56,677 nt of DNA. It comes from Moritella sp. JT01. GTDB lineage: Bacteria > Pseudomonadota > Gammaproteobacteria > Enterobacterales > Moritellaceae. The translations under genes and the position numbers were made by a program. The notes below the pieces were generated by a model that had not been told where the DNA came from, did no database searches, and saw nothing but the letters and a program-made list of their open reading frames with translations. The stretch spans positions 235,019 to 291,695 of the forward strand of contig NZ_LOCN01000019.1 of assembly GCF_001574435.1 (NCBI RefSeq). Reading direction: 5' to 3'. Positions 1 through 56,677 of this stretch are shown here, piece after piece (the stretch's first letter is position 1; each line of letters begins with the position of its first letter).

Positions 1-147
1 AAGATGTGTAATGAATGTGGCTCGCTGTATTCAGGTGAGTGGTCATTAGCGATAAGAAACTGGTCTTGTTCGTGTGGTGCAACTCATGACAGAGATCATA
101 ACGCTGCTATCAATATTCACAATGAAGGGTTGAGGATAGCAGCTTAA
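1..147 (+). CDS. tnpB: TnpB-family protein, C-terminal fragment (IS200/IS605 type)
   Basis: The first 48 codons are open and end at TAA. They carry the C-terminal zinc ribbon of the TnpB/OrfB family: C-x2-C near residues 3-6, C-S-C near residues 23-25, then the RuvC-III signature DRDHNAAINI, where the Asp is a catalytic residue. TnpB is the RNA-guided nuclease of IS200/IS605 elements (established for the family). The gene starts left of the window, so it cannot be judged whether the whole protein or a tnpA partner is intact. No tnpA is visible here. Confidence 0.85.
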   Translation, partial: KMCNECGSLYSGEWSLAIRNWSCSCGATHDRDHNAAINIHNEGLRIAA

Positions 148-158
148 ATAATTTGTGA

Positions 159-173
159 CGGTAGGTAGTACCG
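159..173 (+). other. hairpin in the likely right end of the tnpB element
   Basis: CGGTA-GGTAG-TACCG forms a perfect 5-bp stem 11 bases after the tnpB stop. A second hairpin, GTGAT-TTAAT-ATCAC, lies at 212-226. IS200/IS605 ends carry subterminal hairpins, and the end of a tnpB element doubles as the scaffold of the guide (omega) RNA. That this sequence does so here is inference; the exact element boundary is not visible. Confidence 0.35.
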
Positions 174-206
174 ACACATTAAATGCTTGTAAGAGGTTTT
201 AGAAGT

Positions 207-419
207 CTAAAGTGATTTAATATCACAATGCTTAAACCGTTGACGACAAGAATCACCTTGCTTTAGCTGGGTGAGCTTCAAATAAGCTGTTCCATTGTGT
301 AAAATACCACCTGCCACATGTTTATTATCTTGTAAAAATAAATCAATATCTTGTTGTGTTGATTCACCTTTAGGTTCGACTAATTCTGTTCGTGCACAAA
401 TACAGATTTCAATTGTCAT
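207..419 (-). CDS. hypothetical protein, 70 aa, possibly truncated by the IS end
   Basis: I do not recognise this small protein. The start is supported by a good ribosome binding site: AAAGGA lies 7 bases before the ATG. The body is polar, with a Cys-rich start (EICICARTE). The last eight residues (KHCDIKSL) are encoded inside the hairpin-bearing sequence beside tnpB, so the natural C-terminus may have been replaced when the element inserted. It could equally be a complete short gene. Confidence 0.45.
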   Translation of the reverse strand: MTIEICICARTELVEPKGESTQQDIDLFLQDNKHVAGGILHNGTAYLKLTQLKQGDSCRQRFKHCDIKSL

Positions 420-520
420 ATTTTAGTCCTTTAGAATATGCTTTAAATATCTTCTAATGACTTTAACATAGGCAAAAAGTACTGGAGTATGGTTTCAGTT
501 AATACTTCATCTCCTAACGC

Positions 521-2665
521 TTAACTATTCTTATCAATCTCATCCGCTTGCGTTTGTACTGCATATTGTAATTGTTCTTCTAGCGCATCATGCTCTGGCT
601 TATCCTTGATCGACACACTCAATTCGCTGTCATCGAACACGTCAGAACATTGTAATATCTCGACCATGTTAGAAGCGATGTCAGGGACTGAATCAACCAT
701 AGTACTGGCAATATCGACCGCGTATTCTGGGATGGTTTCTGCAATTTGAGTAATGTACTCACTCACTGCCGTTTCAATATTCGCGGTGGTATCACCGGGT
801 GTTGATTGTTCCGCTTCAATAAGATTAGCGATATACGCTTCGGCGACCACGTTCGATGACTCTGGTAGCGCTTCTGATACTGCTAAGGCTAACTCGGCAG
901 ACTGTTCAGGTGATACGTCTGTTAAACGGCTATACAGCTCGGTTGCTGTCTGTTCAGATGCGGCTGCAGCACGATCGACAGGACGCATTTCATCTAAAGA
1001 ATTAGATAGATTGGTCATGTATTGATCGGTCATTTCTAGCAATTCTTCTTGGTGAGATTCAACCATATTTTCAGCCGCAACTTCCATTACATCAATACCG
1101 TTGTCTGGCATTGAGTTGGCGATGGCAACAATAATATTGGTAAATTGATCTGGACGTTCAGTGGTGATCCAGTCGACTAATTCTTCAGCTTGTTCTGGTG
1201 AGGCGTTGGTGAGTGCTTCGGCAATATGAATACTCATCTCTGGTGCGGCCGCTGTGATGGCGCGATACAGACGGCTAATATCAATTTCGTCAATGGTACT
1301 TAATGCAGCGGCTAAGTTTGAGGCATCATTTGGGTCGCGCATAGCTAAGGTTTTTGCCATGTTTACTGCGGCGGCTGGATTGTTAGCGGCCAAACTAATC
1401 GCCACTTCAACTTCTGTTGTTTGTTCAAAAGAAGGTTGTGCATACTGGGTTCGAGGATCCAGCTCTGATGCCACACCCGAGGGGGTTTGCATGATAAAGT
1501 TTTCTTGTTCATCGCGCGGTAATGCTGTCTGCTTGATCATATTACCGATGATCAAAGCCAGTAACGTAATGGCCGTAATGCTCACAAATGAAAATAATGC
1601 GGCACTGCCAAACATATTCATGGCGATCGACGCGAGATTGGGTCCCAGAATACTACCCAGTGCGTAAATGAGTAGTAAGGATCCCATTGCCGCGAGGATC
1701 TGCTCTCTTAACACTTTATCGAAGGTTTCTGACATGCTCATTGGGTAGAGGCAAGCGGTTAGCCCCATCACGATCGCAATCGTTAATAAGGTGAGATTAA
1801 ATTGTGATGCACTAATCAGTTGCGGCACTAATAAAGACAATGCAGCGATGGTTAGTACCATACAGAACATGGTTTTACGACGGTCAAAACGGTCGGATAA
1901 ATAGGCGATCGGATATTGGAAAATAATAGCCCCAAAGATAGATGCCCCCATAAAGATGGATAAATTGAAACCTTGAATACCATTATCACTGGCAAAGATA
2001 GGTAACATGTTGACTAAACCTGCATACAGAAACCCGCCATAAAAACAACCGATCACCCCGAGCGGTGACAGTTTTATAATGGTCATTAAGGACATGGATT
2101 GACTGTCTTCCATCTGCGGACCTTGATGTTTACTGATCACCATGGGGGTTATAGAAAGACTAAATAGAATACCGGAGATAACAAACAAAGTGACATCGGT
2201 GACCGGTGCCACGTTTAACAAAAATTGCCCAGAGAAAAGCGCAGACATGATCACCATCTGGTTAATCGATAATATTCGGCCACGGCTTTCTTCTGTGGCG
2301 CTATGGCTTAACCAGCTATCGAGTGTGGCATTGGCACAGGCCATACAAAATCCCGTAAGCATACGCATTACGGCTAACATTAATGGCTCTGGATACAGGC
2401 CAGAAAGCAAGATCGCCACTGAGGTTAAGCTACCGCACATGGCAAATATACGAATGTGGCCAACCCGCTGTAATAGTGTTCGACTATAGATAGCACCAAG
2501 TAAAAAACCCACAGACAGCATAGATAAGATGATACCTATGTTATCGACGCTGATACCGTCATTTTGCATGCGTACAGGTAATAAAATGTTACTCAAACCA
2601 TAACCAAGCATGAGCAAGAAGCCACTGATTAGCAGTAATATGAAGGGTTTAAGGGTCATGACCAC
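521..2665 (-). CDS. MFS transporter with a ~320-residue C-terminal helical extension
   Basis: Residues 1 to about 385 form a 12-helix major facilitator domain, including the loop-2 type motif SRTLLQRVGH and the mid-protein YLSDRFDRRK. The build resembles the YcaD-like group. After the last helix comes an acidic, Ala-rich extension of about 320 residues made of repeating 30-40 residue helical units such as AANNPAAAVNMAKTLA, SPEQAEELVDWI and SPEQSAELALAVSEALP. Typical MFS proteins are about 400 residues, so this one is nearly doubled. The start is GTG at 2665, or ATG at 2659. The extension should be cytoplasmic and may be a scaffold or regulatory domain, but its role and the transport substrate are unknown. 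The gene is transcribed alone, divergently from polB. Confidence 0.8.
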   Translation of the reverse strand: MVMTLKPFILLLISGFLLMLGYGLSNILLPVRMQNDGISVDNIGIILSMLSVGFLLGAIYSRTLLQRVGHIRIFAMCGSLTSVAILLSGLYPEPLMLAVMRMLTGFCMACANATLDSWLSHSATEESRGRILSINQMVIMSALFSGQFLLNVAPVTDVTLFVISGILFSLSITPMVISKHQGPQMEDSQSMSLMTIIKLSPLGVIGCFYGGFLYAGLVNMLPIFASDNGIQGFNLSIFMGASIFGAIIFQYPIAYLSDRFDRRKTMFCMVLTIAALSLLVPQLISASQFNLTLLTIAIVMGLTACLYPMSMSETFDKVLREQILAAMGSLLLIYALGSILGPNLASIAMNMFGSAALFSFVSITAITLLALIIGNMIKQTALPRDEQENFIMQTPSGVASELDPRTQYAQPSFEQTTEVEVAISLAANNPAAAVNMAKTLAMRDPNDASNLAAALSTIDEIDISRLYRAITAAAPEMSIHIAEALTNASPEQAEELVDWITTERPDQFTNIIVAIANSMPDNGIDVMEVAAENMVESHQEELLEMTDQYMTNLSNSLDEMRPVDRAAAASEQTATELYSRLTDVSPEQSAELALAVSEALPESSNVVAEAYIANLIEAEQSTPGDTTANIETAVSEYITQIAETIPEYAVDIASTMVDSVPDIASNMVEILQCSDVFDDSELSVSIKDKPEHDALEEQLQYAVQTQADEIDKNS

Positions 2666-2831
2666 GGGCGTATTCTCTTCTTTATTTAATCTAAAATTGT
2701 TTTTTAATAATTCCTGTAAGCTTTATAACATATAACTAACAAATGATGGCATCAGATTACGTCTTTGTGTAAATATTTTCACGCCTCTAAAAATGCTGTA
2801 CACTTAACCAGTCTTAAACTACTTTTTCTGG

Positions 2832-5288
2832 TTGATTTTGTCTGCTACATATCTGGGTTTTTTATTATCGCGCCATAGCCGTGATCGTAATGGTAACAAT
2901 GAATTAAGCTACTGGTTAGCATCTGAAATGGGTGCGGTTAAACTGATCCCGGCAACCCAGCCGCTGGTGATGTTCATTCCCCAAGATCAACTCACGACAG
3001 CATTAGCTTGTTTAAGTGAATTGAATCCGCGTTTTACTTATAAAGATCTGAAAATGCGCAGTTTTGATTTAGAATTCATGAGTGCCTTTTATTTCCGTAC
3101 TTCGCATGATTACCATCGCGCACAAGAGTTATTAAGACGTAAGCTGGTTACGGTATTAGAAGCCGATATTCGCCCAGCAGAACGTTACTTAATGGAGCGT
3201 TTTGTTAAAGGGGCTATCGAGTTTACGGGTACGCCTGTGCAGCGTAAAGGTTATGTGGAATTTCAACAAGCACAGCTTAAACCAGCGGAACTGCCAGATA
3301 ACTTAGTTGACAAAATTAAACAGATCTCACTGGATATCGAATGTTCAGAACACGGTGAGCTTTACTCAATTGGTTTGTATTCATTAAGCCCTGCGTATTG
3401 CCCAGACGGCCAACCCTTTAAACGTGTCTATATGATTGGGGAAGCACCTGATCGCGATTTACCTCAGGATCCTGAAAGCGACCTTTTAATCCATTGGGTT
3501 GCCGACGAAAAAAGTTTATTACTGGCACTGCAAGCCTTTGTGATCAGTTACGATCCTGACATTTTTATCGGTTGGAATGTAATTAATTTTGATTTCCGTT
3601 TATTAGCTCAGCGCGCCACATTTCATAATCTTAAATTAGCGCTGGGTCGAGGTGGGCAAAACCTGCATTGGCGAGATGGTCGCACACCACAACAGCAAGG
3701 CTTTTTAACCTTACATGGTCGGGTAGTGGTTGATGGCATTGATAGTCTAAAAACCGCAACCTATAATTTCCCAAGCTTTAGTTTAGAAAATGTGGCACAA
3801 GAAATACTCGGTGTTGGTAAAGATACTGACGATGTAGATAATCGCATGGAACAGATCAACCACGACTTTCATTTTAACAAGGTAAAACTGGCAAAATACA
3901 ACCTACAAGATTGCGTATTAGTGTGGGATATTTTTGTTAAAACCCGTTTGTTGGATTTTTTGTTATTACGCTCGCAGTTAACGGGATTAGAATTAGATCG
4001 TAACGGTGGCTCGGTGCTGGCGTTTACCAATGTATACCTGCCTAAGTTACATCGTGCGGGTTATATTGCCCCGAATCTACGTGAGAGTGGAGTACTGGCA
4101 AGTCCTGGTGGTTACGTGATGGACTCATTCCCAGGCTTGTATGACCATGTGATCGTACTGGATTTTAAAAGTCTGTATCCGTCGATTATTCGCACATTCA
4201 AAATTGATCCGGTTGGGTTGTTAGAAGGGGTTCAAAACCCTACGGAGGCCATCCCCGGTTTCCGTGGTGGTTTGTTTAATCGAGATAAACATTATCTGCC
4301 CGATATTATTACTGAACTGTGGGCGCAGCGTGATCAAGCTAAACTCGATAAAGATGCCGCCCGTTCACAGGCCATTAAGATTTTAATGAATTCGTTTTAT
4401 GGTGTGTTAGGGTCGGGCGGGTGTCGTTTTTATGATACCCGATTAGCCTCGTCGATCACCATGCGTGGGCAAGAGATCATGCAGACCACTGCAAAATGGA
4501 TCGAAGAACAGGGCTATAAGGTGATTTATGGCGATACTGATTCTACCTTTGTGTTACTCGATGCGGCTAAATTTACCGACGGTTATAGTGGGTCGTCAGC
4601 TGATCGCGGTTTACAAGCCGACCGCATGGGCGCAGAGCTGTCGGCGTATATTAACCAACAATGGCAGCAACTATTACGTGAAGATTACGATATCGATTGT
4701 TTCTTAGATATTGAATACGAAGTGCATTATCACAAATTCTTAATGCCCACCATCCGGGGTTTGGATAAAGGCAGTAAAAAACGCTATGCCGGATTAGTGC
4801 ATACTAAAGACGGGGAAAAGCTGATCTTCAAAGGCTTGGAAACCGTACGCACCGATTGGACAGACTTAGCCAAGATGTTCCAGATGGAGTTATACCATCG
4901 GGTATTCCATAATATTGCGGTCGAAGATTACGTGTTGGAAATTGTAGAAAAGACGTTAGCCGGTGAGTTTAACGACAAGCTGGTTTACCGTAAACGTTTA
5001 CGCCAAGAATTAGCGCTATATGTGAAAAACGTGCCGCCACACGTAAAAGCTGCGCGCGCCGCAGATGAACATAACCGTCAATTAGGGCAACCGTTACGTT
5101 ATCAGCACAAAGCGTGGATCAGTTATGTGTTAACCCTGAGTGGACCTGAAGCTGTCGAGCATCAACATTCGGTATTAGATTTTGAGCATTACATTGAAAA
5201 ACAAATTAAACCTATTGCCGATGGTATCTTGCCCTTTATTGGCTTGAGTTTTGATTTGATAACCGATCAACAAATGGGATTATTTTAA
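2832..5288 (+). CDS. polB: DNA polymerase II (family B)
   Basis: This is a B-family replicative/repair polymerase. In E. coli, Pol II is SOS-induced and works in translesion synthesis and restart. Exonuclease motifs are present: DIEC near residue 168, GWNVINFDF, and YNLQDC. Polymerase motif A is DFKSLYPSII, motif B KILMNSFYG, and motif C YGDTDST near residue 566, so both activities look intact. The length of about 816-818 aa is slightly above E. coli PolB (783). No ATG lies before the conserved GFLLSRH start block, so a TTG at 2832 or 2838 must serve; no strong Shine-Dalgarno sequence is seen. I did not find a clear LexA box upstream. Confidence 0.95.
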   Translation: MILSATYLGFLLSRHSRDRNGNNELSYWLASEMGAVKLIPATQPLVMFIPQDQLTTALACLSELNPRFTYKDLKMRSFDLEFMSAFYFRTSHDYHRAQELLRRKLVTVLEADIRPAERYLMERFVKGAIEFTGTPVQRKGYVEFQQAQLKPAELPDNLVDKIKQISLDIECSEHGELYSIGLYSLSPAYCPDGQPFKRVYMIGEAPDRDLPQDPESDLLIHWVADEKSLLLALQAFVISYDPDIFIGWNVINFDFRLLAQRATFHNLKLALGRGGQNLHWRDGRTPQQQGFLTLHGRVVVDGIDSLKTATYNFPSFSLENVAQEILGVGKDTDDVDNRMEQINHDFHFNKVKLAKYNLQDCVLVWDIFVKTRLLDFLLLRSQLTGLELDRNGGSVLAFTNVYLPKLHRAGYIAPNLRESGVLASPGGYVMDSFPGLYDHVIVLDFKSLYPSIIRTFKIDPVGLLEGVQNPTEAIPGFRGGLFNRDKHYLPDIITELWAQRDQAKLDKDAARSQAIKILMNSFYGVLGSGGCRFYDTRLASSITMRGQEIMQTTAKWIEEQGYKVIYGDTDSTFVLLDAAKFTDGYSGSSADRGLQADRMGAELSAYINQQWQQLLREDYDIDCFLDIEYEVHYHKFLMPTIRGLDKGSKKRYAGLVHTKDGEKLIFKGLETVRTDWTDLAKMFQMELYHRVFHNIAVEDYVLEIVEKTLAGEFNDKLVYRKRLRQELALYVKNVPPHVKAARAADEHNRQLGQPLRYQHKAWISYVLTLSGPEAVEHQHSVLDFEHYIEKQIKPIADGILPFIGLSFDLITDQQMGLF

Positions 5289-5343
5289 TCTCGCTACTAC
5301 TTCCCCTGACAGTACTTTACCCGCCTTTGTGAAACGTATCCTG

Positions 5344-5377
5344 ACATATTAAGACAAACTGGTTTATCTTAATATGT
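5344..5377. terminator. bidirectional hairpin between polB and tesA
   Basis: ACATATTAAGA and TCTTAATATGT pair perfectly, and the inner AAAC/GTTT extends the stem. It sits between convergent polB and tesA and is flanked by A/T-rich sequence on both sides, so it fits a shared terminator. Confidence 0.6.
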
Positions 5378-5393
5378 TATGAATTCATTAATA

Positions 5394-6020
5394 TTAGTTA
5401 TGCTCACTATAAATGGCCGCTAATTGCTTTGACATAATATCGGCAATTTTAGGTTGTGCAGTGCGGTTAGGGTGAATACCGTCGTTTTGCATGAGACTTG
5501 GATCAAGCACGATCTGCTCCATGAAAAATGGTAACACGGTAATGTCTTTTTCACTGCCAACCTGCGTAAATACATCGGTAAACATTTTGCTGTAGCGTGG
5601 ACCATAATTAGGTGGAATACGAATATTCATCACATACACAGGAATATTCTGCGCGTGTGCTAGCTCTACCATTTTAGTCAGATTGTTCTTGATTAACTTG
5701 GGTGGAAAGCCACGTAAACCGTCGTTAGCACCGAGTTCGATGATCAGTGTATCAATTGATTGCTTGGCCAAAATACCTGGTAACCGAGACAGGCCGCCAG
5801 CGGTAGTCTCACCACTGATACTGGCATTGATAATGTTATACGGGGCATTTTGCTTTACTAACTGTTGATTAAGCAGGGTTACCCAGCCTTCACTTTGTGT
5901 CATACCATAACTGGCACTAAGGCTGTCACCCAATAACAAAATTTTATGGTTAGCTGTGGCATGTGCTACAGGTAACAAGGTAACCATCAATAATAATACT
6001 TTAAAGGCATTTTTAAACAT
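5394..6020 (-). CDS. tesA: TesA-like periplasmic arylesterase / lysophospholipase L1
   Basis: This is an SGNH-hydrolase of 208 aa with an N-terminal signal peptide (hydrophobic core LLLMVTLLPVAHA). Block I is GDSLSASYGM with the nucleophile Ser, block III is GANDGLRG, and block V is DGIHPN with the catalytic Asp and His. E. coli TesA hydrolyses acyl-CoA, lysophospholipid and aryl esters in the periplasm, and the same role is inferred here. It is divergent from ybbA, as in E. coli, but here the two start codons share the bases of one CATG at 6018-6021. Its promoter must therefore lie within ybbA. Confidence 0.92.
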   Translation of the reverse strand: MFKNAFKVLLLMVTLLPVAHATANHKILLLGDSLSASYGMTQSEGWVTLLNQQLVKQNAPYNIINASISGETTAGGLSRLPGILAKQSIDTLIIELGANDGLRGFPPKLIKNNLTKMVELAHAQNIPVYVMNIRIPPNYGPRYSKMFTDVFTQVGSEKDITVLPFFMEQIVLDPSLMQNDGIHPNRTAQPKIADIMSKQLAAIYSEHN

Positions 6021-6777
6021 GAAGCTAAATTCCGACGTTATATTAAAAGTAAGTGCCTTAACTAAATCAGTTAAAACAGAGGCTAAAACCCTCGATATAT
6101 TACATCCGATGGATTTAACTGTGGTAGCAGGTGATTCATTAGCGATTGTTGGTGCGTCTGGCTCAGGTAAGTCTACCCTATTGTCTATTATAGCGGGGCT
6201 AGATTTACCTTCGAGTGGTGAAGTTTTTCTTAAAAATCAGCCATTGCACCAATTCAATGAAGAACAACGCAGTGCGGTTCGTGCGAAACATGTTGGTTTT
6301 ATTTTTCAGCAGTTCTTACTTATTAATAGCTTAACAGCATTGGAAAATATCATGTTACCGGCTGAGTTAGCGGGTATGGATAATCCCGAACAATTAGCGC
6401 GTGAATTATTAGCCAAAGTTGATTTAGCCGACAGAGCAGAGCATTACCCGTCACAATTGTCGGGTGGTGAACAGCAGCGCGTGGCGATTGCCCGTGCCTT
6501 TATTTCTAAACCCGATATCTTATTTGCCGATGAGCCAACGGGTAACTTAGACACCAAAACGGGATTACACATTGCTGAGTTATTGTTTGAAATTAACAAG
6601 CAAGAGGGAACCACCTTGATCTTAGTGACCCATGATCCTAAATTGGCCGCGCGTTGCCAGCGTCAAGTGATCATGGACAGTGGCCAGTTAACAGAAGCGA
6701 ATGTAGAGCCTTTGGTTGTGGAGTCTTTCGTTGCAGAGCCTTTAGCGACAAAACAGCCGTTAAGTGAGTCGTTATGA
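6019..6777 (+). CDS. ybbA: ABC transporter ATP-binding protein YbbA
   Basis: This is an ABC ATPase of the LolD/MacB-like group, 252 aa. Walker A is GASGSGKST, the signature LSGGEQQR, Walker B ILFADEP, followed by the switch His in VTHDP. It pairs with the YbbP permease (ATGA overlap at 6774-6777), and such pairs are thought to act on envelope lipids or proteins rather than as simple importers. I chose the ATG at 6019 because the following residues align with E. coli YbbA. The frame stays open back to 5956 (21 more codons) over antisense tesA. The C-terminal tail (about 25 residues) is variable. Confidence 0.92.
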   Translation: MKLNSDVILKVSALTKSVKTEAKTLDILHPMDLTVVAGDSLAIVGASGSGKSTLLSIIAGLDLPSSGEVFLKNQPLHQFNEEQRSAVRAKHVGFIFQQFLLINSLTALENIMLPAELAGMDNPEQLARELLAKVDLADRAEHYPSQLSGGEQQRVAIARAFISKPDILFADEPTGNLDTKTGLHIAELLFEINKQEGTTLILVTHDPKLAARCQRQVIMDSGQLTEANVEPLVVESFVAEPLATKQPLSESL

Positions 6778-9290
6778 GTTATTGGCGTAACCATTCCCTG
6801 CGTTTATTAAAACACGAGTTAAAACGCGGTGAACTGACTATTATCTTGCTGGCGATCGTATTAGCTGTGTCTGCTGTATTTGCTTTGTCTGGTTTTTCTA
6901 GTCGTGTTAAACAAGCATTAACCGCCGAGAGTAGTACCTTTATTGCAGCGGATCGAGTATTGGATACCGGCAGTGTTATTGATCCTGCGGTATTAGCCAA
7001 AGCGTCCAGTTTGGCGTTAATCCAAGCCCAGCAGATACAAATGTCATCGATGGTATTCACTGATGATCAGATGGCGCTGGCGGCCTTATCAGCGGTGTCG
7101 GATACCTATCCATTACGCGGTGAATTATTGGTAAGTCCGTCGTTAGATACCTCACAAGCGGTTGCGGCTAATTCACCGAAATCCGGTGAAGCTTGGTTAG
7201 AAGCGAAAGGATTAAGACAGTTAGGCATTAAGCTTGGCGATAGCATTGAAGTCGGCGTCATGCGCTTTAAAGTCACTGGGGTGATCACGCAAATACCGGA
7301 TGCGTCGTTTAGTGTGTTTAGTTCTGGTCCTGTGGTGTTTATTAATACTCAAGATGTACAGCGAACCGAGCTTATTCAACCGGGTAGTCGACTAAGTTAT
7401 AAATACCTGTTCGCCGGAGAAACCGACAATATCACCGAATTTGAGCAATGGTTCAAACCACAGTTGACTGATAACCAGCGTTGGTATGATATCAAATCAC
7501 AAAATTCACCCTTGGCGAGAGCGCTAACTAAAGCGGATAAATACTTGTCATTAGCCAGTATGCTGGGCATTGTTTTAGCCTCTGTTGCAGTTGCGGTCGC
7601 AAGTCGTCGTTATAGTCAGCGTCATCAATCTGTGGTGGCGGTGTTTAAAGCCATGGGCGCATCCAAACGTTATGTGACTAAACTGTATTGCCTACATTGG
7701 TCGCTATTGAGTGTACTGAGTATCAGTTTAGGGCTAATTGTGGGTTATCTGATATTGAATATTGGTTTGTATGCTATGCGCGATTATCTTGATACCTCGA
7801 CGACGGGTAATATGGCGTATCCTTTCGTAGTCGCGATTGTTACGGGCATTATTTGCGCTGTGGCTTTTGCTATCACGCCATTAAGAGAGTTAGTAAATAC
7901 TTCGCCTATGACCCTGTTACGCGGTCGTGATAGTGGCTCTGAAAATAGTTTGCTGACGAGGTTAATGAGTCCGCTACCTGCGTTGTTCGCTATTTTTACG
8001 CTGCTGTATTTGTTTAGCCAAGATGCCGTGCTAAGTGCGGCGTTATTAATTGGCGGTATGCTGGTGGCATTCGTACTGCTCGTTATTGGTCGTTTGTTTA
8101 TGTCTGCGGGACGTTCTGCGGGCAGTAAGGCAGGCACATCTTGGCATTTAGCATTAGCCAATTTGAAACGTCGTGCTAATGAAAATTCGGTGCAATTGAT
8201 TAGCTTTACCATCGCTATTCAACTGCTATTGATTATTGTGGTCATGAAGAATGGCCTCATTGATGACTGGCAGAAGCAATTACCGGATAACAGTGCCAAT
8301 CGATTTTTAGTCAATATTACTGCCAGCCAAGTCGAGCAGGTAGACAATTTTGTTGATGCGTTAGGCATTGAATCCAGCGGTCTATTTCCCGTTGTTCGTG
8401 GACGCTTAACCAAAATTAATGATGACCAAGTGACCAAACGTGTGAGTAAAGAAGAAACCAAGTCTGCTGATAATGGCCGTCGTGGTGTGGGCCGAGAGTT
8501 AAACCTGACTTGGCGTGATGTGATCCCTTATGAAAATAGTTTAATTGCTGGAAGCTGGTGGCAACCAGAAGATACCCGCGCGTTAGTGTCTATCGAATCG
8601 ACATTAGCAGATAAGTTAGATGTCGCTATCGGGGATAACTTAACTTTCCAATTGGGCAGTGAAGAAGTACAAGTGATGGTGAGCAGTATTCGTAAAGTGA
8701 ATTGGCAAACGCTGCAACCTAACTTTTACATGATTTTTAACCAGCATGTGCTAGCTGATTTCCCTGCAACTTATATTTCATCGTTATATGTACCAGATGA
8801 TGCAACTGATGCTTTGCAGGATTTTTTGAGCCAGTATCCGACCATTACCTTAATTGATGTGGACGCCATTATTACCCAGCTAAGAAGTGTGATAGGGCAA
8901 GTCTCTATTGCCATTGAGTTTATTTTGGTGCTGGTGGTACTGGCTGGCAGCTTAGTATTAGTGGCGCAGGTACAAGCCAGTATGGAAGAGCGTGAACGAG
9001 AGCTCGCTATCTTACGCACGCTTGGTGCAAGTGGTCGATTACTTCGTAATAGTGTGTTATTTGAATTTGTAGCCTTAGGCGCGTTAGCTGGACTGATGGC
9101 GAGTATTGCTATGGAGCTGGGCGTGTATATTTTACAAAGTCGTATCTTCGAGATGCCAGGAACTTTCCATTTTCAGTATTGGTTGTTAGGGATTGGTGCA
9201 GGTGCGGGCTTTGTTGGTCTGATTGGTTTGCTTAGTTGTTGGCGTTTATTAAATATGTCGAGTGTGACGCTAATTAGACGGACCATGTAG
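6774..9290 (+). CDS. ybbP: FtsX-like ABC transporter permease YbbP
   Basis: This 838-aa inner-membrane permease has the YbbP layout: one N-terminal helix (residues ~20-42), a large periplasmic domain, a first FtsX block of helices (~255-375), further helices (~395-440 and ~475), a second periplasmic domain (~505-695), and a final FtsX block with EERERELAILRTLGAS followed by two helices. It is translationally coupled to ybbA. The pair is conserved next to tesA in gammaproteobacteria. The substrate is not known. The length is close to E. coli YbbP (804). Confidence 0.92.
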   Translation: MSYWRNHSLRLLKHELKRGELTIILLAIVLAVSAVFALSGFSSRVKQALTAESSTFIAADRVLDTGSVIDPAVLAKASSLALIQAQQIQMSSMVFTDDQMALAALSAVSDTYPLRGELLVSPSLDTSQAVAANSPKSGEAWLEAKGLRQLGIKLGDSIEVGVMRFKVTGVITQIPDASFSVFSSGPVVFINTQDVQRTELIQPGSRLSYKYLFAGETDNITEFEQWFKPQLTDNQRWYDIKSQNSPLARALTKADKYLSLASMLGIVLASVAVAVASRRYSQRHQSVVAVFKAMGASKRYVTKLYCLHWSLLSVLSISLGLIVGYLILNIGLYAMRDYLDTSTTGNMAYPFVVAIVTGIICAVAFAITPLRELVNTSPMTLLRGRDSGSENSLLTRLMSPLPALFAIFTLLYLFSQDAVLSAALLIGGMLVAFVLLVIGRLFMSAGRSAGSKAGTSWHLALANLKRRANENSVQLISFTIAIQLLLIIVVMKNGLIDDWQKQLPDNSANRFLVNITASQVEQVDNFVDALGIESSGLFPVVRGRLTKINDDQVTKRVSKEETKSADNGRRGVGRELNLTWRDVIPYENSLIAGSWWQPEDTRALVSIESTLADKLDVAIGDNLTFQLGSEEVQVMVSSIRKVNWQTLQPNFYMIFNQHVLADFPATYISSLYVPDDATDALQDFLSQYPTITLIDVDAIITQLRSVIGQVSIAIEFILVLVVLAGSLVLVAQVQASMEERERELAILRTLGASGRLLRNSVLFEFVALGALAGLMASIAMELGVYILQSRIFEMPGTFHFQYWLLGIGAGAGFVGLIGLLSCWRLLNMSSVTLIRRTM

Positions 9291-9306
9291 TTTTAGCTAA
9301 TTTAAC

Positions 9307-9348
9307 ATAGAAGCAGAACCATAATGCCCAAGGTGATTCTGCTTCTAT
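9307..9348. terminator. bidirectional terminator between ybbP and the MFS gene
   Basis: ATAGAAGCAGAA and TTCTGCTTCTAT form a perfect 12-bp stem with an 18-base loop, lying between two convergent genes. Confidence 0.7.
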
Positions 9349-9353
9349 ATTAG

Positions 9354-10559
9354 TTATCTTGCGTTTTGTATTTTAATATTTATGCTTTTATTTGGACGTG
9401 AAAGTATCAATAATGCAGGGATTGCAGCGAGTGCGACATACAGGCCAACAAACGCAAACCCTTTTGGAATTAATAAGCCAATGATGAGCGGCGTTGCCCC
9501 ACCAAATAATGATAATGCGATGTTATAGCCAAAACCGAGCGAAATAATATCACCTTCGGATTCTTGCCATAACACTGCAGCTAGATTTCCTAATAGCGCA
9601 CCTGAAATAAGTGTAAATAGGAAAATTGAAATTCCCATGTAAACCTGATTACCGCTTGAAAGTAGCAAGAATAATGGGATAGAGCAGAGAGCTAATGCGA
9701 TACTCGAAAAACGAAACACTTGTGTTACAGAGCTATATTTATCGGTGAAGTAACCTACGAATGCTATTATTGATAATAATAACATTGAGTTAATTAAAGG
9801 TAGGTCTTCAATTTTTAACTCTTCGCCAATCATTTTACTGGCAAAGTTTTGGGTGTAAAAAATTACAGCGCCAATAATTGTCACCATAAATATACGTAAA
9901 ATTAATCGTGAACGCTGCATTGGTTGAATAACCGTTTTAACGGGTGGAAATGCTGGTAGAGACAAACGGAAATACAGGCTCATTAGTGTATTTAAGACAC
10001 CCACTAATAATGGTAATCGCCAACCATAGTCATTCATTTCTTCAACTGTTAACAGCTGATTTAAGGCGTAAACGACAATTAATGACATGACAACACCGGC
10101 TAATGAGCTGGCGACAATTAGACTGCTTGTTTTGGATTTGTCTGCTTGGTCAGTGCCTTGATGTAAATATGATATCAAGGTTGGGTATTCACCACCGAAG
10201 CTAAATGCTTGTACAATTTGCAGTAATAAAAAGGCGACAACGATATATTTCCCAAGTGCTTCAACCGGCATGAACGCCATACTCAGGGTGGCAAGTCCAA
10301 TCATTAAGTTAGTTAATATTAATGCTGAACGTACGCCGTGGTTTTTAGCATAATGACCAATAACTAGCCCACCTAGTGGTCGAACTAAAAATCGTAACGC
10401 AAATATTCCCCACACTACGTACTCGGCGTGTTCAACCCCCTGATGGGAAAATAAGACTGAAATAAAGCCTGAAATTGAGGCGAAAACCGCAATATCATAA
10501 AACTCTAATGCATTACCAGTGACAGCACCAATTTTTTGTTTCCATGTTAATCTGATCAT
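9354..10559 (-). CDS. MFS transporter, metabolite:H+ symporter type
   Basis: This 401-aa protein has 12 predicted helices. Its start resembles the metabolite:H+ symporter family (ProP/KgtP-like): GNALEFYDIAVFASISG, then RFLVRPLGGLVIGHYAKNHG, the loop 2-3 motif. It is the last gene of a three-gene unit, and its ATG overlaps the stop of the upstream VOC gene (ATGA, 10556-10559). Members carry organic acids, osmolytes or drugs with protons. The substrate here is unknown; the partnership with a VOC enzyme suggests one small molecule that is both transported and modified or bound. Confidence 0.85.
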   Translation of the reverse strand: MIRLTWKQKIGAVTGNALEFYDIAVFASISGFISVLFSHQGVEHAEYVVWGIFALRFLVRPLGGLVIGHYAKNHGVRSALILTNLMIGLATLSMAFMPVEALGKYIVVAFLLLQIVQAFSFGGEYPTLISYLHQGTDQADKSKTSSLIVASSLAGVVMSLIVVYALNQLLTVEEMNDYGWRLPLLVGVLNTLMSLYFRLSLPAFPPVKTVIQPMQRSRLILRIFMVTIIGAVIFYTQNFASKMIGEELKIEDLPLINSMLLLSIIAFVGYFTDKYSSVTQVFRFSSIALALCSIPLFLLLSSGNQVYMGISIFLFTLISGALLGNLAAVLWQESEGDIISLGFGYNIALSLFGGATPLIIGLLIPKGFAFVGLYVALAAIPALLILSRPNKSINIKIQNAR

Positions 10560-10963
10560 ATTATTCCTTTCATTCCATTATTAATGTTAAGCACTTCAAT
10601 TTGATTGCCATCTGGGTCGTAGCAGAAAAAATAATTAAACGAGCCGAGTCGAGCTTGTTTAATAGGGGTTACGGTTGTCGTTGTAGATAATGTTTGGTGC
10701 ATCTTTATTAAGTCATCGACTTCAATTGCTAAATGACGAATGCCAATGGCTTTTAGATAGATCAAGTCTTCGTGAGTTTTAGCTGATACAACATCAGTAA
10801 AAGTAAACAATTCAATATGTGTGTTTCGGCTTTGCAGCAATACGATTGTGCACTGTTCATCTTGAAAATCTTGATTAATGATAAAACCAAACTGGCGATA
10901 AAATGCGAGGCTGGCGGTCAGTGAAGCGCATGTTATTGAGACATGATGTAGGCGTCCAGACAT
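10556..10963 (-). CDS. VOC-family protein (glyoxalase/dioxygenase fold)
   Basis: This 135-aa protein has the two beta-alpha-beta-beta-beta modules of the vicinal oxygen chelate fold. Candidate metal ligands are His in LHHVSIT at the start, His/Glu around TRNTHIELF, His in IRHLAIEV, and Glu in the C-terminal DPDGNQIEVLNI. The family includes glyoxalase I, extradiol dioxygenases and fosfomycin/bleomycin resistance proteins, and the exact reaction cannot be told. It overlaps the regulator gene upstream by 31 bases and the MFS gene downstream by 4, so the three are translated as one unit. Confidence 0.85.
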   Translation of the reverse strand: MSGRLHHVSITCASLTASLAFYRQFGFIINQDFQDEQCTIVLLQSRNTHIELFTFTDVVSAKTHEDLIYLKAIGIRHLAIEVDDLIKMHQTLSTTTTVTPIKQARLGSFNYFFCYDPDGNQIEVLNINNGMKGII

Positions 10964-11730
10964 GCTAGGGTTACTCCCTGTATTCTTAGTGCGTTAAATA
11001 AGAAGGATAAAGGTAAGTTCGCACAATTGAATTTCTCTTTAATGACGTTCACGCGCTTCCGTTCATTTGCTTCACTGCAATGCTGGTAACGTGCGATTTC
11101 TTTAATGCTTTTTAGTTCGAGTAAGAGATGAATTGTAGCCATTTCTTTGGGCGTTAAAGTTACATCCCCAAACTGTATTTTATTCGAGTTTGCAATATGG
11201 AACGTCGGTAGCGGGTTTATGTTGCTGAAGTTATGATTGAACATAGGCAAAGTAGTGTCTTTAGCATTTAACCAAAGTTGATTTGCCACTTTACTGACCT
11301 GGGGCTTGAGTTGACCAAGCTCCATAATAGTTGATGAGGATAAATTTTTATTAGAGCTAAATGAAAAGAGCTCAAAATAATCTGCGTGCTGAGTGCAAAT
11401 ATCGATTTTATTTGAGCTATGCAGATATTTTTTTGAAATGTTACTGTGATCATCGCTAAATGTATTCCATAAATGGACGCCATGATGAAGCCGTTCATCT
11501 AGGCTACGATAAAGGCCTGATTCCCAATATTGTAAATGCCATTCATATCTCGTTGATAAGGTTAAAACCGTACGTTTTTTAATATTGATGATAGAAAAAC
11601 TTATCTGTTCTTTACTACCCTTGTACGTAAATTTTTCTGCAAAACTTTGACATTGTTTTTCGCTATCTAAATTATGTACATCCAAGACCGCATCCCTAAA
11701 TCTAATCACTTTGGGATAGAGAATACCCAT
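10933..11730 (-). CDS. LuxR-type regulator with an unrecognised N-terminal sensor domain
   Basis: The last ~70 of 265 residues form a LuxR/GerE-like helix-turn-helix: LTPKEMATIHLLLELKSIKE, then IARYQHCSEANERKRVNVIKEKF. The N-terminal ~190 residues are a mixed alpha/beta sensor of no family I can name. They vaguely resemble the autoinducer-binding type in size and placement, but the ligand residues are not recognisable. It heads the operon with the VOC and MFS genes, suggesting a local regulator whose effector is their substrate. No luxI-type gene is nearby. Confidence 0.65.
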   Translation of the reverse strand: MGILYPKVIRFRDAVLDVHNLDSEKQCQSFAEKFTYKGSKEQISFSIINIKKRTVLTLSTRYEWHLQYWESGLYRSLDERLHHGVHLWNTFSDDHSNISKKYLHSSNKIDICTQHADYFELFSFSSNKNLSSSTIMELGQLKPQVSKVANQLWLNAKDTTLPMFNHNFSNINPLPTFHIANSNKIQFGDVTLTPKEMATIHLLLELKSIKEIARYQHCSEANERKRVNVIKEKFNCANLPLSFLFNALRIQGVTLACLDAYIMSQ

Positions 11731-11948
11731 AAACCTGAGTTAATAACACTAAAATATACATAAAAAGTAATATTTTTAGTATTCAGTATTTACATCTCAT
11801 AACATGCGCTGGAATTCATTAACATATTTTCATAGTTAAGTATAGGTATAATTTATACCACTGTTAAACTATCTAATTATTGGTACTATTCGTTTTAGTT
11901 AATGAATTTAACACTGTGTCCAATTAAAAAAAAGGTGAAGGGAAATTT

Positions 11949-12370
11949 ATGACTTTCTATTATTATGCATTATTGGCTGTATTTATGCTGTTCATGCCTT
12001 GCTTGTTTTTTTTTAATAGCATTATTAACTATAACGCTCATTCAAATGAAAGACGATAAAAAGGTAATGGCGTTCACATATACACAGTCTATTGGCTAGT
12101 AATATACGTCGTTTAGTTGCCTACAAATCTATGTTTTAGTTAATAGCGGTAGCGATGTATTTGTTCTTATTGCGTTGCCGTTAGAGAGCGCTTACAAAAA
12201 GAATACTCAGAATTACAAGAAAATATAATCACCTTGTTATTTAGCTTAGCTACATCAAGTTTTATATTGTTCTGGGGATTACGGATTAAAATAATTACAG
12301 CTATTAATTGCCTGATACTGCAATTTCCGGGGTCCTTATTAAACTATATAAATTGTGATCAATATAATTG
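11949..12370 (+). pseudogene. decayed small membrane-protein gene
   Basis: A ribosome binding site-like AGGTGAAGGG precedes an ATG at 11949 that opens only 36 codons (MTFYYYALLAVFMLFMPC, hydrophobic) to a TAA at 12057. A run of nine T lies inside. Coding-like sequence resumes further on: from about 12190 a frame reads ERLQKEYSELQENIITLLFS, then a hydrophobic stretch to a stop near 12370. The two hydrophobic pieces look like the ends of one small membrane protein broken by frameshifts and stops. The first piece could instead be a real 36-aa membrane peptide. The family is not recognised. Confidence 0.3.
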
Positions 12371-12437
12371 AAGTTTATGTTTTATATTGTTGTCATAAAC
12401 CAATAGATACATATAGAAATTTAATAAGGAAGTCGTA

Positions 12438-12893
12438 ATGAATAAAACGGTAATTAAATATGGCCTGATATTAGCTGCGCTGGTTAATATTGGTGGAGTA
12501 CTGACGTTCTCGCAATTGTTTAGTAATACGGCCATTAATGATGCAGACCCTGTTGTGATGTCTAACTTTGGTTTAGTCATGATCATGGTATGGGGACTGG
12601 CATATTTTGCTGCCGCGATGACCAAAGGTAATATTCGTTTGTTAGTCTCAGTTTTTGCGATAGAAAAGTTGGTATACGTGGGCGCATGGGTGTATTGGTT
12701 AAGCACAAATAATTTATTTAGCCTGTATGAAACAGATTTATTTGCCGGTATATTTTATACCATTTACGGCTTAAATGATTTACTGTTTATGGTGTTCTTT
12801 ATCAAGGTTGCTATGTATAAAGGTAACCGTATTACGGCACATAAAGAGGCTGCATTAACGCCTGATGTTGCGACTGTGAACGCAACTAAATAG
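12438..12893 (+). CDS. four-helix membrane protein of unknown function
   Basis: This 151-aa protein has four hydrophobic segments at about residues 7-29, 45-64, 68-90 and 103-127, with a short polar C-terminal tail. AAGGA-like sequence precedes the ATG. No motif identifies a family. It is transcribed alone toward ribB and ends at a shared terminator. Confidence 0.7.
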   Translation: MNKTVIKYGLILAALVNIGGVLTFSQLFSNTAINDADPVVMSNFGLVMIMVWGLAYFAAAMTKGNIRLLVSVFAIEKLVYVGAWVYWLSTNNLFSLYETDLFAGIFYTIYGLNDLLFMVFFIKVAMYKGNRITAHKEAALTPDVATVNATK

Positions 12894-12899
12894 AATCAA

Positions 12900-12946
12900 A
12901 AAAGGCACTGTATAACGATTGATTAGCGTTAATATCAGTGCCTTTT
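12900..12946. terminator. bidirectional terminator between the membrane-protein gene and ribB
   Basis: AAAAGGCACTG pairs with CAGTGCCTTTT, with a further TAACG/CGTTA pairing inside the loop. A and T runs flank both sides, so it can serve both convergent genes. Confidence 0.8.
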
Positions 12947-12960
12947 CTTAATGACAACGA

Positions 12961-13614
12961 TTAACCGACTAGCGCTAACTGTGCGTTACGATAAGTCACA
13001 ATATCTTCAATCGTTAATACTGGTAAATCGTGCTTTTCACCAAACGTAATGATTTCTGGTAAACGTGCCATTGTACCGTCAGGATTGGTTACTTCACATA
13101 ATACGCCTGCAGGTTTTAGCCCCGCGAGTTTCATTAAATCAATGGTCCCTTCGGTATGGCCACGGCGCGTTAATACACCACCTGGTTGTGCGCGTAGCGG
13201 GTAAACATGACCAGGACGCGCCAAATCACTTGGCATTGCATTATCGGCAATCGCGGCTTTAATTGTGGTAACGCGATCAGCAGCTGATACGCCTGTTGTT
13301 ACGCCAACGGCCGCTTCGATACTCACAGTAAACGCAGTACCGTACTGGCTTGAGTTGTTCTCAACCATAGGTGCAAGTTCTAAATGTTTAACACGCTCGT
13401 CAGGTAGACAAACACAAACAATACCACTGCCTTCTCGGATCAGTAATGCCATCTGTTCATTGGTAAGCGATTCAGCCGCATACACCATATCGCCTTCATT
13501 TTCACGGTCTTCATCATCAACAACTAAAACCCCTTTGCCTAAACGTAATGCTGTTAGTGCTGTTTCAACACGCGTGATCGCGTCGCCAAAAGGGGAAAGT
13601 AAAGACTGATTCAT
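12961..13614 (-). CDS. ribB: 3,4-dihydroxy-2-butanone 4-phosphate synthase
   Basis: RibB turns ribulose 5-phosphate into the four-carbon unit of riboflavin. The 217-aa length equals E. coli RibB. The metal/substrate loop [10 protein letters not shown] is near residues 33-42, with [18 protein letters not shown] and the [10 protein letters not shown] / [10 protein letters not shown] blocks all intact. It is a stand-alone form without a fused GTP cyclohydrolase II domain. An FMN riboswitch lies upstream, so its expression should fall when FMN is abundant. Confidence 0.97.
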
Positions 13615-13726
13615 GGTTTAGATCCTTAATATACAACTATATAAAATATTGGGTTCCAGAATCAGGGCGTGCAGAATTAGAGGTGCGTGATTAATCATCT
13701 ACCAAGGCAGATGTTAACGCATCTTA

Positions 13727-13964
13727 CATTCTCTCTCATCCGGACTTAGCCATACATGATACGTATGCACATTACCGTCGGCTCTGGACTAGGCTATGGG
13801 GCATAGCGTTCACCAGATCTGCTGACCCTAAGCGATGACTTTATTAAATCAGAAGACTTTATAAACATAAGCAACTTAGGCGCTCGCGGGCTGAAATCGG
13901 TGACGAATAAATCGACCGCCTGATTATTACCGCCGGTGGGGAATTACACCCCGCCCTGAGAATT
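13727..13964 (-). promoter_or_regulatory. FMN riboswitch (RFN element) controlling ribB
   Basis: Read on the minus strand, the element opens with CTCAGGGCGGGGTG, AATTCCCCACCGGCGGTAAT, and closes with the conserved GAGCCGACGGT, then GTCCGGATGAGAGAGAA near 13735-13760. These are the hallmark blocks of the RFN aptamer. The roughly 110 bases between it and the ribB ATG would be the expression platform. A CATCT/AGATG hairpin there (about 13696-13713) is a candidate switch element. FMN binding represses riboflavin genes in the known cases. Confidence 0.95.
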
Positions 13965-14073
13965 TAATCGATTAATGATCATGTGATCACCGTCGACAAG
14001 GTTATGTTGCCTTGATTTGAGATAAATAACAAGTATTTAAAGTGATGGCTAGTTTAGCGCTTAGGTGACATGA

Positions 14074-14415
14074 TTAGCCGCCAGCGAGTTTCACTGTGTA
14101 GCCTTTTTTCTCTAAAAATTCTTTTGCCATGTCACGCTGATCACCTTGGATCTCGATGATGAAATCTTTGACACTGCCACCCACACCGCTTTTCTTTTTC
14201 AATTCTTTAGCGAGCGCTTTTAATTCTTTTTCGGGTAATTCGATACCGCTAATCGTTGTCGCGCCTTTACCTTTACGGCCTTTGGTTTCGCGGCGGATAC
14301 GTACAATGCCATCACCTTCAGGTGCCGTTTCAACGTGTTTTTCTTCTTTAATACGGCCGCTTTCGGTTGAGAAAACCATGCGGACATTGTCATCGAAATG
14401 CATATCAATACTCAT
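14074..14415 (-). CDS. yciH: YciH, SUI1/eIF1-like translation factor
   Basis: This 113-aa protein is of the SUI1 fold. The central VRIRRETKGRKGKGATTI and the C-terminal VKDFIIEIQGDQRDMAKEF with the final KKGYTVKLAGG are typical. E. coli YciH (108 aa) resembles eIF1 and is reported to inhibit translation initiation under stress. It stands alone between ribB and nagC. No special regulation is visible. Confidence 0.9.
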   Translation of the reverse strand: MSIDMHFDDNVRMVFSTESGRIKEEKHVETAPEGDGIVRIRRETKGRKGKGATTISGIELPEKELKALAKELKKKSGVGGSVKDFIIEIQGDQRDMAKEFLEKKGYTVKLAGG

Positions 14416-14475
14416 TAACAGTCAATAAAAGGGATTATAGCAAATAAAAGTAAAAATGATAACGCTAGAAATGAG

Positions 14476-14510
14476 TCCGCGCTAAACTGTGTGAGTGAGT
14501 TTAGGGCGGA
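14476..14510 (-). terminator. hairpin downstream of nagC
   Basis: TCCGC-g-CTAAAC pairs with GTTTAG-g-GCGGA across an 11-base loop, with one G-G mismatch. It lies 20 bases past the nagC stop. The T run is weak, so termination is likely but not certain. Confidence 0.5.
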
Positions 14511-14530
14511 TAGTTTACTTTGATGTTACG

Positions 14531-15760
14531 CTAGTTATTACCATATTCATGAATGATATGATTGAGCAGGCTACCTTCCAATAGCGCTTTACGAACTAAT
14601 GCTACGCCAGCCATAGAGGGCTCATTTTGAAATTTAGCTTCGTTAATCACTACGTTTGGTACAAAACTACCTAAAGCATGTTGTTGCACACTGTGTTCAA
14701 TGATTGGGAAGATTAATTCTTTTGCTGCGACAATCTCGCCCTTGATTAACAACTTTTGCGGATTGAACAAGTTAATGATGATTGCGATTGCTTGACCAAG
14801 TAACTTACTCACGCGTTGTAATACTTGTACGGCTAATTCGTCACCGCTATTTGCGGCATTACAGATGCCTTCGATAGTTAAGCCTTCGATCGTGAGGCTG
14901 GTTTCGTGACCTTGATTAATTAACCCTGTTATCTGTTTAAGGATCGCTTCATTAGAGGCTATCGTTTCTAAACAGCCATGGCTACCGCAATGACAAGGTA
15001 AACCGAGTGGATCAATGCGAATATGTCCGATTTCACCGACTTGGTTATTGTAGTTGGTAAAGATTTTACCGTTATTGATGATACCTGAACCCACACCATC
15101 ATGAACAGACAGTAACACACTGTCTTGGCAATCTTGCGCCGCACCAAAGTACAACTCTGCTAATGATAGAGATTGGGTGTGGTTGGCGATATACGCGGGA
15201 ACACTAAAACTTTTGGTGAGTAAGTTTCCGAGTGGGATATCTTTTAGATTGTGTTTTGGTAGATACACAATGGTACCTGATTCACGGTCGATCAAACCGG
15301 GTGATGTCACCGCAATGGCGATCAAACGTTGTAAATCAGTATTGATATTAGCGCCGATAAAATCGGCAATCTGTGCTAATAAAAATGGGATCACATCGTT
15401 GTCTGGTGCAGTGTCTAAAGCAACACGGTAAGTCGTGAGCTTAGTCCCTGCAATATCATGCAATGCGATGGTTAAATTATTACGACCAAGTTTACAACTG
15501 ACAAAGACAAATTTTTCGATCTCGCAGGTCAGTGATATCGCTGGTCGACCACCTGTAGAGGCTTGCTGTGCGATTTCTTTAATTAACCCTGCCGCCATTA
15601 ATTGACGTGTCATTTTAGTAATACTTGCAGGCGCTAGCTCGCTTAGTCTTGCTAAAGAGACTCGTGAAATTTGCTTTTGTTCATCGATAAGGCGATAAAC
15701 AGAAGCGGTATTTACTTGTTTAATAAATTCAATATTGGCGACTGGGCTATGTTTCATCAT
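14531..15760 (-). CDS. nagC: NagC, ROK-family repressor of GlcNAc genes
   Basis: NagC represses amino-sugar genes and is released by GlcNAc-6-phosphate. At 409 aa it matches E. coli NagC (406). The winged helix-turn-helix lies at residues ~15-75 (LAPASITKMTRQLMAAGLIK, then QQASTGGRPA). The ROK zinc site is present as GEIGHIRIDPLG followed by CHCGSHGCLETIA near residue 255. The start overlaps the nagA stop by one base (TAATG), giving translational coupling within nagBAC. Confidence 0.95.
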   Translation of the reverse strand: MMKHSPVANIEFIKQVNTASVYRLIDEQKQISRVSLARLSELAPASITKMTRQLMAAGLIKEIAQQASTGGRPAISLTCEIEKFVFVSCKLGRNNLTIALHDIAGTKLTTYRVALDTAPDNDVIPFLLAQIADFIGANINTDLQRLIAIAVTSPGLIDRESGTIVYLPKHNLKDIPLGNLLTKSFSVPAYIANHTQSLSLAELYFGAAQDCQDSVLLSVHDGVGSGIINNGKIFTNYNNQVGEIGHIRIDPLGLPCHCGSHGCLETIASNEAILKQITGLINQGHETSLTIEGLTIEGICNAANSGDELAVQVLQRVSKLLGQAIAIIINLFNPQKLLIKGEIVAAKELIFPIIEHSVQQHALGSFVPNVVINEAKFQNEPSMAGVALVRKALLEGSLLNHIIHEYGNN

Positions 15761-16896
15761 TAGAAGCTTTTCACTTGTCCGTTTACAATCGTTTTGATAA
15801 CGGTGAAGTCGGCATTGAAGGCTGTTAAATTCGCAACTTTGCCTTTTGCAATGCTACCAAGTTTATCTGCTACACCAATTGCTTTTGCTGGGTATAGGTT
15901 TGCCATACGCAGTGTTTCTGCCAGCGGTAAGCCAACATGTTTCACTGTATTTTCAACTGCTTCGATCATCGTTAATGCTGAACCGCCTAGTGTACCATCG
16001 GCACCAACACATTTACCATCACGATAGAACACTTCTGTGCCTACAAAGTCAAAAGATTCGATGTTGGCCCCCGCTGGCGCGACAGCATCAGTCACTAAGA
16101 CTAATTTTTCGCCCATTAATTTATGGCTCATACGTACATTGGCGTAATCGACATGGTGGCCATCAACGATAATACCGGCGTAAACCTCTTTATGATCGTA
16201 AATTGCGCCAACAACACCTGGATCACGACCCGTAATTGAGCTCATGGCATTAAATAAATGCGTCGCAAAACGCGCACCCGCTTCAAAACCTTGCATGCAT
16301 TCGGTGTACGTTGCGTTCGTGTGGCCAACTGATACTAATATGTCTGCTGCGGTTAACTGTGCAATGTGTGCCGCGTCAGTATTTTCTGGTGCTAAGGTTA
16401 CTTTGCTGATCACTGCACTGTTGGTACAGATATGGTCGATCATCGTTTGTTCACTGCGGCGAATAAGGTTAATACTGTGAATGCCTTTTTTCGCTGTAGA
16501 CAGGTAAGGACCTTCTAAATGCAAGCCGAGTGCTTGGTTGCTGTGTTTTTCTAAATACGCCGCCATGGTATCAATCGCAGACTTCATTTCTGTATCGGTA
16601 GCCGTGATCAATGTTGGTAAGTAACTAGTACAGCCAAAGCGCTCGTTGGTTTGTTGCATGATTTCAAGGGTGTTAATACTGATATCCGTATTAAACAATA
16701 CACCACCGCAACCATTGAGTTGTAAATCAATAAAACCAGCAGTTAAGCTTGCACCGGCAAGGTCAATACGTTCGATATCTGCTGGGCAATCTGCGACAGC
16801 AACCAGGTCATGAATGTATTCACCATCGATAATTACACAGTGCTCAGTTAACACACTGTCGTTTGTGTAGATAGTACAATTAGTGAGTGCATACAT
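15760..16896 (-). CDS. nagA: N-acetylglucosamine-6-phosphate deacetylase
   Basis: NagA removes acetate from GlcNAc-6-P, the first committed cytosolic step after PTS uptake. The metal/active-site blocks are visible: LHLEGPYL (Glu ligand), VGHTNATY and THLFNAMS (His ligands), GHHVD, and [10 protein letters not shown] with the catalytic Asp. I chose the ATG at 16896 (MYALTN, as in E. coli MYALT) rather than the upstream in-frame codon at 16911, because GGAG lies 8 bases before it. That GGAG is inside the last codons of nagB, four bases away. The length is 378 aa. Confidence 0.96.
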
Positions 16897-16900
16897 GGGC

Positions 16901-17710
16901 TTACTCCGCAATAAAGCTTTGAATGTTTTTCGCTTCTAGCTCTTTAAAGTAGCGTACCGTTTTCACTTTTAATTCCATCGTTGCTGGTTCGTCACACGCA
17001 ATGATTGATTTAGGGTGTAACTGTAGCGCAGAGATTGTCCAAAGGTGGTTAACACTACCTTCGACAGCCGCTTCAAGTGCCTGGGCTTTATTATGACCTG
17101 TGATTAACACTAAGATTTCTTGTGAGTCTAATAGTGTGCCTACACCAACGGTAAGCGCGAGTCTTGGCACTTGGCTAATATCGTTATCGAAGAAACGTGA
17201 ATTAGCCATACGCGTGTCTTCTGTTAGTGTTTTGATGCGAGTGCGTGAAGCCAGTGATGAAGCTGGTTCGTTAAATGCGATGTGACCATCAACGCCTACG
17301 CCACCCATGAATAGGTTAATTTGACCGTAGCTCTTAATTTTATCTTCATAACGCTGGCATTCAGCATCCAGATCGTCAGCATTACCATTCAGTAAGTTAA
17401 CGTTTTTATCTTGAATGTTTACGTGATTGAAAAAGTTGCTGTACATGAATGTGCGGTAGCTTTCTGGGTGATCTTTATCTATACCTACATATTCATCCAT
17501 GTTGAAAGTAACAACGTGCTCAAAGCTAACTTCACCAGCTTGGTGTAACTTGATTAGCTCTTTATAGGTTGTTAGAGGAGTTCCGCCAGTTGGTAGACCT
17601 AATACAAACGGCTTGTCTGCAGTTGGGTTGAATGCGTTAATCTTGTTAGCGATGTAAGCAGCGCTCCAGCGACCAACTTGAGCAGGGGTAAGTAAAGGAA
17701 TTAATCTCAT
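16901..17710 (-). CDS. nagB: glucosamine-6-phosphate deaminase
   Basis: NagB converts GlcN-6-P to fructose-6-P and ammonia. The 269-aa protein has the family blocks [13 protein letters not shown] (phosphate loop), NMDEYVG, the active-site [14 protein letters not shown], and a C-terminal [18 protein letters not shown]. It is the first gene of the minus-strand nagBAC operon and is divergent from nagE across about 290 bp, the arrangement known from E. coli. Confidence 0.97.
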
Positions 17711-18000
17711 GCGTTACTCTCTATAGTTTTTTAATGGTAATTGATACTTTTTTTAAATTGTAAATTAAGTTTTGGAAACCAGCCATCAAAACTTGTATTT
17801 TTATGCTCAAATGGTTGAAACAGATCACACTATAATGAATTAAAGGTGAATTACGTTTGTCATTCAACCGTTCTTACTTTACATTACGAAATAAGTTATG
17901 GCGTAAGTACAAAGTCTGTTCTTTTAATGGAATTTGAACAGTTTCATAACAAGAACAAAACATTGATTTGGATTTAAACTTAAATAAGGATAATGGCTGT
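17711..18000. promoter_or_regulatory. divergent nagB / nagE control region with a CRP-like site
   Basis: This 290-bp gap must carry both promoters. A CRP-like site GTTGA-aacaga-TCACA lies at 17814-17829 (8 of 10 consensus positions), followed directly by TATAAT at 17831-17836. Two A/T-rich stretches around 17745-17775 could hold NagC operators by analogy with E. coli, where NagC loops between nagE and nagB, but I could not fix exact operators by eye. Confidence 0.45.
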
Positions 18001-19455
18001 ATGTTTAGCTATTTACAAAAAATTGGTCGAGCACTGATGGTTCCAGTAGCAGTTCTACCTGCTGCTGCGGTATTAATGGGTATTGGTTATTGGATTGATC
18101 CAGTTGCATGGGGCGGCGAAAACATGCTTGCTGCATTCTTCATCAAATCTGGTGCTGCAATCATTGAAAACATGTCTCTTCTATTTGCTGTTGGTGTTGC
18201 TTACGGTATGTCAAAAGACAAAGACGGTTCAGCCGCGCTTGCTGGTCTTGTTGGCTTCTTAGTGGTGACAACGCTACTTTCACCGGGTTCAGTTGCTGCA
18301 ATCCAAGGTGTGAGTGCTGACCAAGTGTCTGCTGCATTCGGTAAAATCAATAACCAGTTTGTTGGTATTTTAGTGGGTGTTATCACTGCTGAGCTTTATA
18401 ACCGTTTCAGTGAAGTTGAGTTGCATAAAGCGCTGACCTTCTTCAGCGGCCGTCGTTTAGTGCCAATTATTACTTCTTTTGTCATGATGGGTCTGTCATT
18501 TGTACTGATGTACATCTGGCCAATTATTTTTGATGGTCTGGTTACTTTTGGTACTAGCATTAAAGATATGGGTCCTACTGGTGCTGGTATCTACGCGTTC
18601 TTTAACCGTATGCTGATTCCGGTTGGTCTTCACCATGCACTTAACTCAGTATTCTGGTTTGATGTTGCAGGTATTAATGATATCCCTAACTTCCTTGGCG
18701 GTGCAAAATCACTTGCTAATGGTACTGCAACTGTGGGTATTACTGGCATGTATCAAGCTGGTTTCTTCCCTATCATGATGTTTGGTCTACCAGGTGCGGC
18801 GCTTGCATTTGTGCATACAGCTAAACCGGAAAATAAAGCGAAAGTAATGTCAATCATGATGGCAGCTGGCTTCGCTACATTCTTTACCGGTGTGACAGAG
18901 CCTCTCGAGTTCTCATTCATGTTTGTTGCGCCAGCACTATTCGTGTTACATGCATTATTAACAGGTATCTCGGTATTCATTGCGGCATCTATGCACTGGA
19001 TTGCGGGCTTCGGTTTCAGTGCGGGTCTGGTTGATTTAGTATTATCTTCACGTAACCCACTTGCTGTTAATTGGTACATGCTAGTGGTTCAAGGTGCAGC
19101 ATTCTTCGTAATCTACTACGTTGCATTCCGCGCTATCATCGTTAAGTTTGACCTTAAAACGCCAGGTCGTGAAGACGCTGGTGACGAAGCGGTTGCTCCT
19201 GCTAAAGCAGGAAAAGCTTCTCATGCTGAAGTTGCGGCTAAAGTGTTTGAACTGGTGGGTGGTAAAGACAACCTAGTACACGTTGATAACTGTGCAACAC
19301 GTTTACGTCTTGACGTGAAAGATTCATCATTAGTAAATGACGCTGAACTTAAACGTCATGTTCCGGGTGTAATCAAGCCAAGTAAAACAGCAGTACAAGT
19401 TGTAATTGGTCCACAAGTTGAATTCGTTGCTAACGCACTTAAAAAACTTGTTTAA
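18001..19455 (+). CDS. nagE: N-acetylglucosamine PTS transporter, EIICB
   Basis: This protein imports GlcNAc as GlcNAc-6-P. Residues 1 to about 375 form the membrane IIC domain (QKIGRALMVPVAVLPAAAVL at the start, then LHHALNSVFWF and TGVTEPLEFSFMF). A linker leads to the IIB domain with the phosphorylated Cys in NCATRLRLDV. At 484 aa it lacks the IIA domain that E. coli NagE carries, so a separate EIIA-Glc (Crr) must phosphorylate it. I chose the ATG at 18001, with AAGGA 10 bases upstream; the frame is open to a TTG at 17968. Confidence 0.95.
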   Translation: MFSYLQKIGRALMVPVAVLPAAAVLMGIGYWIDPVAWGGENMLAAFFIKSGAAIIENMSLLFAVGVAYGMSKDKDGSAALAGLVGFLVVTTLLSPGSVAAIQGVSADQVSAAFGKINNQFVGILVGVITAELYNRFSEVELHKALTFFSGRRLVPIITSFVMMGLSFVLMYIWPIIFDGLVTFGTSIKDMGPTGAGIYAFFNRMLIPVGLHHALNSVFWFDVAGINDIPNFLGGAKSLANGTATVGITGMYQAGFFPIMMFGLPGAALAFVHTAKPENKAKVMSIMMAAGFATFFTGVTEPLEFSFMFVAPALFVLHALLTGISVFIAASMHWIAGFGFSAGLVDLVLSSRNPLAVNWYMLVVQGAAFFVIYYVAFRAIIVKFDLKTPGREDAGDEAVAPAKAGKASHAEVAAKVFELVGGKDNLVHVDNCATRLRLDVKDSSLVNDAELKRHVPGVIKPSKTAVQVVIGPQVEFVANALKKLV

Positions 19456-19502
19456 TATCCTTGTTATGAGATTGGCTACTTTGTAGCTATCTTATAGGAT
19501 TG

Positions 19503-19538
19503 AAAAGGGCGATGCATTTAATGCATCGCCCTTTTTTT
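19503..19538 (+). terminator. rho-independent terminator of nagE
   Basis: AAAAGGGCGATGCAT and ATGCATCGCCCTTTT form a near-perfect stem with a three-base loop, followed by a run of seven T. Confidence 0.92.
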
Positions 19539-19594
19539 GATTACGAGCCCTTACAAAACTTAGCTATACACTCATCTTGTAACAATATAAATTA

Positions 19595-19630
19595 GCCAAC
19601 AAATGTTGATCTGGATCAATATTTGTTGGC
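19595..19630. promoter_or_regulatory. long palindrome containing a perfect FNR-type box, upstream of tpx
   Basis: GCCAACAAAT (19595-19604) and ATTTGTTGGC (19621-19630) are perfect inverted arms. Between them TTGAT-CTGG-ATCAA (19606-19619) matches the FNR/ANR consensus TTGAT-N4-ATCAA at all ten positions. The whole is a 36-bp near-perfect palindrome 44 bases before the tpx ATG. It can act as a DNA operator, a cruciform or an RNA hairpin in the tpx leader; the FNR match is seen, its use is inferred. Confidence 0.75.
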
Positions 19631-19673
19631 AGTTTAATTATTAATGTATTCATTCAAACAAACGGATAAAAAT

Positions 19674-20171
19674 ATGACTCAAGTTACTTTCCAAGGCGAT
19701 GCTGTAAATATCTCTGGTACAATTCCTGCTGTTGGTTCATTAGCACCTGCATTTGCATTAACTGCTGCAGACCTATCTGAATTAACACTAGCAAGCTTAA
19801 AAGGTAAGAATGTTGTACTTAACATCTTCCCAAGCATCGATACACCTGTATGTGCTACTGGCGTACGTAAATTCAATGAAGCAGCTGCAACATTAGAAAA
19901 TACAGTTGTGGTATGTGTTTCTGCAGACCTTCCTTTTGCTACGGGTCGTTTTTGTGAAGTTGAAGCTATTGCTAATGTGCAACATGCTTCAACATTCCGC
20001 AGCCCTGAGTTTGCAGAAGCTTACGGTGTTGCGATTCCTGATGGTGCATTACGTGGTTTAACGACGCGTGCTGTAGTATGTATCAATGCTGAAGGTGTTG
20101 TGACACACAGTGAATTAGTTGCTGAAATCACAGATGAAGCTAACTATGAGCTAGCGCTTAAAGCACTATAG
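19674..20171 (+). CDS. tpx: thiol peroxidase (Tpx, atypical 2-Cys peroxiredoxin)
   Basis: Tpx reduces lipid and other hydroperoxides with thioredoxin. The protein is 165 aa with the peroxidatic Cys60 in DTPVCATGVRKF and the resolving Cys94 in GRFCEVE, matching Cys61/Cys95 of E. coli. I chose the ATG at 19674, where MTQVTFQG aligns with the family, over the in-frame ATG at 19644. The FNR-type box just upstream suggests oxygen control. A strong terminator follows. Confidence 0.96.
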   Translation: MTQVTFQGDAVNISGTIPAVGSLAPAFALTAADLSELTLASLKGKNVVLNIFPSIDTPVCATGVRKFNEAAATLENTVVVCVSADLPFATGRFCEVEAIANVQHASTFRSPEFAEAYGVAIPDGALRGLTTRAVVCINAEGVVTHSELVAEITDEANYELALKAL

Positions 20172-20235
20172 TCATTACTGATCAAGAATCAATAATGCCT
20201 TAACGTTTCAAACTTAGTTTGGAATAATGAATATG

Positions 20236-20269
20236 AAATAGCGCTGCAGGATCTGCAGCGCTATTTTTT
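20236..20269. terminator. terminator between tpx and the RecQ-family gene
   Basis: AAATAGCGCTGCAG and CTGCAGCGCTATTT form a perfect 14-bp stem with loop GAT and a T run on the plus strand; the A run on the other side allows use by the convergent helicase gene. Confidence 0.88.
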
Positions 20270-20285
20270 ATGCGAGTAGAAAAGT

Positions 20286-22199
20286 TTACTGGTTGTTGGT
20301 GAGCAAGGTTAATACTTGCTGATAAGGATAGGCTTGCAGCGCGGCGAAATTACTGATCTTCTTCGCTTTCATTTTCATAAATAACGGTGTACTTATGCCG
20401 GATAAGAAACGCGTGATTAATACTGGCGTAGGCTGTTTGTCGCAAGCATTAATAAACGCTTGGCTTAGTTCGACAACGTGCTCTATCGATAGTGGTGGCA
20501 TGCTGGCGGGTTGTGGCAACTGTGCAATGCGTCCCTGACAGACAGAGCAAGTACCGCATTGTTCTGGCGCTTTTTCATCACCAAAGTAGGTTGATAAACC
20601 TTTACTCAAGCATTGCGAGCTCTGAATATATTGGCCTACCGCATGCACGCGTTTAATTTCACTTTGTTCTTTATGTGCAAATTGTTGATGCAGTGTTTCG
20701 GCTAATTGTTGACTATCAAAACGTGAATTCAATATCTGATATACATCGGTCATTAACTTGCTTTCAAGGACAATATTATTGCGTTCATGTAAAAATTCCA
20801 ACGCGGTAATCACACGGCTCCGCTGTTCTTGGTAACCTTCACTCATACGTTCAAAGTTAACCGTTGCCCAAGTGCGTTTCGCCGGTGATGCATTAAATAT
20901 TTCTTCAATAAATACGCGTTTTTCATCAGTAAACTGGCTGAGTATTTGCGCCGGATCTTTTAAAAATTTAAAGCGGTACTCGGCAAAATACGAATACAGT
21001 GGCTTGATGATGCCTTGCATTTCTAAATACACCAGTAAGGTTTTTAATGGGGCTTGGCGCAAGTTACTGCTCATCGATAACCCGTATAAAGTATGTTCCC
21101 ATTCAGTCCCGGCAGCTTGGATTTCGCTAAGTACCGTTTCAATGCCATTGAGCTCGGGTGTATCACCGTAAACGAAGTTTTCGAGAATACTTTGGTTATC
21201 TAAATTCGCTAATACCAGGCATTGTGAATCATTACCGTCACGACCCGCACGGCCAATTTCCTGGCTGTAATTTTCGATGGACTTAGGCAAATCAAAATGC
21301 ACGACGTTACGGATGTTACTTTTATCGATACCCATCCCGAAGGCGATAGTTGCCACAATACAGTCGATGCCATTACGCATGAAGTTTTGCTGCACTTCTT
21401 CGCGTATCTCGGTAGGCATGCCTGCGTGATAAGCCATTGCTTCAATCCCCGTTTGTTGCAGGGCACTGGCTAGTTCTTCTGCGGTTTTTTGCAAGGTGAC
21501 ATAGACAATGGATGCTTGTCCGGCCTTTTTACCTAGCCAACGAGTTAGCGCATGCAGTTTTTTGTCTTGGGCAATAGGGTGCATTAATAAGCTAAGGTTA
21601 GCGCGATGAAAACCAGTTTGTATAATATCTTCTGGCTTGATATTAAACTTGGTTTCCATGTCTTTAATCACCGAGGGTGTCGCGGTTGCCGTTAATAATA
21701 AAGCTTGTTTAATGTTTAGCTCTTTTTGGTACTGCGGCAGTTTCAAGTAATCGGGGCGGAAGTTATGGCCCCATTCTGAAATACAGTGAGCTTCATCGAT
21801 CACTAATAATGAAATCGGTACTTGCTTGATGAATTTACGAAAGCGTTCATTCTTCAAACGTTCAACCGAGATCATTAAGATCTTTACTTCGCCCTCACGA
21901 ACTTTTGACATGGTATCTCTGACTTCATCGACTGACATGCTCGAATCAATTTTAGCCGCCGCGACGTTATGTTTCTTTAAAAACAATAGCTGGTCTTGGA
22001 TCAGGGCTAATAACGGCGAAATGACTAAGGTTAAGTGAGGTAAATGTAACGCTGATACCTGATAGCATAATGATTTACCTGAGCCAGTTGGAAAGATGGC
22101 TGCACTTGAATTGCCACTGACAATACTGTTAATGACAGCTTCTTGGCCTTCTCTAAATTGATCATAGCCAAAATAGTGTTGTAACGTCTGGTGCAGCAT
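20286..22199 (-). CDS. RecQ-family ATP-dependent DNA helicase
   Basis: This is a superfamily 2 helicase of 637 aa. Motif I is FPTGSGKSLCYQ, motif II VIDEAHCISEWGHNFRP (DEAH), and motif VI QEIGRAGRDG. A RecQ-type zinc site follows late in the protein (CLSKG...CGTCSVC, near residues 555-580). The last ~70 residues do not show an obvious HRDC domain, so it may be a RecQ paralogue rather than the housekeeping RecQ. I chose the ATG at 22199, where MLHQTLQHYFGYDQFREGQ matches the family start; the open frame extends 40 codons further up with no homology. GAGAG precedes the start. Confidence 0.9.
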   Translation of the reverse strand: MLHQTLQHYFGYDQFREGQEAVINSIVSGNSSAAIFPTGSGKSLCYQVSALHLPHLTLVISPLLALIQDQLLFLKKHNVAAAKIDSSMSVDEVRDTMSKVREGEVKILMISVERLKNERFRKFIKQVPISLLVIDEAHCISEWGHNFRPDYLKLPQYQKELNIKQALLLTATATPSVIKDMETKFNIKPEDIIQTGFHRANLSLLMHPIAQDKKLHALTRWLGKKAGQASIVYVTLQKTAEELASALQQTGIEAMAYHAGMPTEIREEVQQNFMRNGIDCIVATIAFGMGIDKSNIRNVVHFDLPKSIENYSQEIGRAGRDGNDSQCLVLANLDNQSILENFVYGDTPELNGIETVLSEIQAAGTEWEHTLYGLSMSSNLRQAPLKTLLVYLEMQGIIKPLYSYFAEYRFKFLKDPAQILSQFTDEKRVFIEEIFNASPAKRTWATVNFERMSEGYQEQRSRVITALEFLHERNNIVLESKLMTDVYQILNSRFDSQQLAETLHQQFAHKEQSEIKRVHAVGQYIQSSQCLSKGLSTYFGDEKAPEQCGTCSVCQGRIAQLPQPASMPPLSIEHVVELSQAFINACDKQPTPVLITRFLSGISTPLFMKMKAKKISNFAALQAYPYQQVLTLLTNNQ

Positions 22200-22507
22200 A
22201 TCTGTCTCTCGTATTATGAAACCAAAGGCGGTTGAGCAGGGGAGTATATAGTTTTTTGTTGAAAAAGTGATCCTGTAGATGGGGATAATACAGTGGCAAT
22301 GCATATTTTTAACAGTCAATCACGATATTACAGGGTGCACTATGAAGTATAAGCAACAATTTGGTGCTAGTTTACTATCGATAGCGGCAATTGTAAGTGG
22401 CTAGTTGATGCTGAGTTAATGTGGCAAGGGCAAATTAACATGGGCGCAAAACTGGCATTTTAGACTATGCTCAATTAATGTTTTGACACTATTATATGGA
22501 TTTAATC

Positions 22508-23209
22508 ATGACGTTAACAAAAAAGCTGGCTGCTGAGTTTATTGGCACATTTTGGTTAGTTCTAGGCGGTTGTGGTAGTGCTGTGTTAGCTGCTGCATTT
22601 CCAGATGTCGGTATCGGACTATTAGGGGTGTCACTGGCATTTGGTTTGACCGTATTAACCATGGCGTTTGCGATAGGGCATATCTCGGGTTGTCATCTAA
22701 ATCCTGCAGTGTCAATCGGGCTTTGGTCTGGCGGTCGTTTCTCTGCCGCAGAGCTTGGGCCTTATATTTTTGCGCAAGTATTAGGGGGTATTGCCGGTGC
22801 TGCAATCTTATATCTGATCGCGAGTGGTCAAGCTGGTTTTGATGCTTCCGCTGGTTTTGCATCAAACGGTTATGGTGAACATTCTCCAGGTGGTTATACG
22901 TTAGTGGCGGCATTAGTGACAGAAATCGTCATGACGTTCATGTTCTTAATCATCATTCTGGGGGCAACGGATAAACGCGCGCCACAAGGTTTTGCACCGA
23001 TTGCGATTGGTTTTGCGCTTACATTAATTCATTTAATCAGTATTCCAGTTACCAATACCTCGGTTAACCCTGCTCGTAGTACTGGCGTGGCTATTTTTCA
23101 AGGTGATTGGGCTGTGTCGCAGCTATGGTTATTCTGGGTCGCACCGATTGTCGGCGCTATATTAGCCGGTATCGTGTATCGCTGGTTTGAAAGCGAAGAT
23201 ACAGCATAG
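22508..23209 (+). CDS. aqpZ: aquaporin Z
   Basis: This is a six-helix water channel of 233 aa, very close to E. coli AqpZ (231). Both NPA loops are present: HLNPAVSIG and [11 protein letters not shown], with the selectivity-filter His and Arg of the family. Blocks such as [17 protein letters not shown] and [14 protein letters not shown] are almost identical to the E. coli protein. The start at 22508 (MTLTKK) aligns better than the ATG at 22496. It is a single gene convergent with benE. Confidence 0.96.
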
Positions 23210-23229
23210 ATAGCTATTTGGTTTATGAT

Positions 23230-24411
23230 CTATGCTTTAACGGGTACGGATTTTTTCGCTGTTACTAGCCCTGAAATCACTATGGTGATTAACCCCGCCG
23301 CAATGCCCCATAATGCCGAGCTAATATGCCACAAGGTAAAATCAGATGCGGTGACTAAAAAGGTCATTAGTGCCGCTTCTTTATAAGGCGATTCAACAAA
23401 AGCCTGTTGTAAACTACTGCCAATCGTAGAGAAGAGGGCAATCCCGGCTAATGCATATATTAAGGCTGACGGCATGGCTTGAAATAAGGTCATGAGGCTT
23501 AACGCACAAACCCCCATTAACAAATAGAACGCTCCCGCACTCACCGCTGCCCAATAGCGTTTTTTCGGATCTTGGTCGGCTTCTTCTGACATACAGATTG
23601 CTGCTGTGATCGCGGCTAAATTAATACCGAAACCACCAAAGGGCGCAATAAGCATATTGGTTATACCTGTGACCGTCATTAATTTGGATACCGGCGCGTG
23701 ATAACCATGGGCTTTTAAAATGGCGATGCCGGGCATGTTTTGGGTTGCCATTGTCACCAAAAATAGGGGGAAGCCGATATTGATTAGCGCGGCTAAGTTC
23801 CATTCCGGTTCAATATAAACCAGTTGGCCGATATTCCATTCTAAATCTGGTACTACAAAGAGTCCTTGCATCGATGCAGATGTAATCCCCACTATTAAAA
23901 TCGCGAGCATGGCAAATCGCGGGATCAATGATTTACAGACTAAGTAGGTAATAAACATCAGGCCGACAAGCAGTGGGGACTCGTTCATGACATTAAATAC
24001 ATCAATGCCAAATGACAGTAAGATCCCAGCTAGCATGGCACTTGCTATTTGTAAGGGCACGCGATTCATTAACTTCTCAAATAAACCGGATATACCTGAC
24101 AGGGTAATTAAGCACGCTGAGAAAATAAAGGCGGCAACGGCTTCATTAATACTAAACCCTTGGGTACTGGTGATCAGTAATGCAGCACCGGGTGTTGACC
24201 ATGCGATTAACAAAGGGGTGCGGTAATAGATTGATAGGCCAATAGAGGAGAGCCCCATACCAAGCCCCAACGCAAAGACCCAACTTGATATCATCACTAT
24301 GTCTGCACCGAGGTTCGAAGCCGCTTGGTATATTAAAGCGATAGAGCTGGTAAAGCCGATTAAAGAAGCAATAAACCCCATGTTTATTCTATTTAAAATT
24401 GTGCTGGTCAT
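23230..24411 (-). CDS. BenE-family (benzoate/H+ symporter-like) permease
   Basis: This is a membrane protein of 393 aa with about 12 helices. The family signature is seen in SSIALIYQAASNLGAD, TPGAALLITSTQG and PFGGFGINLAAITAAICMSEEAD. BenE proteins are proton symporters named for benzoate, but many members have unknown substrates and no aromatic catabolic gene is nearby. I chose the ATG at 24411, with GGAG upstream, over the in-frame ATG at 24471. It is divergent from an XRE-cupin regulator, and two copies of one operator lie between them, so the regulator probably controls it. Confidence 0.88.
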   Translation of the reverse strand: MTSTILNRINMGFIASLIGFTSSIALIYQAASNLGADIVMISSWVFALGLGMGLSSIGLSIYYRTPLLIAWSTPGAALLITSTQGFSINEAVAAFIFSACLITLSGISGLFEKLMNRVPLQIASAMLAGILLSFGIDVFNVMNESPLLVGLMFITYLVCKSLIPRFAMLAILIVGITSASMQGLFVVPDLEWNIGQLVYIEPEWNLAALINIGFPLFLVTMATQNMPGIAILKAHGYHAPVSKLMTVTGITNMLIAPFGGFGINLAAITAAICMSEEADQDPKKRYWAAVSAGAFYLLMGVCALSLMTLFQAMPSALIYALAGIALFSTIGSSLQQAFVESPYKEAALMTFLVTASDFTLWHISSALWGIAAGLITIVISGLVTAKKSVPVKA

Positions 24412-24452
24412 TGTCACCGCTTCTCCAATTATCGATTTCGTGATAAAGTCTT

Positions 24453-24470
24453 TGTGCGTAATAACGCACA
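24453..24470. promoter_or_regulatory. operator-like palindrome, copy 1 (benE / xre region)
   Basis: TGTGCGT-AATA-ACGCACA is a perfect inverted repeat with 7-bp arms. It lies 42 bases before the benE start, in the divergent control region. Confidence 0.65.
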
Positions 24471-24492
24471 CTCCATATCAATAAAGTAACAC

Positions 24493-24510
24493 TGTATGTT
24501 ATAACGCACA
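24493..24510. promoter_or_regulatory. operator-like palindrome, copy 2 (abuts the xre start)
   Basis: TGTATGT-TATA-ACGCACA repeats the first palindrome with two changes in the left arm, exactly 40 bases further on. It ends immediately before the ATG at 24511, so binding there could block the regulator's own expression. Confidence 0.6.
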
Positions 24511-25131
24511 ATGGGTTGTGCTATCACAAAGGACATTATTATCAATATTCATGCATCTTTAGGCTCGCGTCTTAAAACTGCGCGTAGTAACAAAGGCTGG
24601 AGTTTAGACAAAACCAGTCAACACACAGGCGTATCAAAAGCCATGTTAGGCCAGATTGAGCGCGGTGAATCAAGCCCAACCGTGGTGCGATTATGGAATA
24701 TTGCCAATGGTTTTGAGTTGCCGCTGTCTTACTTTCTGACCGACTTAGCGCAAACACAGGCAGATACTTCTGCCAATACATCGTTAAATACAGCCCTAAA
24801 TAAATTGCAGAATAGCGAGCAAGATATTCACATCGTGACGCTATTTCCCTATGACGCACAGACTAAGATTGAAGTATTCCAGATCACGTTAGATCCACAG
24901 CGGTCGCATATTTCGGGACCGCATAATACGGGTGTCGTCGAGCATATTATTGCCGTTGATGGGGCGATGGAATATTTCTTAACGTTGACTCCCGCTGGTA
25001 TTGAACAGGAATGGCATATTTTGAAGCAAGGGGAGAGTGTTAAGTTTAATGCTGACCAGCAGCACGGTTACCGAAATATGACGGGGAAGCCTGTGACAAT
25101 CCACAATATTATTAGTTATACCCAAGCCTAA
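24511..25131 (+). CDS. XRE-family regulator with a cupin domain
   Basis: This 206-aa protein joins a Cro/C1-type helix-turn-helix (residues ~15-70: LGSRLKTARSNKGWSLDKTS, then GVSKAMLGQIERGESSPTV) to a C-terminal cupin (about 115-206) that would bind a small ligand. Such proteins commonly repress a neighbouring transporter or catabolic gene. It is divergent from the BenE-like permease. The ATG at 24511 is used, although it abuts operator copy 2 and has no clear Shine-Dalgarno; the AAAGGA at 24529 suggests a start about 8-10 codons later could also be used, for example a non-ATG codon near 24540. Confidence 0.88.
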   Translation: MGCAITKDIIINIHASLGSRLKTARSNKGWSLDKTSQHTGVSKAMLGQIERGESSPTVVRLWNIANGFELPLSYFLTDLAQTQADTSANTSLNTALNKLQNSEQDIHIVTLFPYDAQTKIEVFQITLDPQRSHISGPHNTGVVEHIIAVDGAMEYFLTLTPAGIEQEWHILKQGESVKFNADQQHGYRNMTGKPVTIHNIISYTQA

Positions 25132-25329
25132 TTAAACTGAGATGGCGGGAACCATAGCCGAGTGTCTACCTTCGGACGTTCGCCTGCAATCTTGTATAGA
25201 AAATATCTTCTTTTATTCCGCCGAGATCAAGGCCGCTCTTTTTTTATGTAATATTGTCGTATTTACCTTGTTTGAGGTATTAATAAATCCTAGTATGGAG
25301 ATATATTAATTATCTAGGGTGAGAGAAAA

Positions 25330-25869
25330 ATGTTCACATTAAATGTTGATCCAGACTTACAATTAGCGATTATGCAGCCGTCATTCGCTCGTCGCTATTT
25401 AGATATTGTTACGGCGGAACGTGCGTATTTATCAAAATGGTTACCGTGGGCGACTAATGCCGATAATGAAGCTTTCTTTCTTGAGTTTGTCCGTAAATCC
25501 TTGCAAGGATATGCAGAAGGTAAGTCGATGAGTTGTGCGTTGGTTTATCAGCATACGGTGGTGGGTAATATCAGTTTTAACCGTATTGATCAGGAGCTTA
25601 AAAAAGTTGTAATTGGCTATTGGTTAAGTGAAAAATACCAAGGAATGGGCATAGTGACGAAAGCGGTGAGCTTTTTAATTGAATACGCATTCTCTGAGTT
25701 AAGCATGGACAAAGTCGAGATATGTGCAGCTGTCGACAATACCGCAAGTCGTCGAGTCTGTGAGCGTTTGAATATGGCGTTAGAAGGCATTATTAGTAAC
25801 GCTGAAAACGTCAATGGTGAGATAATCGATCATGCGATTTACGGTATTCACCGTTCAGATCTACGTTAA
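25330..25869 (+). CDS. GNAT acetyltransferase, RimL-like
   Basis: This 179-aa protein has the RimJ/RimL layout. The acetyl-CoA binding motif is GYWLSEKYQGMGIVTKAV (Q-x-x-G-x-G/A type), followed by NTASRRVCERLNMALEGI. RimL-type enzymes acetylate N-termini of ribosomal proteins or detoxify small molecules; the substrate here cannot be told. A GAGAG sequence lies just before the ATG. It lies 54 bases upstream of the CatB-like gene on the same strand. Confidence 0.88.
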   Translation: MFTLNVDPDLQLAIMQPSFARRYLDIVTAERAYLSKWLPWATNADNEAFFLEFVRKSLQGYAEGKSMSCALVYQHTVVGNISFNRIDQELKKVVIGYWLSEKYQGMGIVTKAVSFLIEYAFSELSMDKVEICAAVDNTASRRVCERLNMALEGIISNAENVNGEIIDHAIYGIHRSDLR

Positions 25870-25923
25870 AATTATTTGATTAATACATGATTAAAGATAG
25901 AGACAAAGTAAAAGGGACCTAGG

Positions 25924-26466
25924 TTGAACAATTATTTTGAAAGCCCGTTTGTGGGTAAATCGCTAAAAGAACAGGTGACAAACCCAAATATTATTGTTGG
26001 TGAACACAGTTATTATTCTGGCTATTATCATAATCATAGCTTTGATGATTGCGCGCGTTATTTATTACCTGATCGCACTGACGTTGATAAGCTAATTATC
26101 GGAAGTTACTGTTCTATTGGTTCGGGTGCAGTGTTTATGATGGCGGGTCATCAAGGCCATCAACCTCAGTGGATCAGCACCTTTCCGTTCTTCTATCAAG
26201 GCAATGAAAACTTTGCAGATGCAAAAGACGGCTTTCAACGTGCTGGTGATACTGTGATTGGTAATGACGTTGAACCTTATTCTATCGTCGGCTCAAACCC
26301 AGCCAAACACATTCGTTATCGATTTACCGAGCAGAAAATTGCGATATTACTCGAGATCCAATGGTGGACATGGACGGAAGAACAGCTGAAAGGTGCAATG
26401 CCGCTTATGTGCTCAGAGGATATCGACGGATTACACCGTTATTGGCAAAACCAAGTTCTAGAATGA
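25924..26466 (+). CDS. CatB-type (xenobiotic) acetyltransferase with an internal in-frame deletion
   Basis: The 180-aa protein follows the type B chloramphenicol/streptogramin acetyltransferase family closely: [47 protein letters not shown] with the catalytic His79, then FPFFY and GDTVIGNDV. At residue 116 it jumps straight to [12 protein letters not shown]. The family normally has about 30 residues here (WIG..., several hexapeptide turns, ...KDV) before EPY, so one or two coils of the left-handed beta-helix that shape the acetyl-CoA site are missing. 180 plus 30 equals the usual 210. The start is TTG at 25924 with AGGGA upstream. It is probably inactive or altered, yet the frame is kept. Confidence 0.85.
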
Positions 26467-26550
26467 AAACGCTAAGCAGTTTTATCTTGCTAAAGGGTTT
26501 GTTGAGATAGGTAAGGGGACTGTGGGAGATTATTTAGTGTTACGAAATGA

Positions 26551-26664
26551 ATAAGCAGGCCATCGACCTGCTTTATTTTATAGCTAAAATAGTTGTTACT
26601 AACCTGCTATGATTAATCTAGAGGGACCTTCTAGTTAGCCCGCTTTTTACTTTATCTGCCAGAT
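26551..26664 (-). repeat. direct repeat copy A: degraded duplicate of the dld 3' end and terminator
   Basis: The first 23 bases, a hairpin with arms AAGCAGG/CCTGCTT, are identical to 27782-27804. After a gap, further blocks match the end of the D-lactate dehydrogenase gene: GGGACCTTCTAG versus GCGACCTTTTAG, and TTTATCTGCCAGAT versus TTTATCTACCAGAT. On the minus strand the latter encodes the L-x-D-K-V of the enzyme's tail. Copy A has no upstream gene body, so it is a remnant. It also ends the catB-like gene as a terminator. Confidence 0.75.
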
Positions 26665-26668
26665 CGAA

Positions 26669-27217
26669 TTATGTGTTACTTTCGATTTCTAATATCTGAA
26701 TAATTGCATTTAGCTCTTTGGTTGGGGTTTTGTCATATATTTTTCTAGCCCAATCTAATGCGGTGAACCCATTTTTCGTTTTAGCATTAATATCTATTCC
26801 ATGTTTCAGTAAGAATAAGACATTATCTTTATTTTTAAGTAAGACTGCTGAATGTAGCGCGTTTATATTACGATTACTGAAATGATTTACACCATTAATA
26901 TCTAATCCATTTTCTAAAAAAATTTCTGCTGTCTGATATTTGTAATCATTTGAACCATTCAATATAAATTCAATACCCGAATTTTGTTGTAATTGCTGAA
27001 TATCATTTTCTGTAGTTCGAAAGTGTTCTAAATAAAATTTACTGGCATCATTAAATAAATTAGCGTCTGTACTGCCATTACCATTATTATCAGAGTATGA
27101 AATCAGGTGTTCAATATTCATAGTTTCTAAAGCATATACAATTATGGAACTGGATATAAGTACTATTGAGAGTGATGATATTAATAGTGTTTTTTTTATT
27201 TTAGCTTTTAACACCAT
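26669..27217 (-). CDS. ankyrin-repeat protein with an N-terminal membrane/signal segment
   Basis: This 182-aa protein begins with a hydrophobic segment (KKTLLISSLSIVLISSSIIV) preceded by Lys residues, so it is probably exported or membrane-anchored. Residues ~88-175 hold two to three ankyrin repeats, for example NINALHSAVLLKNKDNVLFL with LKHGIDINAKTKNGFTALDW. Base composition is clearly lower in G+C than its neighbours. Its ATG overlaps by 10 bases the restored end of the frameshifted gene upstream, so the two were an operon. Ankyrin proteins occur as partners or immunity proteins of secreted effectors, but this role is only inferred here. Confidence 0.75.
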   Translation of the reverse strand: MVLKAKIKKTLLISSLSIVLISSSIIVYALETMNIEHLISYSDNNGNGSTDANLFNDASKFYLEHFRTTENDIQQLQQNSGIEFILNGSNDYKYQTAEIFLENGLDINGVNHFSNRNINALHSAVLLKNKDNVLFLLKHGIDINAKTKNGFTALDWARKIYDKTPTKELNAIIQILEIESNT

Positions 27218-27680
27218 ATTTTTTCGACTCCAGGAAAAGATAAGTTATTATCGTTGTTAATAATATGAACTTGAGCATGATTAGTTACATTTATTAACGC
27301 TAATTGATGGATATTCTTTACACCAATTGCATTCCTGACAGACTCATAAATTTTTAGTTCGTGTAAATCGCTTGTGGGAACATGTTTGAACCAATGTTTT
27401 GCAGATTCTTACCTAACTTTTTTAATATTGCGGAGATACTTGTTGATCTAATTTTTGTTGGCATTATTGCTTTTATCAGAATATCAATAAAACCCATAGC
27501 ATAAGAAGCATCGACAGCTTCAACGAGTAATGCTTGTGCAAAACTCCTGACAGTGTTGCTTATAGATAATTCGTTAATGAGGGGATGGTGTACAGGTTGA
27601 AAAATAAATTTCAAAATTATAATTGTTTCTTCTTTACTATAAATTAGTTCGTCAGCACTATAAGATTTTGTAATTCCCAT
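27208..27680 (-). pseudogene. frameshifted gene of unknown function, upstream partner of the ankyrin gene
   Basis: From the ATG at 27680 the frame reads 108 codons (MGITKSYSADELIYSKEETI ...) to a stop at 27354. A shift of one base near 27403 lets it continue: KHWFKHVPTSDLHELKIYES, then VRNAIGVKNIHQLALINV, ending at 27208. The natural look of the second half, with no stop for 65 codons, argues for one ancestral 157-residue protein broken by a single-base deletion. I recall similar small proteins beside Rhs or type VI secretion cargo, but cannot verify it. A genuine 108-aa product is the alternative. Confidence 0.55.
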
Positions 27681-27781
27681 AAGGTTAAACCAAGTTGCAA
27701 CATGTAGTTATCAACTCTAACATTTCTCATGGAGAGTAAAGAGTGAAAAAAGTATGAATGTGTATCTGTTAAGTAAAATAG

Positions 27782-27871
27782 ATAAGCAGGCCATCGACCT
27801 GCTTATCTATTATTACTAGCCTAAAGCGACCTTTTAGCTCACACGCTTTTCACTCACTTTATCTACCAGAT
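27782..27871 (-). repeat. direct repeat copy B: intact dld 3' end with its terminator
   Basis: This copy contains the true end of the D-lactate dehydrogenase gene (stop at 27834) and the hairpin GATAAGCAGG/CCTGCTTATC just beyond it, which would terminate dld. It is in the same orientation as copy A (26551-26664), and the pair brackets about 1.1 kb holding the ankyrin gene and its frameshifted partner. Confidence 0.75.
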
Positions 27872-30671
27872 ACAATATCGAGCGATATTCAATTCCACTG
27901 TGCTCTGATAAACCAATCTCACAAGTACGGCTATTCGAATAACCCTCACTGCAATTACTCGGCACTTGACGTGCTAACGGTGATAATGCCGATGCGTTCA
28001 ATTCTGGGGTGGTAAAGCCTTTATCACCGGCAAAACCACAGCATTGAATGTCTTCTGGAATAATCACTTGTTGCGCACAAGCACGACTGACTTTTTCCAT
28101 TACACCCGCTAAACCTTGCTTACGTGAGGTACAGGTAATATGTAACATCACAGGCTCTGGTTGCGGGATAATATCAACATGCTGCATCACGAACTCAGCC
28201 ACAAAGCGGAATGGTTCATAAATCGAGATGTCTTTGGTCATCAGCTCAATACTGGTGCTTGCACACGGGCTAGTATCCATTAATACCGGTAATTTACCTT
28301 GCTCTGATGCTTCCCATAATGCGGCTTCTAACTGCGCTGATTTACTCAAGGCGGTATCCACAAAACCTTTACTCTTATACGGCATACCACAGCATTTTTC
28401 TGATAACTTGCTTGGCATAACCACTTCGATACCGGCTTTTTGTAATACAGCTTGCGTCACTTCAGCAAGTGGGCGGTTATCCATGGCATTCTTCGCTGTG
28501 CCCATATTACGTGCTGCACAACTTGGGAAGTAGACGACTTTTTTATGCGCCAGACCATCACTTGCTAATAGCTTCACTTTACCTGCGGCTTTCGGCATGC
28601 TCGGCGTCCATAATGGTACTGCGCCGCCACTGAGTTTTCGGGTGGCTTTGGTAACCGTACGCATTGCCTTGGACCCTAAAACAGTATGAATACCGTTAGC
28701 CACACTGAGTCCAGCTTGCGTGGCAGTGGTTACCCCAGCAAAGTGATCGCTACTCCAACGCGCGATAACGTTGGCGATTGGGGAATGTTGTTGGCGTAAC
28801 TTACGAATCAGGTCACCCGTATTAATATCTACTGGGCAGCGCTCTGCACATAAACCTGTCGCGGCGCAGGTATCAATACCTAAATATTTAAACGACTTTT
28901 CTAACTCAGCCAGACGTGCTGGATCTTCTTGGCTGCGTTGTAAGCGGCTGATCTCTCGGTATACGGTATTTCGTTGTCGGGGCGTTAGTGATAATTCACG
29001 TGACGGGCAAACCGGTTCACAGAAACCACATTCAATACATTTATCAATCAGTGCGTCTGCTGCTGGCATGACTTTTAAATCGGTAATATGGCTATTTTTA
29101 TTATCATTTAAGATCACGCCCGGGTTTAAAATACCTGTCTTATCAAAGATGCGTTTGATATCTTGCATCAAGGCATAACCTTCGCTGCCCCATTCAAGCT
29201 CGACATAAGGTGCCATGTTACGGCCTGTACCGTGCTCGGCTTTTAATGAGCCTTGATACTCGACCGCGACTAACTGCGCTACATCGTCCATGAAACCACT
29301 ATAACGGTTAATCTCTTTTTCTGTTTCGAATGCTTGGGTAAAAACAAAGTGTAAGTTGCCCGCTAATGCATGACCAAAGATGATGGCTTCATCATAATGG
29401 TATTTTTTAAATAAGATCTCTAAGTCACGTACCGCTGCGGCCAACTGTTCGATAGGAAAGGCTACATCTTCGATAATCACGGTTGTACCCACTTCACGTA
29501 CCGCGCCGACTGCGGGGAATAGCTCTTTACGGATCGCCCACAACTGATTATAGATCTTGGTATCGGTACTAAACTCAACCGCTTCAGTAGGATTGAATTG
29601 ATTAATCAAGGTGCTAATTTCGGCGATTTGTTGGTTTAATGATGTTTCATTTTCAGCGTGGATCTCAACCAATAATGCAGCGGCTTCGGTATTGTGTTCA
29701 GCGGCAAGCTGAGTGATAAAGGTTGGCATTCCCGGTTTATCTGCCACCGAGTTTAAGGCGCGATTATCCATTAATTCCACCGCCGCAATACTGGTATTAG
29801 CAAGTGCGCTTACGGCTAAACAGGTTTGTTCAATATCGGCAAACAAATACAGACCTGTGGCTTTAAAGCTATGGTCGATCACCGTATTGTAAGTGACATC
29901 GGCAATGAAACCCAATGTGCCTTCCGAGCCAATAAATAAATGCTGTAACACATCAATTGGATCGCTGTAATCGGTTAATGAGTTAAGGCTATAACCTGTG
30001 GTGTTTTTAAGGCGATATTTGTGGCGGATCTTGTCGGCCAATGCAGTATTGTCTTTACACGCTTGTGCAAGGTTAGTGAGATCATCGAGCATCTCTTTAT
30101 GACTGATTTTAAATTGCGCTACGCTATCGCTATCTAACGTATTCAGTACCGTACCGTCGGCAAGTACAACTGTCATGCCCGCTAAGGTTTGGTAACTGTT
30201 TTGCGCAGTACCACAACACATTCCTGATGAATTGTTTGCGGCAATACCTCCGATCTTACAGGTATTGATAGAGGCTGGATCCGGACCGATCTTACGTTGA
30301 TAAGGGGCTAAGATCTTATTCGCGTCAGCACCGATAATACCCGGTTGTAGCCAGATCTGTTTGCCGTTGTCTAAGACTTTATGTTCGCGCCAATCAGAGG
30401 TAAGCATGATCAGTACCGAGTCTGATAATGCTTGACCGGATAAGCTAGTGCCTGCCGCGCGGAATGTCACGGGGATTGCCATGTCATAGCAAGTTTTAAT
30501 TACCAATACCATTTCGTCTAAGCTGGCAAGTTGTAAGATCAATTTTGGGATTAAACGATAAAAACTGGCATCCGTACCGTAAGCGAGTGTCAGTGTTGGG
30601 TCGGTGATAATACGTTTTTCATCAATGGACTGGCGTAATGTGTTAATTAGTATGTGGTAAGGGTCAGACAT
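27834..30671 (-). CDS. FAD-binding and Fe-S D-lactate dehydrogenase (Dld-II type)
   Basis: This 945-aa enzyme joins a glycolate-oxidase GlcD-like FAD domain (residues ~1-500; FRAAGTSLSGQAL and GSEGTLGF are FAD-site blocks) to an iron-sulfur half. Two 4Fe-4S motifs are clear, CIECGFCEPVCP near 540 and CAATGLCAERCP near 600. Two CCG domains follow (CCGMPYKSKG, CCGFAGDKGF). Such proteins oxidise D-lactate or similar 2-hydroxy acids to the keto acid and pass electrons to quinone. AGGAG lies 7 bases before the ATG. It is divergent from a LysR gene and belongs with lctP and lldEFG nearby. D-2-hydroxyglutarate or glycolate are alternative substrates. Confidence 0.88.
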   Translation of the reverse strand: MSDPYHILINTLRQSIDEKRIITDPTLTLAYGTDASFYRLIPKLILQLASLDEMVLVIKTCYDMAIPVTFRAAGTSLSGQALSDSVLIMLTSDWREHKVLDNGKQIWLQPGIIGADANKILAPYQRKIGPDPASINTCKIGGIAANNSSGMCCGTAQNSYQTLAGMTVVLADGTVLNTLDSDSVAQFKISHKEMLDDLTNLAQACKDNTALADKIRHKYRLKNTTGYSLNSLTDYSDPIDVLQHLFIGSEGTLGFIADVTYNTVIDHSFKATGLYLFADIEQTCLAVSALANTSIAAVELMDNRALNSVADKPGMPTFITQLAAEHNTEAAALLVEIHAENETSLNQQIAEISTLINQFNPTEAVEFSTDTKIYNQLWAIRKELFPAVGAVREVGTTVIIEDVAFPIEQLAAAVRDLEILFKKYHYDEAIIFGHALAGNLHFVFTQAFETEKEINRYSGFMDDVAQLVAVEYQGSLKAEHGTGRNMAPYVELEWGSEGYALMQDIKRIFDKTGILNPGVILNDNKNSHITDLKVMPAADALIDKCIECGFCEPVCPSRELSLTPRQRNTVYREISRLQRSQEDPARLAELEKSFKYLGIDTCAATGLCAERCPVDINTGDLIRKLRQQHSPIANVIARWSSDHFAGVTTATQAGLSVANGIHTVLGSKAMRTVTKATRKLSGGAVPLWTPSMPKAAGKVKLLASDGLAHKKVVYFPSCAARNMGTAKNAMDNRPLAEVTQAVLQKAGIEVVMPSKLSEKCCGMPYKSKGFVDTALSKSAQLEAALWEASEQGKLPVLMDTSPCASTSIELMTKDISIYEPFRFVAEFVMQHVDIIPQPEPVMLHITCTSRKQGLAGVMEKVSRACAQQVIIPEDIQCCGFAGDKGFTTPELNASALSPLARQVPSNCSEGYSNSRTCEIGLSEHSGIEYRSILYLVDKVSEKRVS

Positions 30672-30835
30672 TGCAGGCTCCTAATAATACGGCTATTTTA
30701 TTTTTATTTTGTTGTTAATGTGCCACATTATATTTATTTAAATTTAGTTTTACATCCTAATGGCATAGTACCGAACTAGCACTATTTGATATACTAGCCC
30801 GATTACACATGACTGTTTCATAAAGTGGACCAATA

Positions 30836-31741
30836 ATGCGAAGTACCGACGATTTTTTAATTTTTTATCACCTAATCGAACAAGGTTCTTTTAGTAAAGC
30901 GGCTGATATTGTTGGTTTAACTAAGTCTGTGGTGAGTAAACACATTACCCGTTTAGAAAAAGAAATGGGTGTGCAACTGATCTTTCGTACCACGCGTAAA
31001 TTAACGCTAACGGAAGCCGGTAAAGTATTTTTTGAACATGCCAGAACCATTTACCAATCGGTGCAAGGTGCAGTCGATGCGATGAATGGGCTCGGGGATA
31101 GCTTATCCGGTTCTATTCGGTTAACCGTACCGACAGTGTCTGGTGAAATTATTCTAGCCGAAGCAATTGCCGATTTTAGTGCAAGTTATCCCGATATTCA
31201 TGTGCATATGGACTTAGATAATAGCTTTGTTGATTTAATTGATAACAACTTTGACTTGGCAATTCGTACTGGTGCATTACAAGATTCGAGCTATATTGCC
31301 CGCCGTCTAGTACAAGCACAATGGGTGATCTGCGCATCACCAACCTATTTAGCTAAAAATGGTACACCGAAGCGCCCCCAAGATTTAGACAAGTATAATT
31401 GTTTGGCCTACAGTCATCAGGAAAGCGGCGCGAATGAGTGGTTGTTCAAAGGGCGTGAAGAAAACTACAGCGTCAAAATATCAGGTAACTTCAGTACCAA
31501 TAACGCTGCCGCCTTACGTAAAGCGGCGTTATTCAATTTAGGCTTGATATACGTGCCTAAAGTGCTGGTGGCCGATGATTTACAAGCCGGAGCCTTGGTT
31601 GAAGTATTGCCAAAACAGGTGGCTAAGTCGTTAGGTATTTATGCCATTTACCCGTATACCAAACTTCAACCGTTAAAAGTGAAGCTGTTTATCGAACACA
31701 TTTATCAGTTTTACCAGCGCCAAGCTGATAACTTTAGTTAA
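30836..31741 (+). CDS. LysR-type regulator (first of two paralogues)
   Basis: This 301-aa protein has an N-terminal winged helix (residues ~1-60: GSFSKAADIVGLTKSVVSKH) and a periplasmic-binding-like effector domain. It is divergent from the D-lactate dehydrogenase gene, so control of that gene is likely. The protein is strongly similar along its length to the LysR at 40831-41733, including QLIFRTTRKLTLTEAG, which is shared word for word. An extended -10-like TGATATACT lies at 30787-30795. Confidence 0.92.
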   Translation: MRSTDDFLIFYHLIEQGSFSKAADIVGLTKSVVSKHITRLEKEMGVQLIFRTTRKLTLTEAGKVFFEHARTIYQSVQGAVDAMNGLGDSLSGSIRLTVPTVSGEIILAEAIADFSASYPDIHVHMDLDNSFVDLIDNNFDLAIRTGALQDSSYIARRLVQAQWVICASPTYLAKNGTPKRPQDLDKYNCLAYSHQESGANEWLFKGREENYSVKISGNFSTNNAAALRKAALFNLGLIYVPKVLVADDLQAGALVEVLPKQVAKSLGIYAIYPYTKLQPLKVKLFIEHIYQFYQRQADNFS

Positions 31742-31806
31742 ACGTTGACGAACGACCCAAAGAACATAAAAAAATAAATAATGAATAAATAGCGAGGAAG
31801 GATACG

Positions 31807-32736
31807 ATGCTTAAATACAGTGAGATGTTACTTGATCGTGCATCTAATCAACGCAAAAGCCCCGAATGGCTAGCGAGTCAAAAGAATAACAATAGCCGTT
31901 GGGTATTAACCCATTCAGATCAAAACTATTTTAACCAAGCAGATAATACACCGTTATTTTTAATTCTTGAGGCTGTCCAGCACCTTGATTTAGAGGCTGC
32001 TGTGTTTTTAGGGCTTGATGAAAATAATGATAATACGCCTTACTTTGCGTTGGACTTAACCCATGTTGATGACGCGTTATTCGCTGCCTTTTTGGTTGAT
32101 GGTGAGTTTAGCGATCTGCGTAAAGTCGCGGTGATACTGGATAACCAGTCGGCGTCATTATTGGCACTGGCACGTGGTTTAGGTTTTTGGCATCGTTCGC
32201 ATTGTTTTTGTGGGCGCTGTGGCAGTGCTAATAAATCGGTATCTGCAGGACATGCACGATTATGTACCAATCCAGATTGTCAGCATCAAACATTTCCACG
32301 TACCGATCCTGCGGTGATCATGATTGTGCGAAAGCAGTTTCCTGATGGTATTGAACGTTGTCTGTTAGGCCGTCAAGTCGAATGGCCAGAAGGCGTGTAC
32401 TCGACCTTGGCGGGTTTTGTTGATCCTGGTGAAACGTTAGAAACTGCCGTTGCCAGAGAAGTACAAGAAGAGTCGGGTATTCGCGTTACCAATGTGCAGT
32501 ACTTAGCCTCACAACCTTGGCCATTTCCATCCTCTATCATGTTAGGATTTATTGCCGATGCCAGCAGTGATGATATCCATGTTGATAAACAGGAAATCGA
32601 TGACGCCCGCTGGTTTTCCCGTGCTGAATTACAATCGTTCGGTAATTGGGGCGATGATGCTCCCGGCTTTAAAGTACCAAGACGCGATTCAATTTCGGGT
32701 TATTTAATTGATCACTGGGTTAGTTTGGGTGATTAA
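31807..32736 (+). CDS. nudC: NADH pyrophosphatase / NAD-cap hydrolase
   Basis: NudC hydrolyses NADH and removes NAD caps from RNA. The 309-aa protein carries the NudC zinc site (CGRCG, then CTNPDC, at ~residues 137-158) and the Nudix box GFVDPGETLETAVAREVQEE, continuing to SGI. The NudC-specific SQPWPFPSS motif follows at about 238. The length is greater than the E. coli protein (257) because of a longer N-terminal domain. AGGAAGGA lies just before the ATG. It follows the LysR gene by 65 bases and may be cotranscribed. Confidence 0.95.
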   Translation: MLKYSEMLLDRASNQRKSPEWLASQKNNNSRWVLTHSDQNYFNQADNTPLFLILEAVQHLDLEAAVFLGLDENNDNTPYFALDLTHVDDALFAAFLVDGEFSDLRKVAVILDNQSASLLALARGLGFWHRSHCFCGRCGSANKSVSAGHARLCTNPDCQHQTFPRTDPAVIMIVRKQFPDGIERCLLGRQVEWPEGVYSTLAGFVDPGETLETAVAREVQEESGIRVTNVQYLASQPWPFPSSIMLGFIADASSDDIHVDKQEIDDARWFSRAELQSFGNWGDDAPGFKVPRRDSISGYLIDHWVSLGD

Positions 32737-32797
32737 TTTTTGTCGTTGTGGGCTACTAGCGCATAGCCTATGCCGTCTATTCGCGTAATAAGTACTT

Positions 32798-32957
32798 GAA
32801 CTGGTTAAAGAATGTAAAGAAGCTTGTGGTCAAATATGACTTAAAGTCATAATTGATACTGGCGAATTTAAAGAAGCACATTTAATTAAACGTGCTAGCG
32901 GAATTTGTATCGATCCTGCTGCGTACTCATTGCCGATGCTTCTATTGGTTTCGTAGT
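32798..32957 (+). pseudogene. deoC: deoC (deoxyribose-phosphate aldolase) remnant
   Basis: One frame reads ELVKECKEACGQI, a TGA stop at 32837, then LKVIIDTGEFKEAHLIKRAS. This aligns with the middle of DeoC (E. coli: [30 protein letters not shown]). Similarity fades soon after and the frame stops at 32957. No start or catalytic Lys region remains, so it is a decayed fragment of about 50 codons. Confidence 0.7.
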
Positions 32958-33028
32958 CTTTACCGCAGAAGAAAGCAATAAATCCTTGATGTAAAATCCC
33001 ACTTATTTGCAGTAAGTGGGATTTTTTT
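32947..33028 (+). repeat. 82-bp direct repeat, copy 1, upstream of the porin gene
   Basis: It matches 34341-34422 at about 72 of 82 positions by eye. Its second half is a terminator: AAATCCCACTTA and TAAGTGGGATTT with loop TTTGCAG, followed by T7. The arms co-vary with copy 2 (CCCA/TGGG versus CCCG/CGGG), so both hairpins are kept. From 33029 to 33300 nothing else was recognised apart from the porin promoter region. Confidence 0.8.
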
Positions 33029-33300
33029 CATCCTCAATCCATTCCAATCAATTCTGTGCGCCAAAGCACCGCCGTTTTACTTCGTGTCGTCCCTGGTAAT
33101 AGGGATGGACGATAATCTGGTATTTTTACGAGTTACGGAGTATTAGATTCACTAATATACTGATAGCAAGCAAGGCAAAGTACACGTGCTATAGCTGAGG
33201 GTATTAATGACGCTTATAGATAGCGACGGCGTAAAACTTGTTTTTAATCTGCGGTTCAAAAAATTATTTAACTATCGACTAAACAAAACTGGAATTGTTC

Positions 33301-34266
33301 ATGACAAAAATAAATAAAGCATTATCTCTCACATTAGCAGCTATCGTATCTATGCCTACTCTTGCAGAGAGCATAAATACCGACGATTTTTCTTTTGGTG
33401 GACGTGTTGAAGCAAGGGCCGTACTTACAGACAGCGATTTTTCAGATGCATCTCGCGTTCGTTTAAACGGCCAAGGTAAGCATCAAATTAATGAAGATAT
33501 CACTGCTATTGGTAAATTTGAATTTGAAATAACACAAGATGAGAAAGAATCTGGTACGACTACCAAAAATAATACACGTTATTTATACGTTGGTGCCGAG
33601 ACTGCTTACGGTACTCTAACGTACGGTACTCAAGATAATGCTGTTACATACCTTACCGATTTTACCGATATGGCTGAATTCTTTAGTGGTTATACAAACG
33701 AAAACATAACAGCCAGTGGTGACAGATCTGAAGATACTGTTCTTTATAGCGTGACCAACGGTGATTTTAAATTCAATGCATCCGCTAACCTAAAAGCTAC
33801 GGAAAATGGCGGTGGTGTGATGGTTGCTTATCAATTACTTCCAAATATTGAAGTGAGTGCTGGTTATGCGGCAACAGAAGGTTTTGAGAAAAATACATCT
33901 AGCATAGTAGGTATTGATGAGACTGAATCATCAGATGTATACATGGTCGGTGCTCGTTACACTAAAGATGGCTTTTTACTTGCTGGGTTAGTACAAGCTG
34001 GTAGCTATGGCGGTTCTGACTTCAATGCCGTTGATGCATATGCCGCTTATGCATTTGGTAAAAACAATGTGAATGTTTTATATAATTACTACAGTGCCGA
34101 TGATACAAACGAATTAGATATTAACTTCGTTGCATTTGAATATGCTCGCTATATTGGTGACGTAGCTGCATATGCGAGTTATAAAGTTGCACTTAACTCT
34201 GATACTTCAGCAGGCTATAAATACAATGCAGATGAGTTTGTAGTTGGTGCTCGCTACTCTTTCTAA
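33301..34266 (+). CDS. outer-membrane porin, general trimeric type
   Basis: The 321-aa precursor has a signal peptide (KALSLTLAAIVSMPTLAES) and a beta-barrel of alternating polar and hydrophobic strands. It starts FSFGGRVEARA and ends in GARYSF with the C-terminal Phe that BAM recognises. The motif YVGAETAYGTLTYGTQDN matches the OmpC/OmpU-like group. The ATG at 33301 is preferred to the TTG at 33295, with GGA 6-8 bases before it. The protein would allow diffusion of small solutes. The gene stands alone between two copies of an 82-bp repeat. Confidence 0.88.
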   Translation: MTKINKALSLTLAAIVSMPTLAESINTDDFSFGGRVEARAVLTDSDFSDASRVRLNGQGKHQINEDITAIGKFEFEITQDEKESGTTTKNNTRYLYVGAETAYGTLTYGTQDNAVTYLTDFTDMAEFFSGYTNENITASGDRSEDTVLYSVTNGDFKFNASANLKATENGGGVMVAYQLLPNIEVSAGYAATEGFEKNTSSIVGIDETESSDVYMVGARYTKDGFLLAGLVQAGSYGGSDFNAVDAYAAYAFGKNNVNVLYNYYSADDTNELDINFVAFEYARYIGDVAAYASYKVALNSDTSAGYKYNADEFVVGARYSF

Positions 34267-34340
34267 CCCTGACTGATTCATTGGAATTGGCCTCTTATTG
34301 AGCGGCGTGTAACCAAGAGTTCGCGTTCGCTGCTTTTGTC

Positions 34341-34422
34341 GGTTTCTTAGTCTTGACCGCAGAATAAAATAATAAATCCTTTATGCTAAATCCCGCTTAT
34401 TTGCAGTAAGCGGGATTTTTTT
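34341..34422 (+). repeat. 82-bp direct repeat, copy 2, downstream of the porin gene
   Basis: Same order and orientation as copy 1. It contains the terminator AAATCCCGCTTA / TAAGCGGGATTT with loop TTTGCAG and a T7 tail (34388-34422), which would end porin transcription and separate it from the toxin-like gene that follows. Confidence 0.8.
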
Positions 34423-34504
34423 GATCGTTTAATATTGGTATTACTGTAAAATCCCCCCACAACCTAGCCCTATAAAACTAATATTTGGAAGTATTACTTA
34501 AAAT

Positions 34505-35197
34505 ATGATCGAGATTGAATATGCTATTGGTGAAATTAAAACGTCGATGTTTGTCGTAGAAGATTACATTTTTTACCTTATTGCGAAAGAGTGGATAAAG
34601 GCCGAAGATCTTAATGTGGGTGACAAAATATCCAGTTGCAGTGGTACTGTAGCAGAGATTTTATCCATTAATAAAATCGACGAACCACAATATCGTCCTG
34701 ATTTAAAACTGAGTCACAATCATCACTACTTTGTTACAACAAGTAGTGTGTCAGCTCATGACAAAATCAGTGCTGACGCCCCTGCTGATTCGCTTGAATC
34801 AATCGCATACCTGTTAGCAAACAAACCCTCTAATTTCCCTGATGGAACACCAACGGGTGATCATGCAGGTCCTTGGGCTGCAGCGAAATATATCAACTGT
34901 GATACCAGTGAAGAAGTCATCGGCTGGGGTCGTGCAAGTGACCATATGTGTGCTGAAGATGCCGCGATAAGTGATTTGAGACATAAGCTGGATGATGCTA
35001 TCGGATTACATCGAGGTAATGTCAAAATTTCACATGCCTACGTGAGAAAGTATACTCGCAAAGGTCGCTTCGTGAATAAAATGAGCCCTTGTACTCACTG
35101 CCGAGATAATTATGGCAGCTCGCTAAATGACATAACCATGGGAACAAGCAATGTCGCTAAAGAAGGCCGAGGGTATTTGGCTCCTGTAGGTAACTAA
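34505..35197 (+). CDS. orphan HINT-deaminase toxin module (C-terminal part of a polymorphic toxin)
   Basis: The 230-aa product starts in the middle of a HINT (pretoxin) domain: EWIKAEDLNVGDKI at ~29-42 and LSHNHHYFVTTSSVSAHD at ~69-86. The N-terminal catalytic Cys half is missing and the usual terminal His-Asn reads His-Asp. From about residue 110 a deaminase-fold toxin domain follows: C149-A-E in DHMCAEDAAI and P195-C-T-H-C199 in SPCTHCRDNYG, the zinc and catalytic motifs of the cytidine deaminase superfamily. No delivery domains, Rhs repeats or secretion genes adjoin it. No immunity gene is evident in 35198-35344. It looks like a displaced C-terminal cassette with a new start. Confidence 0.75.
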   Translation: MIEIEYAIGEIKTSMFVVEDYIFYLIAKEWIKAEDLNVGDKISSCSGTVAEILSINKIDEPQYRPDLKLSHNHHYFVTTSSVSAHDKISADAPADSLESIAYLLANKPSNFPDGTPTGDHAGPWAAAKYINCDTSEEVIGWGRASDHMCAEDAAISDLRHKLDDAIGLHRGNVKISHAYVRKYTRKGRFVNKMSPCTHCRDNYGSSLNDITMGTSNVAKEGRGYLAPVGN

Positions 35198-35282
35198 GGC
35201 TAATTTAAAATATTCACCGCTTAAGAGGTGGTCGAAATCGCGTGGCTATTTATTGAATATAGTCCCTTAACTACTCATGTGA

Positions 35283-35316
35283 AAAGGCCCCCAGCTAGAC
35301 TTAGCTGGGGGCCTTT
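35283..35316. terminator. bidirectional terminator between the toxin module and lldP
   Basis: AAAGGCCCCCAGCTA and TAGCTGGGGGCCTTT form a perfect 15-bp stem with a four-base loop. Confidence 0.88.
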
Positions 35317-35344
35317 GATTAATAAGCGTTATAAAGTGTACTTA

Positions 35345-36949
35345 TTATATAAACGTACTCATTACCGCGGCAATTAGACCGTAGATAATCATTGGAATAA
35401 CGGTGCGTTTAATGATGTAACCTTCTTTGTTCGAAATACCCAAGATAGTCGATACTGCAATGATGTTGTTAATACAGACCATGTTACCCATCGCGCCACC
35501 CACAGATTGCAGTGCCAAGATAGTTGTTTCAGGTAAGCCAACTGTGGTTGCGATTGTTTGCTGAATACCACCAAATGTCAGGTTAGATACTGTTGCCGAG
35601 CCCGAGAAAAATGCACCTAGTGCGCCCAGATAAGCAGATGCAAACTGCCAGTTAGTCCCCATAAAATCAGAGAGTGCCATGCCAATGATTAGAATAGGTG
35701 AGTTCTCACCGCCCGCCATCATTAGTTTTACCATGATCAGCGCACCAATCAAGGTAATGAATGGCATTTTGATACGGCTACCTGTTTCGCAAAATACTTG
35801 CTTAACCATGCTGCCTTTAAGTTTAAACAGTGGGATAGAAATTAATACCACTAATAAGAAAGGAACAAGAGCCGGAACATAAAGTGCTTTGTAAGCCCAA
35901 GTCACGTTAGTCCCTAAGATGTTACTTAGCTTGAAGATTAACGCTTGGCTGATACTAAAGTCACCTAAGTTCCCCAACGACGCTGACACTGCTTCAGTCG
36001 CATCCGTTAGCATTGATTTAATACCAAGCTGCTTAATACGCGTCACAATTAAGATAACAATTAATAGCAGTGTGGGTGTCATGGCTTTGAAGATCTCGCC
36101 ACGGCTCACAGTCTGCTTCGATGTGTTGTCGTCTGGACTTGCGGCTACTTTACCCAAACCGACGTTTAACTTAGCTAGGCCAATCGAGATAGTCAGGCCA
36201 ATTGCGCCACCTACTAATGCTGGGAATTCATAGTTCCATTGTGCGAATAAGAAATACGGGATAGTACACGACAGGGTACTTAATAGAATGAAGACGTAGT
36301 TACGACGGATCTCAGTCCAAGACGTGACAAAGCGTAATGCCAATACTGGGATAACAAATGCCGCAACAAAGTGGATCATTGCCGTTTGTTGACCAATTTC
36401 TAATAACTGGTTATCGGTTAAGCCTAAGCCTGAGAAACCAAACCATGTTGGCGTACCAACCGCACCAAATGATACAGGTACCGAGTTCATCACTAGCGCT
36501 AACATCGCTACTTGTAATGGTGGGAAACCCAAACCAACTAAGATCGGCGCTGCAATGGCCGCTGGCGTACCAAATCCGGATGCACCTTCAATCATAAAGG
36601 CAAACGCCCAACCAATGATCATTAACTGAGCAACTTTATTACGGCTGATGCCTTCTAACCAGCGACTGATGGTATTTTCAGCCCCTGACAGACACATCAT
36701 GCGGTTCATTAAAATTGCCCCGGCAATAATCGATATAGGGGTAATGGCTGACAAGCTACCAGCGATTATATTTGCCCAGATCAGAGTCAGGTCTGTTTGG
36801 AAATAAAAGATTTGCAGTGCTGCCACAAACAACGCTGTTAACGGCAGTGCAATGTACGAGGGTACACCATTCTTTTTGGTCATCATCCATATTAGGGCGA
36901 TAATTGGCATCATTGCCAAGATTAGGGATGTCATTGCTACCCACTCCAT
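35345..36949 (-). CDS. lldP: L-lactate permease (LctP/LldP family)
   Basis: This 534-aa membrane protein has 12 or more helices. Family blocks are FMIEGASGFGTPAAIAAPILVG and VMNSVPVSFGAVGTPTWFG (in two parts), and near the end GSATVSNLTFGGIQQ and QSVGGAMGNMVCINNIIA. It brings lactate in with protons. The ATG at 36949 opens the frame, but the ATG at 36934 has GGAG 9 bases before it and may be the true start. It is divergent from lldEFG across about 790 bp and lies next to the D-lactate dehydrogenase group. Confidence 0.93.
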   Translation of the reverse strand: MEWVAMTSLILAMMPIIALIWMMTKKNGVPSYIALPLTALFVAALQIFYFQTDLTLIWANIIAGSLSAITPISIIAGAILMNRMMCLSGAENTISRWLEGISRNKVAQLMIIGWAFAFMIEGASGFGTPAAIAAPILVGLGFPPLQVAMLALVMNSVPVSFGAVGTPTWFGFSGLGLTDNQLLEIGQQTAMIHFVAAFVIPVLALRFVTSWTEIRRNYVFILLSTLSCTIPYFLFAQWNYEFPALVGGAIGLTISIGLAKLNVGLGKVAASPDDNTSKQTVSRGEIFKAMTPTLLLIVILIVTRIKQLGIKSMLTDATEAVSASLGNLGDFSISQALIFKLSNILGTNVTWAYKALYVPALVPFLLVVLISIPLFKLKGSMVKQVFCETGSRIKMPFITLIGALIMVKLMMAGGENSPILIIGMALSDFMGTNWQFASAYLGALGAFFSGSATVSNLTFGGIQQTIATTVGLPETTILALQSVGGAMGNMVCINNIIAVSTILGISNKEGYIIKRTVIPMIIYGLIAAVMSTFI

Positions 36950-37743
36950 TTGTGCTCAGGCTATACGTCTATCTGGCTTACTTATTATGATAGTTATGCA
37001 TGAGTCTATTTATTATATTGTTTGAATGTATTGTTGATAAAGTACAAGTAAGTAAATTCCTGTGCTTTCCTAAATACCCGTATCGTGTGGGGAATGGATT
37101 GTAAGAGCTTAAGCCTTAAATTCCACCCCTCTTTTTAGGTATGCAATAAGGACTATGGGTAACAAATGTGACATAAATAACAATGTGTAAAATAACGTAA
37201 AGTATTAATTACTTCAAAATCAACTGCTTGATGATAAATGGGCGAGTCGCTATAAATGATTGTAGCGGTATTAGAAACAGTGATTGTCATAATTCACGGT
37301 AATAAAAAGGCGTGTCACTATCGATAAAGTAACCGATTTACGCGTTTTTTATGATGTGATAATTTATTATGATGAAATTTAACTACAAAAAGTAGGGTTT
37401 ATAGATTTGAATTTATAGTTTCGTTATTTTATTACACGTCAGAATCCTTATTACCTCTGGCGTGGTAGCCAGTTGCTGCTGACTAATTACACTACATTGC
37501 CAAATGACTCATTACCGTTAATGTCGAACATCATTGTTTCCATATTTGATCTAATTATGCCAGTCCTAATTCCTAGATTAAAATATAACTGGTTGTTTTA
37601 AAATAATTTGTTTGCTTTTACAAAAAGTTAAGATCACACAAACACCGACATTAAGATATTTACAGGCTGTAATCATGTTCGTTTTTTGCTGTGCTTGCTT
37701 ATATCATGCTCCAAAAAATAAGCTCGGTGAGCAAGGTGAGATG
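36950..37743. other. long intergenic region between lldP and lldE
   Basis: This stretch of about 790 bp has no credible gene. It must hold the divergent promoters of lldP and lldEFG. One imperfect hairpin, GGGGAAT with ATTCC-a-CCCC, lies at about 37087-37130 and is followed by CTTTTT on the plus strand, so it could be a terminator or attenuator. A short hydrophobic frame runs into lldE from 37612 but has no homology. No operator could be assigned with confidence. Confidence 0.5.
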
Positions 37744-38472
37744 ATGAAAGTTAATTTTTTTGTAACCTGTCTATGTGATGTCGTTAAGTCAAACGTCGCT
37801 AAAAAAACAGTGCTATTACTGGAACAGTTAGGCTGCGAAGTATTGTTTCCTAAAGATCAAGGCTGCTGCGGTCAACCGTCATTAAATAGCGGGTATATCG
37901 AATCAAGCAAGCCAGCGATGAAATCATTAATTCGTGCCTTTGAAGGTAACGAGTATCCAATCGTAACGCCTGCGGGTTCATGTGCGGCAGCGGTAAAGAA
38001 ATACCCTGAGTATTTAGCGGATGATCCTGAATGGGCGGCGCGTGCACAAGCGGTATCGGATCGTTTGTTCGAACTGACGCAGTTCATTGTGAATGAGCTT
38101 AAAGTCGAAAATGTTGGCGCGAAACTTCCTGGTCGCGGTGTTTATCATCCGTCTTGCAGTCTTATTCGTAAATTAGGAGTGCGTGAGGAGCCGCTTAAAT
38201 TACTGGGTAATGTCGAAGGGCTAGAGCTTGTTGCTATTAAAAACCAAGAAACCTGTTGTGGTTTTGGCGGTACCTTCTCAATCAAAATGTCAGAGATCTC
38301 TGGTGAAATGGTGAAAGAGAAAGCAACCCATATTACTGCCGTAACACCCGATTACTTAATTGGTGCTGACGTGAGTTGCCTAATGAACATTGCCGGGCGT
38401 TTATCGCGCGAAGGAAAAACCGTGCAAGTCTTGCATATTGTTGATGTGCTAATGAGCCAGGTAGGAGAATAA
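37744..38472 (+). CDS. lldE: L-lactate dehydrogenase complex protein LldE
   Basis: LldE is a CCG-domain Fe-S subunit of the LldEFG L-lactate oxidising complex. The 242-aa protein has both CCG motifs, QGCCGQPSLNSGY and ETCCGFGGTFSIK, with YHPSCSLIRKLGV between them. The start is the ATG at 37744 (or 37741), as MKVNFFVTC aligns with E. coli YkgE; AAGGTGAG lies just upstream. The frame is open from 37612 but without homology. lldF follows after one base, so the three genes form an operon. Confidence 0.95.
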   Translation: MKVNFFVTCLCDVVKSNVAKKTVLLLEQLGCEVLFPKDQGCCGQPSLNSGYIESSKPAMKSLIRAFEGNEYPIVTPAGSCAAAVKKYPEYLADDPEWAARAQAVSDRLFELTQFIVNELKVENVGAKLPGRGVYHPSCSLIRKLGVREEPLKLLGNVEGLELVAIKNQETCCGFGGTFSIKMSEISGEMVKEKATHITAVTPDYLIGADVSCLMNIAGRLSREGKTVQVLHIVDVLMSQVGE

Positions 38473-38473
38473 C

Positions 38474-39934
38474 ATGTCGATGAAAACCAGTGATGTGATC
38501 TTTAAACAGCGTATTAAAGAACAAATGCAAGATGGCTTCATGCGTAAATCGGTGGCTAATGCCCAAGAACGTATGTTGACCAATCGCCAATTAGCGGCAG
38601 ACAAACTCGGTAACTGGGATGAGTGGCGTGAAAACGGCATGGAAATCCGTAACCATGTATTAGACAACCTTGATTATTACTTACATCAGTTAAGTGAAAA
38701 CGTGCAAAAGACCGGTGGTCATGTATTTTTTGCCGAAACCTCGCAGCAAGCAACTGACTACATTGAAAATATCATCAAAGAAAAAAACGCGAAAAAAATC
38801 GTTAAATCTAAATCGATGGTGACAGAAGAGATCGGCTTGAACGCTGTGATCCAGCGTAACAACTGCGAAGTGATTGAAACCGATCTCGGTGAGTATATTT
38901 TACAAGTGGATGACTGTGATCCACCGTCGCACATTGTAGTACCTGCGTTACATAAAAATCGAGAGCAGATCCGCGGCGTATTTGAAGATAAGATTGGTTA
39001 TACAGGCAGTTCTGATCCAGAAGAAATGACGCGTTTTGTGCGTGAGCATATTCGTCATGATTTTCTTGAAGCCGATATTGGTATTACTGGTTGTAACTTT
39101 GCGGTTGCAGAATCGGGCTCAATCAGTTTAGTGACTAACGAAGGTAATGCACGTCTGGCGACCTCGTTACCGAAAGTACATATCGCAGTGATGGGCATGG
39201 AGCGTATTGTCCCGACCTTTGAAGAACTCGACATCATGGTGAGCTTGTTATGCCGTAGTGCGGTTGGTCTGCCATTAACAGGTTATGTGACGGCGATTAC
39301 TGGCCCAAGAGAATCGAATGATATGGATGGTGCTGAAGAGTTCCATTTAGTGATCTTAGATAATGGGCGTTCAGATATTTTAGCGTCAGAGTTTAAAGAC
39401 ATCTTACGTTGTATCCGTTGCGCAGCGTGTGTTAATACATGCCCTGCTTATCGTCATATTGGTGGTCAGTCTTACGGTTCTATCTATTCGGGTCCAATCG
39501 GTGCGGTACTGTCACCATTACTGGGTGGGTATGAAGATTTCCAAGACTTACCGTATGCGTGTTCGTTGTGCCAGTCTTGTAATGATGTGTGTCCGGTGAA
39601 GATCCCACTGTCCGATCTGCTATTAAAACACCGTGAAAAAATGGTGGTTAAAAAAATCACGCCATTGGGTGAACGTATGGCGGTATCAGCATTTAACTAC
39701 CTTAATGCGAGTCCTAAATTATGGAATATGAGCATGAAGATCGGTGGTAAAGTGGCACCTAAATTGATTAAAAATGGCAAGTTGCCAATTAATGTCGGCG
39801 CGATAGCTGACTGGACAGAAGCCCGTGATTTACCACAACCCGATGGTGAATCATTCCGCAGTTGGTTTGCGAACCGTGATACCGCTGCTGTCACTGGTAT
39901 AGTTAAAGCTAAAGCTAATAAGAGTGAGAAATAA
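38474..39934 (+). CDS. lldF: L-lactate dehydrogenase complex protein LldF
   Basis: LldF is the 4Fe-4S subunit of the complex. The 486-aa protein has an LUD domain (residues ~60-300; for example GITGCNFAVAESGSISLVTN) followed by two ferredoxin-like clusters, CIRCAACVNTCP near 317 and CSLCQSCNDVCP near 366. It resembles E. coli YkgF. AGGAG is in the end of lldE, and lldG starts 2 bases after its stop. Confidence 0.96.
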   Translation: MSMKTSDVIFKQRIKEQMQDGFMRKSVANAQERMLTNRQLAADKLGNWDEWRENGMEIRNHVLDNLDYYLHQLSENVQKTGGHVFFAETSQQATDYIENIIKEKNAKKIVKSKSMVTEEIGLNAVIQRNNCEVIETDLGEYILQVDDCDPPSHIVVPALHKNREQIRGVFEDKIGYTGSSDPEEMTRFVREHIRHDFLEADIGITGCNFAVAESGSISLVTNEGNARLATSLPKVHIAVMGMERIVPTFEELDIMVSLLCRSAVGLPLTGYVTAITGPRESNDMDGAEEFHLVILDNGRSDILASEFKDILRCIRCAACVNTCPAYRHIGGQSYGSIYSGPIGAVLSPLLGGYEDFQDLPYACSLCQSCNDVCPVKIPLSDLLLKHREKMVVKKITPLGERMAVSAFNYLNASPKLWNMSMKIGGKVAPKLIKNGKLPINVGAIADWTEARDLPQPDGESFRSWFANRDTAAVTGIVKAKANKSEK

Positions 39935-39936
39935 TC

Positions 39937-40650
39937 ATGCAAGGTAAGATACATAACCGCGATACTTTTCTAGGCTCACTGGCTAAAAAACTGGGTCGTG
40001 AACTGAATACTCAAGGTGTAGAACGTCCACCATTGCCACATCGTCCTCATCATGATGTGATGGCGGATTTTAGCCAGCAACAACTTGCAGATGTGTTTTT
40101 AGAATACACGAATAACAACTTAGGGTCGTTAGGGGTAAGCTGTAACAAAGATGAATTACATGAAACGCTCACTCGTATCTGTACTGGTTTTAATGCCGGT
40201 AAAATTGTAGTGTCGGGTGATTGTCGTTTAACCGAGTTACAAGTGACTAAGCATCTTAAGCTGCAATTTGATGATGTTTATACTTGGGATACAGACCAAG
40301 CGCATGACACTAATATCAAGCAAGCGGAGCAGGCGAAAGTGGGTATCGTATTCGCTGAGCAAGCCTTGGCAGAGTCGGGGACGATGGTATTATACAGTGC
40401 ATCGACACATGGCCGTTCAGTGAGTTTATTACCGGAAACATCGGTGTTCTTGATCCCGCAAAGCCAAATTATGCCACGCATGACTCAAGCGACTAAGCGT
40501 TTACATGATAAGGCGCAGGCTGGGGAGCGTTTACCGTCTTGTGTTAACTTCATTTCTGGTCCAAGTTCGACCGCCGATATTGAGTTGATTAAAGTTATTG
40601 GTGTGCATGGTCCTATCCATGCCGCGTATGTCGTGATTGCAGATATGTAA
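39937..40650 (+). CDS. lldG: L-lactate dehydrogenase complex protein LldG
   Basis: LldG is the third subunit of the complex, an LUD (DUF162) protein of 237 aa. The block FAEQALAESGTMVLYSAS, followed by RSVSLLPETSVFLIP, and the end FISGPSSTADIELIKVIGVH are characteristic. It resembles E. coli YkgG. It is the last gene of lldEFG and is followed by a terminator hairpin that runs into a 19-bp tandem repeat. Confidence 0.95.
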   Translation: MQGKIHNRDTFLGSLAKKLGRELNTQGVERPPLPHRPHHDVMADFSQQQLADVFLEYTNNNLGSLGVSCNKDELHETLTRICTGFNAGKIVVSGDCRLTELQVTKHLKLQFDDVYTWDTDQAHDTNIKQAEQAKVGIVFAEQALAESGTMVLYSASTHGRSVSLLPETSVFLIPQSQIMPRMTQATKRLHDKAQAGERLPSCVNFISGPSSTADIELIKVIGVHGPIHAAYVVIADM

Positions 40651-40666
40651 TCTAAGTGAAGTCAAT

Positions 40667-40688
40667 GAGGTTGGATCTATTCAACCTC
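40667..40688 (+). terminator. hairpin terminator of lldEFG
   Basis: GAGGTTG and CAACCTC form a 7-bp stem with an 8-base loop and T-rich sequence after it. Its right arm is part of the first unit of the following tandem repeat. Confidence 0.55.
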
Positions 40689-40774
40689 GTTGTATTTATT
40701 CACTCTCGTTACATTTATCCACTATCGTTGCATCTATAGAACCTCGTTACATTTATCCACTATCGTTTAATTAT
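40681..40774 (+). repeat. 19-bp tandem repeat, about five units, before the second lysR
   Basis: Five consecutive units start at 40681, 40700, 40719, 40738 and 40757: TCAACCTCGTTGTATTTAT, TCACTCTCGTTACATTTAT, CCACTATCGTTGCATCTAT, AGAACCTCGTTACATTTAT, and CCACTATCGTTTAATTAT (18 bases). The shared core is TCGTT-x-CATTTAT. There are no unique spacers, so it is not a CRISPR. It ends 56 bases before the lysR ATG. It could be an array of regulator-binding iterons or simple slippage repeats. Confidence 0.85.
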
Positions 40775-40830
40775 ACGATTTAAGTGTATAATTACAGATT
40801 ATCGCCCCCAAAAAATTAGCTGAGAATGGC

Positions 40831-41733
40831 ATGCCGCAAATTGATGATTTAGTGTTATTTACCCAAGTAATAGAACAAGGTTCGTTTAGCAAAGTTGCCG
40901 AAGCGAACAAGGTCACTAAGTCTGTGGTGAGTAAACGTATCAGTAGATTAGAAGAAGATCTTGGCGTACAGCTAATCTTCCGTACTACGCGTAAACTGAC
41001 ATTAACCGAAGCGGGGGAGATGTTATTCTACCGCGCTAAAGGCATTGCCCAAACCGCGAAGAATGCTTTTGATACCGTAACCAGTTACAGCGAAACCTTA
41101 GCGGGTCATATCAAAATGTCAGTACCCACTATCTCGGGTGAGTTATTATTAGCGAGAGCCGTGGCGGAATTTTGTGAAAAACACCCTGGACTCACGGTAG
41201 ATATGTCGATGAACAATGACTTTGTCGATCTGGTCGCAGATGGCTATGATTTGGTGATCCGTACCGGCCATTTAGAAGACTCAACTCTGATCGCGCGTCA
41301 TATCTTTAATTCGCGTTGGATGATCTGCGCCAGCCCTGAATATTTAGTGCAACAAGGTGAGCCCCAATTCCCCGAACAGTTGGCACCATACAATTGCTTA
41401 GGCTATACTTGCCAAACTAGCGGTGCATTTAATTGGTTATTTACTCGTGATGACGCCACGTATAAAGTTAAAGTATCGGGTAATTTTAGTTCTAACAATG
41501 CAGTTGCGCTTAAGCAAGCGGCATTGGCAGGGAAGGGCTTGGCTTATCTACCAAAATGTTTGGTCTATAACGAACTTGCTAGTGGTAAGCTGGTGGAAGT
41601 TTTGTCACAGCAAACAGCGAAGGTCATTGGTATTTATGCAGTGTATCCTTATACCCGTAAACCGGCGAAAAAAGTGCAGCTGCTCATTGAGCATATTCGT
41701 ACTTGTTATCTGGAAATGAAAGAAAATTTTTAA
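40831..41733 (+). CDS. LysR-type regulator (second of two paralogues)
   Basis: This 300-aa protein has a winged helix at ~1-60 (GSFSKVAEANKVTKSVVSKR) and a LysR effector-binding domain. It is closely similar to the regulator at 30836-31741 throughout. It follows lldEFG and most likely senses lactate or a related acid. A 19-bp tandem repeat lies directly upstream. Confidence 0.92.
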   Translation: MPQIDDLVLFTQVIEQGSFSKVAEANKVTKSVVSKRISRLEEDLGVQLIFRTTRKLTLTEAGEMLFYRAKGIAQTAKNAFDTVTSYSETLAGHIKMSVPTISGELLLARAVAEFCEKHPGLTVDMSMNNDFVDLVADGYDLVIRTGHLEDSTLIARHIFNSRWMICASPEYLVQQGEPQFPEQLAPYNCLGYTCQTSGAFNWLFTRDDATYKVKVSGNFSSNNAVALKQAALAGKGLAYLPKCLVYNELASGKLVEVLSQQTAKVIGIYAVYPYTRKPAKKVQLLIEHIRTCYLEMKENF

Positions 41734-41765
41734 AGTGTTGGTATCGACCCATAATTCACAACTGG

Positions 41766-41784
41766 CGATCTACATTATAGATCG
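41766..41784. terminator. hairpin between the second lysR and the PEP-CTERM gene
   Basis: CGATCTA-CATTA-TAGATCG is a perfect 7-bp hairpin between convergent genes. There is no T run, so its terminator role is weakly supported. Confidence 0.4.
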
Positions 41785-41815
41785 ATGACCTAATCAAAAT
41801 GGAATAATCGCTATG

Positions 41816-42709
41816 CTAATTGTCCATATTGTTTTTTCTTTGTCTTCTTAGCATGCCTATACTTAGAACACCCAATCCTAAGAATGCGACCGTCGTTGGT
41901 GTTGGTACATTGATGATTTCCTCTACTTTAATATCAACAAAAGCCTTGGTAAATGAAGTCGCGGTAAGGCCACCTGCTCTAAGTTGATTCAAATCCCATG
42001 CTGCCCCACCAGTATCAAGTGCCAAATTAACGTAGTGAGCGATTGAAGAACCCGAACCAGTCGTTGCAGTCGCTCCAGTACAAGTACTAAAGCCACCGCT
42101 ACCATCCGCTTCATAACCTAGGGAGCTAGTCATACCAAGTGCAGTGTTACCGTTACCACATTCGAAACTGACATTAATAATAGCGTTAAGTAATGCCGCT
42201 GCGCTTGATAGACTCGTTGCTGCATTTATTACACCGAATGCCCCGTCACTGTCTTCGTCGGTGACTAATATTATGTTCTTGACAGCACCGCCTGTGTACG
42301 CATAACTAGTGAGCGCATAGTCGATTGCTTGGAGACCATTTTCATGACCACCTGTGAGTACTAACCCGCCCGTAGCTGTATCGAATTGAGCTGCAGAGCC
42401 TAATTGACCCCCACCGACGGTATGTTGATGACCAGCTACAGCGTGACCTCCGTTACCCGATGCACCATAACCTGTTAAGCCATAGGTAGCGTTGAACGAA
42501 TCACCAGCAGCAACAGCGAGTAACGCTGCATCTAAACTTGTAATCATCATTCCTAACCAGCCGTGTTCGGTACTCATTGAACCGGATTCATCTACAACTG
42601 CGACAACGTTAGTATTAATTGGTGTTGCCTTTACTGGTGCTATCATCACTGCCATTGTAGATAATACCACTGTTGATAATATGCTTTTAAATACTTTATT
42701 GTGTTTCAT
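41816..42709 (-). CDS. PEP-CTERM protein with a von Willebrand factor A domain
   Basis: The 297-aa protein has a signal peptide (FKSILSTVVLSTMAVMIAPVKA), then a VWA domain with the MIDAS motif DESGSMS at ~40-46 and LVTDEDSDG near 150. It ends in a PEP-CTERM sorting tag: VPTPTTVAFLGLGVLSIG, then MLRRQRKNN, a short motif, one helix and a basic tail. Such tags are cut by an exosortase (EpsH) in species that make exopolysaccharide, and no exosortase gene is in the window. The Gly/Ala/Thr-rich middle suits a surface protein. The 340 bp upstream (42710-43048) hold its promoter; nothing else was recognised there. Confidence 0.88.
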   Translation of the reverse strand: MKHNKVFKSILSTVVLSTMAVMIAPVKATPINTNVVAVVDESGSMSTEHGWLGMMITSLDAALLAVAAGDSFNATYGLTGYGASGNGGHAVAGHQHTVGGGQLGSAAQFDTATGGLVLTGGHENGLQAIDYALTSYAYTGGAVKNIILVTDEDSDGAFGVINAATSLSSAAALLNAIINVSFECGNGNTALGMTSSLGYEADGSGGFSTCTGATATTGSGSSIAHYVNLALDTGGAAWDLNQLRAGGLTATSFTKAFVDIKVEEIINVPTPTTVAFLGLGVLSIGMLRRQRKNNMDN

Positions 42710-43048
42710 GACGCTTGTCCTTTCATATCATTTTCATAAAGTTGAAAAGTGAATTGAAGACTACTTGTACTTAGCATTTAGGAGCGAGCATACCCTATGC
42801 CACATTGGTTTTTATCTTTTAAATCAGTCAGATAAATTTTAGCTGTAAATCGTTTTTTAATATTTTGTAAAATTTTTCGACAGTCTTTTCGGGCGTTTAA
42901 TACTGTAGGTGGTAAGAGAAGATATCCAGAGTTAATATTTGTGCTTGATTTAATTTGTATTATTAACTGATTTATAGGTTAAATAGTAGGTGTAAATTTT
43001 ATCAGATACATTACAATCCAGTTCCTTATTTTGTAATGCGAACTATCC

Positions 43049-43693
43049 ATGATTGATTTATCTATTCTACCAGTCTATTTGACTGCTGTTGTAGCCCTAT
43101 TACTGATCCCAGGTCCTGACATGTTATTAATTGCCAGTTCAAGCTTAAGTTATGGTCGCAAAGTAGGGGTATTTGCCAGTTTGGGTAATGCAACATCAGG
43201 TATTATCTTAACTTTATTGGCCGCGATGGGTGTGTCTGCGATGATCGCGATGAGCCCGATGGCGCTTAAAGCCTTGCATTTATTGGGTGGTTTATATTTA
43301 TTAAAAATGGGTTGGGATTGTTTACGCACTAGCTCGGTTGTTGCTCCTGAAGTGAATCAAACCAGCAAAATGGCACGCTCACTGTACCGTAAAGCGGTAT
43401 TCAGCAACTTGTTAAACCCTAAAGCCTTATTATTCTTTGTGTTGTTCTTACCACAGTTTGTATCATCAAATATCGAGACGTCTTCTGGCGAACAAATGCT
43501 CGCGCTAGGTTTATTGCTTAACGTATTAGGTTTATTGTTTAACTTAATGTTAGTGGTGACGGTGGGTACCTTAGGTAAATCATTATTAACCAACGAGCGC
43601 TTCCACATCTACCAACATAAGATCATGGGTTCGGTATTCGTATTACTTGGCGCTTGGTTGTTGCTCTCGCAAGTACCAGCGGCCATTGGCTAG
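43049..43693 (+). CDS. LysE/RhtB-family amino-acid exporter
   Basis: This 214-aa membrane protein has six helices. The family block PGPDMLLIASSSLSYGRKVG follows the first helix, and NLLNPKALLFFVLFLPQFV is the second signature. Members export amino acids such as threonine, homoserine, lysine or leucine; the substrate here is not told by sequence. It is a single gene, with a hairpin (43747-43766) downstream. Confidence 0.92.
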   Translation: MIDLSILPVYLTAVVALLLIPGPDMLLIASSSLSYGRKVGVFASLGNATSGIILTLLAAMGVSAMIAMSPMALKALHLLGGLYLLKMGWDCLRTSSVVAPEVNQTSKMARSLYRKAVFSNLLNPKALLFFVLFLPQFVSSNIETSSGEQMLALGLLLNVLGLLFNLMLVVTVGTLGKSLLTNERFHIYQHKIMGSVFVLLGAWLLLSQVPAAIG

Positions 43694-43746
43694 TACTAGT
43701 ATATAAATAGTCATTAGATAAAATAAACAGCTAAAACAGCGTAAGC

Positions 43747-43766
43747 AGACTGCACGGATGCAGTCT
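43747..43766. terminator. perfect hairpin downstream of the LysE-type gene
   Basis: AGACTGCA-CGGA-TGCAGTCT is a perfect 8-bp stem with a tetraloop. No T run follows, so it may be a terminator or an RNA-stabilising hairpin. Confidence 0.4.
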
Positions 43767-43830
43767 AGTGAGTCAAATAAACCTTAAAGTAATATTTCCT
43801 CTTATTCATTTATATTTACCAATTAGACTA

Positions 43831-43860
43831 CGTGATTTACGTCACATTAGGTGCTATACT
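43831..43860 (+). promoter_or_regulatory. ybiT promoter with a CRP-like palindrome
   Basis: CGTGA-tttacg-TCACA (43831-43846) matches the CRP half-sites at 9 of 10 positions. It overlaps where the -35 box would be for the extended -10 sequence TGCTATACT (43852-43860). That position would suit repression or an unusual activation. The -10 is seen; CRP binding is inferred. Confidence 0.5.
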
Positions 43861-43920
43861 CCGCCAACTTAAAATTCAGTAATTTATATTTAGTCCACTT
43901 TTTGGACAGGAGCGTTCCCT

Positions 43921-45504
43921 ATCATTAGCACAGCAAATATTACAATGCAGTTCGGTGCCAAGCCACTTTTCGAAAATATCTCAGTTAAGTTCGGTGGCGG
44001 TAATCGTTACGGTTTAATCGGTGCTAACGGTTGTGGTAAATCAACATTCATGAAAATCTTAGGCGGCGATTTAGATCAAAGCTCTGGTAACGTGAAGCTT
44101 GATGAAAACGAACGTCTAGGTAAATTAAGTCAGGATCAATTCGCATTCGAAAACAACACTGTACTTGATACAGTGATCATGGGCCACGCAGAAATGTGGA
44201 CAGTGAAAGAAGAACGTGACGCAATTTATGCTAACCCAGAAATGACTGAAGCAGATGGTATGCGTGTTGGCGATCTAGAAAGTGAATTCGCAGAGATGGA
44301 CGGCTACACAGCTGAATCTCGTGCGGGTGAACTACTAATCGGTGTTGGTATCCCAGTAGAACTACACTACGGCCTAATGAGCGAAGTTGCTCCAGGTTGG
44401 AAACTACGTGTACTACTAGCACAAGCACTATTCTCTGATCCAGATATTTTACTACTTGACGAACCAACGAATAACTTGGATATCGCCACGATTGACTGGT
44501 TAGAAGAAACACTAAACGCACGTCAAAGCACAATGGTAATCATCTCGCATGATCGTCATTTCTTAAACAGTGTTTGTACTCACATGGCTGATCTAGATTT
44601 CGGTGAATTACGTGTTTATCCAGGTAACTACGATGATTACATGTTTGCTTCTGCATTAGCGCGTGAGCAACTACTAACAAGCAACTCGAAAAAAGAAGCG
44701 CAAATTACAGAGCTTAAAGCATTCGTTGCTCGTTTCTCTGCAAACGCATCGAAAGCAAAACAAGCATCATCACGTGCTAAACGTCTTGATAAAATTGAGC
44801 TTGATGAAGTTAAAGTATCTAGCCGTCAAACGCCATTCATTCGTTTCGAGCAAGAAAAACAGCTTTATCGTAATGCATTAGAAGTTCAAGACCTAACAAA
44901 AGGCTTTGATGATGGCCCATTATTCTCTAACTTCAAGACGATGGTAGAAGTTGGCGAGCGTATTGCAATTATCGGTACTAATGGTGTTGGTAAAACAACA
45001 TTAATGCGTATGTTAGTAGACGAACTTACTCCAGATTCGGGTGAGTACAAATGGTCTGAAAACGTAAACATCGCTTATTATGCACAGGATCACGAATCAT
45101 ACTTCGAAGAAGATATGACGCTAATGGAGTGGATGAATCAGTGGAAAGAAAAAGGCGATGACGATCAAACTGTTCGTGGTTACCTAGGTCGTCTACTGTT
45201 CTCTAATGATGACATTAGCAAGAAAGTAAGTGTACTATCTGGTGGTGAAAAAGGCCGTATGCTTTACGGTAAATTAATGATGCAAAAACCAAATGTATTA
45301 TTAATGGATGAACCAACGAACCACATGGATATGGAATCAATTGAAGCATTGAACATAGCGCTTGAGAAATATGAAGGTACTTTACTATTCATCTCTCATG
45401 ACCGTGAGTTTGTATCTACAGTTGCGACACGTATCTGGGATATCACGCCAAACGGCATCATTGATTTCGACGGTACTTACGAAGAATACATCGCAAGCAA
45501 ATAA
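43921..45504 (+). CDS. ybiT: ABC-F ATPase YbiT, apparently started at AUC
   Basis: This soluble ABC-F protein has two ATPase domains: GANGCGKST and GTNGVGKTT (Walker A), and two [12 protein letters not shown] / [12 protein letters not shown] sites. ABC-F proteins act on ribosomes. Family members start M-I/L-V/S-S...-NVTMQFG. Here the codons before MQFG read ATC ATT AGC ACA GCA AAT ATT ACA, and AGGAG (43908-43912) is 8 bases before the ATC at 43921. An in-frame TAG at 43891 leaves no ATG, GTG or TTG before it. The first ATG (43945) is 32 bases from the AGGAG and would cut eight conserved residues. AUC at 43921 or AUU at 43924 is therefore the likely start, unless the base is a sequence error. 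Confidence 0.93.
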
Positions 45505-45565
45505 TAAGCATTAACCGAGCAATCGGTGCTTGTTTTAAGTGAGTGAATGATTGATTAAAAAATAG

Positions 45566-45598
45566 AAAAGGCCATCACATTATGTGATGGCCTTTTTT
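45566..45598. terminator. terminator between ybiT and the MFS gene
   Basis: AAAAGGCCATCACA and TGTGATGGCCTTTT form a perfect 14-bp stem with loop TTA and a T run; the convergent MFS gene can use the other strand. Confidence 0.9.
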
Positions 45599-45614
45599 GT
45601 ACCTGCGTCCCGCC

Positions 45615-46811
45615 TTAAGCTGCGTTATTGCTCACGCTTGATTCTGATTTGTACGTCACTGGTATGAAGCGACTGAGTATCAAAGATAAGCAAGCAATCG
45701 CCGCGCCAGCGTAAAATACTAACGATGGATTATATAACCAGATCATGCCGAAAATCACCGGAATAACGACAGCAGCAATATGATTAATCGAGAAACTCAC
45801 GCCCATGCTACCGGCAATATCTTTCGGATCGGCAATCTTCTGGAAATAGGTTTTTAATGCAATCGCCATTGCAAAGAATAAGTGATCAATAATATACAGC
45901 ACGGCGGCAAACTCTGCTGACTCTACCAAGGCGTAACCAATAAACACAAAGATAAGTCCGGTATATTCGAATGTTAATGCGCGACGCTCACCTACACGAC
46001 CAATCCATGCGCCGATTTTAGGCCCTAAATACAGATTAATGACATGATTGAGCATGAATAGTGCGGTGATTTCAGGTACACCGTAACCGAATTTTTCGAC
46101 CATGAGGAAACTTGCGAAGACGATAAATATTTGTCGGCGGGCACCCGCTAAAAAAGTCAGCAAGTAATACAAGCTGTAGCGCTTACGCAAGATGAGTTTT
46201 TTGTGTTGTACATGGGTATTTTGGACTTTAGGTCTATGGGTTGCGAGCCAAGCGGTGATTACCAGCCCGAGCAGTCCACATGCCATGTATACGGTTACAT
46301 AGTCTGCCTCAAACACGGTGAACGCCAGCCAAATACCCGCAAAGGTAAAGAGGGCTGCAAATGATTTCACCGCGAGTAGGCGACCCAGTTGCGCAGGGGC
46401 TTCGGCTTTACTAAACCATTGCAGGCTCAATGATTGGTTGATGGTTTCGTAATAATGGAAACCCACAGACATAAGCACGGTTGTGGCATATAAGCCATAA
46501 ACAGAGGGAAAAAATCCCGTTATCGCCACCCCAATCGAGAGCAAGGATAAGGCAATAATGGCAAATACTTGTTCTTTTAGTATCAGCAATACAAATGCAG
46601 CCGTGAAAGCAAGTAACCCTGGGATCTCACGTATCGATTGTAAGGTGCCTATTTCGGCCCCTGTAAATGCGGCATTCTCGATAGCAAAGTTATTCAGTAG
46701 TGCGTTCCATGCCGAAAAGGTCATCGACATGACAATACCGGCAAGGGCGAGAAAAACAAATGGGCTTTCTTTGGAGAAGGATGTAAAAATTGATTTAGGC
46801 AATGGTTTCAT
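45615..46811 (-). CDS. MFS transporter of unknown substrate
   Basis: This 398-aa protein has about 12 hydrophobic helices with MFS spacing. The first-half loops are atypical: the usual loop 2-3 motif is replaced by SIREIPGLLAF. A polar central loop contains THRPKVQNTHVQHKKL. RVGERRALTFEYTG lies in the loop after the eighth helix. No motif points to a substrate. It is a single gene convergent with ybiT. The gap to the next gene (46812-47062) holds nothing recognisable. Confidence 0.8.
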   Translation of the reverse strand: MKPLPKSIFTSFSKESPFVFLALAGIVMSMTFSAWNALLNNFAIENAAFTGAEIGTLQSIREIPGLLAFTAAFVLLILKEQVFAIIALSLLSIGVAITGFFPSVYGLYATTVLMSVGFHYYETINQSLSLQWFSKAEAPAQLGRLLAVKSFAALFTFAGIWLAFTVFEADYVTVYMACGLLGLVITAWLATHRPKVQNTHVQHKKLILRKRYSLYYLLTFLAGARRQIFIVFASFLMVEKFGYGVPEITALFMLNHVINLYLGPKIGAWIGRVGERRALTFEYTGLIFVFIGYALVESAEFAAVLYIIDHLFFAMAIALKTYFQKIADPKDIAGSMGVSFSINHIAAVVIPVIFGMIWLYNPSLVFYAGAAIACLSLILSRFIPVTYKSESSVSNNAA

Positions 46812-47062
46812 GGCTATCGACTGCTAATTGGCTGGGAGACAGTTAGATTAGCATTGTTATTAGTATAGTTATAACCTTTACGCCTCGCGTACTGGGAATC
46901 GTATATGGTAGTGAGAGGGGGAGGAGGTGGCTTGTTTATTAAAACAAAGCACCAAAACGAGCGAGCTTGTTTACTTGGTGCTTTGTCTAAATATTGATAT
47001 CCGCTTATTAGATTTATTTAGGGCGCGGATTATCGTGTAGGTGTATAGCGTTCGATTTCTTC

Positions 47063-47365
47063 TTATTTTTCGTTAACAGCTTTTGTTATTGCTTTAATTT
47101 TTTTGCTAATTTCACGGCGTTCTTTAGATAGTTCAGCACCGGTAATGATGTGGTCATCAACACGGTCTTCATAATCTGATTTCATGTTCGCAATGATTTC
47201 AACAATCTCTGCTTGAGTCATTTCTGGCGCAAGATAATCAAGTAGATTATCAAGTAGATCGACACGTTTTTGGTTATCACGGATCTTCTTCGCGTTATCG
47301 AGGATCTCACGTTTTAGCTTGTTTTTACGACGAGCACTTTTTACTGCATCAAAAGCATTATTCAT
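47063..47365 (-). CDS. small charged, helical hypothetical protein
   Basis: The 100-aa protein is almost all charged helix, with heptad-like stretches ([20 protein letters not shown] and [20 protein letters not shown]). It is probably cytoplasmic and coiled-coil. The central [20 protein letters not shown] hints at a small helix bundle. I do not recognise the family. It stands alone between divergently placed genes. Confidence 0.7.
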
Positions 47366-47570
47366 TTGTACACCCTATTGTTCATGAAAAGTTATTAAAA
47401 GAAATCCTCTTTAATTTAACAGGATAATGTCCTAAAAGCTCTGTGTTTTTGACCTAATTAGAGCCAACTTTAAAATTTTTGCACTACATCAAGAATGGTT
47501 ATTTTATAAACCACCCAGTAAAAATGTGGCTTGTGTTATTATTACGTGATAACTCATTGAAGGAATTACC

Positions 47571-48149
47571 ATGCAATATCAAGATCTAACTCAGCAGTGG
47601 CCGGCATTCTCTAAAGCGATTTTAGCATTCTCACATCAACTTGGTTTACTTGAACAATCAAACTCAAAAACTGATGCGTTATGGTGTGATCATATCGCAT
47701 TGCGGGTTAATGATATTGCAATCGCAGAGTCACTACTGGCTGAGTTTAAACAACGTGGTAAGGTTATTTCTGACAGCATTATTAACGGTCGACCGATATA
47801 TATAATAGTATTAGATAAGCCGTTAACGTTAGATGATTGGCAGATTGATTGTGTCGAACTGCCGTTTCCTGCCAAGCATTATCCCCAACAAGGTTGGGAA
47901 CACATTGAGTTAGTGTTACCGGGTAATGCGACTAATATGGCAGAGCTAGAACAGGCATTACGCCTGATTAATCCTGATATCGATAGGATGTTAGCGAATG
48001 ACCGCAGCATTAAAATTAAACGTTCATCACCACAGGCAGCAGGTGAAACATTAGCAAACCCTACGATTGCATTTAAACAAGGTGATATCTGCATCAAGGT
48101 ACATAGTGCGGGCATTAAAGCTGTTGTTGCGAGTGAATCTACGGCATAA
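47571..48149 (+). CDS. yecM: YecM-family protein (VOC-like fold)
   Basis: The 192-aa protein follows E. coli YecM (188 aa): DHIALRVNDIAIAE, GRPIYIIVLDKPL, and GWEHIELVLPG with the family's His and Glu. YecM has a structure related to isomerases and oxygenases that bind metal, but its reaction is not established. AAGGAA lies 6 bases before the ATG. A Fur-like box follows directly, in front of the next gene. Confidence 0.88.
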   Translation: MQYQDLTQQWPAFSKAILAFSHQLGLLEQSNSKTDALWCDHIALRVNDIAIAESLLAEFKQRGKVISDSIINGRPIYIIVLDKPLTLDDWQIDCVELPFPAKHYPQQGWEHIELVLPGNATNMAELEQALRLINPDIDRMLANDRSIKIKRSSPQAAGETLANPTIAFKQGDICIKVHSAGIKAVVASESTA

Positions 48150-48153
48150 TAAT

Positions 48154-48172
48154 ACAATTGATAATCATTCTC
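48154..48172 (+). promoter_or_regulatory. Fur-box-like site before the ABC exporter
   Basis: ACAATTGATAATCATTCTC matches the 19-bp Fur consensus at about 13-14 positions, with a perfect GATAATCATT core. It lies 35 bases before the ABC exporter ATG. Iron control of that exporter (and msrB) is inferred. Confidence 0.55.
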
Positions 48173-48206
48173 AAAAGCATTAGGTAAACGTGGTTTTATA
48201 TAAATT

Positions 48207-50051
48207 ATGATAAAAGAAAATACGCAATTTGAATCGAAATCTCAGCAACATGATCAACAAAAAAAGGGTACACGTATTAGCTGGCAGTTGATCCGACAAC
48301 GTGTATTACGCCAAAAGAAACCATTAATTACTGCCCATATTATTGCCGTTTTTGCCACCTTAGTCAGTGTCCCTATTCCGCTGATGATGCCTTTACTCGT
48401 GGACGAAGTATTGTTAGAAAAACCCGGTGCGGCGGTACAAGCAATGCAAAATATGTTCCCTGAATCATGGTGGGGGCCGCAACTGTATATTCTGGCAATC
48501 CTTGGTTTTGTGGTGTTGCTACGCTTGTCTAGTTTAGTCTTGTCGGTATGGCAAGCGAGACAATTTACCATCATTGGTAAGAACTTAAGCTTCTACATTC
48601 GTAATAAATTAATGCACCATTTACCGCTGGTATCATTAACTGAGTATGAAACGCAGGGCTCGGGCGGGATCAGCTCTCGTTGTATCACCGATGTTGAAAC
48701 TATCGATAAATTCTTAGCTGAGACCTTATCTAAGTTCCTAGTCAGTATGCTCACCATTATCGGTACGGCTGCGATCTTGTTATGGATTGATTGGCAGTTA
48801 GGTTTAATCATCTTATTGTTGAATCCGGCAGTTATCTATTTTTCTCGTTCGTTTGGTAAGCGGATTAAAAATTTAAAAACACGTGAAAATGCCGCCTTTG
48901 AAGCATTCCAAGAAGCGCTAATTGATACCTTAGATGCAATCCAACAGTTGCGTACTGCGCAACGTGAGAAACAATATTTTAGCCGTGTTATTGATGCGGC
49001 GAGTGAGTTACGTCATAGCGCGATCCAATCACAATGGAAAACCGATGCGGTTAACCGTCTAAGCTTCACTATCTTCTTAATTGGTTTTGAAGTGTTCCGT
49101 GCGATCGCTATGTTGATGGTCGTTTTTGCTGATCTGACTATTGGTCAGATCTTCGCGGTATTTGGTTACCTGTGGTTTATGATGGGACCGGTACAAGAAT
49201 TATTAAGTATTCAATATACCTACTTTGCAGCCTCGGCGGCATTGAAACGATTAAACGGCGTGTTCGAATTAACACAAGAGCCACAACATCCGTGTGTGGT
49301 TGATCCGTTTTCAGGTCAAGAAGGCGTAACGGTTGAATTCAAAGATGTGTGTTTTGCTTACAATAGTGAAAACAAAGTGATCCGTAATGTAAACTTAGTG
49401 ATCCCGAAAGGTAAGAAAGTCGCGATTGTTGCTGTGAGCGGAGGTGGTAAATCGACACTGGTGCAATTGCTATTGGGTTTATATGAGAAACAGCAAGGCG
49501 AGATCTTAATTAACGATGTGCCGCTAAACCAGATTGGTTATGATAAAGTACGTGAAAATATTGCCACGGTATTACAGCAACCTATCTTGTTTAACACCTC
49601 GATACGTGAAAATTTATCTATGGGTAATAGTTTTACCGATGATGAATTATGGCAAGCACTGCAAGTCGCAGAAATGGCAGACACAATTAAACAACTGGGT
49701 CATGGATTAGATACCTTAGTCGGACGTAATGGTGTGCGTCTTTCTGGTGGTCAACGCCAGCGTTTAGCGATTGCGAGAATGGTATTAAGTAAACCACAAA
49801 TGGTGGTATTTGATGAAGCAACATCGGCATTAGATACCGAAACCGAAAGTCGTTTACACCACAACCTTAGCGAATTTTTAGAAGACAGAACGACATTAAT
49901 TATAGCCCATAGACTTAGCGCAATTAAACAGGCTGACTTGATCTATGTGCTCGACGATGGCGAAATAAGCCAGTCAGGACAACATCATGAATTATTACAG
50001 GTTGAAGGGCTTTATCAAACATTGTACGGTCGCTTACAATCTACTCATTAA
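48207..50051 (+). CDS. ABC exporter, fused membrane and ATPase domains
   Basis: The 614-aa half-transporter has a six-helix type IV exporter domain (~45-345) and a C-terminal ATPase. The signature is RLSGGQRQRLAIARM, Walker B MVVFDEATSALD, and the switch His in IIAHRLS. Walker A reads AVSGGGKST: the first Gly of GxxGxGKS/T is Ala, a mild departure that may still work. Substrates of this MsbA-like group include lipids, peptides and siderophores. The Fur-like box upstream suggests an iron-linked cargo. msrB starts 20 bases after its stop. Confidence 0.88.
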   Translation: MIKENTQFESKSQQHDQQKKGTRISWQLIRQRVLRQKKPLITAHIIAVFATLVSVPIPLMMPLLVDEVLLEKPGAAVQAMQNMFPESWWGPQLYILAILGFVVLLRLSSLVLSVWQARQFTIIGKNLSFYIRNKLMHHLPLVSLTEYETQGSGGISSRCITDVETIDKFLAETLSKFLVSMLTIIGTAAILLWIDWQLGLIILLLNPAVIYFSRSFGKRIKNLKTRENAAFEAFQEALIDTLDAIQQLRTAQREKQYFSRVIDAASELRHSAIQSQWKTDAVNRLSFTIFLIGFEVFRAIAMLMVVFADLTIGQIFAVFGYLWFMMGPVQELLSIQYTYFAASAALKRLNGVFELTQEPQHPCVVDPFSGQEGVTVEFKDVCFAYNSENKVIRNVNLVIPKGKKVAIVAVSGGGKSTLVQLLLGLYEKQQGEILINDVPLNQIGYDKVRENIATVLQQPILFNTSIRENLSMGNSFTDDELWQALQVAEMADTIKQLGHGLDTLVGRNGVRLSGGQRQRLAIARMVLSKPQMVVFDEATSALDTETESRLHHNLSEFLEDRTTLIIAHRLSAIKQADLIYVLDDGEISQSGQHHELLQVEGLYQTLYGRLQSTH

Positions 50052-50070
50052 CCGTGAGGACAAAAAGAGT

Positions 50071-50505
50071 ATGAATAAAGAGATAAAGAACACAGATAAA
50101 AGCAGTATTACAGTGACTAAAACTGATGCCGAGTGGCAAGCAGAGTTAACGGATGAAGAGTTTCACGTGTGCCGTAAAAAAGGCACAGAGCATCCTTACA
50201 CGGGGACGCTGTTAAACAATGAGACCGTGGGTGTATATCACTGCAAATGCTGTGGTAGTGCGTTATTTACCAGTGATAGCAAGTTTAATTCGGGCTGCGG
50301 TTGGCCAAGCTTTGATAAAGAGATTAAATCAGGCGCAGTGGTGTATACCGAAGACAGCAGTTTAGCCATGCAACGCATTGAAGTGACGTGCAGTAACTGT
50401 GATTCGCATTTAGGACATGTATTTCCGGATGGACCAACAGAGACAGGTCAACGTTTTTGCATTAACTCGATATCGATGGGTTTTAATGCCAATAGCAAAG
50501 ACTAG
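50071..50505 (+). CDS. msrB: peptide-methionine (R)-S-oxide reductase MsrB
   Basis: MsrB repairs oxidised methionine. The 144-aa protein has the zinc CxxC pairs CKCCGS and CSNCDSHLGHVFPDG, GCGWPSF, and the catalytic Cys in GQRFCINSISM. I chose the ATG at 50071 because the family starts near here; the frame is open 28 codons further up, inside the ABC gene. It lies 20 bases after that gene and may share its Fur-type control. Confidence 0.96.
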   Translation: MNKEIKNTDKSSITVTKTDAEWQAELTDEEFHVCRKKGTEHPYTGTLLNNETVGVYHCKCCGSALFTSDSKFNSGCGWPSFDKEIKSGAVVYTEDSSLAMQRIEVTCSNCDSHLGHVFPDGPTETGQRFCINSISMGFNANSKD

Positions 50506-50555
50506 GTCATTAAGCTAGAACGCTAAAGCGATCGTCACAAAATAGTCGATGAAGC

Positions 50556-50613
50556 ATATACCCAAGTTGTTGTTAGGTGTTGAGCACAATACCATGCAAT
50601 AATTTGGGTATAT
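50556..50613. repeat. inverted repeat between msrB and selO
   Basis: ATATACCCAA (50556-50565) and TTGGGTATAT (50604-50613) are perfect 10-bp arms around a 38-base loop. It has the look of a small dispersed palindromic element or of a long-loop terminator for msrB. Confidence 0.5.
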
Positions 50614-50645
50614 TTATATAAAGTCTTTAACCGCAGGGATAATCT

Positions 50646-52190
50646 GTGAGCATCGTTAATAAGCCAGTAGACAGCCATGAGCAAACCGATAGGCTTGATA
50701 AGCTGACAAGTATTGATTCACTGAACTGTGATAATCACTATGCGACGTTGCCCGCGCATTTTTATAACAAGCAAATGCCAGATGGGATCAGCGACCCGAA
50801 AATGGTCAGTCTAAACCCGCAAGTATTAGCCTTGTTAGGGTTCGATACTGCTGTTGCTGATAGTGATGCGTTATTGCAGCTATGTTCTGGTAACTATCTA
50901 CCAAGCGGTTTCGAACCCCTGGCTATGAAGTATACCGGTCATCAGTTTGGTCACTACAACCCGGATCTCGGTGACGGTCGTGGTTTGCTGTTAGCGCAAG
51001 TTAAAGGTAATGATACTAGTGGCGATAGTTGCAATAACACGACTTGGGATCTGCATTTAAAAGGTGCAGGCCGAACGCCTTATAGCCGTCAAGGTGATGG
51101 TCGCGCAGTATTACGTTCAAGTATTCGCGAGTATTTATGCAGTGCGGCAATGCAAGGGTTAGGTATTCCAACAACACAAGCATTAAGTGTGGTTGTTGGT
51201 AGTGATACGGTGATGCGAGAGCAAGTTGAACAAGCCGCCATGGTGGTGCGTGTTGCAGAATCGCATGTGCGTTTTGGTCACTTTGAACATTTTTATTATA
51301 CCCAGCGTTTAGACGATTTAAAGCTGATGTTGGATTACACTCTAACCAAGCATTTCCCTGATGCCTTAAACGAAGAAGTACCTTACTTGGCGTTTTATAA
51401 GCAAGTGATGACCACTACTGCGGAGTTAATGGCACATTGGCAAGCGGTTGGTTTTGTTCATGGGGTGATGAATACCGATAACATGTCGATCTTAGGGCAA
51501 ACCTTTGATTATGGCCCGTTTGCGTTTCAGGATAACTTCGATCCCGCTTATGTTTGTAATCACACCGATTATTCGGGTCGCTATGCCTTTAATCAGCAAC
51601 CACAAGTGGGTTATTGGAATTTAATGGCGTTAGGCCGAGCCCTGACTCCGTTCGTTGATATCGATCCGTTAAATGCAGTGCTACAAACTTATGATGATAT
51701 ATTTTTAGCGAAATTTCGTGAGTTGATGCGTGGTAAACTCGGTTTACAACAAGTGCATGATACGGATGGTGAGTTGATTAAACACTTGTTGGAAATATTG
51801 GCCGGTAGCGCAGTGGACTATACCTATTTTTTCCGTCTATTAAGTGATTTTAATAGCGCTGAGGATGCTGATAATAGCCTAATACGCGATCAGTTTATTG
51901 ACCGAGAGGCATTTGATGTTTGGGCGGTTAAATATCAGCAACGTTTAGTCTTAGAATCGAGCGTAGATGAACTGCGTAAAGTGAGCATGAACCAAGTTAA
52001 CCCTAAGTATATTTTACGTAATTACTTAGCGCAGCAAGCGATCACGCAAGCAACTGACTACGACTACAGCTTGGTGAATGAGTTACTTGAAGTATTATCG
52101 AATCCGTTTGCCGAACACCCTGAGTTTGAAAAGCTCGCTGCATTACCTCCTGAGTGGGGACGCAAGATGGTGTTGAGCTGTTCGTCTTAG
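50646..52190 (+). CDS. selO: SelO/YdiU-family protein AMPylase
   Basis: SelO is a kinase-fold enzyme that transfers AMP to protein Ser, Thr and Tyr and is linked to redox stress. The 514-aa protein has GHQFGHYNPDLGDGRG, GAGRTPYSRQGDGRAVLRSS, GVMNTDNMSILGQTFDYGPF with the metal-binding Asn and Asp, and NQQPQVGYWNL. It ends in CSS, like E. coli YdiU (478 aa). The start is GTG at 50646 with AGGGA 7 bases before it. The neighbour msrB also serves redox repair. Confidence 0.94.
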   Translation: MSIVNKPVDSHEQTDRLDKLTSIDSLNCDNHYATLPAHFYNKQMPDGISDPKMVSLNPQVLALLGFDTAVADSDALLQLCSGNYLPSGFEPLAMKYTGHQFGHYNPDLGDGRGLLLAQVKGNDTSGDSCNNTTWDLHLKGAGRTPYSRQGDGRAVLRSSIREYLCSAAMQGLGIPTTQALSVVVGSDTVMREQVEQAAMVVRVAESHVRFGHFEHFYYTQRLDDLKLMLDYTLTKHFPDALNEEVPYLAFYKQVMTTTAELMAHWQAVGFVHGVMNTDNMSILGQTFDYGPFAFQDNFDPAYVCNHTDYSGRYAFNQQPQVGYWNLMALGRALTPFVDIDPLNAVLQTYDDIFLAKFRELMRGKLGLQQVHDTDGELIKHLLEILAGSAVDYTYFFRLLSDFNSAEDADNSLIRDQFIDREAFDVWAVKYQQRLVLESSVDELRKVSMNQVNPKYILRNYLAQQAITQATDYDYSLVNELLEVLSNPFAEHPEFEKLAALPPEWGRKMVLSCSS

Positions 52191-52273
52191 TCGCAAGCTA
52201 GTCAATTTAGGGAATAACTATTCCCTATTTTTTAACGTATTATATTTTCAGGTTTAATAACCACAAGGATTCA

Positions 52274-52561
52274 ATGATGAATTTAGATAAAGCAAAAAAG
52301 CGTATCGAAAAATTAGTTAAGAAAGGTTTTAAAGGTTATCCGTTAGTCGCGTTAGCGTACTTTGGTGAAACGAAGGATGCTGCAACCGAAGTTGTTGTGA
52401 CGTTCACGTTAGAAGAGGGCGCGGAACCACAAGCACAAAAGTTTGTGAGCAAAAGTGATGCCCGAGAAGATGAAACGATTCAATCTGTGCTTGTTAAAAC
52501 AATCGAACGTACTAATGCGAGCACAGTGACTCAAGTTGAAGGTGTGTCGCTCATTAAATAA
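52274..52561 (+). CDS. conserved hypothetical protein, 95 aa
   Basis: The small protein is rich in Lys and Glu: KKRIEKLVKKGFKGYPLVAL, AYFGETKDAATEVVVTFTLE, then KSDAREDETIQSVLVKTIER. The pattern suggests an alpha/beta fold with a basic N-terminal helix. I recall similar proteins in marine gammaproteobacteria but no function. The start is ATG at 52274 or 52277, with AAGGA upstream. It follows selO by 83 bases. Confidence 0.75.
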   Translation: MMNLDKAKKRIEKLVKKGFKGYPLVALAYFGETKDAATEVVVTFTLEEGAEPQAQKFVSKSDAREDETIQSVLVKTIERTNASTVTQVEGVSLIK

Positions 52562-52609
52562 AGGATTATAACGGGATGAACTCATCTCTAGGATAGGGAT
52601 ATCAAATTA

Positions 52610-53167
52610 ATGAGACATAAGAATAAAGGCTTTACCCTTATCGAGTTGGTTATCGTGATCATTATACTCGGCGTGCTTGCCGCGGTCGCAATCCCTCGAT
52701 TTATCAATATCCAGCAAGGCGCTCGAATAGCTGCGATTAAGGGTATTGCTGGTAACTTTAGCTTTGTTGTTGAGCAAGTTCGTTATGCCGCGATCATGCA
52801 AGGTGTCGAGGACCGATCCAGCGTCAAAGTGACTATCGGTGATGTCGAAATAAATACCTACTTTGGTAAGCCACAAGAGATCTGGGATAATGCGTTAGCA
52901 GAGTTAATGAACAGTAATCTGCATTACCTGGGTAATGGTTATTATCAACCGACGGTTTTAGATGAGGTGTGTTCGCAAGCGCCAGCATGTGTTGTTGATC
53001 AAACGCCTGCTAGTAGTATCACTGCCGGTTACCCCCAAGGCTGGGGTATGCTGTTTGTACCAAATGGTAAATCAGTGAGGGACCAATGTTATGCATTTTA
53101 TGCATTCAGGGTGAGTAATGGGATTGTCGTATACAATGAAGTATCTACAATTGAAGACGGGTGTTAG
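52610..53167 (+). CDS. type IV pilin-like protein (prepilin N-terminus)
   Basis: The 185-aa protein has a clear prepilin signal: a short basic leader MRHKNKG, cleavage before FTLIELVIVIIILGVLAAVA, and Glu at mature position 5. Four Cys in the C-terminal half could form pilin disulfides (CSQAPAC, and DQC with the final GC). It resembles MSHA-type or minor pilins. No other pilus gene adjoins it, so it is an orphan that would rely on an assembly system elsewhere. A start-proximal AGGGA is 12 bases before the ATG. Confidence 0.88.
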   Translation: MRHKNKGFTLIELVIVIIILGVLAAVAIPRFINIQQGARIAAIKGIAGNFSFVVEQVRYAAIMQGVEDRSSVKVTIGDVEINTYFGKPQEIWDNALAELMNSNLHYLGNGYYQPTVLDEVCSQAPACVVDQTPASSITAGYPQGWGMLFVPNGKSVRDQCYAFYAFRVSNGIVVYNEVSTIEDGC

Positions 53168-53481
53168 TTTTATACTAACTAATAGTCATTTAATTCAAAA
53201 TTAATCCCATTCTCTAGTGAACTAGAACGTGCCAATGACAGGATACCAATGTATTTTCTGCTCGTATTGCAGCGTAATGTCTGAATATTCGTTCAAACAA
53301 GATTCTAATTTCAACCTCCATACCCACTAATTTAGATTTTCAACTCTACTTATGTAAAAAACTTCTTATTTACAGTGTAATTAATTTACTTTGACTTACA
53401 GTGTTAATGTCTGCTTTGTCGATATTTAATGGGGTATAGTCCTGATTTAGGTTCATTTTTTGTTTTTTTATTTCAGTGATG
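53168..53481. other. intergenic region between the pilin-like gene and the hcn control sites
   Basis: About 310 bp without a credible gene. It is AT-rich and no hairpin with a T run stands out after the pilin-like gene. The hcn regulatory sites begin at 53482. Confidence 0.5.
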
Positions 53482-53528
53482 TGTGATGTTGATCATGAAA
53501 TTAAATTAAAAATGTGATTGATGTCAAA
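53482..53528 (+). promoter_or_regulatory. tandem CRP/FNR-family sites upstream of hcnABC
   Basis: Site 1 is TGTGA-tgttga-TCATG (53482-53497; 8 of 10 CRP half-site bases). Site 2 is TGTGA-ttgatg-TCAAA (53513-53528; 9 of 10). Their starts are 31 bases apart, about three helical turns. A -10-like GATACT lies at 53551-53556, which would place site 2 near -42, the class II activation position. TTGAT half-sites of FNR/ANR type overlap both. Binding is inferred. Confidence 0.5.
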
Positions 53529-53705
53529 AATAAAATGATAACCCTTTAGTGATACTTTAACCTTGTTATTTTTATGGTTATTGTTTGATGACTTTATTTA
53601 CTCGCCTTACTGTAATGACAGCGTATGTTATCGCGCCGTTGGTGTCAGTTATAGGCGAATAATAAGTATTTGTCATAACTTCAACTTCTATGGAGTAACA
53701 GAATA

Positions 53706-54023
53706 ATGTCAGAAAAAAGAAAGCAAGATATAACAGAAGCTATGGACAGGCTGTTTACTATTAATGTTGATGGAACACAGATTTCGGCAATTGAAGGAGA
53801 AAGTGTACTCAGTACATTATTGGCATCTAGCGTTCGCCAGTTGATGAAAAACGATTACGGTGTTAAATCTGGACCTTATTGCGGTATGGGGGTATGCCAT
53901 TGCTGCCATCTACATATCGATGGCAAGCATAAACAGCGAGCATGCCAGACTATTGTAAAACCAGATATGCAAATCGAGACTGGGCGCAATATGGTACAGG
54001 AACAAGGTGGGAAACATGGCTAA
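53706..54023 (+). CDS. hcnA: hydrogen cyanide synthase subunit HcnA ([2Fe-2S] protein)
   Basis: HcnA is the small iron-sulfur subunit of HCN synthase, which oxidises glycine to HCN and CO2 at the membrane. The 105-aa protein (Pseudomonas HcnA is about 104) has a [2Fe-2S] loop with Cys59, Cys64, Cys67 and Cys80 in YCGMGVCHCCHLHIDG and RACQT. GGAG lies upstream of the ATG. It overlaps hcnB. Similar small subunits occur in amine and opine oxidases, but the three-gene set and sizes favour HcnA. Confidence 0.85.
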   Translation: MSEKRKQDITEAMDRLFTINVDGTQISAIEGESVLSTLLASSVRQLMKNDYGVKSGPYCGMGVCHCCHLHIDGKHKQRACQTIVKPDMQIETGRNMVQEQGGKHG

Positions 54024-55404
54024 GAAGATTGTGATTGTGGGTGCTGGTCCGGCGGGTATGTCTGCTGCGATAGAATTAGCTCGAAATGGTATTTATAGTA
54101 CTGTTATTGATGAAGCGCCTAAAGCGGGAGGCGTTATCTATCGTGGGCCATGGCGTAATACACCAGATATGCCGCATCTCGATGAGAAGCTAAAAGCTTC
54201 AATGGATAAGTTTCAGCAGGAATATCAAAGTTATTCATCTTTTATTAATCTTCAAACCCAAACTCGAGTCCTTGGGCCATTAGGAAATAATAACCTTCTA
54301 ATTACACATGACCACCAACTTACCAATATTGAATATGATCACCTCATTCTGGCAACAGGCTGTCAGGAGCGCAGTATACCTTTTAAGGGTTGGCAGCTTC
54401 CGGGAGTGATGTTACTCGGTGCGATACAATTACAGCTAAAAAGTGGTTTGGTCAGGCCGGGAAATAAAGTTGTGATAGCGGGTAGTGGACCACTTTTAGT
54501 ACTGGTAGCTTGTCAGTTGCACAAAGCGGGTTGTCAAGTTGAAGCCATATATGAAGCCGCAAAATTCAGTGCTATTGCCAAAGAAACGCTAGCGATGCTC
54601 AACCGCCCGCAACAGGTGCTCGATGGCTTATCTATGATGTGGTATCTCAAGCAACAAAAGATTCCTCTCCACTATGGTTGGGGGCTGGTGAAAGCTGAGG
54701 GGGATAATCAGTTAAATGAAGTTATGGTGGCACCTTATGATGGGTCGTGGTTACCGGATAAATCAAAAGCGGTGACTCACACTGTAGATACTCTTGGTGT
54801 AGGTTATGGTTTTGCTGCGCGTTCACAATTAGCACAACTTTTGGAACTTGATGTGGAATATGATCACATGAGTGGCGCTATTCCAAAAGTTGATAAGTGG
54901 CAGCGAAGTAGTGTGGGTGGAGTCTTATGTGCGGGAGATAGCGTAAAGATCGCTGGAGCTGATGCCGCTATAACCGAAGGAAAGATTGCCGCGAAAGCTA
55001 TCGCTTGTGAGCTAGGAAAATTAGATCATGCAACTGCGGAGCAATGTATTATTGCTTTTCATCGTACTCTTTCTCGTTTGTACCGATTCCGAAAGGCTTT
55101 CGATAATACAAGTCATCGTCAATTGGGGTTAGTGTCACTGCCTGATGATGAAACGGTTATTTGCCGTTGTGAACAAGTGAAGAAAAAATCCATAGATGAA
55201 GCAATTGCACAGGGATGCCGGGATATTGTAACGTTAAAGATGCGCACACGCGTCACGATGGGAGACTGTCAGGGAAAAACCTGTGCTCATTATTGTTATG
55301 ACCGAATGAAGAAAGAAGGGTTTAGTCAAGAGATCGGTTTAATACGCCCAAGATTTCCGTTAGATCCGATTCCATTCTCAGCGCTTATGGAGAACGAAGT
55401 ATGA
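54016..55404 (+). CDS. hcnB: hydrogen cyanide synthase subunit HcnB (FAD/NAD-binding)
   Basis: The 462-aa flavoprotein starts with the dinucleotide motif VIVGAGPAGMSAAIELA and has a second, VVIAGSGPLLVLVACQL, near 155. A C-terminal BFD-like cysteine cluster (VICRCEQV, then CQGKTCAHYC) can hold a [2Fe-2S] centre. Size and layout match Pseudomonas HcnB (about 464-469). I chose the ATG at 54016 with AAGGTGG before it, rather than the GTG at 54007; it overlaps hcnA by 8 bases. hcnC follows with an ATGA overlap. Confidence 0.87.
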   Translation: MAKKIVIVGAGPAGMSAAIELARNGIYSTVIDEAPKAGGVIYRGPWRNTPDMPHLDEKLKASMDKFQQEYQSYSSFINLQTQTRVLGPLGNNNLLITHDHQLTNIEYDHLILATGCQERSIPFKGWQLPGVMLLGAIQLQLKSGLVRPGNKVVIAGSGPLLVLVACQLHKAGCQVEAIYEAAKFSAIAKETLAMLNRPQQVLDGLSMMWYLKQQKIPLHYGWGLVKAEGDNQLNEVMVAPYDGSWLPDKSKAVTHTVDTLGVGYGFAARSQLAQLLELDVEYDHMSGAIPKVDKWQRSSVGGVLCAGDSVKIAGADAAITEGKIAAKAIACELGKLDHATAEQCIIAFHRTLSRLYRFRKAFDNTSHRQLGLVSLPDDETVICRCEQVKKKSIDEAIAQGCRDIVTLKMRTRVTMGDCQGKTCAHYCYDRMKKEGFSQEIGLIRPRFPLDPIPFSALMENEV

Positions 55405-56654
55405 ATACATATGATGTAGTAATTTGTGGCGGTGGTGTTATTGGAGCTTCAGTTGCCTACTTTCTTAGTCGCCAACGGGATTTAAAAATCGCACTGGTTG
55501 ATTATAAGTATCCGGGTAATGCATCTCGAGCTTCTGCTGGAGGCTTGTGGCCTATGGGCGAATCAACAGGACTAGGTTGTGGCGTAATTCTATTTAAAAC
55601 ACTGTCTAAGCAGATGGAGAAATCTGCAACAGGTAAAACGCCTGAAATGAACCCACACATCATGCCTGAACCATTCTTTGATATGGCAATGATGTCTAAT
55701 GCAATGTATCCGTCTCTCTATAAAGAGTTACTTGAAAAGCATAATGTGGATTTCAAATTGGAACGGACTGGTCTTAAGTTTGTCATGTTTGATCAATATG
55801 ACCGTTTGTATGCAGAGCAGATTGCAGCAGCAGTACCGAACCGGCAGGAGCATGTTCGCTGGGTCACTCAGGAAGAATTACGTGCCGAGGAACCACAGAT
55901 TTCTCCTGAAGCCATCGGTGCAATGGAATTCGATTGTGACCATCAGATTAACCCCTATCGTCTTAACGAAGCGTATTTAGAAGCTGCGCGGCAAAATGGT
56001 GTTGAGTTATATCTGAATACTAAGGTGACTGGTGTTGAGCGAAATGGAAACCAAGTAACGGCTGTAAAAACTGAGCAAGGTACATTAAATTGCAAGTTAA
56101 TGGTTAACGCGGCAGGCGCGTGGGCCGAAACAATCAGTAAATGGGCGACAGGATATGCACTCCCTGTATTTCCAGTAAAAGGACAGGTGGTGATTACGGA
56201 GAAATTGCCTAAGTTATTAAATGGCTGTCTGACCACGAGTGATTGCTATATTGCACAGAAGGATAATGGTGAGATCCTGATAGGCTCGACAACTGAAGAA
56301 TCTGGTTTTGATACCAGTAATAATATTCAGCACATCAGAGAATTAGCACAAGGTGCTTTAAAATCAATTCCTGCTCTAAAGGATATGAATATTAAACGTT
56401 GCTGGGCTGGACTGCGTCCAGGGACGCCTGATGAATTACCTATTCTTGGGCCTGTTCCAGGCGTTGAAGGTTATCTGAATGCCTGTGGTCATTTTCGCAC
56501 TGGTATGTTGACGTCTGCGATCACAGGGAAGATTTTGGATGAACTTGTTCGGGGTCAACCAACCAGTGTCGATATCAAGCCATTCTCCTATGAACGGTTC
56601 CTGAATCTTGAGGGTAAGATGATTGGCGCATATCATTTAGAAACGGCTTTATAA
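55401..56654 (+). CDS. hcnC: hydrogen cyanide synthase subunit HcnC (glycine oxidase-like FAD protein)
   Basis: The 417-aa D-amino-acid/glycine oxidase-fold protein is the likely catalytic subunit, and Pseudomonas HcnC has the same length. The FAD motif is VVICGGGVIGASVAYFL, with ASRASAGGLWPMGES close by, and the C-terminal RCWAGLRPGTPDELPILGPV is typical of the family. It is translationally coupled to hcnB. A stop is present, so the operon is complete just before the contig ends. Proline, sarcosine or opine oxidation remain the alternatives. Confidence 0.87.
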   Translation: MNTYDVVICGGGVIGASVAYFLSRQRDLKIALVDYKYPGNASRASAGGLWPMGESTGLGCGVILFKTLSKQMEKSATGKTPEMNPHIMPEPFFDMAMMSNAMYPSLYKELLEKHNVDFKLERTGLKFVMFDQYDRLYAEQIAAAVPNRQEHVRWVTQEELRAEEPQISPEAIGAMEFDCDHQINPYRLNEAYLEAARQNGVELYLNTKVTGVERNGNQVTAVKTEQGTLNCKLMVNAAGAWAETISKWATGYALPVFPVKGQVVITEKLPKLLNGCLTTSDCYIAQKDNGEILIGSTTEESGFDTSNNIQHIRELAQGALKSIPALKDMNIKRCWAGLRPGTPDELPILGPVPGVEGYLNACGHFRTGMLTSAITGKILDELVRGQPTSVDIKPFSYERFLNLEGKMIGAYHLETAL

Positions 56655-56677
56655 AAATAGTTTATTCGGGGGGGGGG

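What the first reader, a model, noticed from the sequence alone, without database searches (positions are those of the whole stretch)
34505..35197. Orphan HINT-deaminase polymorphic toxin cassette without delivery or immunity genes
The protein begins half-way through a HINT domain and ends with a deaminase-type toxin domain (Cys149-Ala-Glu and Pro195-Cys-x-x-Cys199). The autoprocessing Cys half is gone and the HINT end is His-Asp, so self-cleavage should be lost. No Rhs, filamentous or secretion gene and no immunity gene adjoin it. It sits just after a duplicated terminator. It may be a displaced C-terminal cassette kept for recombination, a free intracellular deaminase, or a decaying remnant. 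The deaminase subfamily could not be named and may be new.
Basis: partly seen in the sequence, partly recalled or inferred. Interest (0 to 1): 0.75.

Follow-up and report, generated by a model that had tools for sequence, protein, structure and literature searches.

The report
Conserved stand-alone half-HINT deaminase gene
A small gene that looks like the cut-off tail of a bacterial weapon (half of a self-cutting domain plus a base-changing enzyme) turns out to be a conserved, free-standing gene shared by related marine bacteria, probably an enzyme that works inside the cell.

Summary
Window 34505-35197 encodes 230 aa: the C-terminal part of a pretoxin-HINT domain, then a zinc-deaminase-type domain with C149-A-E151 and P195-C-x-x-C199. 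The reading needs changing: this is a conserved family, not a remnant. Intact copies occur in 4 of 11 genomes of the window's genus and 23 of 129 of the Shewanella genus. All 27 share the start Met, the half-HINT and the zinc/catalytic residues. dN/dS is 0.07-0.17 in the deaminase part of seven copies. No Rhs-like ORF lies near them and no linked immunity gene is shared. Copies occupy at least seven sites, and site follows gene clade. An AlphaFold model of moderate confidence puts both motifs at the starts of two helices in deaminase order; Foldseek lists mostly deaminases and inteins, none at E<=0.001. Best reading: a toxin-derived deaminase kept as a free intracellular enzyme. Substrate, activity and toxicity are untested; a delivered toxin with unlinked immunity remains possible.

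The parts
34505..35197 (+). Coding sequence of the half-HINT deaminase protein, 230 aa; its first Met is shared by all 27 intact copies
34508..34744 (+). C-terminal part of a pretoxin HINT domain (residues 2-80); no N-terminal Cys half, no terminal His-Asn; a His kept in 25 of 27 copies is Tyr21 here
34784..35131 (+). Zinc-deaminase-type domain (about residues 94-209): helix 96-105, strands 124-130 and 137-143, helix 150-162, strand 173-178, helix 197-206
   Evidence: AlphaFold model of moderate confidence; weak PF00383 matches; Foldseek
34949..34957 (+). Cys149-Ala-Glu151: predicted zinc ligand and catalytic Glu
   Evidence: 27 of 27 identical; role recalled from the deaminase superfamily
35087..35101 (+). 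Pro195-Cys196-x-x-Cys199: predicted zinc ligands
   Evidence: 27 of 27 identical; role recalled
34463..34504 (+). About 42 nt of leader that goes with the gene at several sites; conserved as DNA/RNA rather than as codons; the PT-HINT profile extends into it in 2 of 4 copies of the genus
34388..34418 (+). Terminator-like hairpin between the porin gene and this gene
   Evidence: count not above chance; a near-copy at about 32994-33030
35283..35316 (.). G+C-rich inverted repeat between this gene and the convergent lactate permease gene, possibly a terminator
   Evidence: seen directly in the sequence; not listed by the scan

Best explanation
The gene encodes a free-standing, probably non-secreted zinc-dependent deaminase. 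Its ancestor was the C-terminal end (HINT plus deaminase toxin) of a polymorphic toxin; the delivery part, the cleaving half of HINT and any linked immunity gene were lost before the family spread. The half-HINT no longer cleaves and is kept as a beta-rich domain fused to the enzyme, perhaps for folding, dimerisation or substrate access. The enzyme is expected to deaminate cytosine or a related base with a Cys/Cys/Cys zinc site and a Glu, in nucleic acid or in a free nucleotide, inside the producing cell. Shown here: architecture, common start, invariant motifs, purifying selection, no partner shared between sites, few relocations followed by inheritance. Inferred: toxin ancestry, catalysis, intracellular site, loss of toxicity, substrate.
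For: 27 intact copies of 226-248 aa that align from the same Met; the most divergent group (serS-tus site) keeps that start without the leader. Zinc/catalytic residues identical in 27 of 27 and 69 invariant columns in all. dN/dS over 21 pairs of 7 copies: 0.07-0.17 for residues 92-225, 0.09-0.43 for residues 1-91. AlphaFold places C149AE at the start of helix 150-162 and P195CxxC at the start of helix 197-206; of the 50 Foldseek rows shown 24 are deaminases, 19 inteins or intein-like, 7 unrelated. The family profile against a complete HINT: probability 95%, E 3.5e-8, residues 9-83. Among the ten nearest ORFs in 28 loci no cluster recurs between sites, but for one upstream gene in L073 that may mean the same site and one cluster shared by L073 and the fragment locus L089. 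No Rhs-like ORF in 29 loci, with a positive control. Site follows clade: 7 changes for 8 site labels, the minimum; shuffled mean 18.4.
Against: No activity, expression or substrate is known. The model is of moderate confidence (mean pLDDT 69.9, pTM 0.57) and no Foldseek match reaches E 0.001; deaminase rows have TM-scores of 0.34 or less and rmsd of 5 to 12. BLASTP of the window protein alone against the complete HINT finds nothing. The distribution is patchy (4 of 11, 23 of 129), one Shewanella-genus genome holds only fragments, and four more rows are stop-ridden stretches that may be decayed copies or chance; so the gene is dispensable, as an accessory toxin would be. One of the 27 (G1140) meets a stop inside the profile match and ends at 227 aa. 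Immunity or delivery genes elsewhere in the genome were not excluded; no signal-peptide program was run.
Confidence: 0.6

Rival explanations
1. A working antibacterial deaminase toxin that travels by itself: it is delivered by an unlinked secretion system or released on lysis, and its immunity gene lies elsewhere.
For: The domain pairing (HINT before a deaminase) is that of polymorphic toxins (passages of PMC3482391); patchy distribution and movement between sites; the interval beside lactate permease holds different genes in seven related species.
Against: No delivery module in any of the 27 proteins and no linked gene shared between sites. Solo cassettes and their immunity genes normally come together (passages of PMC3482391).
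Confidence: 0.17
2. A solo toxin cassette stored for recombination into a full-length toxin, kept in register by the half-HINT.
For: The half-HINT is a plausible crossover region, and solo cassettes are a described part of these systems (passages of PMC3482391). Other HINT proteins exist in 2 of 11 genomes of the genus.
Against: No full toxin with this C-terminus in the genomes sampled: 1 match in the own genome, 1 of 369 in the class sample and 1 of 398 in the phylum sample, each time the window's own gene. The HINT protein looked at in the genus (G003) has no such deaminase end. Position is inherited with the clade.
Confidence: 0.1
3. A decaying remnant of a lost toxin gene.
For: Missing HINT half; in-frame stops in 7 of 16 leaders examined; fragments in one genome and stop-ridden rows in four others.
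Against: 27 intact frames, invariant catalytic residues, dN/dS far below 1.
Confidence: 0.03
4. A catalytically silent binding protein that only keeps the deaminase fold.
For: No activity known; faster-changing half-HINT.
Against: C149, E151, C196 and C199 are invariant in 27 of 27.
Confidence: 0.07

Closest known systems
HINT-type polymorphic toxins with deaminase tips (Zhang et al. 2012, PMC3482391; passages seen)
   Same: HINT before a C-terminal deaminase-type domain; [HCD]xE and CxxC motifs
   Different: No N-terminal trafficking part, HINT cut to its C-terminal half without cleavage residues, no linked immunity gene shared between sites, kept alone in 27 genomes
HINT plus YwqJ-deaminase protein in another genus of the same order (L093)
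   Same: HINT then deaminase in one protein; our half-HINT profile aligns with its HINT at 95%
   Different: Complete HINT, long linker, HAE-type deaminase; the two deaminase parts do not align usefully (probability 0.04%)
Cytidine deaminase and blasticidin S deaminase (PF00383 and PDB entries)
   Same: Order of helices and strands in the model, C/H-A-E and P-C-x-x-C motifs; commonest deaminases in the Foldseek list
   Different: Sequence match below the Pfam cut-off; half-HINT in front; no evidence of a nucleoside substrate
Interbacterial DNA deaminase toxins DddA, SsdA and the Pput_2613-like group (PMC7901873; passages seen)
   Same: Same superfamily signature; toxin-derived logic
   Different: No Pfam toxin-deaminase family matched; no delivery or immunity partner seen

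Membership tests
Zinc-dependent deaminase superfamily | [HCD]xE and CxxC motifs in order | tested here: met
   27 of 27; motif definition from a passage of PMC3482391
Zinc-dependent deaminase superfamily | core fold with the motifs at the starts of the two catalytic helices | tested here: inconclusive
   AlphaFold secondary structure agrees but confidence is moderate; 24 of 50 Foldseek rows are deaminases, none at E<=0.001
Zinc-dependent deaminase superfamily | sequence match above a curated cut-off | tested here: not met
   PF00383 in 14 of 27, best E 3.9e-4, 20.7 bits against 25, that best stretch spanning residues 32-201 with a large gap; NCBIfam cytidine deaminase 19 of 27, best E 0.021
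Zinc-dependent deaminase superfamily | zinc binding and deamination | not testable with these tools
   needs purified protein
PT-HINT domain (PF07591) | sequence match | tested here: met
   27 of 27 members at E<=10, best 5.3e-10; the window copy is 27.2 bits against 27.7 by hmmscan and 28.3 in the genome search
PT-HINT domain (PF07591) | complete domain with N-terminal Cys and C-terminal His-Asn (self-cleaving) | tested here: not met
   profile positions 49-125 of 137 only; Asn in 0 of 27 at position 86; catalytic roles recalled
Polymorphic toxin system | N-terminal trafficking/presentation part | tested here: not met
   all 27 proteins are 226-248 aa and start inside HINT
Polymorphic toxin system | linked immunity gene | tested here: not met
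   no neighbour cluster (ORFs of 70 aa or more, five on each side) recurs between clearly different sites in 28 loci; shorter or unlinked genes not excluded
Polymorphic toxin system | toxicity to non-immune cells | not testable with these tools
   needs an expression assay
Solo toxin cassette | lies beside a full-length toxin gene | tested here: not met
   no Rhs-like ORF in 29 loci of 9 to 57 kb, control L090 positive; filamentous-type toxins were not a criterion of that test

The most novel reading that the evidence does not exclude
A polymorphic-toxin deaminase has been domesticated into a resident single-gene enzyme of Shewanella and a related genus, with a crippled half-HINT as its permanent partner domain. 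It would edit or mutate the cell's own DNA or RNA, or act on invading phage nucleic acid or nucleotide pools, and it moves between fixed sites as one gene with its own leader.
Probability: 0.3. Interest if true: 0.78.

Novelty: new variant of a known kind. Interest (0 to 1): 0.52.

Why it matters
Toxin deaminases are thought to be the source of several editing enzymes (recalled, Iyer et al. 2011), but I recall no clear bacterial family caught after loss of delivery, cleavage and linked immunity. This family offers 27 orthologues with one shared truncation, an invariant active site and inherited positions, so domestication against hidden toxicity can be tested directly. A deaminase part without a family model of its own is also of practical interest as a source of base-modifying enzymes.

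Tried and rejected
Remnant: rejected for the family by 27 intact frames and low dN/dS. Longer protein read from upstream: the codons before the ATG look HINT-like in several copies and in G010 the PT-HINT profile runs through a stop into them (in 2 of the 4 copies of the genus it extends upstream, in 2 it does not). But of the 16 leaders I chose as leader-bearing (11 of 27 left out: sites c70, c48 and serS-tus) 7 have an in-frame stop in the last 14 codons and identity shows no codon rhythm (third positions 0.73, first and second 0.72); the serS-tus group lacks the sequence. So I read the leader as untranslated. Its RNA fold is ordinary (z 0.59).

Viral relative: one IMG/VR hit (L092) is chance; the matching frame carries stops and lies opposite a terminase-like ORF. 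A first viral scan found none. Plasmid and phage searches with three members gave nothing, HINT-only matches or a chance match.

Closeness to E. coli-type cytidine deaminase: hhalign gives 93.6%, E 2.1e-7, but over 37 columns that pair ISHAY with ISHAW; in Cdd that stretch lies 4 residues after the HAE motif, here 24 after CAE, so I do not use it. The weak PDB matches to cytidine deaminase (best E 0.19) rest on the same stretch. Comparison with sequences fetched through PF14437, which I take for TadA, gave 1.3%. YwqJ: no useful match.

Not finished: a second structure job on the deaminase part alone, which might have told C-terminal-hairpin from helix-4 deaminases; the VIA-align library was not available.

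Full report
What is there. Window 34505-35197 (+) encodes 230 aa. Residues 2-80 match the pretoxin HINT profile PF07591 at positions 49-125 of 137, E 5.2e-6, just under the cut-off. As a family profile, residues 9-83 align with a complete HINT domain from another genus at probability 95%, E 3.5e-8; the single window protein does not find it by BLASTP. The N-terminal half is absent and the terminal His-Asn is not kept. The rest carries C149-A-E151 and P195-C-x-x-C199. For this copy no Pfam, NCBIfam, PHROGs or PADLOC family claims it; over 27 relatives, at E<=10, PF00383 is touched by 14, best E 3.9e-4 and below cut-off, and an NCBIfam cytidine deaminase by 19, best E 0.021.

The fold. An AlphaFold model from 27 sequences has mean pLDDT 69.9 and pTM 0.57. 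The first part has six strands. The second reads helix 96-105, strands 124-130 and 137-143, helix 150-162, strand 173-178, helix 197-206, with CAE entering one helix and PCxxC the next, which is the order of the deaminase core (recalled). Foldseek against the PDB gives 365 matches at E<=10 and none at E<=0.001; of the 50 rows shown, by my count, 24 are deaminase entries (mostly cytidine deaminases, two blasticidin S deaminase chains, yeast CDD1, one APOBEC3H complex), 19 are inteins or intein-like domains and 7 are unrelated. Deaminase rows have low TM-scores and rmsd of 5 to 12. The table does not say which residues each match covers, so that each half finds its own kind is my inference.

The family. 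In the window's genus 4 of 11 genomes hold an intact copy; one more (G007) holds residues 186-227 at a contig end, and not beside lactate permease. In the genus of G181, 23 of 129 genomes hold an intact copy at E<=2.4e-63. In that search G1146 holds two fragments, four rows (G1168, G1163, G1177, G1151) are stop-ridden stretches, decayed copies or chance, not followed up; five of the remaining weak rows were opened and hold a cytidine deaminase ORF, and I take the rest to be the same. That genus is Shewanella: contigs of G1086 and G1094 have the lengths of the named S. abyssi and S. atlantica contigs. No call named the window's genus. In a sample of 394 genomes of the order, strong matches came only from these two genera, with eight weak rows, five of which were opened and are cytidine deaminases. 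In the class (369) and phylum (398) samples only the window itself matched at E<=5e-4. No plasmid or phage record matched the deaminase part convincingly. The samples are not exhaustive.

Not a remnant. The 27 intact proteins are 226-248 aa and align from the same Met, with 69 invariant columns that include C149, A150, E151, C196 and C199. Over 21 pairs among seven copies, dN/dS is 0.07-0.17 for residues 92-225 and 0.09-0.43 for residues 1-91. Many dS values are near 1, so the ratios are rough. In this copy and one other a His kept in 25 of 27 is Tyr21.

Surroundings. In the window the neighbours are LysR, NudC, a porin, and on the other side lactate permease and lactate-utilisation genes. In 28 loci (27 with the intact gene, one with a fragment) the five ORFs of 70 aa or more on each side were clustered. 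Clusters recur within a site but not between clearly different sites; the exceptions are one upstream gene that L073 shares with the formate-dehydrogenase-like site, perhaps the same site, and one cluster shared by L073 and the fragment locus L089. In 29 loci (the same, one genome twice) no Rhs-like ORF was found by a simple pattern that rings in the control locus L090. Sites group as lactate permease (own genus), phospholipase-D-like, formate-dehydrogenase-like, serS-tus, and others: at least seven. Names of neighbours outside the window are my reading of the sequences. On a maximum-likelihood tree of the 27 proteins my eight site labels need seven changes, the minimum, against a shuffled mean of 18.4; 11 of 24 inner branches are weak. 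So the gene relocates rarely and is then inherited. In seven other species of the genus the DNA beside lactate permease holds different genes; in one of them (L134) neither NudC nor the porin was seen within the 8 kb taken.

The leader. In 16 copies from five site labels the 36 nt before the ATG are 72% identical between sites (93 pairs), against 61% at third positions of codons 2-57 and 32% from -80 to -43. There is no codon rhythm and 7 of 16 have an in-frame stop. I picked these 16 as leader-bearing and left out 11; the edge near -42 was set by eye. In G010 and G004 the PT-HINT profile extends upstream of the ATG, in G000 and G009 it does not. I read the leader as a former piece of HINT that now serves as untranslated leader and marks the upstream edge of the moving unit. 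That is inference.

How it likely works. The common truncation, invariant active site, absence of a shared partner and inherited positions point to a resident enzyme. Zhang et al. describe polymorphic toxins as accompanied by solo cassettes and immunity genes, cassettes also occurring as toxin-immunity pairs (PMC3482391, passages); I saw neither here. Toxin deaminases of three groups mutate DNA (PMC7901873, passages), so a nucleic-acid substrate is plausible, and the invariant R181-K182-Y183 and R188 could contact it; both are inference. Toxicity stays open: an unlinked immunity gene or secretion route was not excluded.

In print. I searched for polymorphic-toxin HINT deaminases, deaminase with Shewanella and HINT domain (no paper), domesticated toxin deaminases, deaminase toxins with interbacterial and Shewanella terms (10 of 87 listed) and truncated or pretoxin HINT with deaminase. 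No listed title or abstract start concerns this family. I read passages of two papers and only listings of the rest; most subscription journals are not covered.

Noticed in passing
window 32734-35345 and L133-L139: The DNA between NudC or the porin and lactate permease is variable in the genus: seven other species hold different genes beside lactate permease.
   Followed up: partly
window 32994-33030 and 34388-34418: Two near-identical terminator-like hairpins flank the porin gene; the first was not listed by the scan.
   Followed up: no
L093 (G026), 1426-3261 -: A 611-aa protein with a complete HINT and a YwqJ-type deaminase end in another genus of the order, followed by a 135-aa ORF that could be its immunity protein.
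   Followed up: partly
L090 (G003): An Rhs-core protein next to an 804-aa protein with a HINT-like stretch near its end, in the window's genus.
   Followed up: no
L011, Salicola phage SCTP-2 gene 204: A hypothetical protein of a 440-kb phage matches the half-HINT (41% over residues 11-76, E 6e-4).
   Followed up: no
L012 9725-10093: A 122-aa ORF with no Pfam match follows the gene in one of four genomes of the genus; not listed after the gene in the window or the other two.
   Followed up: partly
G1146 (L054, L089); G1168, G1163, G1177, G1151: Fragments or stop-ridden stretches similar to the deaminase part in a few Shewanella-genus genomes: the gene may decay in places.
   Followed up: no
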